39,302 nucleotides of DNA from the NCBI GenBank assembly GCA_016234495.1, contig JACRBI010000020.1, positions 1 to 39,302 on the forward strand. The letters are read 5' to 3'. The notes under the pieces were generated by a model that had not been told where the DNA came from, did no database searches, and saw only the letters and a list, made by a program, of their open reading frames with translations. This stretch comes from Chloroflexota bacterium. GTDB taxonomy: Bacteria; Chloroflexota; Anaerolineae; Anaerolineales; Villigracilaceae. Shown here piece by piece: positions 1 to 39,302 of the stretch. Position 1 is the stretch's first letter, and each line of letters begins with the position of its first letter. The position numbers and the translations under genes were made by a program.

Positions 1-1470
1 TATCTGTCGGTTCTGATCAATTCGTGCTTCCTCCAAAACTGTGTCCACCACCTGCCTCTTCAACAGAAACACCTGATGTCTCTCCTCTGGGGTTTGAGGA
101 TCGGCATGAATCAACTCAACCATCTCTGACTGCAATTCAGCCACATATTTCTTTATCTGTTGTTCCAAGTCAAGTTTTGTAAAATCTTCCTTCGTTCGCT
201 CAATGGTTGTCAACCTGCGCTGCACTCCTCGCTCCTTCTCATACAGTACGTTCATCTGGGGAGTGAGCTCTTCATCAGGCATTCGTTCTTTGCAAGCTTT
301 GGTGATAAACTCCTGACGTTCATTGTTTAGTCTTTTGAGTTCCTTATGCAGACGTATTTCCTCTCGCTGCATCTGTTCGTAATCTTTCTGCAACCGGGAA
401 ACTTTAGCCTCCGCTTCCGCCAGAAGGTACACTGGGTTGGTAATAAATTCGCTTACCTTCTCCCAGACTTGGGCTTCAGCTTGTTTGGCGCTGATCGACT
501 TGGGGCAATCTGTGGGAGTCTTGCGTTCGATCCACTCCCCCTTTCGGCTGCGACGGTGGGTTGCCGTTTTTGCCTGCCAGGTCAGGTTACATGAGCATTT
601 TAGATGTCCGGAAAGCAGATAGTCATGGCGGATTTGTTGGGGTGAATTGGTTTTGTTTTTTTCTCGTTGCGTTTTGAACAACTCATAGGTAGGGATATCG
701 AGAATAGGCTCCACCGAGATTTGGAAGGTTTCGCCATCACGCGACTGTTCCTTATAGCCATAGGCATATTCTTTGGCGGATTCTAAAATCCCTTGGATAC
801 TGGAGCGAGCCCATTGGATATGCCTTGGTGTGCTGCTCCCTTTCTGTGGAGCGTTGCCGGCAATCAGTCTTTCACGGATCTGTAAGAGTGAAACACCCTG
901 GTTATACCAATCAAAGATTTTCCTGACCCAGTCTGCCTCTTCCTCTACAATATGAATCTTGTTACCGACACGAAGATACCCGTAGCGATCTTGCCCGGTA
1001 TTTGCTTTGCCCGCTTTCAGCCGCGCTTTGACCCCCATTCCCAATCGCTCTTTCATGCCATCCAGTTCCATCTGGGCTGCCCAAGCACGGACAGGAGCAA
1101 TTTTGGAATCGAAATTTTCTTTTGCCAATAAGATTTCGATTTTATAGTTCTGGACGGTATCCAAAACCATCAACATGGAGCGCAATCCTCGATACAGTCT
1201 GTCTTCTCGCCAGGCGAGAATGACATCGAATTCATCTTCGGTGGCGTCTTTGAGCATTGCCAATAGACCAGGGCGATCAGAACGGCTGCCCGATGGCTCG
1301 ACCATTTTGTTGCCCACTCGATATTTTTCTACATCGCGGTAGATGTGAACGACTTGCAATCCCTTTTCCTCTGCCAGGCGGCGACAATCGGCTTCCTGCT
1401 CAATTGGGCTGGAATTTACCCCTTGTGATTCGGATGATGTCCGGATGTAGACCACTGCTCTGCGAGACAT
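1..1470 (-). CDS. Large serine recombinase, 3' end outside window
   Basis: Open for 490 codons from the ATG at 1470 to the left edge with no stop. The N-terminus (VVYIRTSSESQG) matches the resolvase/invertase catalytic domain, with Arg10 and the likely nucleophile Ser12. A recombinase domain follows (about residues 160-260), then a zinc beta-ribbon start (CSCNLTW, about residues 295-335) and a long Lys/Glu-rich coiled-coil region (about 365-460). This is the architecture of large serine integrases and transposases, which carry out site-specific strand exchange through a phosphoserine link. Because the C-terminus is missing I cannot tell a phage or ICE integrase from a transposase. The AT-rich 270 bp upstream and the gene's isolation suggest it belongs to a mobile element extending to the left. 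Confidence 0.93.
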   Translation of the reverse strand, partial: MSRRAVVYIRTSSESQGVNSSPIEQEADCRRLAEEKGLQVVHIYRDVEKYRVGNKMVEPSGSRSDRPGLLAMLKDATEDEFDVILAWREDRLYRGLRSMLMVLDTVQNYKIEILLAKENFDSKIAPVRAWAAQMELDGMKERLGMGVKARLKAGKANTGQDRYGYLRVGNKIHIVEEEADWVRKIFDWYNQGVSLLQIRERLIAGNAPQKGSSTPRHIQWARSSIQGILESAKEYAYGYKEQSRDGETFQISVEPILDIPTYELFKTQREKNKTNSPQQIRHDYLLSGHLKCSCNLTWQAKTATHRRSRKGEWIERKTPTDCPKSISAKQAEAQVWEKVSEFITNPVYLLAEAEAKVSRLQKDYEQMQREEIRLHKELKRLNNERQEFITKACKERMPDEELTPQMNVLYEKERGVQRRLTTIERTKEDFTKLDLEQQIKKYVAELQSEMVELIHADPQTPEERHQVFLLKRQVVDTVLEEARIDQNRQI

Positions 1471-1740
1471 TTCAATTCCTTCAGTAAAAAATAAGACTTC
1501 TGACCCAACTATACCGACAAGGCAGAAGGGGTGGATAGAAAGTGTCGCCAAGAAATTGCTACATATTTCAGCAATGATATCTTGCGTGCATAGTTACTAT
1601 GGCATTCGATTAATTTTATTAACTTATTTATGAGAGATTGTTCCATTTTACGAAAATCTTCTTCGCATTATTCATCACAAAACAGGGACAACCGTGCGAC
1701 TGGAAATCTCGCCGTTGTCCCTGTTTTGATCTTTATGAGA
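1471..1740. other. Intergenic region between recombinase and DUF1573 gene
   Basis: No plausible gene on either strand. It holds the upstream region of the recombinase and, at 1678-1728, a strong inverted repeat that ends the minus-strand copper/redox operon. An element boundary could lie here, but I see no clear attachment-site repeat. Confidence 0.6.
1678..1728 (-). terminator. Hairpin terminator after the CuA/DUF1573 operon
   Basis: Perfect 15-bp inverted repeat (arms 1678-1692 and 1714-1728, 21-nt loop) starting 12 bp past the TAA at 1741. The 3' arm ends in TTTTG but no long T run follows, so it is either a weak intrinsic terminator or an mRNA 3'-end stabiliser. Its position just after 1741, not after the TGA at 1924, agrees with translation continuing through the TGA. 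Confidence 0.65.
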
Positions 1741-2199
1741 TTACGGTATCCAGTTTGACAACACATTCACGATCATATCTGGATTTTCAGGATCATTGGT
1801 TTTGAGATGAACCGCAAAATTATGCGGACCGTCCATGCCTTCGTGCATCATAAAGACGCTAGACTCAACGATTGTGCTTTCACCGGGTTTGAGTACCATC
1901 GAACCGATGGTCAGTTGAGGAGGTCAGCACCCCTCCACGACTTCAACATACGGGTCTTCCTTGAAACGCAGTGTGCCATCACCCGTGTTGGTGACCTTGA
2001 TGGCGAAAGTCTTTTCGACGTTGAACTTCACATCGCCGTAATCGATCTGTTGCTGATCCACCGCAATGGATGGCGTGCCACCGCCATCCCCATCACGTGC
2101 AAACAGGAATACGGCAAGGACAATGAACACGCCGCCCAGCGCTAGAAATATCCACGAAAACTTTTGGCTTTGTTTCTGTCTCTTATGTTTTTTGCTCAT
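1741..2199 (-). CDS. DUF1573 membrane-anchored protein, candidate selenoprotein (TGA read as Sec92)
   Basis: The frame starts at ATG 2199 with AAGGAGG six bases upstream. It meets TGA at 1926-1924 (codon 92) and continues in frame to TAA at 1743-1741, giving 152 residues. An N-terminal membrane segment lies at about residues 14-33, followed by a DUF1573/immunoglobulin-like exported domain (IDYGDVKF, VTNTGDGTLRF). The TGA is in the context EGC-U-PPQLTIGS. From memory, relatives of this type have GCCPP here, so selenocysteine would replace the second Cys. The downstream frame is plainly coding (MMHEGMDGPH, KTNDPENPD), and a SECIS-like hairpin follows the TGA. The protein probably acts outside the membrane in thiol/metal redox chemistry; Cys91-Sec92 and the Met/His motif could bind copper (inference). 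It is the last gene of the CuA/NosR-like operon. The alternative is a TGC-to-TGA nonsense mutation. Confidence 0.8.
1895..1911 (-). promoter_or_regulatory. Candidate bacterial SECIS hairpin
   Basis: On the minus-strand mRNA, 12 nt after UGA lies ACCAUC-GGUUC-GAUGGU, a perfect 6-bp stem that can also pair as 7 bp with a GUU loop. The loop begins with G residues and starts 18 nt after the UGA. This agrees with the general bacterial SECIS pattern (short stem, G in the first loop positions, loop about 16-37 nt after UGA). It lies within the coding sequence, as bacterial SECIS elements do. Confidence 0.7.
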
Positions 2200-2208
2200 A
2201 GAGCCTCC

Positions 2209-3192
2209 TTACTTTTCATATTCAAACTGGAACGAATAGATATAAGCGATCAAGTCCCAGATTTGTTCTTCGGTAAAAATGACGCCCCACATGGGCATGC
2301 CTGTTCCCATGCCGCCGCGCAGGATTTTCCCTTGTAATAATGCGGGGCTTGCACCAAGCATTCGCCGCGGATCGGTGAAATCTACGGGGCTCTGCATCAC
2401 CATGTCCATTGCACCTTCCATGGTTTGCATGGAGGCTTCACCCGCCTCGGCAAGGTCGTCGGCAAAGACGCCGTCGCCCGCGCCGTTTTCGCTATGACAG
2501 GCAGCACAGTTTTGGGCGTAGAGTTCTTTTCCGTTGGCAAGCGATTCAGGTGTGGTATTGGATTGCCAAAGATAGGCGACTGCATCCCACTTTTGGGATT
2601 CGGTTAAGGATGTGTCCGATAAGTCGGTGAAGACTTGGTAGGGGGAGTGAGAGCGATAGTAGTCCGGAGATTGGTAACTGGTAATTGGTAATTGGGTTGC
2701 CAGTTGTTGACCGCTGACCGCTGACGGTTTTTGATTTGGAATAATCGATGAGTCGTGCGGAGCGTCAATGTCCAGGTCGAGGGAAACGTAGAGGGGAACA
2801 GAAGCAGGCTCAGGGTCCAAGGGTGAGCCACTGACTTCAATCGTGCCGCGCATTCGCCAGTGATTGAGTCCGCACCAGCGTGTGCAGAAGAAGGTATAAA
2901 TTCCAGGCTTGTCGAAGGTCAGCGTGATGTCAGTCACTTTGCCGGGAATCACATCCACACTTTGCATATCCATCTGACCGACTGCAAAGCCATGCACAAC
3001 ATCATCGGAGGTGAGTTTCAAATGAAGGGACTTGCCCGCTTCTGCTTGAATCACATCGGGGTTCCAGCCGCCATTCTCAGCCATGCGTGCGTGGATCAAA
3101 GGCGTGCGCGCCCAAAGTAACAATGGAGCGCCAATGGCAAGGAGTATCCCTGTGACGATCAGGATGCGTGAGATGAGTTCGGGGCGTTTCAT
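2209..3192 (-). CDS. CuA-type cupredoxin fused to cytochrome c domain
   Basis: A 327-residue exported electron carrier. The start at 3192 is fixed by an ATGA overlap with the stop of the preceding gene. A signal anchor (about residues 8-27) is followed by a cupredoxin domain with all CuA ligands: His67, Cys103, Cys107, His111 and Met114. The C-x3-C-x3-H-x2-M spacing is the same as in cytochrome oxidase subunit II and the NosZ C-terminus. A linker (about 120-215) leads to a cytochrome c domain with CAACH at 229-233 and a probable axial Met near 299 (GTGMPMW). It should accept electrons at CuA and pass them to heme c, or the reverse. It lacks the two-helix hairpin of normal CoxB, and no oxidase subunit I is nearby. 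It is the fourth gene of the five-gene operon 5435-1741. The DNA encoding part of the linker looks like an intergenic repeat. Confidence 0.9.
   Translation of the reverse strand: MKRPELISRILIVTGILLAIGAPLLLWARTPLIHARMAENGGWNPDVIQAEAGKSLHLKLTSDDVVHGFAVGQMDMQSVDVIPGKVTDITLTFDKPGIYTFFCTRWCGLNHWRMRGTIEVSGSPLDPEPASVPLYVSLDLDIDAPHDSSIIPNQKPSAVSGQQLATQLPITSYQSPDYYRSHSPYQVFTDLSDTSLTESQKWDAVAYLWQSNTTPESLANGKELYAQNCAACHSENGAGDGVFADDLAEAGEASMQTMEGAMDMVMQSPVDFTDPRRMLGASPALLQGKILRGGMGTGMPMWGVIFTEEQIWDLIAYIYSFQFEYEK
2665..2735. repeat. Repeat-like low-complexity tract inside the CuA-cytochrome c linker
   Basis: Contains iterated TGGTAATTGGTAATTGG and CCGCTGACCGCTGAC units, the sort of repeats usually found between genes. 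It is read in frame as a Gln/Ser/Thr-rich part of the linker between the copper and heme domains. A related CAGT-rich tract lies in the short gap at 4511-4541 of the same operon. Confidence 0.5.
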
Positions 3193-4508
3193 AGTAATAA
3201 CCAGAGCATGATGGATGTGGCGACGAAGCAATAGACAAAGACAGGGATTGTGGACGTTCCCGCTTCATTCACCTTTTGGGCTGTTCGCGCCGACCAGAAC
3301 AATCCTACGACCAGAGCGAGTGTCTGCGCAGGCGCGAGGATCGTGGTGAGCATTGGCCGCCACGCCGCGTTTGCAGTGCCAAACAAATTCCAGCCAAGTC
3401 CCAGCGGATCAGATAATGCGGCGAGGATGTAAGATGCGTTGGTGAGGACAAAGGATAAACTGAAAGCGACCCAGAACATCAATCCCAGTGGAATGAGCGC
3501 CGTGGAAAGAGACATGAAGCGTTGTTTGAGAGCCTGTTTGCTTTTCGTTGTCATGATCGCTAAAGTGAAAAGCCCGGGCAGGACGATAAAGATGATCGCA
3601 AGAAAAACTGCCGCGTATATGAACCATGCGCCTGTACCGACGTTGTATGCCGCGTCTTTGAGTGTGCCCCACGGACCAAGCAACACGCCTGCGTAGATCA
3701 TGGCGGCGCCAAACATAATGAAGGCTTTGAAGGCTTCATCGAGTCGCGCTGTCGGTTTGGCGACGTCGGCGGAGAAGGGGCGCAGGTTGACGGCGATATT
3801 GTCATGCGGGCAGGTGCGGATACATTCCATGCACAAGCCGCAGTAAGTATTCTTTGTCATGCCACCGGGGAAGACATCCCACGAACAGCCATAACCGACT
3901 TGCGAGCCGTTATAACAAGGCTTGCCTTCGCATGTCACGCAGACTTGTTTATCTTTGATGCGTAATTCGATGGGAGCAGTTTGAGAATACAAACCGATAA
4001 ATCCACCAACGGGACAGAGATAGCGGCAAAAGGCGCGGCGCTCGAAGATAATGCTCAGTCCAATGGCGGCGAAGAGCATGGCTGCCAGAACAATACCCGT
4101 GACGTTAGGCGTGGTAAGTAAAACACTGCTGAACAAAGCCAGCATCAGGAAAAAGATGTTCTGCAACCAGATGTTGCGAAACATCTTCGGCACACGCAGA
4201 TTGAGCCACTTCGGTCTTTTGTCGGGGGGACTTAAAACTGCGCCACGCTGCAACCACTCTCCCGGCAGCGGGATCGGGCAGACTGCGCACCATCCGCGCC
4301 CGAAGAATGGGACGGCGACGAGAATCAGGATCGCCCACCATGCAATCCACACGAAGACGATGCTGAAGTTATGACTCCCAACCGGCGTGCCGATCAGTCC
4401 GGCAAGGATGGCGAAGATATAACCGACCAACATCACGATAAAGACCGCCAATTGCGGGTAACGGTTCTTAAGAGCGGATTTGAGGAAGGGCAGGCGGGTG
4501 AGTTCCAT
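3189..4508 (-). CDS. NosR/NapH-like polyferredoxin membrane protein
   Basis: A 439-residue membrane protein with several hydrophobic helices. The paired cysteine motifs of the NosR C-terminus/NapH/RdxA group are present: WCAVCP at about residues 73-78, FCRYLCP at about 160, and a cytoplasmic-type 4Fe-4S segment (CVTCEGKPC, then YCGLCMECIRTCP). Family members carry electrons from the quinol pool across or along the membrane to periplasmic acceptors. Here the likely partners are the CuA proteins encoded immediately upstream (4538-4984) and downstream (2209-3192), the latter with a 4-bp ATGA overlap indicating translational coupling. No NosZ or NapA is nearby, so the name describes fold only. 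Confidence 0.88.
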   Translation of the reverse strand: MELTRLPFLKSALKNRYPQLAVFIVMLVGYIFAILAGLIGTPVGSHNFSIVFVWIAWWAILILVAVPFFGRGWCAVCPIPLPGEWLQRGAVLSPPDKRPKWLNLRVPKMFRNIWLQNIFFLMLALFSSVLLTTPNVTGIVLAAMLFAAIGLSIIFERRAFCRYLCPVGGFIGLYSQTAPIELRIKDKQVCVTCEGKPCYNGSQVGYGCSWDVFPGGMTKNTYCGLCMECIRTCPHDNIAVNLRPFSADVAKPTARLDEAFKAFIMFGAAMIYAGVLLGPWGTLKDAAYNVGTGAWFIYAAVFLAIIFIVLPGLFTLAIMTTKSKQALKQRFMSLSTALIPLGLMFWVAFSLSFVLTNASYILAALSDPLGLGWNLFGTANAAWRPMLTTILAPAQTLALVVGLFWSARTAQKVNEAGTSTIPVFVYCFVATSIMLWLLL

Positions 4509-4537
4509 TGCAGTAACCAGTCGTCAGTGATCAGTTG

Positions 4538-4984
4538 TCAGTCTTTAGCAACGCGGGGAAAGCGGAAGAAAGCGAAGATGGCGAGAAGTGAGAAACCAAT
4601 AGAACGATAAAGCCAGTCGTTTGTGCCAACAGTTAATTTTCCGATCATGAAGGGATGCATGGCTCCGCAGGTGACTTTGCAGCGAAAGCGGAAGGAGCCG
4701 GGTTTGTCGGCAACAAAGGTCAGGGTTGCACTTTGTCCGGGGTCGGCTTCGACGGAAATGTCATAGCCATCCACATAGAGACCGTGAACAACATCTGTGC
4801 TGACCAGTTGGATGGTTACGGTATCGCCGGGGTTGACGTGAAGCTCAGAGGGAGAATAGGCAAATTGGTGCGCGTCAATCTCAAAGGTCCGTTCTTGAGG
4901 CGTGATGGGTTGAACTGGCAGCGGCGCGAATGCCACCACCAGTCCAGCCATCACAAGAAGGAGAAGAGCGAAACGATAGCTCAT
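4538..4984 (-). CDS. Membrane-anchored CuA-type cupredoxin
   Basis: A 148-residue protein with an N-terminal signal or anchor (about residues 5-22), a cupredoxin domain and a second hydrophobic segment near the C-terminus (about 124-140). A complete CuA ligand set is visible: His67, Cys102, Cys106, His110 and Met113, in RCKVTCGAMHPFM. The domain is a close paralogue of the cupredoxin domain at 2209-3192, sharing the DVVHG and DKPG motifs, but has no heme domain. It lies between the PCYCGC lipoprotein and the NosR/NapH-like gene, so it probably exchanges electrons with that membrane protein outside the cytoplasm. A mononuclear copper carrier role is possible, but the full CuA motif makes a binuclear site more likely. 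Confidence 0.88.
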   Translation of the reverse strand: MSYRFALLLLVMAGLVVAFAPLPVQPITPQERTFEIDAHQFAYSPSELHVNPGDTVTIQLVSTDVVHGLYVDGYDISVEADPGQSATLTFVADKPGSFRFRCKVTCGAMHPFMIGKLTVGTNDWLYRSIGFSLLAIFAFFRFPRVAKD

Positions 4985-4988
4985 GAAG

Positions 4989-5435
4989 TTAGGGGATGTT
5001 GGACGGTCCGTATTTGGAGTAGGTCGCGTCTATGTATGCCCGCGCATCCTGCGGACTTTTGCCGTCGTTCAACATACGCATCACATCCTGGGTGATGTCC
5101 ACGCAGATGGAGCAGCCGAGGGCATGATTGTCGAAGGTGATCTTCCCGCTGGCGTCTACATCTGAAACGTAGCAATCGTAATTTGAGGTGTGACCGATAT
5201 CGCTGCATCCGCAATAGCAGGGAATATCTTGCATGATGTCTGGGTTGGCGGTATTGAACTGGTAGGCTTCCTGCACTGCTACGGGGGCAGACTGAACGTC
5301 CATTGGCATTTGGTCGAGCGGCATCATGGCAAGATGCGCGTCATCAGAGTTGGAAGTGGAGCAGGCAGAAACCGCAGTGGCGGTCAGCGCCAAAATGATG
5401 AGAAGGAACAGGAACTTTCTGGTCTTTGAAAACAT
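4989..5435 (-). CDS. PCYCGC-motif lipoprotein
   Basis: A 148-residue lipoprotein starting at ATG 5435 behind a GGAGGA site. It has a signal peptide with lipobox TAVSAC, a Met-rich stretch (MMPLDQMPM) and then PCYCGC with further conserved Cys (YDCYV, LGCSIC). This matches the family named for its PCYCGC motif, secreted Cys-rich proteins of unproven function. The paired cysteines suggest metal binding or thiol redox outside the membrane. It is the first gene of the operon leading to the CuA, NosR/NapH-like, CuA-cytochrome c and DUF1573 genes. A weaker copy of the island's palindromic operator lies 80 bp upstream. Confidence 0.87.
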   Translation of the reverse strand: MFSKTRKFLFLLIILALTATAVSACSTSNSDDAHLAMMPLDQMPMDVQSAPVAVQEAYQFNTANPDIMQDIPCYCGCSDIGHTSNYDCYVSDVDASGKITFDNHALGCSICVDITQDVMRMLNDGKSPQDARAYIDATYSKYGPSNIP

Positions 5436-5514
5436 ATTGGGTCCTCCGTGTTCGGATGACCCAATAGTAGTCTGACAATTAAGTTATCTCCAGCGCAGTA
5501 CAGCGGATGAGGAC

Positions 5515-5532
5515 ATGCGCCAAATGGCTTAT
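5515..5532 (-). promoter_or_regulatory. Weak copy of the ATAGGC-N6-GCYTAT operator
   Basis: ATGCGC-CAAATG-GCTTAT, with a perfect right half and a degenerate left half. It lies 80 bp upstream of the PCYCGC gene. The following ATGACGAATGTC closely matches the sequence after the 14526 copy (ATGACGTTCGTC). The region also forms a nested inverted repeat (GCGCCAAA 5517-5524 with TTTGGCGC 5549-5556, ATGAC/GTCAT inside) that may end the HMA operon. Confidence 0.5.
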
Positions 5533-5540
5533 GACGAATG

Positions 5541-5849
5541 TCATGCAGTTTGGCGCGTCACAACCTGCGCTTCATAGTGATGCCGTCCATCGTTGCCAGA
5601 GTCAGCAACGGCATGGACCAGCATTTCAGGCGTGACCTTTTTGCTGTCAAAGTAAACTTCTGCCAGCCCCATGTTCAGATAGATCTCGGCGTGATAAACG
5701 CCTTCCAATGAGACCAGTCCATTTCGCACGCGGGCGGCGCAGTTGACACAGCCCATGCCGGAAACTGCCAACAGAGTTGTATCCGCATTTTTTAGCACAC
5801 TATCCAAGACCGCCTTTTGAATGGTTTCGACATGACAATTTTGATCCAT
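5541..5849 (-). CDS. HMA-domain copper chaperone (CopZ-like)
   Basis: A 102-residue protein. The ATG at 5849 is chosen for its upstream AGGAG; the longer open frame upstream overlaps the previous gene. The heavy-metal-associated domain has the MGCVNC motif (CxxC, about residues 32-37), a beta-alpha-beta pattern and a His-rich tail (DGRHHYEA). Such proteins bind Cu(+) in the cytoplasm and hand it to P-type ATPases. It is the third gene of the 7929-5541 operon, after the YtkA-like and second NosR/NapH-like genes, and probably feeds the CopA encoded at 9586-12240. About 30 extra N-terminal residues set it apart from minimal CopZ proteins of about 70 residues. Confidence 0.87.
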   Translation of the reverse strand: MDQNCHVETIQKAVLDSVLKNADTTLLAVSGMGCVNCAARVRNGLVSLEGVYHAEIYLNMGLAEVYFDSKKVTPEMLVHAVADSGNDGRHHYEAQVVTRQTA

Positions 5850-5881
5850 GAGATTTCTCCTATTGATACAGTGAAATTTGA

Positions 5882-7261
5882 TTACATGCGCATTGCCATC
5901 GGCAAGGTGAAGAGGACGACGTTCATTACAGTCAGGACGACCATCAAAGTAGCAAAGGGTGCAAATGTTCCCCAAACCTTTTCGCCGGAATGATTCGATT
6001 TGGAGATGCGATAGGCGGTGTAAAGCGAGCCAATGAAGCCGAGGGCGATCAAGCCGAATTGAAGCCACTGGATCTCCTGCATACTGAGAATGGCAGGCGA
6101 TGCGCCGTGGATTTCCATCCCAAACAATGCCATGCCTGTGTACAGAATGGACTTGCCTTCCGCCAGCAGGTGGAACAGGTTATGGGCGATATGTCCTGCC
6201 ATATCTAGTGCGATGATGGCATAACCAAAGCGGGCAAAGTTTTCAACGAGCGTGGCTTTGTTGAACTTGCTTGCGATCCAGGAGGTCAGCCCGAGCAAAG
6301 CTACCGGGATGACAATGGCAGTCGCAAACGTGATACTGAAGGTGATGGCATAGCTGGTCGTGCCGGTAACGTTCTCCAGCCATTTCAACATGGATTCCCA
6401 GATCTCGAGCATGGTCACATTCTGGACGAAGACAATACCCATGATGACCGCCGAAAGGAAGGCTTCTTCAAGTTTCGGCTTGCGGATGAACCACAATTCC
6501 TTGGTGGGCGGGCGCACGGTCAATTGAATGGAATTATTCGGACAGCCCTTGATACATTCCGCGCACAGCACGCAATTGGCGCTGGAGGTCATGGTCTTGG
6601 GGAATTCATACAAAGGACAAGGCATGGAATTGTCCGTGCCTTTGTAACAGGCGGCGATGGTACAGGTGGCGCATATTTCCGGGGTTCCACGCAGGCTCAA
6701 CATGCCGTTGCGGGCATAGTTACCCGAAAGCCCGCCAAGGAAGCAGACATAGCGGCAGAACGTGCGGCGTTCGTAAAACGCGCCGGAGACGATCACGCCC
6801 GTGGTGAGGGTCAGCATCAACACGCCGGAGCCAAGCGGATTTTCCACCACGCCAAAGACATGGTCGCTCCAGGTGATAAAGATAAAGAGCGCGTCAATGA
6901 TCCAGATGCCGTATTTCTTCAGGAAGCGCGGCGCAGGGTTGTTGTTACCGACAAAATTTTGAACAAGGTCATTGATCTTTGCAAACGGACAAATGGCGCA
7001 CCAGAAACGCCCGAGAAATAGGAAGATGATCGGGATGAGGGGCCACCACAAGACCCAGGTAAGAGCCGTGCCGAAGTTGTCATGCGCGGATTCAGGTCCC
7101 AGAATAAGTTCGAACATGATGACCATGAAGATCATCAGCGTGGGCCATTGGATGATGCCGGGATACCAGCGGCTGCGCAGAAAACGGTCGATCCACTTGT
7201 TGTTAAGCAGGTTTCCGCCATTCAGTAAAGATGGGTTGGGGTTGGGAAGGGATGTCGTCAT
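5882..7261 (-). CDS. Second NosR/NapH-like polyferredoxin membrane protein
   Basis: A 459-residue multi-spanning protein with the same layout as the one at 3189-4508: FWCAICP, FCRYVCFLGG, a Cys-rich segment (CATCTIAAC) and a 4Fe-4S signature CVLCAECIKGCP. The second membrane motif reads CRYVCF, so the usual Pro after the last Cys is missing. A long hydrophobic C-terminal half adds several helices. The expected role is electron transfer from quinol to an external acceptor. It lies 11 bp after the YtkA-like gene and 32 bp before the HMA gene, which ties it to copper. The presence of two paralogues in neighbouring operons suggests two different acceptors. Confidence 0.87.
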   Translation of the reverse strand: MTTSLPNPNPSLLNGGNLLNNKWIDRFLRSRWYPGIIQWPTLMIFMVIMFELILGPESAHDNFGTALTWVLWWPLIPIIFLFLGRFWCAICPFAKINDLVQNFVGNNNPAPRFLKKYGIWIIDALFIFITWSDHVFGVVENPLGSGVLMLTLTTGVIVSGAFYERRTFCRYVCFLGGLSGNYARNGMLSLRGTPEICATCTIAACYKGTDNSMPCPLYEFPKTMTSSANCVLCAECIKGCPNNSIQLTVRPPTKELWFIRKPKLEEAFLSAVIMGIVFVQNVTMLEIWESMLKWLENVTGTTSYAITFSITFATAIVIPVALLGLTSWIASKFNKATLVENFARFGYAIIALDMAGHIAHNLFHLLAEGKSILYTGMALFGMEIHGASPAILSMQEIQWLQFGLIALGFIGSLYTAYRISKSNHSGEKVWGTFAPFATLMVVLTVMNVVLFTLPMAMRM

Positions 7262-7272
7262 GGAATTACCTC

Positions 7273-7929
7273 TTAAGCCTTTTGAGCAATGGATTTTCGT
7301 TTGGAAATGGCAGCCGCTGAAATGGCTGTGGCATTGATGCCAAAGAAGCCAGCCAGAACGGCATAGTTGAGACCCAGTTTTCGCGAAACTTCAAAGGGGA
7401 GGTCAACTACATTCGTCTTGCCGTTGACGGTAAAGTGGACGTTGAACATCCATTCGCCGGATTTGTCGAGGTGGAGTTCGCCCTCGTATTCGCCAGATTC
7501 TTTCCCAGGTTCAAGCATGACCGTTGTCGCTTCCTCATCATGCCCCGCTTCGGGTTCAACAGGTTGCATCACGCCGGGTTCAGGAGTCTCGCTGCCCATG
7601 TCCATTTCGCTCATACTGTTATTGCTGGTCATCACGCCAACAGACGGGGCTTCGGTTGCCATTTCCATTTCCTCCATCCCTTCAACAGGCATGGCAGAAA
7701 CTTCCACCTCTGCATTTGAAACGGGCATGCCCATTGTGTCCGCGATCTGAATATGGAATTGATTTTCACCAACCTTTACCGGCTCTGTGAAAACTAATTT
7801 AACATGATAGCCATTCACTTCACCCTCTATCCCGCCAGATCCGCTGTCAGCTAATGCCAGGGTGGGCGTTAGCAACAAAATGGTGATGAGCCATAGCACT
7901 GCCAGACTTTGAAATGTTGTCTTCTTCAT
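7273..7929 (-). CDS. YtkA/FixH-like exported protein with Met/Glu-rich insertion
   Basis: A 218-residue protein. The ATG at 7929 follows GGAGG and a signal peptide (about residues 1-25). The domain resembles YtkA/FixH-like copper-associated immunoglobulin-fold domains (YHVKLVFTEPVKVGENQF, GMPVSNAEV, DKSGEWMFNVHF). Between its halves lies an acidic Met-rich insertion (MEEMEMA, MSEMDMG) of about 60 residues that could bind Cu(+). A C-terminal membrane segment follows (about 190-208). It is the first gene of the operon with the second NosR/NapH-like protein and the HMA chaperone. The likely role is extracytoplasmic copper handling or assembly (inference). Confidence 0.8.
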   Translation of the reverse strand: MKKTTFQSLAVLWLITILLLTPTLALADSGSGGIEGEVNGYHVKLVFTEPVKVGENQFHIQIADTMGMPVSNAEVEVSAMPVEGMEEMEMATEAPSVGVMTSNNSMSEMDMGSETPEPGVMQPVEPEAGHDEEATTVMLEPGKESGEYEGELHLDKSGEWMFNVHFTVNGKTNVVDLPFEVSRKLGLNYAVLAGFFGINATAISAAAISKRKSIAQKA

Positions 7930-8016
7930 ACGAAACCTGCCTCCTGATGTGAACAAAGTTGCCAAATCTTATCGTGTTCAACTTGATATAAAGAGCGCGG
8001 AATGGCGCAACTTATG

Positions 8017-8034
8017 ACAGGCTGAATGACTTAT
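8017..8034 (-). promoter_or_regulatory. Weak copy of the ATAGGC-N6-GCYTAT operator
   Basis: ACAGGC-TGAATG-ACTTAT, with two mismatches to the consensus. It lies 88 bp upstream of the YtkA-like gene. A second CTTATGAC half-site lies beside it at 8011-8018. A possible -10 box (TATATC) is at 7985-7990. Confidence 0.45.
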
Positions 8035-8093
8035 GAAGAACATCACACGTCTTTTATGACAGATATATTTTTGACGAAATTGGACTATGGAAT

Positions 8094-8117
8094 CAAAAAC
8101 CTCCCGGTAAGGGAGGT
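8094..8117 (-). terminator. Rho-independent terminator of the copA operon
   Basis: On the minus strand, ACCTCCC-TTACC-GGGAGGT is followed by TTTTG. It lies 28 bp after the YHS gene's stop at 8145 and closes the operon 12240-8145. Confidence 0.9.
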
Positions 8118-8144
8118 CTCTTGATTAGCCAACAGCATTTTTAT

Positions 8145-8354
8145 TTATTCATCTTCGAGAGGGTGTTCCACCTCACCAGCCATAAATGCATCCGGGCTGG
8201 CTAGGAACGCCTTTAGACATGCCTTGGTGCAGAAATAAACTTTTTCGCCCTTGTATTCAGCATCCGGAAATTTTGAAAGATCCTGGATTCCACCTCCGCA
8301 AGCTGTCTTGATTTCCGGCGGAGATGAGGATTTGATTTGTGGCTGCATGGTCAT
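8145..8354 (-). CDS. Small YHS/TRASH-like metal-binding protein
   Basis: A 69-residue protein with a probable YHS domain: an upstream Cys (KTACGG), then YKGEKVYFCTKACLKAFLASPDAF. The YFCxxxC pattern is shared with the other YHS proteins of this window. YHS and TRASH domains bind soft metal ions such as Cu(+) and often accompany copper ATPases. The start overlaps the stop of the preceding small membrane protein gene by 4 bp (ATGA), so the two are translationally coupled. It is the last gene before the terminator at 8094. Confidence 0.8.
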   Translation of the reverse strand: MTMQPQIKSSSPPEIKTACGGGIQDLSKFPDAEYKGEKVYFCTKACLKAFLASPDAFMAGEVEHPLEDE

Positions 8355-8554
8355 TTTTCCTTTTTATTGCTAAGTAATTCCTGTCTGATTCGGAACGCAG
8401 AGACGGCGACGGCTACACCTGCCATCCCAGCCAGGATCACTGTGCTGGATGCTGAACCGAACAGGCTTTTCAAAATCACAGCGAATAGTATCACGCCGAT
8501 TACGAAGGCTGCGATAAAGGAGATATTGGGTAAATGGATTCTTGACGCTTTCAT
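8351..8554 (-). CDS. Small two-helix membrane protein
   Basis: A 67-residue protein with two hydrophobic segments (about residues 12-32 and 37-53) and basic ends. I do not recognise the family. It lies between the cupredoxin and YHS genes of the copA operon, and its stop overlaps the YHS start. The setting suggests a membrane partner in copper handling, but nothing in the sequence defines a function. Confidence 0.7.
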   Translation of the reverse strand: MKASRIHLPNISFIAAFVIGVILFAVILKSLFGSASSTVILAGMAGVAVAVSAFRIRQELLSNKKEK

Positions 8555-8569
8555 TTGATCACTTCCTTT

Positions 8570-8947
8570 TTATTCCACGATCAACTTGCCGCGCAACATT
8601 CCCATTTGGCACTGGAAGCCATATTCGCCAGATTGTTCGGGGGTGAATTCCAATGTCACCTGTTCGCCTTCGGGCAGTAATGCGTTTTGATTGAAATCGG
8701 GGAACAACACTTTTTCAGAACACGCCGAACTTTCCTGCCGCGTGAACGTCAAACGCACGGGGCGACCTTTTTGCACCACGATCACATCAGGCGTGTATCC
8801 GCCTTTGACGGTGACTGCCACTTCCTGTGCGCCAGATGCAGATACCGCGACGCGCATCTGCGCCTTGGGTGCGAACCAGAAATACCAGGCGATAAGAACC
8901 GTCAGTACGATTCCCGAAAAAACCACGAAGATTTGGATTTGAGACAT
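8570..8947 (-). CDS. Membrane-anchored cupredoxin (plastocyanin-like)
   Basis: A 125-residue protein. The ATG at 8947 is preceded by AAAGGAG at good spacing. An N-terminal membrane anchor (about residues 4-23) is followed by a cupredoxin_1-type domain with RQESSACSEKVLFPDF and a C-terminal YGFQCQMGMLRGKLIVE. Copper ligands probably come from the Cys and Met of the FQCxMxM segment and the upstream ACSE. It differs from the two CuA proteins because only one Cys is present in the C-terminal loop. Proteins of this type are often encoded beside copper ATPases. The gene starts 1 bp after the methyltransferase stop, so the two are cotranscribed. Confidence 0.85.
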   Translation of the reverse strand: MSQIQIFVVFSGIVLTVLIAWYFWFAPKAQMRVAVSASGAQEVAVTVKGGYTPDVIVVQKGRPVRLTFTRQESSACSEKVLFPDFNQNALLPEGEQVTLEFTPEQSGEYGFQCQMGMLRGKLIVE

Positions 8948-8948
8948 G

Positions 8949-9584
8949 TCAAACTCCTTTCTTTGCTTTGATGATGGATAGCGGACCAAAAATATTGATA
9001 AAGTTCTCCGCTTCTTCGACTCCGCCGAAACCTGCTTCCGTTATAAAGAGCGGAATCAACCCGTCGAAGTTGTCGGCGGTCTCTTCGAGACGGCGCATGT
9101 AGGTGGTCATGAAACGGGTAAGAGATGTGTGCGGCGCTCCAAAATCGAGTACATATAATTCTCCATTGGGCTTAAGCACACGATAAACTTCTTTGAACGC
9201 GCGGCGTTTGTCTTCTTTGGTGAGGTGGTGAATGACAAGGCTGGTGACCACTCTGTCGAAGGTCGAATCAGGATAGGGCAGGGAAGAGGCGAGTCCTTCA
9301 TCCCATTGAATAGTTGTGCCGCGAGATTTATTTCGCGCGATGTCCAATACCTGAGAGTCGCCATCCATGCCTGTGATTTGTGCTTCGGGATGGGCGCGTT
9401 TGAGCATAAGAGTCAACGTGCCTGTGCCGCAGCCGAGGTCAAGGACTTTCATATTGGGCTGGATATTTGCGTGCTGAATTAATTTGCGCTTGAAGGTCTC
9501 TTCGCGCATCACCCATTTGAGCAAGGGATCATACAGCGGCGTGAGCCATTTGAAACGGAGGGCGGGAATATAACGGGTGCTCAT
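8949..9584 (-). CDS. Class I SAM-dependent methyltransferase (UbiE-like)
   Basis: A 211-residue protein. The ATG at 9584 is chosen because it directly follows the copA stop, with GCGAGG upstream. Rossmann motif I (VLDLGCGTGTLTL), the acidic motif II (GMDGDSQVLDIA), a motif near LPYPDSTFDRVVTS and the post-motif VLKPNGELYVLDFG define a methyltransferase_11/25 fold. The substrate is unknown; similarity to UbiE-like enzymes does not prove quinone methylation. The position between a copper ATPase and a cupredoxin is reminiscent of metal-resistance operons that carry methyltransferases. Confidence 0.88.
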   Translation of the reverse strand: MSTRYIPALRFKWLTPLYDPLLKWVMREETFKRKLIQHANIQPNMKVLDLGCGTGTLTLMLKRAHPEAQITGMDGDSQVLDIARNKSRGTTIQWDEGLASSLPYPDSTFDRVVTSLVIHHLTKEDKRRAFKEVYRVLKPNGELYVLDFGAPHTSLTRFMTTYMRRLEETADNFDGLIPLFITEAGFGGVEEAENFINIFGPLSIIKAKKGV

Positions 9585-9585
9585 G

Positions 9586-12240
9586 TTACCTCGCACTAAA
9601 TTTTGGTTTGAACCCGCGCAGACGGTTGGCATTGCCAACCACGGTTACAGAAGAGAATGCCATTGCCGCGCCCGCGATCAGCGGACTGAGCAGCAAGCCG
9701 AAGAAGGGGAATAGGACTCCCATTGCAACAGGGACGCCAAGCGTGTTGTAGATAAAAGCGCCAAACAGATTTTGATAAATGTTGGTCATCGTGGCGCGGC
9801 TGACTTCGATGGCAGTGACCACACCTTTGAGACTGCCTTTGATGAGCGTGATATCCGAGGCTTCGATGGCGACATCCGTGCCTGTTCCGATGGCGAGACC
9901 GACATCTGCCTGTGCGAGCGCGGGGGCGTCGTTGATGCCGTCACCGACCATCGCCACCACATTTTGGATTTTCGATTTACGATTTTCGATTTGGAGTTTC
10001 TTGACTTCGTTGGCTTTGTCTTCTGGCAATACTTCCGCGAGAACTCGGTTAACTCCAACTTTCTTGGCAATCGCTTCAGCGGTGCGGCGGTTGTCACCCG
10101 TAATCATCACCACTTCAATACCCATACCTTGCAGGGCTTTGATCGCTTCGGCAGAGTCTTCTTTCACTGTATCTGCCACGGCAACGATGCCAGCTGCTTT
10201 GCCGTCAATCGCAATGAACATGGGCGTCTTGCCATCATCCGCAAGTGACTTGGATTTTTCTTCCAATTCGCCCAGAGCGATCTTTTCACGGTTCATCAAC
10301 TTGAGATTGCCGATCAAGATATTTCGTCCTTCGACTTTCGCCGAAACACCGTGACCAGGAATCGCCTCAAAATCCTTAACCTCTGACAGTTCAATCTTGC
10401 GTGCCTGGGCTCCATCCACAATAGCCTGCGCCAACGGATGCTCGCTCACTTTCTCAACAGATGCCGTCAAACGCAGGAGGTCTTCCATCGTCCATTGACC
10501 ATTGTCTGTGGTCAAGGTGTCGGTCAACTCAGGCTTGCCCTTCGTGATCGTTCCTGTCTTATCTAAAACGACGGTTTGGATATTTCGCGCAGTTTGTAGG
10601 GCTTCGCCAGAGCGGATGAGGATTCCATGTTCTGCGCCTTTGCCGATGCCAACCATGAGACTCATGGGCGTGGCAAGTCCCAACGCACAGGGGCAGGCAA
10701 TGATAAGCACGGTTACGCTGGTGACGAGCGCATACACCAACTGCGGTTGCGGACCAACCACGAACCAGATGACGAAGGTCCACACGGCGAGAATCATCAC
10801 GATGGGTACGAAATATCCAGAGATCGTGTCGGCAAGACGGGCAATTGGCGCTTTTGAGTTTTGCGCGTCCTGCACCATTTTTACGATCTGTGCGAGAGCC
10901 GTATCCTTGCCCACTTTCGTAGCGCGGAATTTGAATGCGCCTGTTTTGTTCAAGGTCGCGCCGATGACTTCATCGCCCTGCTTCTTGGAAACAGGCAGCG
11001 ACTCGCCCGTCAGCATGGACTCATCCACCGCAGAACTGCCTTCGACAATGACGCCGTCCACGGGCACTTTCTCGCCAGGGCGCACTTGAATCACATCACC
11101 GACCAACACTTCTTCGACGGGCAGATCCATTTCCTTGCCATCGCGAATCACTCTTGCGGTCTTGGCTTGCAAGCCCAATAGCTTTTTTATCGCCGTGCTG
11201 GATTGTCCCTTGGCGCGTAATTCCAACGCCTGCCCCAAGACAACGAGTGCAATGACAACCGCGACCACATCATAGAACGGTTCCGATGTCCCTTCGGGGA
11301 ATACGGACGGAAATGCAATGGCGAACGTTGAATACAACCAAGCCGCGCCAGTGCCGAGCGCGATCAAAGTATTCATATTAGCAGAGCGATGTTTGAACGC
11401 CGACCATGCGCCTGTGAAAAAGTCACTGCCTGACCAGAACATGACAGGTAAGGTCAAGAGGGCGGTGACGCCCCACAAGACGCGCAATGTGTCCATGCTC
11501 AAGGTGTTTAAGTACGGCACAAATTGATAATAGGCTGTCGCCAACACGGGCAGAGAGACCGCAGTCGCAAACCAAAACTTGTTCATCAAGCGGCGATACT
11601 CGCGGGCGTGTGCCTCTTCCTGTTTGTCCACGGGCGCGTCACTCGTCGCCGCGCGCGGTTTGTATCCCCACTCCTCAATGGCTGTATTTAGTTGTGCAAG
11701 GGTTGCCTTCTGGGGGAGATAATCCACGCTTGCTTCTTGCGTGGCGAGGTTGACCGTTGCGCTCAAAACGCCGTCTGTGGATTTCAGTTCATCCTCGATG
11801 AACTTCACGCAGGAGGCACAGCGCAAACTTTCGATTCCGATCTTGATATTCGTCCCGCCCAATTGGAAGCCGGAAGCACGAACTACTTCCGCCATTTGCG
11901 GAACTTTCACCTTTTTCGAATCATATTCCACCTGCAACACGCCTGCCCCAGCATTGGTGGTTACTTGATGAACGCCTTCGAGGGCGCGTAGCCCAGCTTC
12001 CAGATTAGGAACAGGCTTGTAGAACGGCAAATCCGCCACGGGTAGTTCGATGCGAGTGAGAGTCCGCTCGGGGTTGAAGCCCGTCGTCGCGGACGTCATC
12101 ACAAAATGGTGCGGGTCTTTGTCGAATTGATCCACACAGGATTGCGAGCAAAAATAAAACGTCTGCCCCATGTGTTCGCGGTTAGCGAAGGCGCTTTGGG
12201 GTTCGATTTCCATTCCACATACTGGGTCACGGACGGTCAT
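9586..12240 (-). CDS. copA: Cu(+)-exporting P1B-type ATPase with N-terminal YHS domain
   Basis: An 884-residue protein starting at ATG 12240 (AAGGTAGG upstream). Domain order: YHS (residues 1-47, Cys8, Cys31, Cys35), a degenerate HMA-like domain without CxxC (about 62-128), an HMA domain with CASC at 141-144 (131-196), then a P1B ATPase core. The core has the CPC metal-transport motif (IIACPCALG), DKTGTITKG phosphorylation site, SEHPLAQAI and [16 protein letters not shown]. This is the CopA/CtpV type exporting Cu(+) or Ag(+) from the cytoplasm. It is the first gene of the operon copA-methyltransferase-cupredoxin-small membrane protein-YHS, with a good operator copy 79 bp upstream. Three metal-binding N-terminal modules make it longer than the usual CopA of about 750-800 residues. 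Confidence 0.95.
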
Positions 12241-12318
12241 GGGTACCTACCTTTTCATTGATGTCATTAGTGTATATCCATTGGGCGACAGAAGGGAGCG
12301 GATTTCAGCCTATTGCAT

Positions 12319-12336
12319 ATAAGCAAAATAGCCTAT
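12319..12336 (-). promoter_or_regulatory. Operator ATAGGC-N6-GCTTAT upstream of copA
   Basis: On the minus strand it reads ATAGGC-TATTTT-GCTTAT. The site is 79 bp upstream of the copA start; a by-eye -10 (TATACA, 12271-12276) places its centre near -63. It overlaps the terminator hairpin of the upstream gene. Confidence 0.7.
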
Positions 12337-12354
12337 CTTTCGATAGGCTATTTT
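12325..12354 (-). terminator. Hairpin terminator of the Met-rich protein gene
   Basis: Perfect 13-bp inverted repeat (12325-12337 and 12342-12354, loop GAAA on the minus strand) with the 3' arm ending in TATTTT, 18 bp after the stop at 12373. It shares bases with the copA operator, so termination and regulation are packed together. Confidence 0.75.
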
Positions 12355-12372
12355 GGAAATGAAATGGTGATG

Positions 12373-12747
12373 TTATTTCAATGTCGTACCGCAGTGGGGG
12401 CAGTTCTGCCAATCTGTTTGTGTGTTCTTGCCGCAATTCGGGCAGGAAGGGAGCGAGGTTGAACCGTTGGGTCCAGTATTTCGCGCAAGGGAGACCACGC
12501 CATAGACGGCGAGCGCCACAAGCCCGACAGGGATGAGCCATACAAAGAGCATACCGAGTCCCATGCCGAACATGCCGAAGGGTGAGAAACTGCCCATCAT
12601 GCCAGACCTGCCACCCATCATTCCGCCGTAGCCGCCCATCATGCCGTAACCGCCGTACCTTCCGCCGATCAGGGTGCCGACCCAGAACAGAATGAGGACA
12701 GCGACAATCGAGATGATGCCAATAACCAGCCAGTTTGTCTTTTTCAT
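12373..12747 (-). CDS. Gly/Met-rich membrane protein with C-terminal zinc ribbon
   Basis: A 124-residue protein. The ATG at 12747 has AGGATC upstream; the longer open frame runs into a repeat. A first membrane helix (about residues 7-27) is followed by a Gly/Met/Tyr-rich loop (GGYGMMGGYGG and similar), a second helix (about 65-88) and a C-terminal zinc-ribbon with CPNC and CPHC. Met-rich repeats suggest Cu(+)/Ag(+) binding. It stands alone between the YHS gene and copA. The function is not established, but the setting supports copper handling. Confidence 0.75.
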   Translation of the reverse strand: MKKTNWLVIGIISIVAVLILFWVGTLIGGRYGGYGMMGGYGGMMGGRSGMMGSFSPFGMFGMGLGMLFVWLIPVGLVALAVYGVVSLARNTGPNGSTSLPSCPNCGKNTQTDWQNCPHCGTTLK

Positions 12748-12844
12748 TTTATGATCCTTTCTTGATGTTCCAAGAATAGCAACCAAACGTAAAGAATTTG
12801 TAAAGGCAATACAAAGGGATATTGAAGATTTTTCCAAAATCTTT

Positions 12845-12917
12845 ACCACGAAGGGCACAAAGAGCACAAAGGGAAAACCTCGTTTTTTCCTTTGTGACCC
12901 TTCGTCTCCTTCGTGGT
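12845..12917. repeat. Inverted repeat of the ACCACGAAGG...CCTTCGTGGT type
   Basis: Ends are perfect 10-bp inverted repeats (12845-12854 and 12908-12917), with internal imperfect copies of GGGCACAAAG and CTTTGTGACCC. This looks like a dispersed intergenic palindromic repeat. No gene is visible in the surrounding 12748-13010. Confidence 0.7.
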
Positions 12918-13010
12918 GAAAAAGGATTCATAACAGTAGACCCAGATCATCTTTCAAAAGAAATGAAACGACCCCCTTGCCCGGGCGAGTCTTTTTGAGG
13001 AGAATGTTTT

Positions 13011-13184
13011 TTAGTGAGAATTTTGTTCGTGTTGCCCAAGATATTTTTCGGGGTCGGCATCAAACGACTTCTTGCAGCCGAGGGAACAGAAGTAATAGGT
13101 CTGTCCCTTGTATTCGGATGTTCCCGCCGCAGTGGCAGGATCGATATCCATATGACAAACGGGGTCGTGAACGGTTGTACTCAT
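13011..13184 (-). CDS. Small free-standing YHS-domain protein
   Basis: A 57-residue protein too short for many gene finders. It reads HDPVCHMDIDPATA, EYKGQTYYFCSLGCKKSF and DADPEKYL, a complete YHS domain with the three expected Cys. It closely resembles the N-terminal domain of CopA and the protein at 19871-20071. YHS domains bind soft metals and act as metallochaperone or sensor modules. It is a single gene with an operator copy 75 bp upstream. Confidence 0.88.
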   Translation of the reverse strand: MSTTVHDPVCHMDIDPATAAGTSEYKGQTYYFCSLGCKKSFDADPEKYLGQHEQNSH

Positions 13185-13258
13185 AAATAAGCTCCTTTGG
13201 TTGATTTGATTGTCACATTAAAAGACAGCCCCGACAAGCGCCATATTACGGGGGAACA

Positions 13259-13276
13259 ATAGGCAATTCTGCTTAT
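13259..13276 (-). promoter_or_regulatory. Operator ATAGGC-AATTCT-GCTTAT upstream of YHS gene
   Basis: Full match to the island's palindrome, 75 bp upstream of the YHS start at 13184. A possible -10 (TTTAAT, 13217-13222) puts its centre near -57. It sits against the 3' end of the rhodanese gene. Confidence 0.75.
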
Positions 13277-13278
13277 CT

Positions 13279-13686
13279 TCATTTTTCCAATTTATAGCCA
13301 GCCTGCGCCCAGGTATCCATGCCGCCATCAAGATTCCAAACATTGTTATATCCCAACGAGACCAATTCTTCTGCGGCAATGGCGCTCATCCGTCCGCTGC
13401 GGCAATACAAGAGGATCTTGGCAGACTTGTCGGCGGGCAGTTGCGAAAGATTTTGTCCGATCTGGTCGTAGGCAATGGACAAGTCTGTCCCCGCAATATT
13501 CCCGGCAAAAGGTATGTGAACGTTGATGAACACGAAGTCTTTACTCTTCAACATGGAATTCAATTCTTTTGCAGTGACGTTTTGATACGAACCGCCAGCA
13601 ACTGAAATGGTCTCCCCGCTCACGGGTTTAGATTGGCAGCCCGCCAAAAGAATGACCGAGAGGATCAAGAATGTAATTCTTCTCAT
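13279..13686 (-). CDS. Rhodanese-domain lipoprotein
   Basis: A 135-residue protein with signal peptide and lipobox LLAGC (Cys17), so it is anchored outside the membrane. A single rhodanese domain follows, with active-site loop YCRSGRMS (Cys95) and the closing LDGGMDTWAQAGY. Rhodaneses transfer sulfane sulfur or handle persulfides. The usual DVR...H motif is altered (INVHIPFAGNIAGT), so activity may differ. It starts 3 bp after the CcdA-like gene and probably works with it in extracytoplasmic thiol chemistry. Confidence 0.9.
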   Translation of the reverse strand: MRRITFLILSVILLAGCQSKPVSGETISVAGGSYQNVTAKELNSMLKSKDFVFINVHIPFAGNIAGTDLSIAYDQIGQNLSQLPADKSAKILLYCRSGRMSAIAAEELVSLGYNNVWNLDGGMDTWAQAGYKLEK

Positions 13687-13689
13687 AGG

Positions 13690-14445
13690 CTATGCCTTTT
13701 GCAAAGTATGTCCGCTCAGGTAGCCGAGATAGGCAGGCACAAGCGGCAGGACACAAGGCGAAAGGAAGGATAACAACCCTGCTATGATGGCGGTGAAATA
13801 AGTCGGCGCTGCCGCATACGTCGTAAACGATTCGATGAAATAGCCATTTCTGAACGCCCAGATCGCGATCAGGCTCATGGTATTGGTGAGCAGCAAAATG
13901 CCAATGGTGATGATGAAGATACCGCTGGCGAGTCTGAAATATTTTTGATACGGTCTCATCCGTTTGATCCAACCGGAGGCGCGTTCCAAACCAAGAGCCA
14001 TTGCAAGAAAAGGAATGCCCAAGCCCAATGAATATCCCGAAGCCAGCCACATCGCCTGCCCGGATGTCTGTTGACTGAGTCCCATCGTCAAGATCGCGCC
14101 CAGGGTTGCGCCGATGCACGGGCTCCAACCCGCAGCGAAGAAAATGCCCATCAACGCCGACCCGCCATATGTCCCGCGTTGACCCGCGTATTCGGTGCGG
14201 GTATCGTAGTAAAACCACGGCAGCCGAATCACATCCAACGTTGCCAGTCCAAACAGGATGACGATCACGCCGCCGATCTGCGCGATGACTCGTTTGTATG
14301 TGCCGAATAACTGTCCCACCACGGTCACTGAGCCGCCCCAGCCGACGATGAACACCAGCGAGAAGCCCAGCACAAAGAGCAGCGCATGGATAAATATTTT
14401 GAATCGTTCGTTTTGAGCGGAGATGGAAATACTTGTTTCGGTCAT
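13690..14445 (-). CDS. CcdA/DsbD-like thiol-disulfide membrane transporter, apparently circularly permuted
   Basis: A 251-residue protein with about six hydrophobic segments. CcdA proteins move reducing equivalents from cytoplasmic thioredoxin across the membrane, using one Cys in each of two homologous halves. Both are present: Cys110 in AAGWSPCIG and Cys231 in LSFLSPCVLPLVP. In the family as I know it, the LSPCVLPLVPAYLGYLSG segment is the first helix. Here it is at the very C-terminus, and the protein begins where normal members begin their second segment (HALLFVLGFSLVF). The 111 bp upstream contain no such segment. It is cotranscribed with the rhodanese gene and has an operator copy 81 bp upstream. 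Likely partners are the Cys-rich exported proteins of the island. Confidence 0.87.
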   Translation of the reverse strand: MTETSISISAQNERFKIFIHALLFVLGFSLVFIVGWGGSVTVVGQLFGTYKRVIAQIGGVIVILFGLATLDVIRLPWFYYDTRTEYAGQRGTYGGSALMGIFFAAGWSPCIGATLGAILTMGLSQQTSGQAMWLASGYSLGLGIPFLAMALGLERASGWIKRMRPYQKYFRLASGIFIITIGILLLTNTMSLIAIWAFRNGYFIESFTTYAAAPTYFTAIIAGLLSFLSPCVLPLVPAYLGYLSGHTLQKA

Positions 14446-14525
14446 GAGCAGCCTGCCTTCATTTAGATGCGATCATGATAAGCAAAATCCCGCCCCCGCA
14501 TGAGCGCAGGATGACGGGATTCGAG

Positions 14526-14543
14526 ATAGGCAAAATGGCTTAT
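14526..14543 (-). promoter_or_regulatory. Operator ATAGGC-AAAATG-GCTTAT upstream of ccdA-like gene
   Basis: Full match to the consensus, 81 bp upstream of the start at 14445. A possible -10 (TATCAT, 14475-14480) puts its centre near -66. An extra half-site-like TTTTGCTTATC lies at 14477-14487. It is followed by ATGACGTTCGTC, as at the 5515 copy. Confidence 0.75.
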
Positions 14544-14556
14544 GACGTTCGTCGCT

Positions 14557-16248
14557 TCACAACCGGACTTTTATTTTGGTGCCCCGTCCCAAAGTGGATT
14601 CTATCTCGAGCTTTGCCCCGATCAGATCCGCGCGTTCGTGGATGCCAAGCAACCCAAAATGTCCCTTGGGCGCGAACTCTGTTGGGCTGTTGGGCGTGAC
14701 GAATCCGCTGCCGTTATCACTCACTTCCATTTGAACGGTTGAGTCATCAAACGAGATTGTCAACTCGGCGCGTTTTGCTTTGGCGTGTTTGACCACATTA
14801 TTAATTGCCTCTTGTGCAATGCGATACAGCGACAATTCCACTTCACGCGAGAGGCGGCGTTCCTGCCCGGTCTTGTTGAAGTCTACAGAAAGTTTGTTGT
14901 TCTGACTGATCTCACGCGACAGCATTTCCAAAGCAGTCACCAGCCCCAGGTCTTCTAAATAAATGGGACGCAATGCCCGCGTGAGTCGGCGCAGGTTTTC
15001 GATGGTCTGCTCGGAGAGGGCTTCCAGTTCTTTGAGAGTTTGTTTCCCGTTCTGGTCTTTGACGGATTTTTGTGCGAGTTGCACGCGTTGTTTCAAAGCA
15101 ATGACCGCTTGAATGGTGTCGTCGTGCAATTCGCGAGCGAGCCGCATCCGTTCTTCTTCCTGTGCGGAAGTGATCGCGCCAATGTAATCATGCAAGCCCT
15201 CCTGAGCCGATTGCACCTTGCGCGACATCTCGGTCAATTCCATTTGCAGGTGTTGTACTTCGGAAATACCGCCCACAGATTCTTTGATGGTCTCAAAATC
15301 GCCCCATGCCAATGCGGCGGCTTTGGACTCGAGTTTCTGCAATGGCTGGACGATCCGCGAAGCCACGAACCACAACGCAACCAGAGCGAGAATGAACGCA
15401 GGGACGATCACCAGCGGCGCCATTTGAGTCAGTTGCAAAGATGGGCTTGATACCATCTCCCATTCTTCTTCGGTGACGAGCGCCCAGCCGGTTGGGGCAA
15501 TTGCGCTGTAGGCAACGACATGCTCCACATTGTCTTTTTTCAGATAGGTTGCGCCGCTTTCACCCCGCAAGGCTTCCACTATGCCGGGATGGTCATGTGG
15601 GAGTCCTTCGCTTGCGAGAGGTCCGCTGGCATATAAAACCTGATTGGACGAGTCGAGCAGGAAGATGGTGACATGTGTGCTGTCTGGATAGGAATTGGTA
15701 AGCGTCTCATGCGCGAGAGTTTCTGGCGAGAAGGCTCCAGCAACGATGATGTTTTTGGAGGGAATGGTCTGCGAGACGATGATGAAGTGTTGATTTGAAT
15801 TGGGGTCAAGAATGGGAGCGGAGAAAGTTGGCAAGTCTGAGGCTGAGGCGGAGAGAATGTTATTTTGGGCAACCCAGTTCCAAAGTCCAGAATGAGGCGA
15901 TGTGCTGGTGAGGAGTTGACCATCCAAACTTAAGTAAGCGAGTCCGCCATCGAAATCAGAAGCAAGGTCATCCGTTGTTTGAATGGTGGAGATGTCTTCG
16001 GAAAGTTCGGCGAGTGCGACCAGATTGGCGATGTTGGAAGCGCGGTGATGAAGTTCAGAAGCCAGCGCGGCAGACGCGGCTTGAACGGCGCGTTCATCGC
16101 GCTCGCCAACGAGGGCGCGCATGTCCTGTTGATGCAGCGAAACACTGCCGAACGCGATCAACAACAAAAGCAATGTAAGCGGAAGAACGGTGATGGCAAG
16201 CAACTGCACGGTGAGTCCGCGCAGAAATGGCGCGTGTGGTTTTTTCAT
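14557..16248 (-). CDS. NarL-family sensor histidine kinase with extracellular sensor domain
   Basis: A 563-residue protein. A first membrane helix (about residues 13-35) precedes an extracellular region of about 245 residues resembling a Cache-type sensor (DSSNQVLYASG, IAPTGWALVTEEE). A second helix (about 283-305), a HAMP-like linker, a HisKA_3 dimerisation domain with the phospho-acceptor in RLARELHDDT, and a HATPase_c domain (AQEAINNVVKHAKA, DNGSGF) follow. The start at 16248 overlaps the stop of the response regulator gene, so the two form a coupled pair. The signal is unknown; the setting suggests copper or redox stress (inference). The C-terminus ends as usual with GRGTKIKVRL. Confidence 0.93.
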   Translation of the reverse strand: MKKPHAPFLRGLTVQLLAITVLPLTLLLLLIAFGSVSLHQQDMRALVGERDERAVQAASAALASELHHRASNIANLVALAELSEDISTIQTTDDLASDFDGGLAYLSLDGQLLTSTSPHSGLWNWVAQNNILSASASDLPTFSAPILDPNSNQHFIIVSQTIPSKNIIVAGAFSPETLAHETLTNSYPDSTHVTIFLLDSSNQVLYASGPLASEGLPHDHPGIVEALRGESGATYLKKDNVEHVVAYSAIAPTGWALVTEEEWEMVSSPSLQLTQMAPLVIVPAFILALVALWFVASRIVQPLQKLESKAAALAWGDFETIKESVGGISEVQHLQMELTEMSRKVQSAQEGLHDYIGAITSAQEEERMRLARELHDDTIQAVIALKQRVQLAQKSVKDQNGKQTLKELEALSEQTIENLRRLTRALRPIYLEDLGLVTALEMLSREISQNNKLSVDFNKTGQERRLSREVELSLYRIAQEAINNVVKHAKAKRAELTISFDDSTVQMEVSDNGSGFVTPNSPTEFAPKGHFGLLGIHERADLIGAKLEIESTLGRGTKIKVRL

Positions 16249-16934
16249 TCCTCGATGATATTGCCAGTGCTCTGAGAAATCAACCCCAGGGAGACCGCAC
16301 GCATCACGGCTTCGGTGCGGCTGTTGGATTGCAGTTTGGCGAAGATGTGCGCGAGATGTCCTTGCACGGTGCGGTCGCTGATGCTGAGTTGCACGCCGAT
16401 GGCTTTGTTGGTGAAACCTTTGGCGGCGAGACGCAGCACATCCAGTTCACGGTCGGTGAGCGGTTCGACGATCTTCTTTTCAGTTCCTTTGAAAATGTTC
16501 GTCATCAACTTGCGCGTGATGGAAGGGTCGAGCGCAGACTTGCCTTCGTAAACATCACGCACGGCTTGAATGAGTTCATCGGCTTGTCCTGTTTTGAGCA
16601 CATATCCGTTCGCGCCTGCCTGCAAAACCGCCATCACATAGGGGTCGTCATCATACGCGGTGAGAATCAAAACGCCTACTTCGGGCATGTTTGCACGCAC
16701 CCAGCGAGTCACTTCGATGCCGCTGGCTTTGGGCATTTGGATATCGAGCACGGCGACATCGGGTTTGTGTTTTTGGATGAGGGACTGCGCCTCTTCCCCG
16801 TCCCCAGCTTCGGCGATCACCTCAAGGTCTTTTGCACCCTCAAGCAGTTGCCTCACCCCCGCGCGGACGATGTGGTGGTCATCTGCCAGAAGGATTCGGA
16901 TTTTGGTTTTTGATTTGCTCAATGGCTTTGGCAT
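16245..16934 (-). CDS. NarL/LuxR-family response regulator
   Basis: A 229-residue protein with a receiver domain (LLADDHHIVRAG, phospho-acceptor Asp in VAVLDIQMP, Lys in YVLKTG) and a C-terminal LuxR-type HTH (LTDRELDVLRLAAKGFTNKAIG). It is paired with the kinase gene by a 4-bp overlap. Its 5' end overlaps the DUF2085 gene by 56 bp. Lying in the middle of the copper/thiol island, it is one candidate for the factor that binds the repeated ATAGGC-N6-GCYTAT palindrome. That link is inference. Confidence 0.94.
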   Translation of the reverse strand: MPKPLSKSKTKIRILLADDHHIVRAGVRQLLEGAKDLEVIAEAGDGEEAQSLIQKHKPDVAVLDIQMPKASGIEVTRWVRANMPEVGVLILTAYDDDPYVMAVLQAGANGYVLKTGQADELIQAVRDVYEGKSALDPSITRKLMTNIFKGTEKKIVEPLTDRELDVLRLAAKGFTNKAIGVQLSISDRTVQGHLAHIFAKLQSNSRTEAVMRAVSLGLISQSTGNIIEE

Positions 16935-17643
16935 AGTTTAGTTCATCCAGTTGTCGATTGTAAACTTGGGTTTGAAAAATATACGGGAAGGCAAGCCAGA
17001 CGATGGCAAGACCCGCTAACAGTCCAGAGATGAAGCGCATGATGGAGTTGAAGGAACCGAGAGCATCACCTGCGTAGAATGTTGGGGAGAAGGCGCTGTT
17101 CGTCAACGCCGCCAACCATGCATTTGTATCACGAAATCCATTTCCGATGCCAGCCAGATCGCTGATCATGTGAGTCCCGCCATCTAATACCATCGGCAGC
17201 AGGAGCAGGGCAAATCCCCGCCAACTCAACGTCTTTACCTTGTTTCGGAAGGGATACCACAAAGCGGCAAAAAACCAGACGCTTGTGTAAAAGGAAACCA
17301 TGCGGTCAGACCACGCCACCTTCCAGCCCATTGTTTCATTGCCGATGAACTGCCGCAATATCATGGGGTTGGCAGTGTTCTGCCATGCAGATTGAATTTC
17401 GCCCAGCGAGTACATGCTCTTTTCACCAAAGGAAAAGAAAGAGCGTTCGGGGAGTTGATGACAGAAAAACGAATAAACAAAATAAATTGCCCTGCCTGTG
17501 CCTGTCCAACCCAGGTTCATGAACATAGGCGCGAAGAAGGGAGTGAACACCCAAAGCCCGTAAATGACAAGAAAGACCTTCAACCAGTGAAGGGACAACC
17601 ATGCCCCAAAGGACTGAGTTTTCTGTGGATGTTCTGCAGACAT
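16879..17643 (-). CDS. DUF2085 membrane protein
   Basis: A 254-residue protein with about five hydrophobic segments and the DUF2085 signature around FFCHQLPERSFFSFG (about residues 60-75). ATG 17643 follows AAAGGAAA. The family's function is unknown. Its last 56 bp overlap the response regulator gene, so the three genes DUF2085-regulator-kinase are probably cotranscribed. No operator copy is found upstream; the upstream region is filled by a palindromic repeat. Confidence 0.85.
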   Translation of the reverse strand: MSAEHPQKTQSFGAWLSLHWLKVFLVIYGLWVFTPFFAPMFMNLGWTGTGRAIYFVYSFFCHQLPERSFFSFGEKSMYSLGEIQSAWQNTANPMILRQFIGNETMGWKVAWSDRMVSFYTSVWFFAALWYPFRNKVKTLSWRGFALLLLPMVLDGGTHMISDLAGIGNGFRDTNAWLAALTNSAFSPTFYAGDALGSFNSIMRFISGLLAGLAIVWLAFPYIFQTQVYNRQLDELNYAKAIEQIKNQNPNPSGR

Positions 17644-17656
17644 TTTTTCCTTTCTC

Positions 17657-17799
17657 TACCGTACAAATGTCATTGCGAGGCGGTTTGTGCCGAAGCAATC
17701 TCCTGTTTTACAGGATATTTCACTCAAAAGGAGATTGCTTCGCCACCAAAGTGCAAGAGCGGCGGCTCGCAACGACATCAAATTATAAAATGTACGGTA
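17657..17799. repeat. 143-bp nested palindromic element (MITE-like)
   Basis: Outer ends TACCGTACA (17657-17665) and TGTACGGTA (17791-17799) are perfect inverted repeats. Inside, GTCATTGCGAGGCG pairs with the CTCGCAACGACAT side, and GAAGCAATCTCC pairs with GGAGATTGCTTC. This core resembles a dispersed intergenic repeat type common in bacteria. It separates two minus-strand transcription units and carries no gene. Confidence 0.75.
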
Positions 17800-17857
17800 G
17801 TGAGTTCTTCCTTATGAACACAGGCGTCAGGTGTTATCCCAACGCCTGTTTGGTGAA

Positions 17858-18250
17858 TTATTGAATTGGCAGATCGAATTCCTGTTTGTAATCCAACCCG
17901 TCTTTGCGAACATAGACTGTTAATTTCCAGTCGCCCGCGTCGCTAAAGTTGGCCTTGATGGAATACTTCCCACCGCCCTGCTCGGTGGCTTGACCACTCA
18001 TGCCCATGCCTGCCATGGCAGGGTGTTCAGCAGAAACGTCCACTTTTGCGCCTTCGATGGGGCCGCCGTCTGCATTTGTGACGGTAAAGATAATTTCCAC
18101 ATCCCCTTTTGCGGCGGGGTTGGGATTCGTCTCGAATGTAACATTAGCTTGCGCGGCGGAAGATGATTCCGCTGGCGCGGGTGAACTTCCACAGGCTGCA
18201 AGCACGACAGCCAGACCAACCACTAAACTGATAAACATTAACTTGCGCAT
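17858..18250 (-). CDS. YtkA/FixH-like lipoprotein
   Basis: A 130-residue protein. ATG 18250 follows AAAGGAG, and the signal peptide ends in lipobox VLAAC. The mature part is an immunoglobulin-like YtkA/FixH-type domain (IFTVTNADGGPIEGAKVDVSA, FSDAGDWKLTVYVRKDG) with HPAMAGMGMSG, a Met/His cluster suited to copper binding. It lies 22 bp after the multicopper oxidase gene and probably works with it outside the cell membrane. A possible hairpin terminator follows (8-bp stem, 17820-17827 with 17842-17849). Confidence 0.85.
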   Translation of the reverse strand: MRKLMFISLVVGLAVVLAACGSSPAPAESSSAAQANVTFETNPNPAAKGDVEIIFTVTNADGGPIEGAKVDVSAEHPAMAGMGMSGQATEQGGGKYSIKANFSDAGDWKLTVYVRKDGLDYKQEFDLPIQ

Positions 18251-18272
18251 AAAATTCTCCTTTGAATTTGAT

Positions 18273-19316
18273 TTATTCAACGACTTCGATCATCAACATC
18301 AAGCCGCCCGGCTCGACATTGTCGTTGGTTGTGTGGTGCAGGATGTGACAATGCAACATCCATTGACCAGTTTCTGTGGCAACAAACTCGATGTCATAGC
18401 GTTCGCCCGGCGCAATGCTGATCGTGTCCTTGGTCAACTGCGCGGCTTCGGGGACGGGATGCCCATCGGTGGCTACGATCTTGAACGGCATTCCATGCAA
18501 ATGCATGGGATGAATGAATTGTCCAATCCCAATCAGGCGCAGACGAACCAGGTCACCTTTTTTCACTGTGATGATCTCCGTCGCGGGGAATGACTTGCCG
18601 TTGATCGTAAAGTAATTCGGTTCCATTGCGCCCATCGGCATGGCGGCGTAGGTCTCGCCATCCACCATGCGCCATTCAGAGATCATCAAGGTCTTATCCA
18701 CCACAGGCAGATTTGCCTCGGATTCCTTCGAGTGAATGATGAACGGAGCGTACAGCCCGATGCCCACCTGCACATCGCCTTCATAATGCGAGTGATACAT
18801 GAATGTCCCTGCAGGTTTGGCAGTGAACTCATACGTGAAGGTTTCGCCGGGTTGAATGGGATCTTGCGTAACGCCCGGCACGCCGTCCATCGCATTTGGG
18901 ACTTCGACCCCGTGCCAGTGAATTGTGGTTGGATCGGGCAACTCGTTCTTGACGACGACCCGAACCTGATCCCCCTCCGTGACGCGGATCATCGGTCCGG
19001 GCACGGTTCCGTTATAGGTGTAAGCGGTGACAAACACCCCATCTAGAATCTCCCATTGGACGGCTTTCGTGGTCAATTCAAAAACCTTCACGCCATCCTC
19101 CACGCGATATTCCAAAGGCTGCCCGCCTGTAGATTCGGTGGCCGGTTGAACGTTTGGCACGGTGATCGGTTCCATCATGTGAGCCGCTTCCGGGTTCTCC
19201 ATCATCATGCTGCCGGGTGTTGGCGTAGGATCGGCGTTTTTAGACGGCGTCGTCGGCGCGCAGGCAGATAAGATCAAAGCCAGGCTTGTAAGTGTAAAAA
19301 GAAATATTTTCTTCAT
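18273..19316 (-). CDS. Two-domain multicopper oxidase lipoprotein
   Basis: A 347-residue protein with lipobox ILSAC (Cys19) and a Met-rich, Pro/Thr-rich linker. Two cupredoxin domains carry the four copper-binding motifs: IHWHG, MYHSHYEG, HPMHLHG, and HCHILHHTTND near the C-terminus. This arrangement matches two-domain laccase-like oxidases and the related nitrite reductase fold. The IHWHG and HxH motifs favour an oxidase with a trinuclear centre over NirK. A likely role is Cu(+) or organic substrate oxidation outside the membrane. It is the first gene of an operon with the YtkA-like lipoprotein, with an operator 85 bp upstream. Confidence 0.92.
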   Translation of the reverse strand: MKKIFLFTLTSLALILSACAPTTPSKNADPTPTPGSMMMENPEAAHMMEPITVPNVQPATESTGGQPLEYRVEDGVKVFELTTKAVQWEILDGVFVTAYTYNGTVPGPMIRVTEGDQVRVVVKNELPDPTTIHWHGVEVPNAMDGVPGVTQDPIQPGETFTYEFTAKPAGTFMYHSHYEGDVQVGIGLYAPFIIHSKESEANLPVVDKTLMISEWRMVDGETYAAMPMGAMEPNYFTINGKSFPATEIITVKKGDLVRLRLIGIGQFIHPMHLHGMPFKIVATDGHPVPEAAQLTKDTISIAPGERYDIEFVATETGQWMLHCHILHHTTNDNVEPGGLMLMIEVVE

Positions 19317-19400
19317 CGCGGTTCCTCTGCAGAGTTGGAATAGCCGTTGACTATAAGGATTTCCCCTCGAATCATCCAGCGCAATTTGACGCGGTACAGT

Positions 19401-19418
19401 ATAGGCAATATTGCTTAT
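19401..19418 (-). promoter_or_regulatory. Operator ATAGGC-AATATT-GCTTAT upstream of multicopper oxidase
   Basis: The most symmetric copy of the palindrome, 85 bp upstream of the start at 19316. A possible -10 (TTATAG, 19351-19356) puts its centre near -65. Confidence 0.8.
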
Positions 19419-19424
19419 ATAAGA

Positions 19425-19778
19425 TCATACAGATATTGCTGTCTCGAACTCCAAAGCTTCCTTGATGGAGGTGACCAACTTTTTGTCGGCAAGCTGTGAG
19501 GCGTCCTCTGTAACAGAGAATCTTGTCTGTCCATCACTTCCATGAAGAATTAGCGTAACTGGATCGGGCGCCTCCCCATAGACCATCAATACCACCATCT
19601 GGCAGTCACAGTCCGCTGTGCCATGATTCGGACAGGGACAATCCTGCTGAGTATGCCGCGCTGTGTGAAGATCGAACGTTTGCAAAGCCCGCAAACTCGC
19701 CTGCTCGAATTTTTTCTTCGCCGCCTGCAAAGCCTTGTCACAGGGCAGGTCAACAGTCAAAAAGGAAAGTGTGGTCAT
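19425..19778 (-). CDS. Uncharacterised Cys-rich cytosolic protein
   Basis: A 117-residue protein that I do not recognise with confidence. It has no signal peptide or membrane segment. A Cys/His cluster (DCPCPNHGTADCDCQM, about residues 46-61) lies between two alpha/beta-looking halves and could bind Cu(+), Zn or an FeS cluster. The N-terminal pattern (LTVDLPCDKALQAAKKKF) loosely recalls DUF302 domains, but the match is weak. ATG 19778 follows AGAGGCG, and an operator copy lies 79 bp upstream, so it belongs to the same regulon as copA and the multicopper oxidase. Confidence 0.75.
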   Translation of the reverse strand: MTTLSFLTVDLPCDKALQAAKKKFEQASLRALQTFDLHTARHTQQDCPCPNHGTADCDCQMVVLMVYGEAPDPVTLILHGSDGQTRFSVTEDASQLADKKLVTSIKEALEFETAISV

Positions 19779-19856
19779 AGTACGCCTCTATCATTGGATG
19801 CCCCCATTGTAGATATATTCCCGTTTGGATCGGAGAGCCGCGTGGCGTATTTGCCG

Positions 19857-19874
19857 ATAGGCAGAATCGCCTAT
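19857..19874 (-). promoter_or_regulatory. Operator ATAGGC-AGAATC-GCCTAT upstream of Cys-rich protein gene
   Basis: Both half-sites are perfect inverted repeats of each other (ATAGGC/GCCTAT). It lies 79 bp upstream of the start at 19778; a possible -10 (TATATC, about 19813-19818) puts its centre near -60. It overlaps the stop codon of the neighbouring YHS gene. Confidence 0.78.
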
Positions 19875-20071
19875 CCTTTCGTCTCTTTAATATATTGTTC
19901 AGGCATCCGCTCGAACAATAATTTGCACGCCTCAGAACAGAAATAGTAGGTCTTGCCTTGATAGACCGCTTTGTACGGCGGTTGCTGCGGATCAACCTTC
20001 ATTTCACATACAGGATCTGTCTCGAATGCCTGACCTACGGGTGTGAACTTTGTCATGCTGAAACTGTTCAT
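19871..20071 (-). CDS. Small YHS-domain protein
   Basis: A 66-residue protein. The ATG at 20071 is chosen for the AGGAGATG upstream; longer starts would run through the operator. It reads ETDPVCEMKVDP, then YQGKTYYFCSEACKLLF and PEQYI, a full YHS domain. It is close to the 13011-13184 protein and the CopA N-terminus. The expected role is soft-metal (copper) binding in the cytoplasm. It is divergent from the DUF2933 gene, with an operator copy in the shared promoter region. Confidence 0.88.
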   Translation of the reverse strand: MNSFSMTKFTPVGQAFETDPVCEMKVDPQQPPYKAVYQGKTYYFCSEACKLLFERMPEQYIKETKG

Positions 20072-20125
20072 AAATACATCTCCTATGTTCGCATTGGATG
20101 TTAACTGAAAACCCACAAAATTTCT

Positions 20126-20143
20126 GTAAGCATTTCTGCCTAT
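20126..20143. promoter_or_regulatory. Operator copy between divergent YHS and DUF2933 genes
   Basis: On the minus strand it reads ATAGGC-AGAAAT-GCTTAC, one mismatch from consensus. It is 55 bp from the YHS start and 75 bp from the DUF2933 start, so it could serve either direction. Confidence 0.65.
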
Positions 20144-20217
20144 CATGGTTATGGCTATCTAGCTCAAGACATGCCAAGGGATAGGGATTACGATGGATGC
20201 AAGGAGATTTATTTATT

Positions 20218-20448
20218 ATGAAACGTCACTTCTGGGTCATGTTGCTTTGCTGTCTGCTTCCCATTCTGGGTCTGGCAGCCGTCTTTCTCCTGAAAATCCC
20301 GCTCAACACTGTGGTGTATGTGGGGCTGGCGTTGCTTTGCCCGCTGGCGCATTTCTTCATGATGGGCAACATGCACAATCACAACGACCAGCCGAATCAG
20401 CATCATGATCATTCCGCCCATGACAAGACAACCACTCACTCGCCGTGA
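20218..20448 (+). CDS. DUF2933 small membrane protein with His-rich tail
   Basis: A 76-residue protein. ATG 20218 follows AAGGAG. Two hydrophobic segments (about residues 5-24 and 28-47) are followed by a His-rich tail ([17 protein letters not shown]), typical of DUF2933 proteins found beside copper genes. The tail probably binds divalent or Cu ions at the membrane surface. The 3' end overlaps the L,D-transpeptidase gene start by 29 bp. Confidence 0.82.
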
Positions 20449-21514
20449 TTTTCTAAAAATCTCTGCGTTCGGCATTGGCGCACTTGCTTTTCGACCTTTT
20501 GTCTGGCAGGGGATTTCAAAATTACAACAGTCGGAACTATTGGGTCGTATCACTGTCGGCGAGGTGGATATGTATGCCCGCCCTGATGCGAACAGCCAGA
20601 TCGTTGGCGCATTATATGAAGATCAAGTCGTCCCCTGGATTCGAGAGGTGGTTGGATCCATGCCCGGCAGGATCAATCAACGCTGGGTCGAGACTCCTTA
20701 TGGCTATGTGTGGGGCGGGAACCTGCAACCTGTTCGCAACCAGCTGAATACGCCCGTGAACATCCTGCCATCCACAAGTCTGGGCGATGGCATGTGGGTC
20801 GAAGTCACGGTTCCTTATGTGGATTTGATTCTCGATAACCCACCTTCGCGTGCGCCCTGGTTACAATACCGTGAATCAATCGGTCTACCAGCGCGGTTTG
20901 TTTACAGTCAAGTTGTTTGGGTGGATCAGATTCGCACCGAAGCGGATGGCAGAGTCTGGTATCGGCTCAATGAAAGGTTTGGGTCAGGCGACCTGTTTTG
21001 GGGTCCGGCTGAGGCGTTTCGTCCATTGACTGCGGATGAAATCGCTCCAATTAACCCGGAAGCAGAAGAAAAAAGAATTGTGGTCAATATTGATTATCAA
21101 ACCCTGTCGTGCTTCGAGGGAAAGAATGAGGTGTATTTTGCACGCATATCCAGTGGCGCATTGTACGATGCGTGGGGAAATCCCGTGGATGCATGGGCAA
21201 CTCCGGTGGGCGAATTTCCGATCTGGCGCAAAGCGATCTCATTGCCATTGAGCGGAGGAAACGCGTCAGCAGGTTGGAGTCTGCCTGCGGTTGGGTGGGT
21301 CAGTTTGTTTGTTGGCACAGGCGTCGCAATCCATTCCACCTACTGGCATAATAATTATGGAGAGCCATCTTCACGAGGATGTGTGAACGCCAGCCCCGAA
21401 GACTCCAAATGGATCTTCCGCTGGAGTCTGCCAGCAATTCCATATGATCCGGGTGATGTGACGGTGGAAATGCCGGGCGGAACCAGGGTTGTGGTAGAGA
21501 AAAAAGAGTTTTGA
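20420..21514 (+). CDS. Tat-exported L,D-transpeptidase (YkuD domain)
   Basis: A 364-residue protein. ATG 20420 begins a twin-arginine signal ([19 protein letters not shown]). An SH3-like N-terminal part ([16 protein letters not shown]) is followed by a C-terminal YkuD domain (about residues 215-360). The catalytic segment includes a His in [13 protein letters not shown] and the SRGCVN motif with the nucleophilic Cys. Such enzymes form 3-3 peptidoglycan cross-links or attach proteins to the wall. Export of a Cys enzyme by Tat is unusual but known in this group. It is probably cotranscribed with the DUF2933 gene. Confidence 0.9.
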
Positions 21515-21573
21515 AATTCTACGGCACCGAAGGAATACCTTTCTAGAATTTCTTTTAAAAAATAAACATATTA

Positions 21574-21722
21574 CTAGCCACCCGACAGTTTGGTTTTTGG
21601 ACACAGATTTTTTTGAAAACTATTCCGAAAAGCCAATCAGAATCAGCGTTTTCCCCTGGCACTGCCCGCCAGGGCAAGTGAGCGTCCATCAGCGTCCCGT
21701 TTTAAAACTGTCAGGTGGGTAG
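21574..21722. mobile_element. 149-bp MITE-like element with 8-bp target duplication
   Basis: Ends CTAGCCACCCGACAGTTT and (reverse complement) CTACCCACCTGACAGTTT form imperfect terminal inverted repeats. The element is flanked by direct repeats ACATATTA (21566-21573 and 21723-21730). It carries no gene. An inner GCCCGCCAGGGC palindrome is visible. It is probably moved by a transposase encoded elsewhere. Confidence 0.75.
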
Positions 21723-21767
21723 ACATATTACAGTAATTAAACAACATCAAATAGTCTCATAACCGAA

Positions 21768-21818
21768 ATCGGATTTGTCCAGAGTGGCATATATCATGTA
21801 TACGGGTATAAGTTCCGA
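21768..21818. repeat. Dispersed repeat copy 1 (left half plus core)
   Basis: Shares ATCGGATYTGYCCAG and ATATCATGTATACGGGTATA with copy 3 at 35527-35595, then diverges after AAGTTCCG. It marks the left side of the HTH/Fic/IS/dprA patch. Confidence 0.65.
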
Positions 21819-22015
21819 CCTCAAAATTTTGTACCCACCAAATAGAGAACAAAAAGCTAAAAACGAATGGACACCCCCATGTATAGGGGTGTTTTCGTTT
21901 AAAACATTCCCATAAACAATCAATCCATTTTTGTTATCTACCGACAGCTTTTCCGATCCCAGAGCGCGCCTGCTTTATACTAATCCAGTCAATTCATCAC
22001 TATAGGCAGGTTCCT

Positions 22016-22783
22016 ATGCAGAGTTTTTCAACCATCCTAGATCAAACCACATGGGGAATCCATCTCAACTTCGAGGGGTACTTCGCCTCCCCACCGAACT
22101 ATCCTTCATGGCTTACACAACTTCAACAGCAAGACTGGCAACGGCGAGGAATTGTCCTATGGGATGCAGATCATCGCATTGTTGCTCATCTATATGCAAG
22201 TTATGGACTTGAACTTCTTGAACACCTGCACAACGATACTACTTGGAAGACGGATGGTCTGGCCATCGGCTCTCCAGCTTTCCAACTCTCCGCCAATGGT
22301 ATAAGTACTCCAGCGATAAAGGTTGGAGGAGATTGGATGCTAAAAAATCAAATAGAACTTAGCGCAGATCAAGCACAAGCCCTTGTTGAATTTCTGACCG
22401 CACGGGAGAGCTTGTTGGAACGCACATCATCGTATGACAAAAAAGAAGCAAAAGAAGCCCTCAACAAAGTTTATCGGCTAATCGCTGCTTATGGCAGAAA
22501 GGTTCGGGAAAGAAAAGGAGATAGAGAACTGATCGAAACAAGGGAACTGAAGGTTATACCCACCTTTGTCCCACGCGGCAGGTATTTCACAGTTTACCAA
22601 GCTGCACAGGTTTGCCACGTCACGTCAAAACAGATCAGAGCTTGGATCCGCAAGGGCAAACTTGAGGCACTCAATCTGCCCGGTTTAGGTATCATTGTCG
22701 AGGCTGGAAAGCTAAATGAATTTCTGTATCAAATCAGGTCTATTCAGAATTCTCCAATGCTTGAAAGATCTCATAAGCCATAA
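22016..22783 (+). CDS. DNA-binding protein with C-terminal excisionase-like HTH
   Basis: A 255-residue protein. The N-terminal two thirds are not recognised. The last 65 residues (YFTVYQAAQVCHVTSKQIRAWIRKGK) form an excisionase/MerR-like helix-turn-helix as used by phage Xis and repressors. An upstream AGGTTC provides a weak ribosome site. Its 3' end overlaps the convergent Fic gene by 44 bp. It is probably a regulator or recombination directionality factor of an accessory element. Confidence 0.7.
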   Translation: MQSFSTILDQTTWGIHLNFEGYFASPPNYPSWLTQLQQQDWQRRGIVLWDADHRIVAHLYASYGLELLEHLHNDTTWKTDGLAIGSPAFQLSANGISTPAIKVGGDWMLKNQIELSADQAQALVEFLTARESLLERTSSYDKKEAKEALNKVYRLIAAYGRKVRERKGDRELIETRELKVIPTFVPRGRYFTVYQAAQVCHVTSKQIRAWIRKGKLEALNLPGLGIIVEAGKLNEFLYQIRSIQNSPMLERSHKP

Positions 22784-23894
22784 AGACCCGGTTACGTGCG
22801 TATCCGGTGGTTTCCTGTAACACACCTGCTTCCACCAATTTGTCAACATACCGTTTGGCAGCCATGTAGGGTATATCCAAAGCAGACTCCAATTGCCTCA
22901 AGGTCAGAATGGGGCGTGAAAACATAAAGTCGATTACAGCGGTCATACGTTGGGGGTTGCGGTCTACCCGCACCAACTCTTCATAACGGGTACGGATACT
23001 CTGAAGCCGGGTCATGCGGAAGATACCATCCTGTGCCTGGGTGGTAATACCTCTCAAAAAGAAACGTAACCATTCCTCCCATTTACCACTCTGGGAAACT
23101 GCCAGCAGATGATCATAATACTCCTGCCGATAGCGTTCGAAATAGGCGCTCAGATTCAAGAGCGGTTGGGGTAGAACATCCCACTCACGCAACAGTAGCA
23201 TTACTAAAAGCCGCCCTACCCGCCCATTCCCATCCAGGAAAGGATGAATCGCCTCGAACTGGTAATGGACCATGCCGGCGCGGACCAATGCTGGAAGATC
23301 TGTAGCAGTATGGATAAATTTTTCCATTGCACCAAGAGCGTCAAGCATCTCATCCACTGGAGGTGGAACATACGTGGCAGTCTCGATGGTACTGCCCGCT
23401 GGGCCGATCCAGTTTTGCGTTCTGCGGAATTTGCCTGGCGTGAGTTGTCCACCTCGCACTCCTTCCAATAATTTGGCATGAAGTTCACGGATCAGACGTA
23501 GGCTGACTGGGAGGGTTTTCAATCGCTCCAACCCATAATCCAAGGCAAGCACATAATTGTGAACTTCCCGTACATCGTTGTCCGGTCCCAGAAAAGACAA
23601 TTGGGCGGATTCGTAATTGTACAGATCCGTCAGGGAAGCGCGTGTCCCTTCGATGCGGGAGGATAATACCGCTTCGCGTCGAATGAAAGGTTGGACAAGC
23701 AGGCGTGGAAAAGGGAAGTTGCCCGCCAAGGTAGTTAATCTGGCAAGTTCACGTTCCGCATCAGAAAGCGCAGAAATCAGAGTTGATGTCCAACCCAGAT
23801 CCGGTGGCAGTGGCACGGGGATAAATGCCCAATACCCATTCTGGGTTCGAATGGCTTGACCAGCCTTAATGCTGTGAAAATCTCCTGGTTTCAT
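22740..23894 (-). CDS. Fic-domain protein (probable AMPylase) with N-terminal inhibitory helix
   Basis: A 384-residue protein. The Fic motif HPFLDGNGRVGR (His217) is intact, so nucleotidyl transfer to target proteins is expected. An N-terminal helix carries the inhibitory motif S-x3-E-G (Ser78 to Gly83 in SSRIEGT), marking a self-inhibited class II Fic. A C-terminal winged-helix-like region (about residues 310-370, LTLRQLESALDIPYMAAKRYVDKLVEAG) may bind DNA. This architecture is widespread and often lies in accessory regions. Targets are unknown. Confidence 0.92.
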   Translation of the reverse strand: MKPGDFHSIKAGQAIRTQNGYWAFIPVPLPPDLGWTSTLISALSDAERELARLTTLAGNFPFPRLLVQPFIRREAVLSSRIEGTRASLTDLYNYESAQLSFLGPDNDVREVHNYVLALDYGLERLKTLPVSLRLIRELHAKLLEGVRGGQLTPGKFRRTQNWIGPAGSTIETATYVPPPVDEMLDALGAMEKFIHTATDLPALVRAGMVHYQFEAIHPFLDGNGRVGRLLVMLLLREWDVLPQPLLNLSAYFERYRQEYYDHLLAVSQSGKWEEWLRFFLRGITTQAQDGIFRMTRLQSIRTRYEELVRVDRNPQRMTAVIDFMFSRPILTLRQLESALDIPYMAAKRYVDKLVEAGVLQETTGYARNRVFMAYEIFQALENSE

Positions 23895-24106
23895 AAAATG
23901 CCTGCGGTTTGGATGGTGTGAACATAGTTTACCATAATATCATTTTTGACCACAAGTGTTAATAAGGGTTCTTGCATCAACAATTGCGATAAACAAATTT
24001 GCGTCCTCATACTAGCCATAATTATTGCCTGAACTGGATTTATCCAGCAGGGACCAAACCGCGTTTACGGGGGCTCGCGTCAGACAGAAAAACGGCATAA
24101 GATTCA

Positions 24107-25200
24107 TAGGACTTACGCAAAAGTCATTTGAATGGTGGTGATTTGAGTTGCTGGCGCAAATAGTCAGATAGCAACTCATGTTTGAGACGATAGACAGTTT
24201 GCTGGGTCTCATTGGCAACCTGTTTGAGCCGCACCCAGACCAAAATAGCGCAGGCGATGTGATTTCGAACGATTCTGGCTTTACGACATTGACAACCTTC
24301 CAGTCCAGTCAACTGCTTGGTTTCGCGGTGAAACTGCTCGACCTTCCAACGAAAGCCGCACACTTCTTGTACGACCTGCGTGTTGTCTTGCTCCCTGTCG
24401 TTGGGTACGACATAGTCCGTGCCCTTGGTAAAAAGCACTACCCGGAAGAGTTTCACCTTATGATTACCTGGAAAGCCTTTGATCTTGATCGTTTTGCCGT
24501 GCTGTTTCTCCGTTTCTGTCCATACCAGTGCATCCACACGCCGGTAAGGCTGGGAAGCGTTTGAATCGTCGACCTGCCGATTATCTTTGAGTGGACAGTA
24601 GTAGATCTTCTCGTACCTTTCAATGGTCAACATAATCTCTTTGGTTGCATACCAACTATCCATCAACACGGCCCAAAACAGCAATTGCTTTTGATGGACA
24701 CAATTCAGGAGCATGTCTTGCATATGGTCAAGTTTAGTCTTGCCGTCTCCATCTGGATCGTAAATCCGATAGTCAATGATCCAAAACTGATCCGCTTCCG
24801 GGTTCACATACACACAGGTCACAATGCCGACACCTTTGATGACTGCATGGGCATTTCCACTATATTGACGGCGCACCAACTCTACCTTTTGCGAGAAATC
24901 TTTGTCAGCCACAGTATCATCAAAAACCAAAAAACCTTTGGGTGTTTGAACCACCTGATTTTGAACGTTTTCCCAAGTCAATTTGGGACTGAGTTTTTCT
25001 CCATCCAGGTAGCGATTCAGGCAATCATGGCTAAATTTCTCGCTGTGTTCGGCAAAATTCGTCAGCGTATAATTGATTTGGCTTACCAAAAGGTATTGGC
25101 AATAATCCAGTCGTGTCACTTTTATTGTCTTGGGTCTCATCCCCTCAAACTTACTGGCTTTTTGCCTGCTCGTCAATCACTCAGTTTTGCGTAAGTCCTA
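24107..25200 (-). mobile_element. 1.09-kb insertion sequence, IS701/IS4-like
   Basis: Perfect 16-bp terminal inverted repeats TAGGACTTACGCAAAA (24107-24122 and 25185-25200) enclose one transposase gene. Flanks are ATTCA on the left and TTGAA on the right, so no target duplication beyond a possible TA is seen, as might follow a rearrangement. Confidence 0.88.
24124..25140 (-). CDS. DDE transposase of IS701/IS4-like type
   Basis: About 338 residues from ATG 25140 (MRPKTIKVTRLDYCQ); an upstream in-frame TTG would add 12 residues. A probable DDE triad is spread across VFDDTVADKD, LMDSWYATKE and FRWKVEQFHRETKQ. It fills the IS almost completely, and the frame is intact, so the element may still be active. 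The family assignment is from memory of IS701-like proteins; an IS4 subgroup is possible. Confidence 0.85.
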   Translation of the reverse strand: MRPKTIKVTRLDYCQYLLVSQINYTLTNFAEHSEKFSHDCLNRYLDGEKLSPKLTWENVQNQVVQTPKGFLVFDDTVADKDFSQKVELVRRQYSGNAHAVIKGVGIVTCVYVNPEADQFWIIDYRIYDPDGDGKTKLDHMQDMLLNCVHQKQLLFWAVLMDSWYATKEIMLTIERYEKIYYCPLKDNRQVDDSNASQPYRRVDALVWTETEKQHGKTIKIKGFPGNHKVKLFRVVLFTKGTDYVVPNDREQDNTQVVQEVCGFRWKVEQFHRETKQLTGLEGCQCRKARIVRNHIACAILVWVRLKQVANETQQTVYRLKHELLSDYLRQQLKSPPFK

Positions 25201-25264
25201 TTGAAGTAAAACCGCAGGTTCGCCAGTATGCTGTGAAAGCATTGGGGGATATTGGAATCCCCTC

Positions 25265-26125
25265 GTGCGGAAGATGCAAGCCGCCTCGCTCCGACCCTAC
25301 GACCTGCTTCAACAACCCATACATGATCTCCGCCTCAAATTCGACCTCGATGAGCAATTCGCAACACGCATTACCCAACTGAGCTCACGCGACATCGAAC
25401 GTGAATTAACTCGTCTCGCCTCCCTCGGCATCTTTCCTCTCACCCGTGCGGATTCGGACTACCCCGAAAAATATCGCCAGCGATTGAAAGACTCAGCTCC
25501 CGCTGTGTTGTTCTATGCAGGGGAAAAGGCTTTGCTTGGTCAACCAGGGATCGCCGTAGTAGGCTCGCGTCATTTGGATGAAGCGGGACAGGAATGTGCA
25601 AGATTTGTTGGAAACGCTTGCGGGTTATCAGGGCAGATCTTGTATTCGGGTGACGCAAGAGGCGTGGATACCATCAGCATGGAATCTGCGCTCGAGGCGC
25701 GCGGTACTGCTGTCAGCGTGCTGGCGGATAGTTTGGAGAAGCAGGTCAAGGCGTAGAAAGAAGCTTTGAGTCGCGGCGACCTGTGCCTGGTCACACCGTA
25801 TAGTCCCAATGCTGGATTCTCCGTCGGCGCGGCGATGGGTCGCAATCGTTTGATCTATTGCCTTGCCGATTACGCCATCGTGGTCGCGTCCGATGCAGAG
25901 ACGGGAGGCACATGGGCAGGTGCGACCGAGGCGTTGAAGAATAATTGGGTTCTTGTTTTTGTGCTGGAGCATGAACAAATGCCCGAAGGAAATAAATTGC
26001 TATTGCAAAAAGGCACGCTGGCGTTCCCACATCCATTCAAGGATAAACCTGTGAAACTGCCTGAGTGGTTGAAAGAAAAAGCGGATTCACTACCATCGCA
26101 ACCAAACCAACTGAGTTTGTTTTAA
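25265..26125 (+). pseudogene. Broken dprA-like gene (N-terminus missing, in-frame amber stop)
   Basis: Two parts lie in one frame: 25265-25756 ends at TAG, and the same frame continues to 26125. Together they give a DprA/Smf-like Rossmann domain: IAVVGSRHLDEAGQE, SGDARGVDTISMESAL, then VTPYSPNAGFSVGAAMGRNRLIY and DAETGGTWAGATEAL. DprA loads RecA on incoming single-stranded DNA; standalone shorter versions like this one also occur in accessory islands. The first recognisable family residues (SLRPYDLLQQP) come straight after the start, so the usual N-terminal helical domain is absent. The IS end lies 64 bp upstream. The TAG at 25754-25756 falls in a surface region (KQVKA-KEALSRG). Confidence 0.85.
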
Positions 26126-26128
26126 TTT

Positions 26129-26179
26129 GGTTCATATCTGGCATACGGGTATAAGTTTCGGAAACGCACGTAGGCGGCA
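26129..26179. repeat. Dispersed repeat copy 2 (core plus right half)
   Basis: Shares ATACGGGTATAAGTTTCG and GAAACGNACGTAGGCGGCA with copy 3, while the sequence before GGTTCATAT is unrelated. It lies at the right side of the accessory patch, just after the dprA stop. Confidence 0.65.
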
Positions 26180-26184
26180 CGTAG

Positions 26185-26219
26185 GCGGCGGAGAAAATTC
26201 TCCGCCGCTTTTGTTTTTT
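26185..26219 (+). terminator. Strong rho-independent terminator after dprA-like gene
   Basis: GCGGCGGAGAA (26185-26195) pairs with TTCTCCGCCGC (26198-26208), followed by TTTTGTTTTTT. It is convergent with the two-component operon to the right. Confidence 0.9.
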
Positions 26220-26277
26220 ACACATGTCTATTGACAAAATGATCATCCCGTGGGCAAAACCTTACAAAGTAGTCTTG

Positions 26278-26964
26278 TTATGCACCATCTTTTTCGAAGC
26301 GATAACCAAACCCTCGCTCGTTGTGAATGTATTTCGGGTTTTCCGGGTCTACTTCCACCTTTTGGCGCAAGTGCCAGACATAGCGGCGCACAAATCCGAT
26401 CTCGTTGGCATATTGCGGTCCCCACACTTCGCGCACCAAATCTTCGGCAGAAATGACCTCGTTGGGATGGCGCATGAGAGTCACCAACAGCTTGAATTCA
26501 GTCGGAGTGAGCGCAACCAATTCCCCGTCCCGCGTTATGCGGCGTGTGGAAAAATCAACTCTCAAGCCGCCCACTTCCAATATTTCTGAAGTTGCCAGCA
26601 TCTCGCCAGTCCGTCCCAAAACCGCCTTGATCCGCGCGCCTATTTGTGCAAATGAAAACGGCTTGCTGACATAGTCATCTGCGCCAAGCGAGAAGCCGCG
26701 CAACACTTCGCTTTCATCACTGCGGGCGGTCAACATGATAACCGGGGCGCGGCTCATTTCACGAATTCGCTTGAGTGTTTCCCATCCATCCATTTTAGGC
26801 ATGGTCACGTCCAGCACGACGAGGTCTGGCTTTTGCTCAAAGAATACCCGCAGCCCTTTTTGACCATCATTTGCAGTGTGAGTCAAATACCCTTGGTCCT
26901 GAAGATATTCTGCCAGAAGATCAGAGAGACTGGCATCGTCGTCAATTAAGAGGATGGAGGACAT
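26278..26964 (-). CDS. OmpR-family response regulator
   Basis: A 228-residue protein with a receiver domain (LLIDDDASLSDLLAEYL, Asp in LVVLDVTMPKMDG, Lys in YVSKPF) and a winged-helix effector domain (about residues 130-225, ALTPTEFKLLVTLMRHPNEV). It lies 3 bp after the histidine kinase stop, so the pair is cotranscribed. The targets are unknown; the neighbouring divergent cytochrome and molybdoenzyme operon is an obvious candidate (inference). Confidence 0.95.
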   Translation of the reverse strand: MSSILLIDDDASLSDLLAEYLQDQGYLTHTANDGQKGLRVFFEQKPDLVVLDVTMPKMDGWETLKRIREMSRAPVIMLTARSDESEVLRGFSLGADDYVSKPFSFAQIGARIKAVLGRTGEMLATSEILEVGGLRVDFSTRRITRDGELVALTPTEFKLLVTLMRHPNEVISAEDLVREVWGPQYANEIGFVRRYVWHLRQKVEVDPENPKYIHNERGFGYRFEKDGA

Positions 26965-26967
26965 GCT

Positions 26968-28038
26968 TCATTCCTCGCTGAAAGTTGCTACAGGAACGAG
27001 GAGATAGAATTCTGCGCCGGGAGATTCGACATTCTCCCAGATGGGACTTTTGACCCCAATCGAACCGCCCTGTGCGGTAATTAACTTGCGCGCAAAATAC
27101 AAGCCCAGCCCCCAGCCAGGCGGAGCGCTTTCGCCGCTATGCGCGCGCCCAAAACGCTCAAAGATATATTGCTGATATTCCTGCGGGACACCCGCACCAT
27201 GATCCTTGACCGAAATGCGGACCTGCTCGTTTACCTGACAAGCACACAAGTGAATCACCGAATCAGCAGGGGAGTATTTTTCCGCATTGCGCATCAGGCT
27301 GCGGATGATTTCTTCGAGATGAATTTCATCCGCCCAAACAGGGGGCAGGTTATCTGTAAACTTCCATTCCACGTTACGTCCTTTTGAAACAAGCACAACA
27401 TCGGCGGCTTGTTCCATCAGCGGACGCAATGCCACAGGTCCCAGGTTGATCTCAAGTTTTCCCGCTTCGAGGCGCGAGACATCCAGAATGCGCTGGACGA
27501 GTTGATTCAACCGCTGACTTTCACCGACCATTGTTTCAAGGATATGTCTTGCCTGTGCAGGCAGGGTATCGGCGCTCTGCATTGCCAACTCCAAACCTCC
27601 GCTCAGGGTGGTGAGCGGGGCGCGCAGCTCATGGCTGACCAATGAAACAAATTCTGACTTCATGGTATCGAGGCGTTTTAGATTTTGGTTGGCGCGATCC
27701 AGTTCTTGATTGCGTTGCTCCAATTCTGCGGTGCGTTCGGTTACTTTATTTTCGAGTTCGCGGTTGAGGACGTGGACTTCTGCAATGGCTTTTCTTTCCG
27801 CATTGACCAGTTCCCGCATCCAGGCAATGATGAAGCCGACAATGACAGGTCCCATCAAACCGAAAATAATAGTCTCGCTCATGAATGCGAGGTCAAAGGT
27901 TAATTCGCCTTCCAGTCCATGTTCGACAAACTCGAAAACGATGGCAGTGACCGATAGAAAAAGCGGAATCACCCATTGCAAAACATTCAAATCAAGGAAA
28001 CGCCCTTTGTTCAGCCAGGTTAGCAGGTTTCTTTGCAT
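26968..28038 (-). CDS. Membrane-bound sensor histidine kinase
   Basis: A 356-residue protein. Two membrane helices lie near the N-terminus (about residues 21-39 and 53-72) with almost no external loop, then a coiled coil (about 75-120). The HisKA domain has SHELRAPLTTLSGG (His near 136), and the HATPase domain has the N box (SLMRNAEKYS), DHGAGVP and GLGLYFARKL. The short external loop suggests sensing within the membrane or cytoplasm. It is divergent from the tetraheme cytochrome gene, with a 153-bp shared promoter region. Confidence 0.94.
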   Translation of the reverse strand: MQRNLLTWLNKGRFLDLNVLQWVIPLFLSVTAIVFEFVEHGLEGELTFDLAFMSETIIFGLMGPVIVGFIIAWMRELVNAERKAIAEVHVLNRELENKVTERTAELEQRNQELDRANQNLKRLDTMKSEFVSLVSHELRAPLTTLSGGLELAMQSADTLPAQARHILETMVGESQRLNQLVQRILDVSRLEAGKLEINLGPVALRPLMEQAADVVLVSKGRNVEWKFTDNLPPVWADEIHLEEIIRSLMRNAEKYSPADSVIHLCACQVNEQVRISVKDHGAGVPQEYQQYIFERFGRAHSGESAPPGWGLGLYFARKLITAQGGSIGVKSPIWENVESPGAEFYLLVPVATFSEE

Positions 28039-28191
28039 GAATAAATTATAGTCCTTTTGTCCGCATTAATATTTGATTGGGACACAATTGAGACATTCTT
28101 TGACCGTACTTTGACACGCACTCATGTTATTTTAAGGGCGAAAAAGATGGTGAACTCCATCAAACTTACTCACATTCAAGGAGAATGTAAT

Positions 28192-29640
28192 ATGAAGAAG
28201 TTACTTGTGTTAAGCGGCATATTGCTTGTGTTGATTGCTGTATTGGCAGCCTGTGGTGGAAATGCAACTGAAGCCCCGGTTGCGCAAACCGAAGTTCCAG
28301 TGGTTGCAACTGAGGCTCCCGTTGCTGCAACCGAAGCCCCTGTTTCCTTGAGCGGCGACCCGATTCGCGGCGGCCTGCTCTACGATGAGTGGACAAAAGT
28401 CCTTGGAGTGGATGCTCCCGAAGGCAATCAGCCTTTATGGGCCACTCAAACAACCAATACTCGCAGCGGCGGTACTACTTGGCGCTGCAAGGAATGTCAC
28501 GGCTGGGATTACCTCGGCAAGGATGGAGCATACGGCGGCGGGTCACATGCGACCGGCTTTGTGGGCGTCATGCAGGTCGCTGGAACCGACCCCAATGAAA
28601 TTCTCGCCGCGCTCAAGAGTGGCGACCACGATTTCTCTGCTTACATGGATGATCAGGCTCTGACCGACATCGCCCTCTTCCTGAGCGGAAACATGCTCGA
28701 CTCTGCCGCGTTCATCACTGACAAAGCGGCTGTCGGCGGCGATACCGCTGGCGGCGAAGCGATCTATGTTGAAAACTGCACCGACTGCCACGGTCCCGAA
28801 GGCCTCGTGCTGAACTTTGGAGATGACAGCGGTCCCGAATATTATGGCACGATTGCAGCTGACAACCCGTGGGAATTTGTCCACAAGGCTCGCTTTGGTC
28901 AACCCGGCGTTGCAGACATGCCTGCCCTCGTTGACCTTGGCCTGACCGATCAGGAATATATTGACCTGCTAGCCTTTGCCCAGACCCTGCCCACATCCAG
29001 CCCTGTTGCAGAAGGCGGACGCCTTTATGACAATTGGATCGCAGCCACCGGTGCAGATGATATGACCACTGATCATCCTTTGTGGGCGACACAATCAACT
29101 AACACCCGCACCGGCAACGACACCTGGCGCTGCAAGGAATGTCACGGTTGGGATTTCAAGGGTGTGGAAGGCCGCTACGGTTCTGGCTCACATATGACCG
29201 GCTTCCCGGGTGTCATTTCCTCCGCTGGCAAGACCACCGAAGAACTCATGACCGCGATGAAGACTGGCGACCACGACTTCTCCTCCTACTTGAATGATGA
29301 TCAATTGGGCGCGCTGGTTGCTTTCGTTCAGCAGGTTGAAGATATGGCTCCCTACATCAACGACGATAAGACCGTCAATGGTGATGCCGCCAATGGTGAG
29401 ACCCTGTACGCAAGCAATTGTCAGGCCTGCCATGCTGAAGACGGAAAAGCATTGGACTTCGACGACGGCGAAGGCGTTGAGTTTGTTGGCACCGTTGCCG
29501 CTGACAACCCATGGGAAGTTTTGAACAAAATTCAAAACGGCCAGCCCGGTGAGGTCATGACCGCCGGCCGTCACATGGATTGGTCATTCCAGGACCTGCT
29601 CGATATCCTCGCTTATATCCAAACATTACCCATCGAATAA
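28192..29640 (+). CDS. Tetraheme cytochrome c lipoprotein built from a tandem duplication
   Basis: A 482-residue protein. ATG 28192 follows AAGGAG. Lipobox LAAC (Cys21) is followed by an EAPV/VPVVAT-rich linker. Two copies of a diheme unit follow (about residues 56-270 and 274-482). In each, the first heme motif is WRCKECHGWD (99-103 and 314-318) and the second is CTDCH or CQACH (196-200 and 410-414). It should act outside the membrane as an electron wire or substrate-binding cytochrome for the molybdoenzyme complex encoded downstream. A terminator separates it from the next gene. Confidence 0.92.
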   Translation: MKKLLVLSGILLVLIAVLAACGGNATEAPVAQTEVPVVATEAPVAATEAPVSLSGDPIRGGLLYDEWTKVLGVDAPEGNQPLWATQTTNTRSGGTTWRCKECHGWDYLGKDGAYGGGSHATGFVGVMQVAGTDPNEILAALKSGDHDFSAYMDDQALTDIALFLSGNMLDSAAFITDKAAVGGDTAGGEAIYVENCTDCHGPEGLVLNFGDDSGPEYYGTIAADNPWEFVHKARFGQPGVADMPALVDLGLTDQEYIDLLAFAQTLPTSSPVAEGGRLYDNWIAATGADDMTTDHPLWATQSTNTRTGNDTWRCKECHGWDFKGVEGRYGSGSHMTGFPGVISSAGKTTEELMTAMKTGDHDFSSYLNDDQLGALVAFVQQVEDMAPYINDDKTVNGDAANGETLYASNCQACHAEDGKALDFDDGEGVEFVGTVAADNPWEVLNKIQNGQPGEVMTAGRHMDWSFQDLLDILAYIQTLPIE

Positions 29641-29652
29641 ATTGATATGCAA

Positions 29653-29688
29653 ACATCCAGAGGGCAGTTGCCCTCTGGATGTTTTTTT
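29653..29688 (+). terminator. Intrinsic terminator between tetraheme and diheme cytochrome genes
   Basis: ACATCCAGAGGGCA pairs with TGCCCTCTGGATGT and is followed by TTTTTTT. The AGGAG site for the next gene begins immediately after the T run, so the terminator probably sets the ratio of the cytochrome lipoprotein to the downstream complex by partial read-through. Confidence 0.9.
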
Positions 29689-29700
29689 AGGAGTGCGTCG

Positions 29701-30285
29701 ATGAAACGAAAAAACTGGCTCATTCATTATTTGCAATTATTGGCAATCGCTGGCATTGCCATTTTTATTTTTCTCGCAATTTCATCTTCCAGCAATTCAG
29801 TGAAGGCGTTGCCTGAATATTCGCACCGCACCGGCGAATCTTGCGCAACCTGCCACGTCAACCCGGGCGGCGGCGGACCACGCACCTTGCGCGGCGCATT
29901 GTGGGCAGCACAGGGACGCGCAGATCAAGTCCCTGCATTACCCGGCGTCCTGCTCGCTCCCGGAGTAAGTGACGGCGCGGAACTTTACGAAATCGCCTGC
30001 TCCACCTGTCATGGGATGTATGGAGAAGGTTTGTTTGGACGGGTCATTATGAACACAGGCGTCAAACCTGAAAAAATCCGCGCCAACATATTGCGCGGAC
30101 GACTAAACAGCGGCATGCCCTCTTTCGAAGGCATGTTTACCGAGGAACAACTACAAGCGCTCGTGGATTACACCTCCGCGCTGGCAACCGGCAAGGCAGA
30201 AATCCCACCGCTTCAATTCCAACTTGAATCGCCTGAGTTCAAATGTTCGCCAAAATCCACTTCTGTTTTTTGTGGAGGTAACTAA
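29701..30285 (+). CDS. Membrane-anchored diheme cytochrome c
   Basis: A 194-residue protein. ATG 29701 follows AGGAG, and the open frame before it contains the terminator. An N-terminal signal anchor (about residues 11-30) is followed by two heme motifs: CATCH (48-52) and CSTCH (100-104). The C-terminal part looks like a single-domain cytochrome c (GMPSFEGMFTEEQLQALVDY). It links the molybdoenzyme complex to external acceptors or donors. Its TAA overlaps the ATG of the molybdoenzyme gene (TAATG). Confidence 0.9.
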   Translation: MKRKNWLIHYLQLLAIAGIAIFIFLAISSSSNSVKALPEYSHRTGESCATCHVNPGGGGPRTLRGALWAAQGRADQVPALPGVLLAPGVSDGAELYEIACSTCHGMYGEGLFGRVIMNTGVKPEKIRANILRGRLNSGMPSFEGMFTEEQLQALVDYTSALATGKAEIPPLQFQLESPEFKCSPKSTSVFCGGN

Positions 30286-32645
30286 TGACGAAACAACCCC
30301 TTTCACGGCGTGATGTCCTGAAACTGGGCGGCGTGGCGGCTGGCTCGGCGGCGACTCTTGCCGCAATGAAGAATTTTATGTCCGCCCGCGCAGGCTCTCA
30401 AATTCAAACAGCCGTTGAAGAAAATGTCGTCGCTTCCACCTGTCACCTTTGTTCGGCGGGATGCGGGATTCTCGTCCGCGTGGCAGATGGGAAAGTTGTC
30501 AAACTCGAAGGCAACCCCATGCACCCCGTCAACCAGGGATCGCTTTGCCCGAAGGGACAAGCCGCCCCTGAGCTTTTATACAACCCCGACAGGATAACTT
30601 CCCCGATGAAACGCGATCGCACTACGGGACAGTGGACTCCGATTCAATGGGCGGAAGCCATCCAACTGACAGCGGACAAACTCAGCGCCCTGCGCGAAGC
30701 GGGTCATCCCGAGCAGGCCGTCCTCATGCATGGTGATACACGCGGACAGATGCGCTCCTTCCTGACGCGTTTCATGCAGGCGGTTGGCTCACCGAATGTT
30801 GTCTCGCATGAAAGTCTGAATATCGCCGCCGCCAAACTTGGCATGTATCTCACACAAGGCATTTACAACCTGCCCGCCTACGATTTGGAAAACGCAAACT
30901 ACATCCTTTCATTTGGCGCGAACCTGCTCGAAGCGGGAGCCAACCCCCAGCGCACCATCGCAGGCTGGACGTTCGGCAGACGCGGACGCGCCAACCGCAA
31001 CAAGATCGTGGTGATTGACCCGCGTCAGGGCATTCACGGCGCGAAAGCCGACGAGTGGATTCCGATCAAGCCTGGAACCGACGCGGCTCTGGCGCTTGGC
31101 ATGGCAAATGTCATCATCAAGTCGGGGTTGGTGGATGCGGACTTCGTCAAGAACTATTGCTTCGGCTTCGACAACTTTGCCTCAGGCGGGGAACGCAAAG
31201 GCTTCCGCGATTTCGTATTGGAAAATTACGACCCCATCCGCGTGGAACAGATCACAGGCGTCCCGTCCACCATGATTGCGCGGCTGGCTGGTGAATTCGC
31301 GGGTAACGGTCCCTCGGTAGCAATCATGCCTGGCAAAGGCGGTCTACTCAATGGCGGATTCGGCGGCGTGTATACGGCGATGGCTGTCCACATGCTGAAC
31401 GCGTTGGTGGGAAGCATCGAAAAAGAAGGCGGCGTGATGACCCAACGGTACATGCCGTGTGCGAACTATCCCAAACTGCCGTCCGACTCGACAGCAGCAA
31501 AAGGTTTGAAAACCGAACGCATCGATGGCGCAGGCAGCAAGTTCCCGCTCGGACGCAACTCCTATCAATCGGTGGCGGACGCGATTTTGGAAGGCGCGCC
31601 CGTTGAAGCCTTGTTCCTGTACGATGCCAATCCCGCTTTTGAAACGCCTGGCAACAAACGAGTCGCCGAAGCATTCGCAAAAGTGCCGTTTGTGGTTTCG
31701 TTCTCCTCCTTTATGGATGAAAGCGCGGAACTCGCAGATTTGATCTTGCCCGAACCGACCTTCCTGGAACGCTGGGGCGACGACCATGTGGAAGGGTTGG
31801 GCTACCCAGGCATTTCGCTGTACCAACCTGTCATCGAGCCGTTATATGACACGCTGAATACGGGCGACTTCTTCATCAAAGTTGCCGAGGCAATGGGCGG
31901 ATCAGTTGCCAAAGCCTTCCCGTGGAAATCCTACGAAGAAGTTTTGCAATTCCGTCTCAAGGACATCGGCGCAGATTGGGAATTGCTCAAAGAGTTGGGC
32001 GTGTGGTTCAACCCTGGCTATCGCTTCGCCAAACGCGGAAGCCCGCAGTGGATCGAGAGCGTGGTCGGCGCCGAACGATTGAATGCGCCGCGTGATGGTT
32101 ACTTCGATCTGTACAGCCGCGAATTGAACTGCTTCGTCGGCAAGATGAAAAAGGATGAACTTGCTGCGTTGGGAATCACAATGATGGGCGACGGCGCAAA
32201 CCTGCCGCACTACGAAGCGACTGTCTTCGCGGGCGATGAAGCGCAATACCCGTTCATGTTGAACGTGGTCACGCTGATGAGTCTTGGTCCACGCAGCGAT
32301 GCGGCGAACATGCCCACACTGCAAGAGATCAGCGGCATGACCGTGCGCGAAACCTGGGACTCATGGCTGGAGATAAATCCACAATCTGCTGAGGCGTTGG
32401 GGTTGGTGGAAAATGATCGGGTGAATATCGAAAGCCCATTTGGGCGGATCAGCACCCAGGTCAAGTTGGTGGCGGGTCTTCGTCCCGATGTGGTGAACAT
32501 GCCCTTCAATCAGGGGCATACGGCGGTGGGACGTTACGCCAAAGGACGCGGAGTCAACGGGCTTGAGATCATAAATCCCGCCTCTGAGCCGTTGACTGGG
32601 TTGGCTTCATTTACAAATACACGCGTAAAGGTGAGTAAATCCTAA
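30285..32645 (+). CDS. Tat-exported molybdopterin oxidoreductase catalytic subunit
   Basis: A 786-residue protein with a twin-arginine signal (LSRRDVLKLGG). An N-terminal 4Fe-4S site has Cys53, Cys56, Cys60 and Cys88, followed by the DMSO-reductase-family core and a C-terminal molybdopterin dinucleotide-binding domain (about residues 665-780). It resembles the polysulfide/thiosulfate/tetrathionate reductase branch. At the position where PhsA/PsrA-like enzymes have the Mo-ligating Cys (after GSPN..SHES), this protein has Asn179. The substrate cannot be named from the sequence. It is coupled to the diheme cytochrome gene by TAATG and followed by the FeS and NrfD genes, so it is the catalytic part of a quinone-linked complex. 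Confidence 0.92.
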   Translation: MTKQPLSRRDVLKLGGVAAGSAATLAAMKNFMSARAGSQIQTAVEENVVASTCHLCSAGCGILVRVADGKVVKLEGNPMHPVNQGSLCPKGQAAPELLYNPDRITSPMKRDRTTGQWTPIQWAEAIQLTADKLSALREAGHPEQAVLMHGDTRGQMRSFLTRFMQAVGSPNVVSHESLNIAAAKLGMYLTQGIYNLPAYDLENANYILSFGANLLEAGANPQRTIAGWTFGRRGRANRNKIVVIDPRQGIHGAKADEWIPIKPGTDAALALGMANVIIKSGLVDADFVKNYCFGFDNFASGGERKGFRDFVLENYDPIRVEQITGVPSTMIARLAGEFAGNGPSVAIMPGKGGLLNGGFGGVYTAMAVHMLNALVGSIEKEGGVMTQRYMPCANYPKLPSDSTAAKGLKTERIDGAGSKFPLGRNSYQSVADAILEGAPVEALFLYDANPAFETPGNKRVAEAFAKVPFVVSFSSFMDESAELADLILPEPTFLERWGDDHVEGLGYPGISLYQPVIEPLYDTLNTGDFFIKVAEAMGGSVAKAFPWKSYEEVLQFRLKDIGADWELLKELGVWFNPGYRFAKRGSPQWIESVVGAERLNAPRDGYFDLYSRELNCFVGKMKKDELAALGITMMGDGANLPHYEATVFAGDEAQYPFMLNVVTLMSLGPRSDAANMPTLQEISGMTVRETWDSWLEINPQSAEALGLVENDRVNIESPFGRISTQVKLVAGLRPDVVNMPFNQGHTAVGRYAKGRGVNGLEIINPASEPLTGLASFTNTRVKVSKS

Positions 32646-32669
32646 AGGTTTTCAAAACCTTTAGGATTT
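32637..32669. repeat. Palindrome CCTAAAGGTTTTCAAAACCTTTAGG overlapping a stop codon (copy A)
   Basis: Perfect 16-bp arms around one central base, overlapping the TAA of the molybdoenzyme gene and ending just before the AGGAG of the FeS gene. A variant of the same palindrome lies inside a coding region at 36586-36619. Confidence 0.8.
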
Positions 32670-32682
32670 AGGAGAAAACAAC

Positions 32683-33411
32683 ATGGCAAATTGGTGCATG
32701 GTCATTGACCTTGAAAAATGTGTGGCATGCCAGGCGTGCAGTGTGGCGTGCCGCATGGAAAATAATACGCCTGTCGTCAGCCCTGAAGAGGCGAAGAACG
32801 GACGGGCAATTCGCTGGAACGATGTCTTTCCCCTGCCTGTGCATATCGCGCCTGAACAGGGGGAGTATCCGAATGTAAAGACACACTACGCTACTCGCCC
32901 GTGTATGCATTGCGAAAATGCGCCTTGCGTAAAGACCTGCCCTGTGCAGGCGACATACATTGATGAAGAAGGCATTGTGCGCCAGAACTATGACCGCTGT
33001 ATCGGCTGCCGCTTCTGCACAGTGTCTTGCCCGTATGGTGTGCGTTATTTCAACTGGTATGCGCCGCAATGGGAGGGGACGCTTGAAAATCATCTCAACC
33101 CTGATGAGTTGAGCGTGAACGGTTCGCTCGAAGGTCCTGCCGTGCGACCCGTGGGCGTGGTTGAAAAATGCACTTATTGTGTCCATCGTTTGGTAAAGGC
33201 GCGAGAACGTGCCGCTGCCGAAGGACGCGAATTCCGCGCCGATGAATATGTTCCCGCCTGCGTGCAGACCTGCACGGGCAAGGCTCGTTACTTCGGTGAT
33301 CTCGATGACCCCGATAGCACCGTCTCGCAGCTCTCGAAGAGTCTGCGCGCCACGCACCTGCTGGAAGATTCAGGCGCGCACCCGAAGACACTTTATCTGG
33401 CGGAGGGATAG
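32683..33411 (+). CDS. Four-cluster ferredoxin subunit (DmsB/PsrB-like)
   Basis: A 242-residue protein with AGGAG upstream. Sixteen Cys in four groups define four 4Fe-4S clusters: CVACQACSVAC, CMHCENAPCVKTC, CIGCRFCTVSC, and CTYC with CVQTC. It moves electrons between the NrfD quinone site and the molybdenum centre. There is no signal peptide; it is presumably exported with the Tat substrate. The next gene starts 2 bp after its stop. Confidence 0.95.
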   Translation: MANWCMVIDLEKCVACQACSVACRMENNTPVVSPEEAKNGRAIRWNDVFPLPVHIAPEQGEYPNVKTHYATRPCMHCENAPCVKTCPVQATYIDEEGIVRQNYDRCIGCRFCTVSCPYGVRYFNWYAPQWEGTLENHLNPDELSVNGSLEGPAVRPVGVVEKCTYCVHRLVKARERAAAEGREFRADEYVPACVQTCTGKARYFGDLDDPDSTVSQLSKSLRATHLLEDSGAHPKTLYLAEG

Positions 33412-33413
33412 CC

Positions 33414-34916
33414 ATGCAACCAATACTCACCGCGCAAGACCGCGAAAATCTTGTCTCGCCGCTTTTCAAATTCGACCGCCAATTTTGGATGACCATTGCG
33501 GTGTTGTCTGTCATCACCCTGCCTGGGCTGGCGCTGTATGTCCGCCAGTTGTTTCTGGGCTTGGGCGTCACTGACCTCAATCGTCCTGTTTTCTGGGGCG
33601 CATACCTCGTCAATTTCATCTTCCTGATCGGCATCAGCATGGCAGGCACGGTCATTTCGGCTGTGTTGCACCTGCTCCACATTGAATGGCGCCGTCCCAT
33701 CACCCGCATCGCTGAGTCGCTGACCGTTTTCGGTTTGATGACAGCAGGCTTACAGATCATCATGGACATGGGACGCCCCGACCGCCTGATCAACACCATC
33801 CTCTACGGACGCCTGCAAGCCCCGTTGATGTGGGACATCGCTTCGCTCACGCTCTACCTGTTGACGGCTTCCTTCGCCCTCTACCTGCAACTCATCCCCG
33901 ACATCGCCTTCATGCGCGATTCGACCCCTGAAAACGCACCGACCTGGCGCAAGAAACTCTATTCGACTCTTTCTCTCGGATGGCGCGGCAACAAGGAACA
34001 ATGGACGCGGCTCGAAAAAGCGATCACGACGGTTTCGGTCATCCTCATCCCCATCGGCGTTTCGCTTCACACCGTGACCTCCTGGCTGTTCTCCACCACC
34101 GTTCAACCTGGGTGGAAGTCCACCATTCTCGGTCCGTACTTTGTGGTGGGTGCGATCTACTCAGGCATTGGTCTGCTCTTCATTGCAGTTACCTTTGCTA
34201 CGCAGTACAACCATCACCTCAAAAGTTACATCACCGATACCTTCTATAAAAATCTGGGCTGGATCTTCATCGTGATGAGTTTTGTCTGGTTCTACTTCAC
34301 GCTCAATGAAACGCTGGTCGTCACCACCGAGCAGGAGACTCTGGAATTCCCCGTCATGGCGGCAAAACTCTTCGGCGAGTTCGCGCCTGCCTTCTGGGGC
34401 ATGAACGTGCTGATGGTCGCCACCACATGGATTTTGATCGCGCTCAAAGTTCCCAACAAAGCCAGTAGCAACCCGCTCTTCAAAACCACCACTGGCTTGG
34501 TGATGACAGTGCTGGCAGTGGTCACATTCATTGCATTGGCGTTGAACATCCCTACCCTGCATGGAGCATTTGTGGAATTAGGTCTGCTGATCGCCTTCAT
34601 CGTTTTCTTCGTCCTTGCCCTGCTTGGACTGACAGGTTGGTTCCAGGCTCATCTGATTCCGTCCACAGTGATTGCCAGCGCGTTTGTACTTTTCGGCATG
34701 TGGCTTGAACGTTGGAACATCCTCATGCCAACCCTGACTCATGCACGGATCATTCCCTACACCACCTACTTTCCAACCGTCACCGAAGTGGCTCTCACCA
34801 TCTCAACCTTCGGCATCCTGACGTTGATCTTTGTGGTCTTCTATAAATTCTTCCCCTCCATTTCCATTTGGGAAGTGGAAGCGGGTCGCGCGCTCGAAAT
34901 AAAAAACGGAGGCTAG
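33414..34916 (+). CDS. NrfD/PsrC-like quinone-interacting membrane subunit
   Basis: A 500-residue protein with about ten hydrophobic helices. It belongs to the NrfD/PsrC superfamily, which holds the quinone site of complex iron-sulfur molybdoenzymes. At 500 residues it is longer than NrfD (about 320) and nearer to ActC-type subunits. MDMGRPDRL matches the conserved segment near the quinone site. It is the membrane part of the complex formed with 30285-32645 and 32683-33411. Confidence 0.92.
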   Translation: MQPILTAQDRENLVSPLFKFDRQFWMTIAVLSVITLPGLALYVRQLFLGLGVTDLNRPVFWGAYLVNFIFLIGISMAGTVISAVLHLLHIEWRRPITRIAESLTVFGLMTAGLQIIMDMGRPDRLINTILYGRLQAPLMWDIASLTLYLLTASFALYLQLIPDIAFMRDSTPENAPTWRKKLYSTLSLGWRGNKEQWTRLEKAITTVSVILIPIGVSLHTVTSWLFSTTVQPGWKSTILGPYFVVGAIYSGIGLLFIAVTFATQYNHHLKSYITDTFYKNLGWIFIVMSFVWFYFTLNETLVVTTEQETLEFPVMAAKLFGEFAPAFWGMNVLMVATTWILIALKVPNKASSNPLFKTTTGLVMTVLAVVTFIALALNIPTLHGAFVELGLLIAFIVFFVLALLGLTGWFQAHLIPSTVIASAFVLFGMWLERWNILMPTLTHARIIPYTTYFPTVTEVALTISTFGILTLIFVVFYKFFPSISIWEVEAGRALEIKNGG

Positions 34917-34920
34917 CCGC

Positions 34921-35109
34921 ATGAACTTTCCAATGGAAAAACCCCTCTTTCAATTTTTCTACTGGCTGGTGAATACCCCTGGCTTGGGTTCTGTGGCAAT
35001 CGCATTGCTGGTGGGTGCGGCAGTGACGATCTTCTTTCTCACGTTACGTTGGATCGTTTCCGCAAAGAATGAAGGCGAAGAAGGGCTGCCATTCCCGCCG
35101 CAGCATTGA
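34921..35109 (+). CDS. Small single-helix membrane protein of the molybdoenzyme complex
   Basis: A 62-residue protein 4 bp after the NrfD gene, preceded by a GGAGG within the end of that gene. One hydrophobic segment (about residues 20-43) is followed by an acidic tail (KNEGEEG). I do not recognise a family. Tight coupling suggests a small structural subunit of the complex. Confidence 0.7.
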   Translation: MNFPMEKPLFQFFYWLVNTPGLGSVAIALLVGAAVTIFFLTLRWIVSAKNEGEEGLPFPPQH

Positions 35110-35158
35110 TATAGTCATTCTCCTTTTCTAAGTTTGAGAATCTTGGAGAGGGTTTCGG

Positions 35159-35190
35159 AAAAGAGTCTGCGCGGGCACGCAGACTCTTTT
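35159..35190 (+). terminator. Rho-independent terminator of the respiratory operon
   Basis: AAAAGAGTCTGCG (35159-35171) pairs with CGCAGACTCTTTT (35178-35190), 50 bp after the small membrane protein gene. It can also work in the opposite direction. Confidence 0.9.
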
Positions 35191-35241
35191 GCAATATCTA
35201 TATAAGCGACACGAACAGCTCATCTGATTGGGTTCTCGAAC

Positions 35242-35343
35242 ATGGCATTGCGCACAATGGTAACTTTAGGTCACACCAGCGCGGAGGTTGCAGAACAACT
35301 CAACCTAAATGCGAAGGCTATTGACCACACACCTTCAAAATGA
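35242..35343 (+). pseudogene. Remnant of a LuxR-type HTH gene
   Basis: A 33-residue frame (MALRTMVTLGHTSAEV, then AEQLNLNAKAIDH) matches the recognition-helix region of LuxR/NarL HTH domains and ends abruptly. No receiver domain is found upstream, so this is a gene fragment. Confidence 0.6.
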
Positions 35344-35724
35344 CTTTATTAATTGTTGAGGCTCAACACGTCATGAACACTTTACCAGCAAATATGTAAA
35401 AAGGCTCTTTTTAGCCGTATTTTGGACGATCTTTGCTACGCACAGAAACTAAGCTCAACAATTTTGTAAACGATGGCATGGGCTCTGACAAATAATCACT
35501 AATAATATACTGCCTTTAAAGTCGCAATCGGATCTGCCCAGCACGGTACATATCATGTATACGGGTATAAGTTTCGGAAACGAACGTAGGCGGCAAGCAC
35601 ATAAAACAACCAGTCGAAAAACGGCTTCTTAATTCCAGTTCCCCTGTTGAAGATGCAGGGGAGTTGGTTTTTATAACCAATAGAATTCCCCCATAAATCA
35701 TAACGCACAGATTGAACGCCGGGG
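35344..35724. other. Gene-free stretch with dispersed repeat copy 3
   Basis: No plausible gene. It holds the fullest copy of the dispersed repeat at 35527-35595 and a short inverted repeat near 35633-35668 (ATTCCAGTTCCCCTG / CAGGGGAGTTGG, imperfect). Confidence 0.6.
35527..35595. repeat. Dispersed repeat copy 3 (left half, core and right half)
   Basis: Contains the left part shared with copy 1 (ATCGGATCTGCCCAG), the common core (ATACGGGTATAAGTTTCG) and the right part shared with copy 2 (GAAACGAACGTAGGCGGCA). It looks like the intact version of the repeat. Confidence 0.65.
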
Positions 35725-36294
35725 TTATATCTTGTTCACTTTCAACATATGAAAAACATGATCCGCGATCCTCCGCAGATGATTCGCATCCTGATAAGTG
35801 CGGCTCAAAATGATGCCCCCCTCCACCGCCGCGATAATCATCTCAGCCATATCACTGGCTTTGGAATCTCCCATGCCGCCCGAGAGCAATTTATCCTTGA
35901 ACGCGCCAATCAGCATGGCGTATCCCTCCTGACATGCCTTATTGATCCGCTTGGACTCGGTAACCGTTTCCATTGCGATCATGGTCATTGTGGAACCGGT
36001 ATAGAATTTGGTTTCCTCCATGCGTTTGGCGATCATATACAAGAAATCACGGATGGCTTGTGCGGGGTCGGGTTCATCCACCGTTTTATCACGGAATCGA
36101 TCCGATACGGTCTGTCCCGCCCGCAAAATGGCTTCGCTGGCGAGTTGTTCCTTGCCTTCGGGGAAGTAGTAATACAGTGAGCCTTTAGGCGCGCCGCTTT
36201 TCCGTATGATCTCGTTCAACCCAGTGCCATGATAGCCCTGCTTTTCCATCAGTTCGCTGGCAGTTTGTAATATCTTTTCACGGGCAGTAGACAT
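35725..36294 (-). CDS. TetR-family regulator (LmrA/YxaF-like)
   Basis: A 189-residue protein. ATG 36294 is chosen because AAAGGTG lies just upstream. The N-terminal HTH is typical (ILQTASELMEKQGYHGTGLNEII, SLYYYFPEGKEQLA), followed by a helical ligand-binding domain. It resembles the LmrA/YxaF branch of TetR repressors. It is divergent from the membrane protein gene, with a palindromic operator between them, so it probably represses both itself and that operon when no ligand is bound. Confidence 0.92.
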   Translation of the reverse strand: MSTAREKILQTASELMEKQGYHGTGLNEIIRKSGAPKGSLYYYFPEGKEQLASEAILRAGQTVSDRFRDKTVDEPDPAQAIRDFLYMIAKRMEETKFYTGSTMTMIAMETVTESKRINKACQEGYAMLIGAFKDKLLSGGMGDSKASDMAEMIIAAVEGGIILSRTYQDANHLRRIADHVFHMLKVNKI

Positions 36295-36332
36295 GATTTT
36301 TGTCACCTTTCAAATTGGGGAAACGGATGTAT

Positions 36333-36350
36333 TATAGCGAGTGGTCTATA
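36333..36350. promoter_or_regulatory. Probable TetR/LmrA-type operator
   Basis: TATAGACCACTCGCTATA (minus strand) is an imperfect palindrome midway between the divergent TetR and membrane protein genes. It resembles the LmrA/YxaF box as I remember it (TAGACCAGTC-ACTATA-like). Confidence 0.65.
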
Positions 36351-36379
36351 TAAAGTCAAACAAAAGAAAAGGTTATCAA

Positions 36380-37213
36380 ATGCCTGAGATCAAACTCAAA
36401 CCCGTTGCCAGTCTCTCCATCCTCATCGCCGTCCTCGCAACATTCGCCTCCGCAGGCGGACTGCTATTGGACAATCTTTACCGCGACAACGCTTTTGTCA
36501 CAACAACGTGGCTTGGCAATGACGCTGTGACTCTCTTTCTTGCAGTTCCGATTCTCGTCGCGGCGATGGTCATGTCCAACCGAAAAGACCCTAAAGGTCT
36601 CCAAAGACCTTTAGGGTCTGCCTATCTTATTTGGATGGGCGCTCTCGATTACATGCTCTACAACTACGCCTTCTATCTCTTCGGCGCGGCGTTCAACTGG
36701 TTCTTCCTCGTCTATGCCGCACTGCTCGCGCTTTCGATTCTTGCATTGATCTTCGGGTTGATAAAACTCGACGTAGACGGGATCAGCCAACAGTTTGGGA
36801 AGGATGCGCCCGTCAAGTGGATTGGCCGCTACTTCCTCTTCGTCGCTTCAGGGCTTGGACTGGTGTACCTGATCCAGTCCATTGGCTTTATCGCCACTGA
36901 CAACGTCCCCGCCATCGTGACGATGAGCGGACATCCCACCAATGTGGTCTTCGCCCTCGACCTGACCCTGCTAATTCCCTGGCTCATCCTCGGCGCGCTC
37001 TGGTTGATGAAACGCCAGCCGTGGGGCTATGTCATCGCGGGCATCCTCAGCGTGAAGGGGCCTCTGTACACGCTCGTCCTTGCCGTCAACTCAATCCTCG
37101 TTGTGAACGCGGGCATCACACAAACCAGCGAACTCCCTCTCTGGGGCACGCTGACCGCGCTTGGCGCGATTGCCAGCGCGCTGTTCTACTTCAGCATGAA
37201 ACCAGAAAAGTGA
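36380..37213 (+). CDS. Multi-spanning membrane protein of unknown function
   Basis: A 277-residue protein. ATG 36380 follows AAAAGG; a GTG at 36341 would lie inside the operator. About eight hydrophobic helices are visible, with conserved-looking DYMLYNYAFYLFGAAFNWFF. I recognise the type as uncharacterised. A palindromic repeat is inserted in frame after helix 2 (KDPKGLQRPLG). It is cotranscribed with the flavodoxin gene 6 bp downstream and probably controlled by the divergent TetR. Confidence 0.82.
   Translation: MPEIKLKPVASLSILIAVLATFASAGGLLLDNLYRDNAFVTTTWLGNDAVTLFLAVPILVAAMVMSNRKDPKGLQRPLGSAYLIWMGALDYMLYNYAFYLFGAAFNWFFLVYAALLALSILALIFGLIKLDVDGISQQFGKDAPVKWIGRYFLFVASGLGLVYLIQSIGFIATDNVPAIVTMSGHPTNVVFALDLTLLIPWLILGALWLMKRQPWGYVIAGILSVKGPLYTLVLAVNSILVVNAGITQTSELPLWGTLTALGAIASALFYFSMKPEK
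36586..36619. repeat. Palindromic element inside a coding region (copy B)
   Basis: A 15-bp stem (36586-36600 with 36605-36619, loop CCAA), AGACCCTAAAGGTCT and its complement. It is the same family as the palindrome at 32637-32669; the differences in one arm are matched in the other. It is read in frame as KDPKGLQRPLG. Confidence 0.8.
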
Positions 37214-37219
37214 GAAACC

Positions 37220-37744
37220 ATGGCCAACAGAATTCTTGTCACCTACGCCAGCAACACGGGCTGGACGATGGGGGTGGCGGAGGCGATAGGCAAAACCCTT
37301 TCTGAATACGGCGCGGCGGTGGATGTGCTTCCCATGCGTGACGTGAAAGACTTGTCCGCATATCAGGCGGTCGTTGCAGGCAGCGCAATTAACAGTGGGG
37401 CATGGCTGCCCGAAGCAATGGAATTCCTGCGCAAACATCAAGCCGAGTTGAAGCGCAAGCCCTTCGCCGCGTTCCTAGTGTGCATGACTCTTTCGATGAA
37501 GAACGGCGGGCAATATCGCAGTCACGTATCCTCATGGCTGAGTCCTGTCCGCGCGTTGGTAAGACCCATGAGTGAAGGCTTGTTCGCGGGCGGGTTGGAC
37601 ATCCGCAAAATCCCATCGTTTGGCGACCGCTTGAAATTCCGCTTGAGCGTGATGTTCGGCGTCTGGATAGAAGGCGACCACCGCGATTGGGGCGCCATTC
37701 GCAAGTGGGCAGTGGAGTTATTGCCATTGCTGTCAAACTTTTGA
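37220..37744 (+). CDS. Flavodoxin-domain protein (HemG-like)
   Basis: A 174-residue protein with the FMN phosphate-binding loop at the N-terminus (ILVTYASNTGWTMGVAEAIG), and VVAGSAINSGAWLPEAMEFL as in flavodoxin-like proteins related to protoporphyrinogen oxidase HemG. It probably carries FMN and acts in electron transfer. It is second in the operon after the membrane protein. Its C-terminal RDWGAIRKWAVEL is also typical of this group. Confidence 0.88.
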   Translation: MANRILVTYASNTGWTMGVAEAIGKTLSEYGAAVDVLPMRDVKDLSAYQAVVAGSAINSGAWLPEAMEFLRKHQAELKRKPFAAFLVCMTLSMKNGGQYRSHVSSWLSPVRALVRPMSEGLFAGGLDIRKIPSFGDRLKFRLSVMFGVWIEGDHRDWGAIRKWAVELLPLLSNF

Positions 37745-37752
37745 GTGAGAAA

Positions 37753-38568
37753 ATGAAAATCCTATAAATCCTTGCTGCGATCTTCGCAGCCCTGATCCTC
37801 ATCGGTTGGATCGGATTGAATATTCAGCCCAAGTCTTTTGCCATGCCTGCGCTTCAAAAAACGGACCCGAAAACTGTTCCGCTTCCAAGCGGCTTGCCAG
37901 CGCCCGTTGAGCGCTTTTATCGCACCGTGTATGGCGATCAAATACCTGTGATCGAGACCGCTGTATTTGTCGGGCGCGGACGGATTCGTCCATTTGGCGT
38001 CTGGCTCCCTGCTCGTTTTGTCTTTGTCCATAATGCTGGAAAGGATTACCGTCACTATATTGAGGCAACCTTTTTTGGATTGCCCTTCCTGAAGGTAAAC
38101 GAAGGCTATCTGGACGGCGAGAGTTTCTTTGAGAGTCCAATGGGCACGTTCTATGATGACCCGAATACCAACCAGGGCGCAAATTTGGCAGTCTGGGCGG
38201 AGGCGGGCTGGTTCCCGTCAATCTGGCTGACCGATTCCCGGGTCCGTTGGGAGGCGGTGGATGAGAACACAGCTTTGTTGTTCGTCCCGTTCGAAGATCA
38301 AGTCGAGAATTTTGTCGTACGCTTCAATCCACAAACCGGTTTGATCGACACGATGGAAGCCATGCGCTACCGTGAAGCCGGTGAGGGTAAATCCAAGATT
38401 CTGTGGATCACGCGTAATGAACCTGGAAATACTCTGCCGGGCATGAAGGTCAGCGCGGTCGGCTCCGCCACGTGGCTGGATCAGGGCAGTCCCTGGGCAT
38501 TCTTCACACTGGAAGAAACAGTTTACAACGTGGATGTCAGCGAATATATCCGCGCTCGCGGACAGTGA
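37753..38568 (+). pseudogene. DUF6544-like protein gene with a stop at codon 5
   Basis: ATG AAA ATC CTA is followed by TAA, after which the same frame continues (ILAAIFAALILIGWIGL) as a clear signal anchor and then 240 family-like residues (LPAPVERFYRTVYGDQ, DSRVRWEAVDENTALL). This matches DUF6544-type proteins as I know them. Either the gene has been silenced by a point mutation, or translation starts inside at a non-ATG codon such as the TTG at 37816, which would remove the anchor. It lies 8 bp after the flavodoxin gene, probably in the same operon. Confidence 0.75.
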
Positions 38569-38578
38569 GTAAAGAGGA

Positions 38579-38797
38579 ATGATGGCAGCTACACAAATTT
38601 CCGACAACGGCTCTGAACAAAGGATTTCCCATTTGGTTGGGTTCTATACAGCGATCTTCACTGTGATCATGACGGTGGTCACATTCGGTTTTGCGATCAC
38701 CGCCATCCCCATCTCTGGCGCCAACTGTGGCGATCTATGCATCGAGTATCCGTACTTGAACACCTTGTCGCAATTTCCGAAGGACTATCTCTGGATG
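38579..38797 (+). pseudogene. 5' fragment of a membrane protein gene
   Basis: Seventy-three residues, with an AGAGG site upstream, one membrane helix (about residues 21-43) and a loop AIPISGANCGDLCIEYPYL ending in FPKDYLW, as in a multi-spanning membrane protein family. The frame then runs into unrelated sequence and stops at 38839. The remaining helices are missing. Confidence 0.65.
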
Positions 38798-39157
38798 CTG
38801 AAGCTGTCGAGAAGGCGATTGCTGGGCAGGATGCAGTGATCAGCGCCCTGGGACCGACCCGTCCGCCGGTCCCCCACATGATGGAGACATCAGCACAAAA
38901 CATAGTAGCCGGGATGAAGAAGCACGGAGTGCGCCGGCTGGTCTCCGCGACTGGCGCAGGGGTGCGTCAGACGGAAGATCAACCCAAATTCATCGATCAT
39001 TTCATTGGGTTCCTGCTCAATCTATTGGCAAAAGATGTGGTGCTGGATTCTGCCGCAAATGTGAAGGTGATTCAGGAGTCTGATCTGGATTGGACGGTGG
39101 TGAGGTTCCCGCGGCTGGTGGATGGCGAACATACAGGCAGATATCAGGTCGGGTATG
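38776..39157 (+). pseudogene. Internal fragment of an NmrA/SDR-like NAD(P)-binding protein gene
   Basis: In the other frame, SEGLSLDAEAVEKAIAGQDA, VISALGPTRPP, MKKHGVRRLVSATGAG and SDLDWTVVRFPRLVDG match atypical short-chain dehydrogenases. The N-terminal GxxGxxG dinucleotide-binding segment is absent because the gene is joined to the membrane protein fragment. After VGYV the family resemblance also ends, although the frame stays open to 39270. Broken at both ends. Confidence 0.7.
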
Positions 39158-39302
39158 TAAGTAATCCAAGTTGCTACCTACCAAAGGAAGTTGACGCTAC
39201 AAGCGAGCACAAAAAGCGCAACTTTGATTTCAAAACCTTTGGCAGTGACGGCATGAATCGATTTAGGTAACAAACGTTCAATTAGACTTCCAGTAGTCTC
39301 AA

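Follow-up and report, generated by a model that had tools for sequence, protein, structure and literature searches.

The DUF1573 selenoprotein was reportedly first described from an Olavius symbiont. Sco1 and PCuAC, the copper chaperones of CuA centres, are extracytoplasmic proteins with Cys or Met/His copper sites. A DUF1573 selenoprotein with the motif UGC is already catalogued in the tables of two reviews (PMC13188914, Table 1; PMC9312934), and the former, a 2026 review whose Table 1 holds 119 families or subfamilies by the review's own count, also gives Sec members for another family, CYCXC/PCYCGC OS_HP4. The gene described here lies in a window of 39,302 nucleotides (the whole stretch of DNA analysed: assembly GCA_016234495.1, contig JACRBI010000020.1, from a Chloroflexota bacterium). 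The original prediction held that no Sec-containing DUF1573 family had been described; this has to be corrected in view of the UGC-motif entries of the two reviews, in which the position of Sec differs from ours.

The gene and its in-frame UGA codon

The features of the gene, all on the minus strand, are the following:

1741-2199, minus: putative selenoprotein gene with a DUF1573/ASH-type domain, 152 residues when the UGA is read through
1924-1926, minus: TGA codon predicted to be read as selenocysteine, residue 92 (among 94 distinct genes of the family, 85 have TGA and 9 a Cys codon)
1927-1929, minus: TGC, Cys91 of the putative Cys-Sec pair, directly before the TGA (Cys codon in 106 of 106 loci, invariant in a 32-sequence alignment)
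1895-1911, minus: SECIS-type hairpin of 6 bp with the loop GGTTC at 1905-1901 (codon conservation, covariation and folding)
1822-1848, minus: conserved loop M118-H-E-G-M122-D-G-P-H126, possible metal ligands (invariance in 32 sequences)
2095-2154, minus: N-terminal helix predicted for residues 16-35, which presumably anchors the protein in the membrane (structure model, of low confidence here)
1678-1728, minus: inverted repeat 3' of the TAA, probable terminator (arm complementarity and folding)

The frame runs from 2199 to 1741 and consists of 91 codons, an in-frame TGA (1926-1924), 60 codons and a TAA (1743-1741), which reproduces in frame, codons and lengths the predicted TGA after a Cys codon with 60 further codons up to a TAA. 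The inverted repeat predicted after the TAA is also real: its arms (1678-1699 and 1707-1728) are 86% complementary and the transcript folds there with -30.7 kcal/mol (z -5.82); a simple terminator scan with loops of 3-8 does not list it. Judged from the sequence comparisons below, 2199-1741 is almost certainly a selenoprotein gene. SelB with its Sec-tRNA would decode the UGA at 1926-1924 as selenocysteine, the hairpin spanning nucleotides 13 to 29 past the UGA would direct the insertion, and translation would continue to its end at TAA 1741.

The selenocysteine machinery

The four genes singled out for a search by the original prediction, selA, selB, selC and selD, are all in the genome of this bacterium (G000, 4.10 Mb). 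Its tRNA-Sec (selC) scores 66.3 bits, above the cut-off, with the anticodon TCA, and ARAGORN draws it as a tRNA-Sec with a long variable arm. The scores of selA (552.7 bits), selB (360.8 bits) and selD (341.7 bits) are all above their cut-offs, and selD itself carries an in-frame TGA after LSACAG, which we take to be the usual Sec/Cys site of SelD. Among genomes of the same taxonomic family, selB is above cut-off in 139 of 152. In the phylum sample selA is found in 322 of 400 genomes and in 20 of the 22 with the TGA gene, a co-occurrence that does not discriminate because selA is so common in the sample. The two TGA-gene genomes without a selA match at E 1e-60 (G177 and G405) have a tRNA-Sec; that of G395 is below the cut-off, at 44.3 bits.

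Relatives and their distribution

The codon at the site is TGA in 105 of the 106 loci with a tblastn match (some genes being counted under two locus numbers), at identities down to about 30%. The exception, L055, is an ordinary DUF1573 gene with ACC at the site, and its Cys codon belongs to the ordinary CGC. The set of 94 distinct genes was restricted to sequences in which GC is followed by a stop or Cys and then by P or N, and which have the Met/His loop, a filter that leaves out ordinary DUF1573 genes, L062, L115, G405 and fragments; 85 of the 94 have TGA and nine a Cys codon (TGT in five, TGC in four). The alignment of homologues that had been proposed as a check finds TGA at this position in most of the related genes.

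Family genes are matched in 57 of the 152 genomes of the taxonomic family. In the phylum sample, a search by the single protein finds 22 of 400 genomes and the profile 26 of 400; of these 26, 22 were counted as carrying the TGA gene, and G268, G331, G361 and G434, which show no in-frame TGA, were matched as generic domains. The class sample gives 76 of 396 genomes at E 1e-12, some weak generic matches included. Counted by eye, 84 of the 92 class-search matches of at least 99 bits have TGA (one also TAA) and 8 no stop; 20 stretches were examined further, including all 8 without a stop. The profile searches were all made within Chloroflexota genomes. A scan of 84,980 species genomes gave 52 loci, all with TGA at the aligned position; it used patterns of the window protein, none spanning the Cys-Sec site, so that Cys forms diverged at these patterns in other phyla would escape it. 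By their titles these loci belong to Chloroflexota or its subgroups, except L065 (Pseudomonadota; perhaps misbinned), and one of them, L115, shows a further in-frame stop as well as a gap. No relatives were found in plasmids and viral contigs.

The genome has a second copy of the gene (G000:C21:189381-189839; L058, L163), with 81% identity and one TGA; upstream of it lies a separate set of PCYCGC, CuA and CuA-cytochrome c genes. Broken duplicates were seen elsewhere: L059/L063 (G136:C1:4125077-4125534) is frameshifted and G142:C1:3108771-3108944 is a short fragment. A distant member on G405:C39 (L156, L164) is 22 residues longer between the Sec site and the Met/His loop.

The SECIS-type hairpin

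The hairpin predicted at 1895-1911 is present, with a loop that opens with GG and begins 18 nt after the UGA. Read from 1911 to 1895 it is ACCATC-GGTTC-GATGGT, that is 6 bp and a 5-nt loop, GGUUC. Published limits for bacterial SECIS elements are a loop of 3-9 nt, a stem of 4-16 bp, a G in the first two loop positions and 16-37 nt from the UGA, as given in PMC13188914, and the hairpin lies within them for loop, stem, G and spacing. The same review sets the minimum free energy at -7.5 kcal/mol at most; our -17.9 kcal/mol is the value for the hairpin together with its surroundings, 63 nt in all, and the folding z-score of this single stretch is modest (-1.65).

The case for the hairpin is strong through cross-species comparison, not through the folding z-score of one sequence. 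Codons 97-100 (ACC ATC GGT TCG), which make up the 5' arm and the loop, show no variation among the 48 genes compared, all of at least 57% identity; fixed single codons occur elsewhere too, for instance those of Glu86 and Glu107, most neighbouring codons vary, and there is no second run of four. Covariation was measured in 65 of 66 sequences (frameshifted L059 omitted; L055, L062 and L115 omitted earlier). There, 98.4% of cells are paired, four of the six pairs changed on both sides, and 44 cells carry two-sided changes against 10.0 (sd 2.5) in shuffles, none of 500 being as high. For 21 mostly divergent sequences the values are 96.8% and 22 cells against 7.2 (sd 2.3), again with none of 500 as high. 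Two of the five measures were not above the shuffles in the 65 sequences: for two-sided pairs 127 of the 500 shuffles were as high, and for pair types 134.

The hairpin also separates the two kinds of gene. At least five of six pairs stand in register in 84 of 85 TGA genes versus none of nine Cys genes (Fisher p 9e-12, uncorrected for relatedness), the remaining TGA gene has six pairs once shifted by one codon, and the Cys genes keep one to three of the six. The loop of the 84 in-register genes starts with GGU in 76 and AGU in 8. This clean split is confined to the register, because with free offsets (-4 to +7) three Cys genes reach five pairs at other places. The distant member of G405 (L156) has, with its 22 extra residues after the site, a six-pair hairpin in the same register.

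Cysteine forms, selection and the reading of the UGA

Sec is the usual state in this Chloroflexota family; Cys occurs at several separate points of the tree, and the forms that have it all lack the hairpin. GCCPP relatives, which the first reading of the sequence had named, do exist, five of the nine Cys forms having this motif, and one Cys gene (G081, L138) stands in the same type of operon as the Sec genes. In the tree of 58 proteins left after thinning, five Sec/Cys changes are needed. Branches with good support make at least four of them unavoidable, and many forks lack resolution. The simplest reading of this tree would be that Sec is the old state and was lost repeatedly. At L174 (G634:C380) a Sec copy lies beside a Cys copy, which offers a direct Sec/Cys comparison in one genome.

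Purifying selection acts on the codons after the TGA. Their median dN/dS against the window gene, computed without codons 97-103, is 0.044 (38 of 47 pairs), and that of the codons before the TGA 0.075 (43 of 47 pairs); pairs whose dS was saturated or very low were omitted (9 after and 4 before the TGA). Decay of the frame was rejected on the low value after the TGA, and a change of the genetic code was rejected on the final stops of the 106 loci, which are TAA (73), TGA (20) and TAG (13).

This evidence bears on two other readings of the UGA. If it were a true stop, the 91-residue product would be functional and the rest would be decaying or a separate frame. UGA is indeed a normal stop in these genomes, ending the gene in 20 of the 106 loci, and broken copies exist (the frameshift of L059/L063, the G142 fragment); yet the dN/dS of 0.044 lies after the TGA, the invariant residues P93, P105, G106, M118, M122, G124 and H126 are all 3' of it, and in nine relatives a Cys codon keeps the frame open at the site, which leaves a true stop extremely improbable. 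The other reading is that the UGA is decoded not as Sec, but through programmed read-through or by an unusual tRNA that inserts Cys or some other residue. Against it stand the tRNA, drawn by ARAGORN as a tRNA-Sec with the TCA anticodon and the long variable arm, the presence of selA, selB and selD in the genome, and the SECIS-type hairpin, which in register is missing from precisely the genes with a Cys codon. Recoded Sec tRNAs do occur in nature, and with that in mind we regard such decoding as very unlikely. Decoding as Sec is the reading that we retain; the recoding signal, the machinery and the family were computed, and the incorporation of selenium is what we infer. The claim of a selenoprotein with a Cys-Sec pair is in this way strongly supported by the machinery, the conserved TGA and the conserved hairpin.

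The predicted protein

The window protein scores 20.5 bits against Pfam DUF1573 (PF07610; gathering cut-off 26.1) and is also under the cut-off of the HYDIN/VesB Ig family; all 32 aligned members match both families at E 0.01 or better, the best PF07610 value being 5.5e-12. The structure model (mean pLDDT 85.7, poor in the first 40 residues) shows one N-terminal helix and an Ig-like sandwich. Its best structural match is 2qsv (Z 13.1, rmsd 2.3, 106 aligned), followed by domains of VesC, HYDIN-type and CEP192 proteins (Z 10.8-11.6). The product would be an ASH/HYDIN-like beta-sandwich with a vicinal Cys91-Sec92 pair.

Twelve residues are invariant in the 32-sequence alignment (G55, N71, G90, C91, Sec92, P93, P105, G106, M118, M122, G124 and H126) and H119 nearly so. 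Gly-Cys-Sec-Pro occurs in all 32; L062 has Ser-Cys-Sec-Pro. In the model, alternating strands would put the Cys91-Sec92 loop and the Met/His loop at one end of the domain. The domain is presumably held outside the cytoplasmic membrane by its one N-terminal helix, an extracytoplasmic position suggested by the basic N-terminus before the helix.

The gene neighbourhood

Upstream of the gene, on the same strand, lie four genes:

2209-3192, minus: CuA domain fused to cytochrome c, directly upstream gene, in 47 of 52 named loci (start ATG 3192 chosen; the ORF list gives TTG 3231)
3189-4508, minus: NapH-like 4Fe-4S membrane protein, upstream in 37 of 52 named loci
4538-4984, minus: stand-alone CuA/cupredoxin domain protein, upstream in 34 of 52 named loci
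4989-5435, minus: PCYCGC (CYCXC family) protein, Cys form, upstream in 41 of 52 named loci

The 52 named loci are unthinned and include near-identical operons. Where upstream sequence of more than 4.5 kb is available (41 loci), the same-strand counts are 38 for CuA-cytochrome c, 31 for NapH-like, 31 for CuA and 39 for PCYCGC; PCYCGC and CuA-cytochrome c are therefore the steady partners. The matches to the CuA-cytochrome c gene reach down to 36% identity, and L113 shows the cytochrome part only. In another arrangement the NapH-like and CuA genes are absent (e.g., L083, L098). Six loci outside the class, a comparison whose synteny counts run low, have parts of the neighbourhood or none: PCYCGC or NapH-like genes are near in L157, L166, L047 and L052 (for L052 on the opposite strand), and no PCYCGC or NapH-like gene is near L164 and L165. 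The operon had been called CuA/NosR-like; what stands is a CuA/NapH-like operon with conserved gene order.

The PCYCGC neighbour scores 66.2 bits against the CYCXC (seleno)protein OS_HP4 (NF041379; cut-off 90), and as its Cys-form relative it makes two families with Sec members adjoin. Genes of heavy-metal-associated domain, copper ATPase and multicopper-oxidase-like proteins lie upstream in the window. By eye, an open-ended minus-strand frame at window positions 1-1470, beside the operon end, reads like a serine recombinase, and at 30285-34916 (plus) molybdopterin oxidoreductase-, 4Fe-4S- and NrfD-type-like genes follow in a row after cytochrome-like genes.

Possible function

The copper and electron-transfer neighbourhood points to a possible selenium-dependent step that would be undescribed; localisation and a metal and redox role are what we infer beside this computed neighbourhood. 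The Cys-Sec pair would act as a fast reductant or a soft-metal ligand, together with the M-x2-G-M-x-G-x-H loop, and both, probably outside the membrane beside CuA proteins, suggest handling of Cu(I) or reduction of CuA cysteines. The redox or copper function of the original prediction is plausible, and tentatively we see in the protein a redox or copper-handling partner of the CuA and PCYCGC electron-transfer proteins of its operon. A more specific version is rather unlikely, namely a Sec-dependent, membrane-anchored copper chaperone or reductase for the CuA centres of a Chloroflexota quinol-to-cytochrome chain, whose Cys-Sec pair and Met/His loop would hold or transfer Cu(I).

It is possible, if somewhat doubtful, that the selenoprotein is a general thiol/selenol oxidoreductase or a soft-metal stress protein unconnected with CuA. 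Its constant neighbour PCYCGC is related to the CYCXC (seleno)protein OS_HP4, the upstream genes of the window include the metal-associated and copper ones named above, and CuA assembly has ordinary candidates, since the genome has Sco (5 matches above cut-off) and PCuAC (3 matches) elsewhere; the CuA-cytochrome c-like gene upstream in 47 of 52 named loci speaks for a tie to CuA. A general thiol/selenol or soft-metal role and a role with Cu(I) or CuA appear about as likely as each other. That the protein substitutes for missing CuA chaperones was rejected on the same Sco and PCuAC matches.

Comparison with known systems

If the preferred reading of a Sec-decoded UGA holds, the gene adds a selenoprotein family or subfamily that spans several Chloroflexota classes, and gene finders which treat UGA as a stop will truncate its members. 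The family would also provide a natural series of Sec/Cys switches, with Cys forms that lack the SECIS hairpin, and a directly testable case in which selenium use is tied to a conserved copper and electron-transfer neighbourhood, probably outside the cytoplasm.

With the window protein as query and E values of up to 1 accepted, searches gave no match to a selenoprotein model of NCBIfam and no Pfam match to Sco1/SenC (PF02630) or PCuAC (PF04314). The best structural match, 2qsv from Porphyromonas gingivalis, has 20% identity and no function given. OS_HP4 (NF041379) of the CYCXC/PCYCGC family is a different protein, a relative of the neighbour gene. Ordinary DUF1573 proteins (C-G-C-T; L055, L182-L185) have the same domain, but are without the in-frame TGA, the Cys-Cys and the M-x2-G-M-x-G-x-H loop, and the Sec of the present family aligns, according to the pair compared, to the Thr or the Gly of their C-G-C-T and not to a Cys. 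A G-C-U-P DUF1573 protein is not among the 119 families and subfamilies in Table 1 of PMC13188914, and paper searches gave none. The known DUF1573 selenoprotein shares the PF07610 domain and Sec with the present family, and differs from it in its motif, which is Sec-Gly-Cys there and Gly-Cys-Sec-Pro here. Under the rule of the 2026 review, by which a different Sec position or motif makes a distinct subfamily (PMC13188914), the G-C-U-P family would be a new subfamily entry, because its motif differs from UGC.
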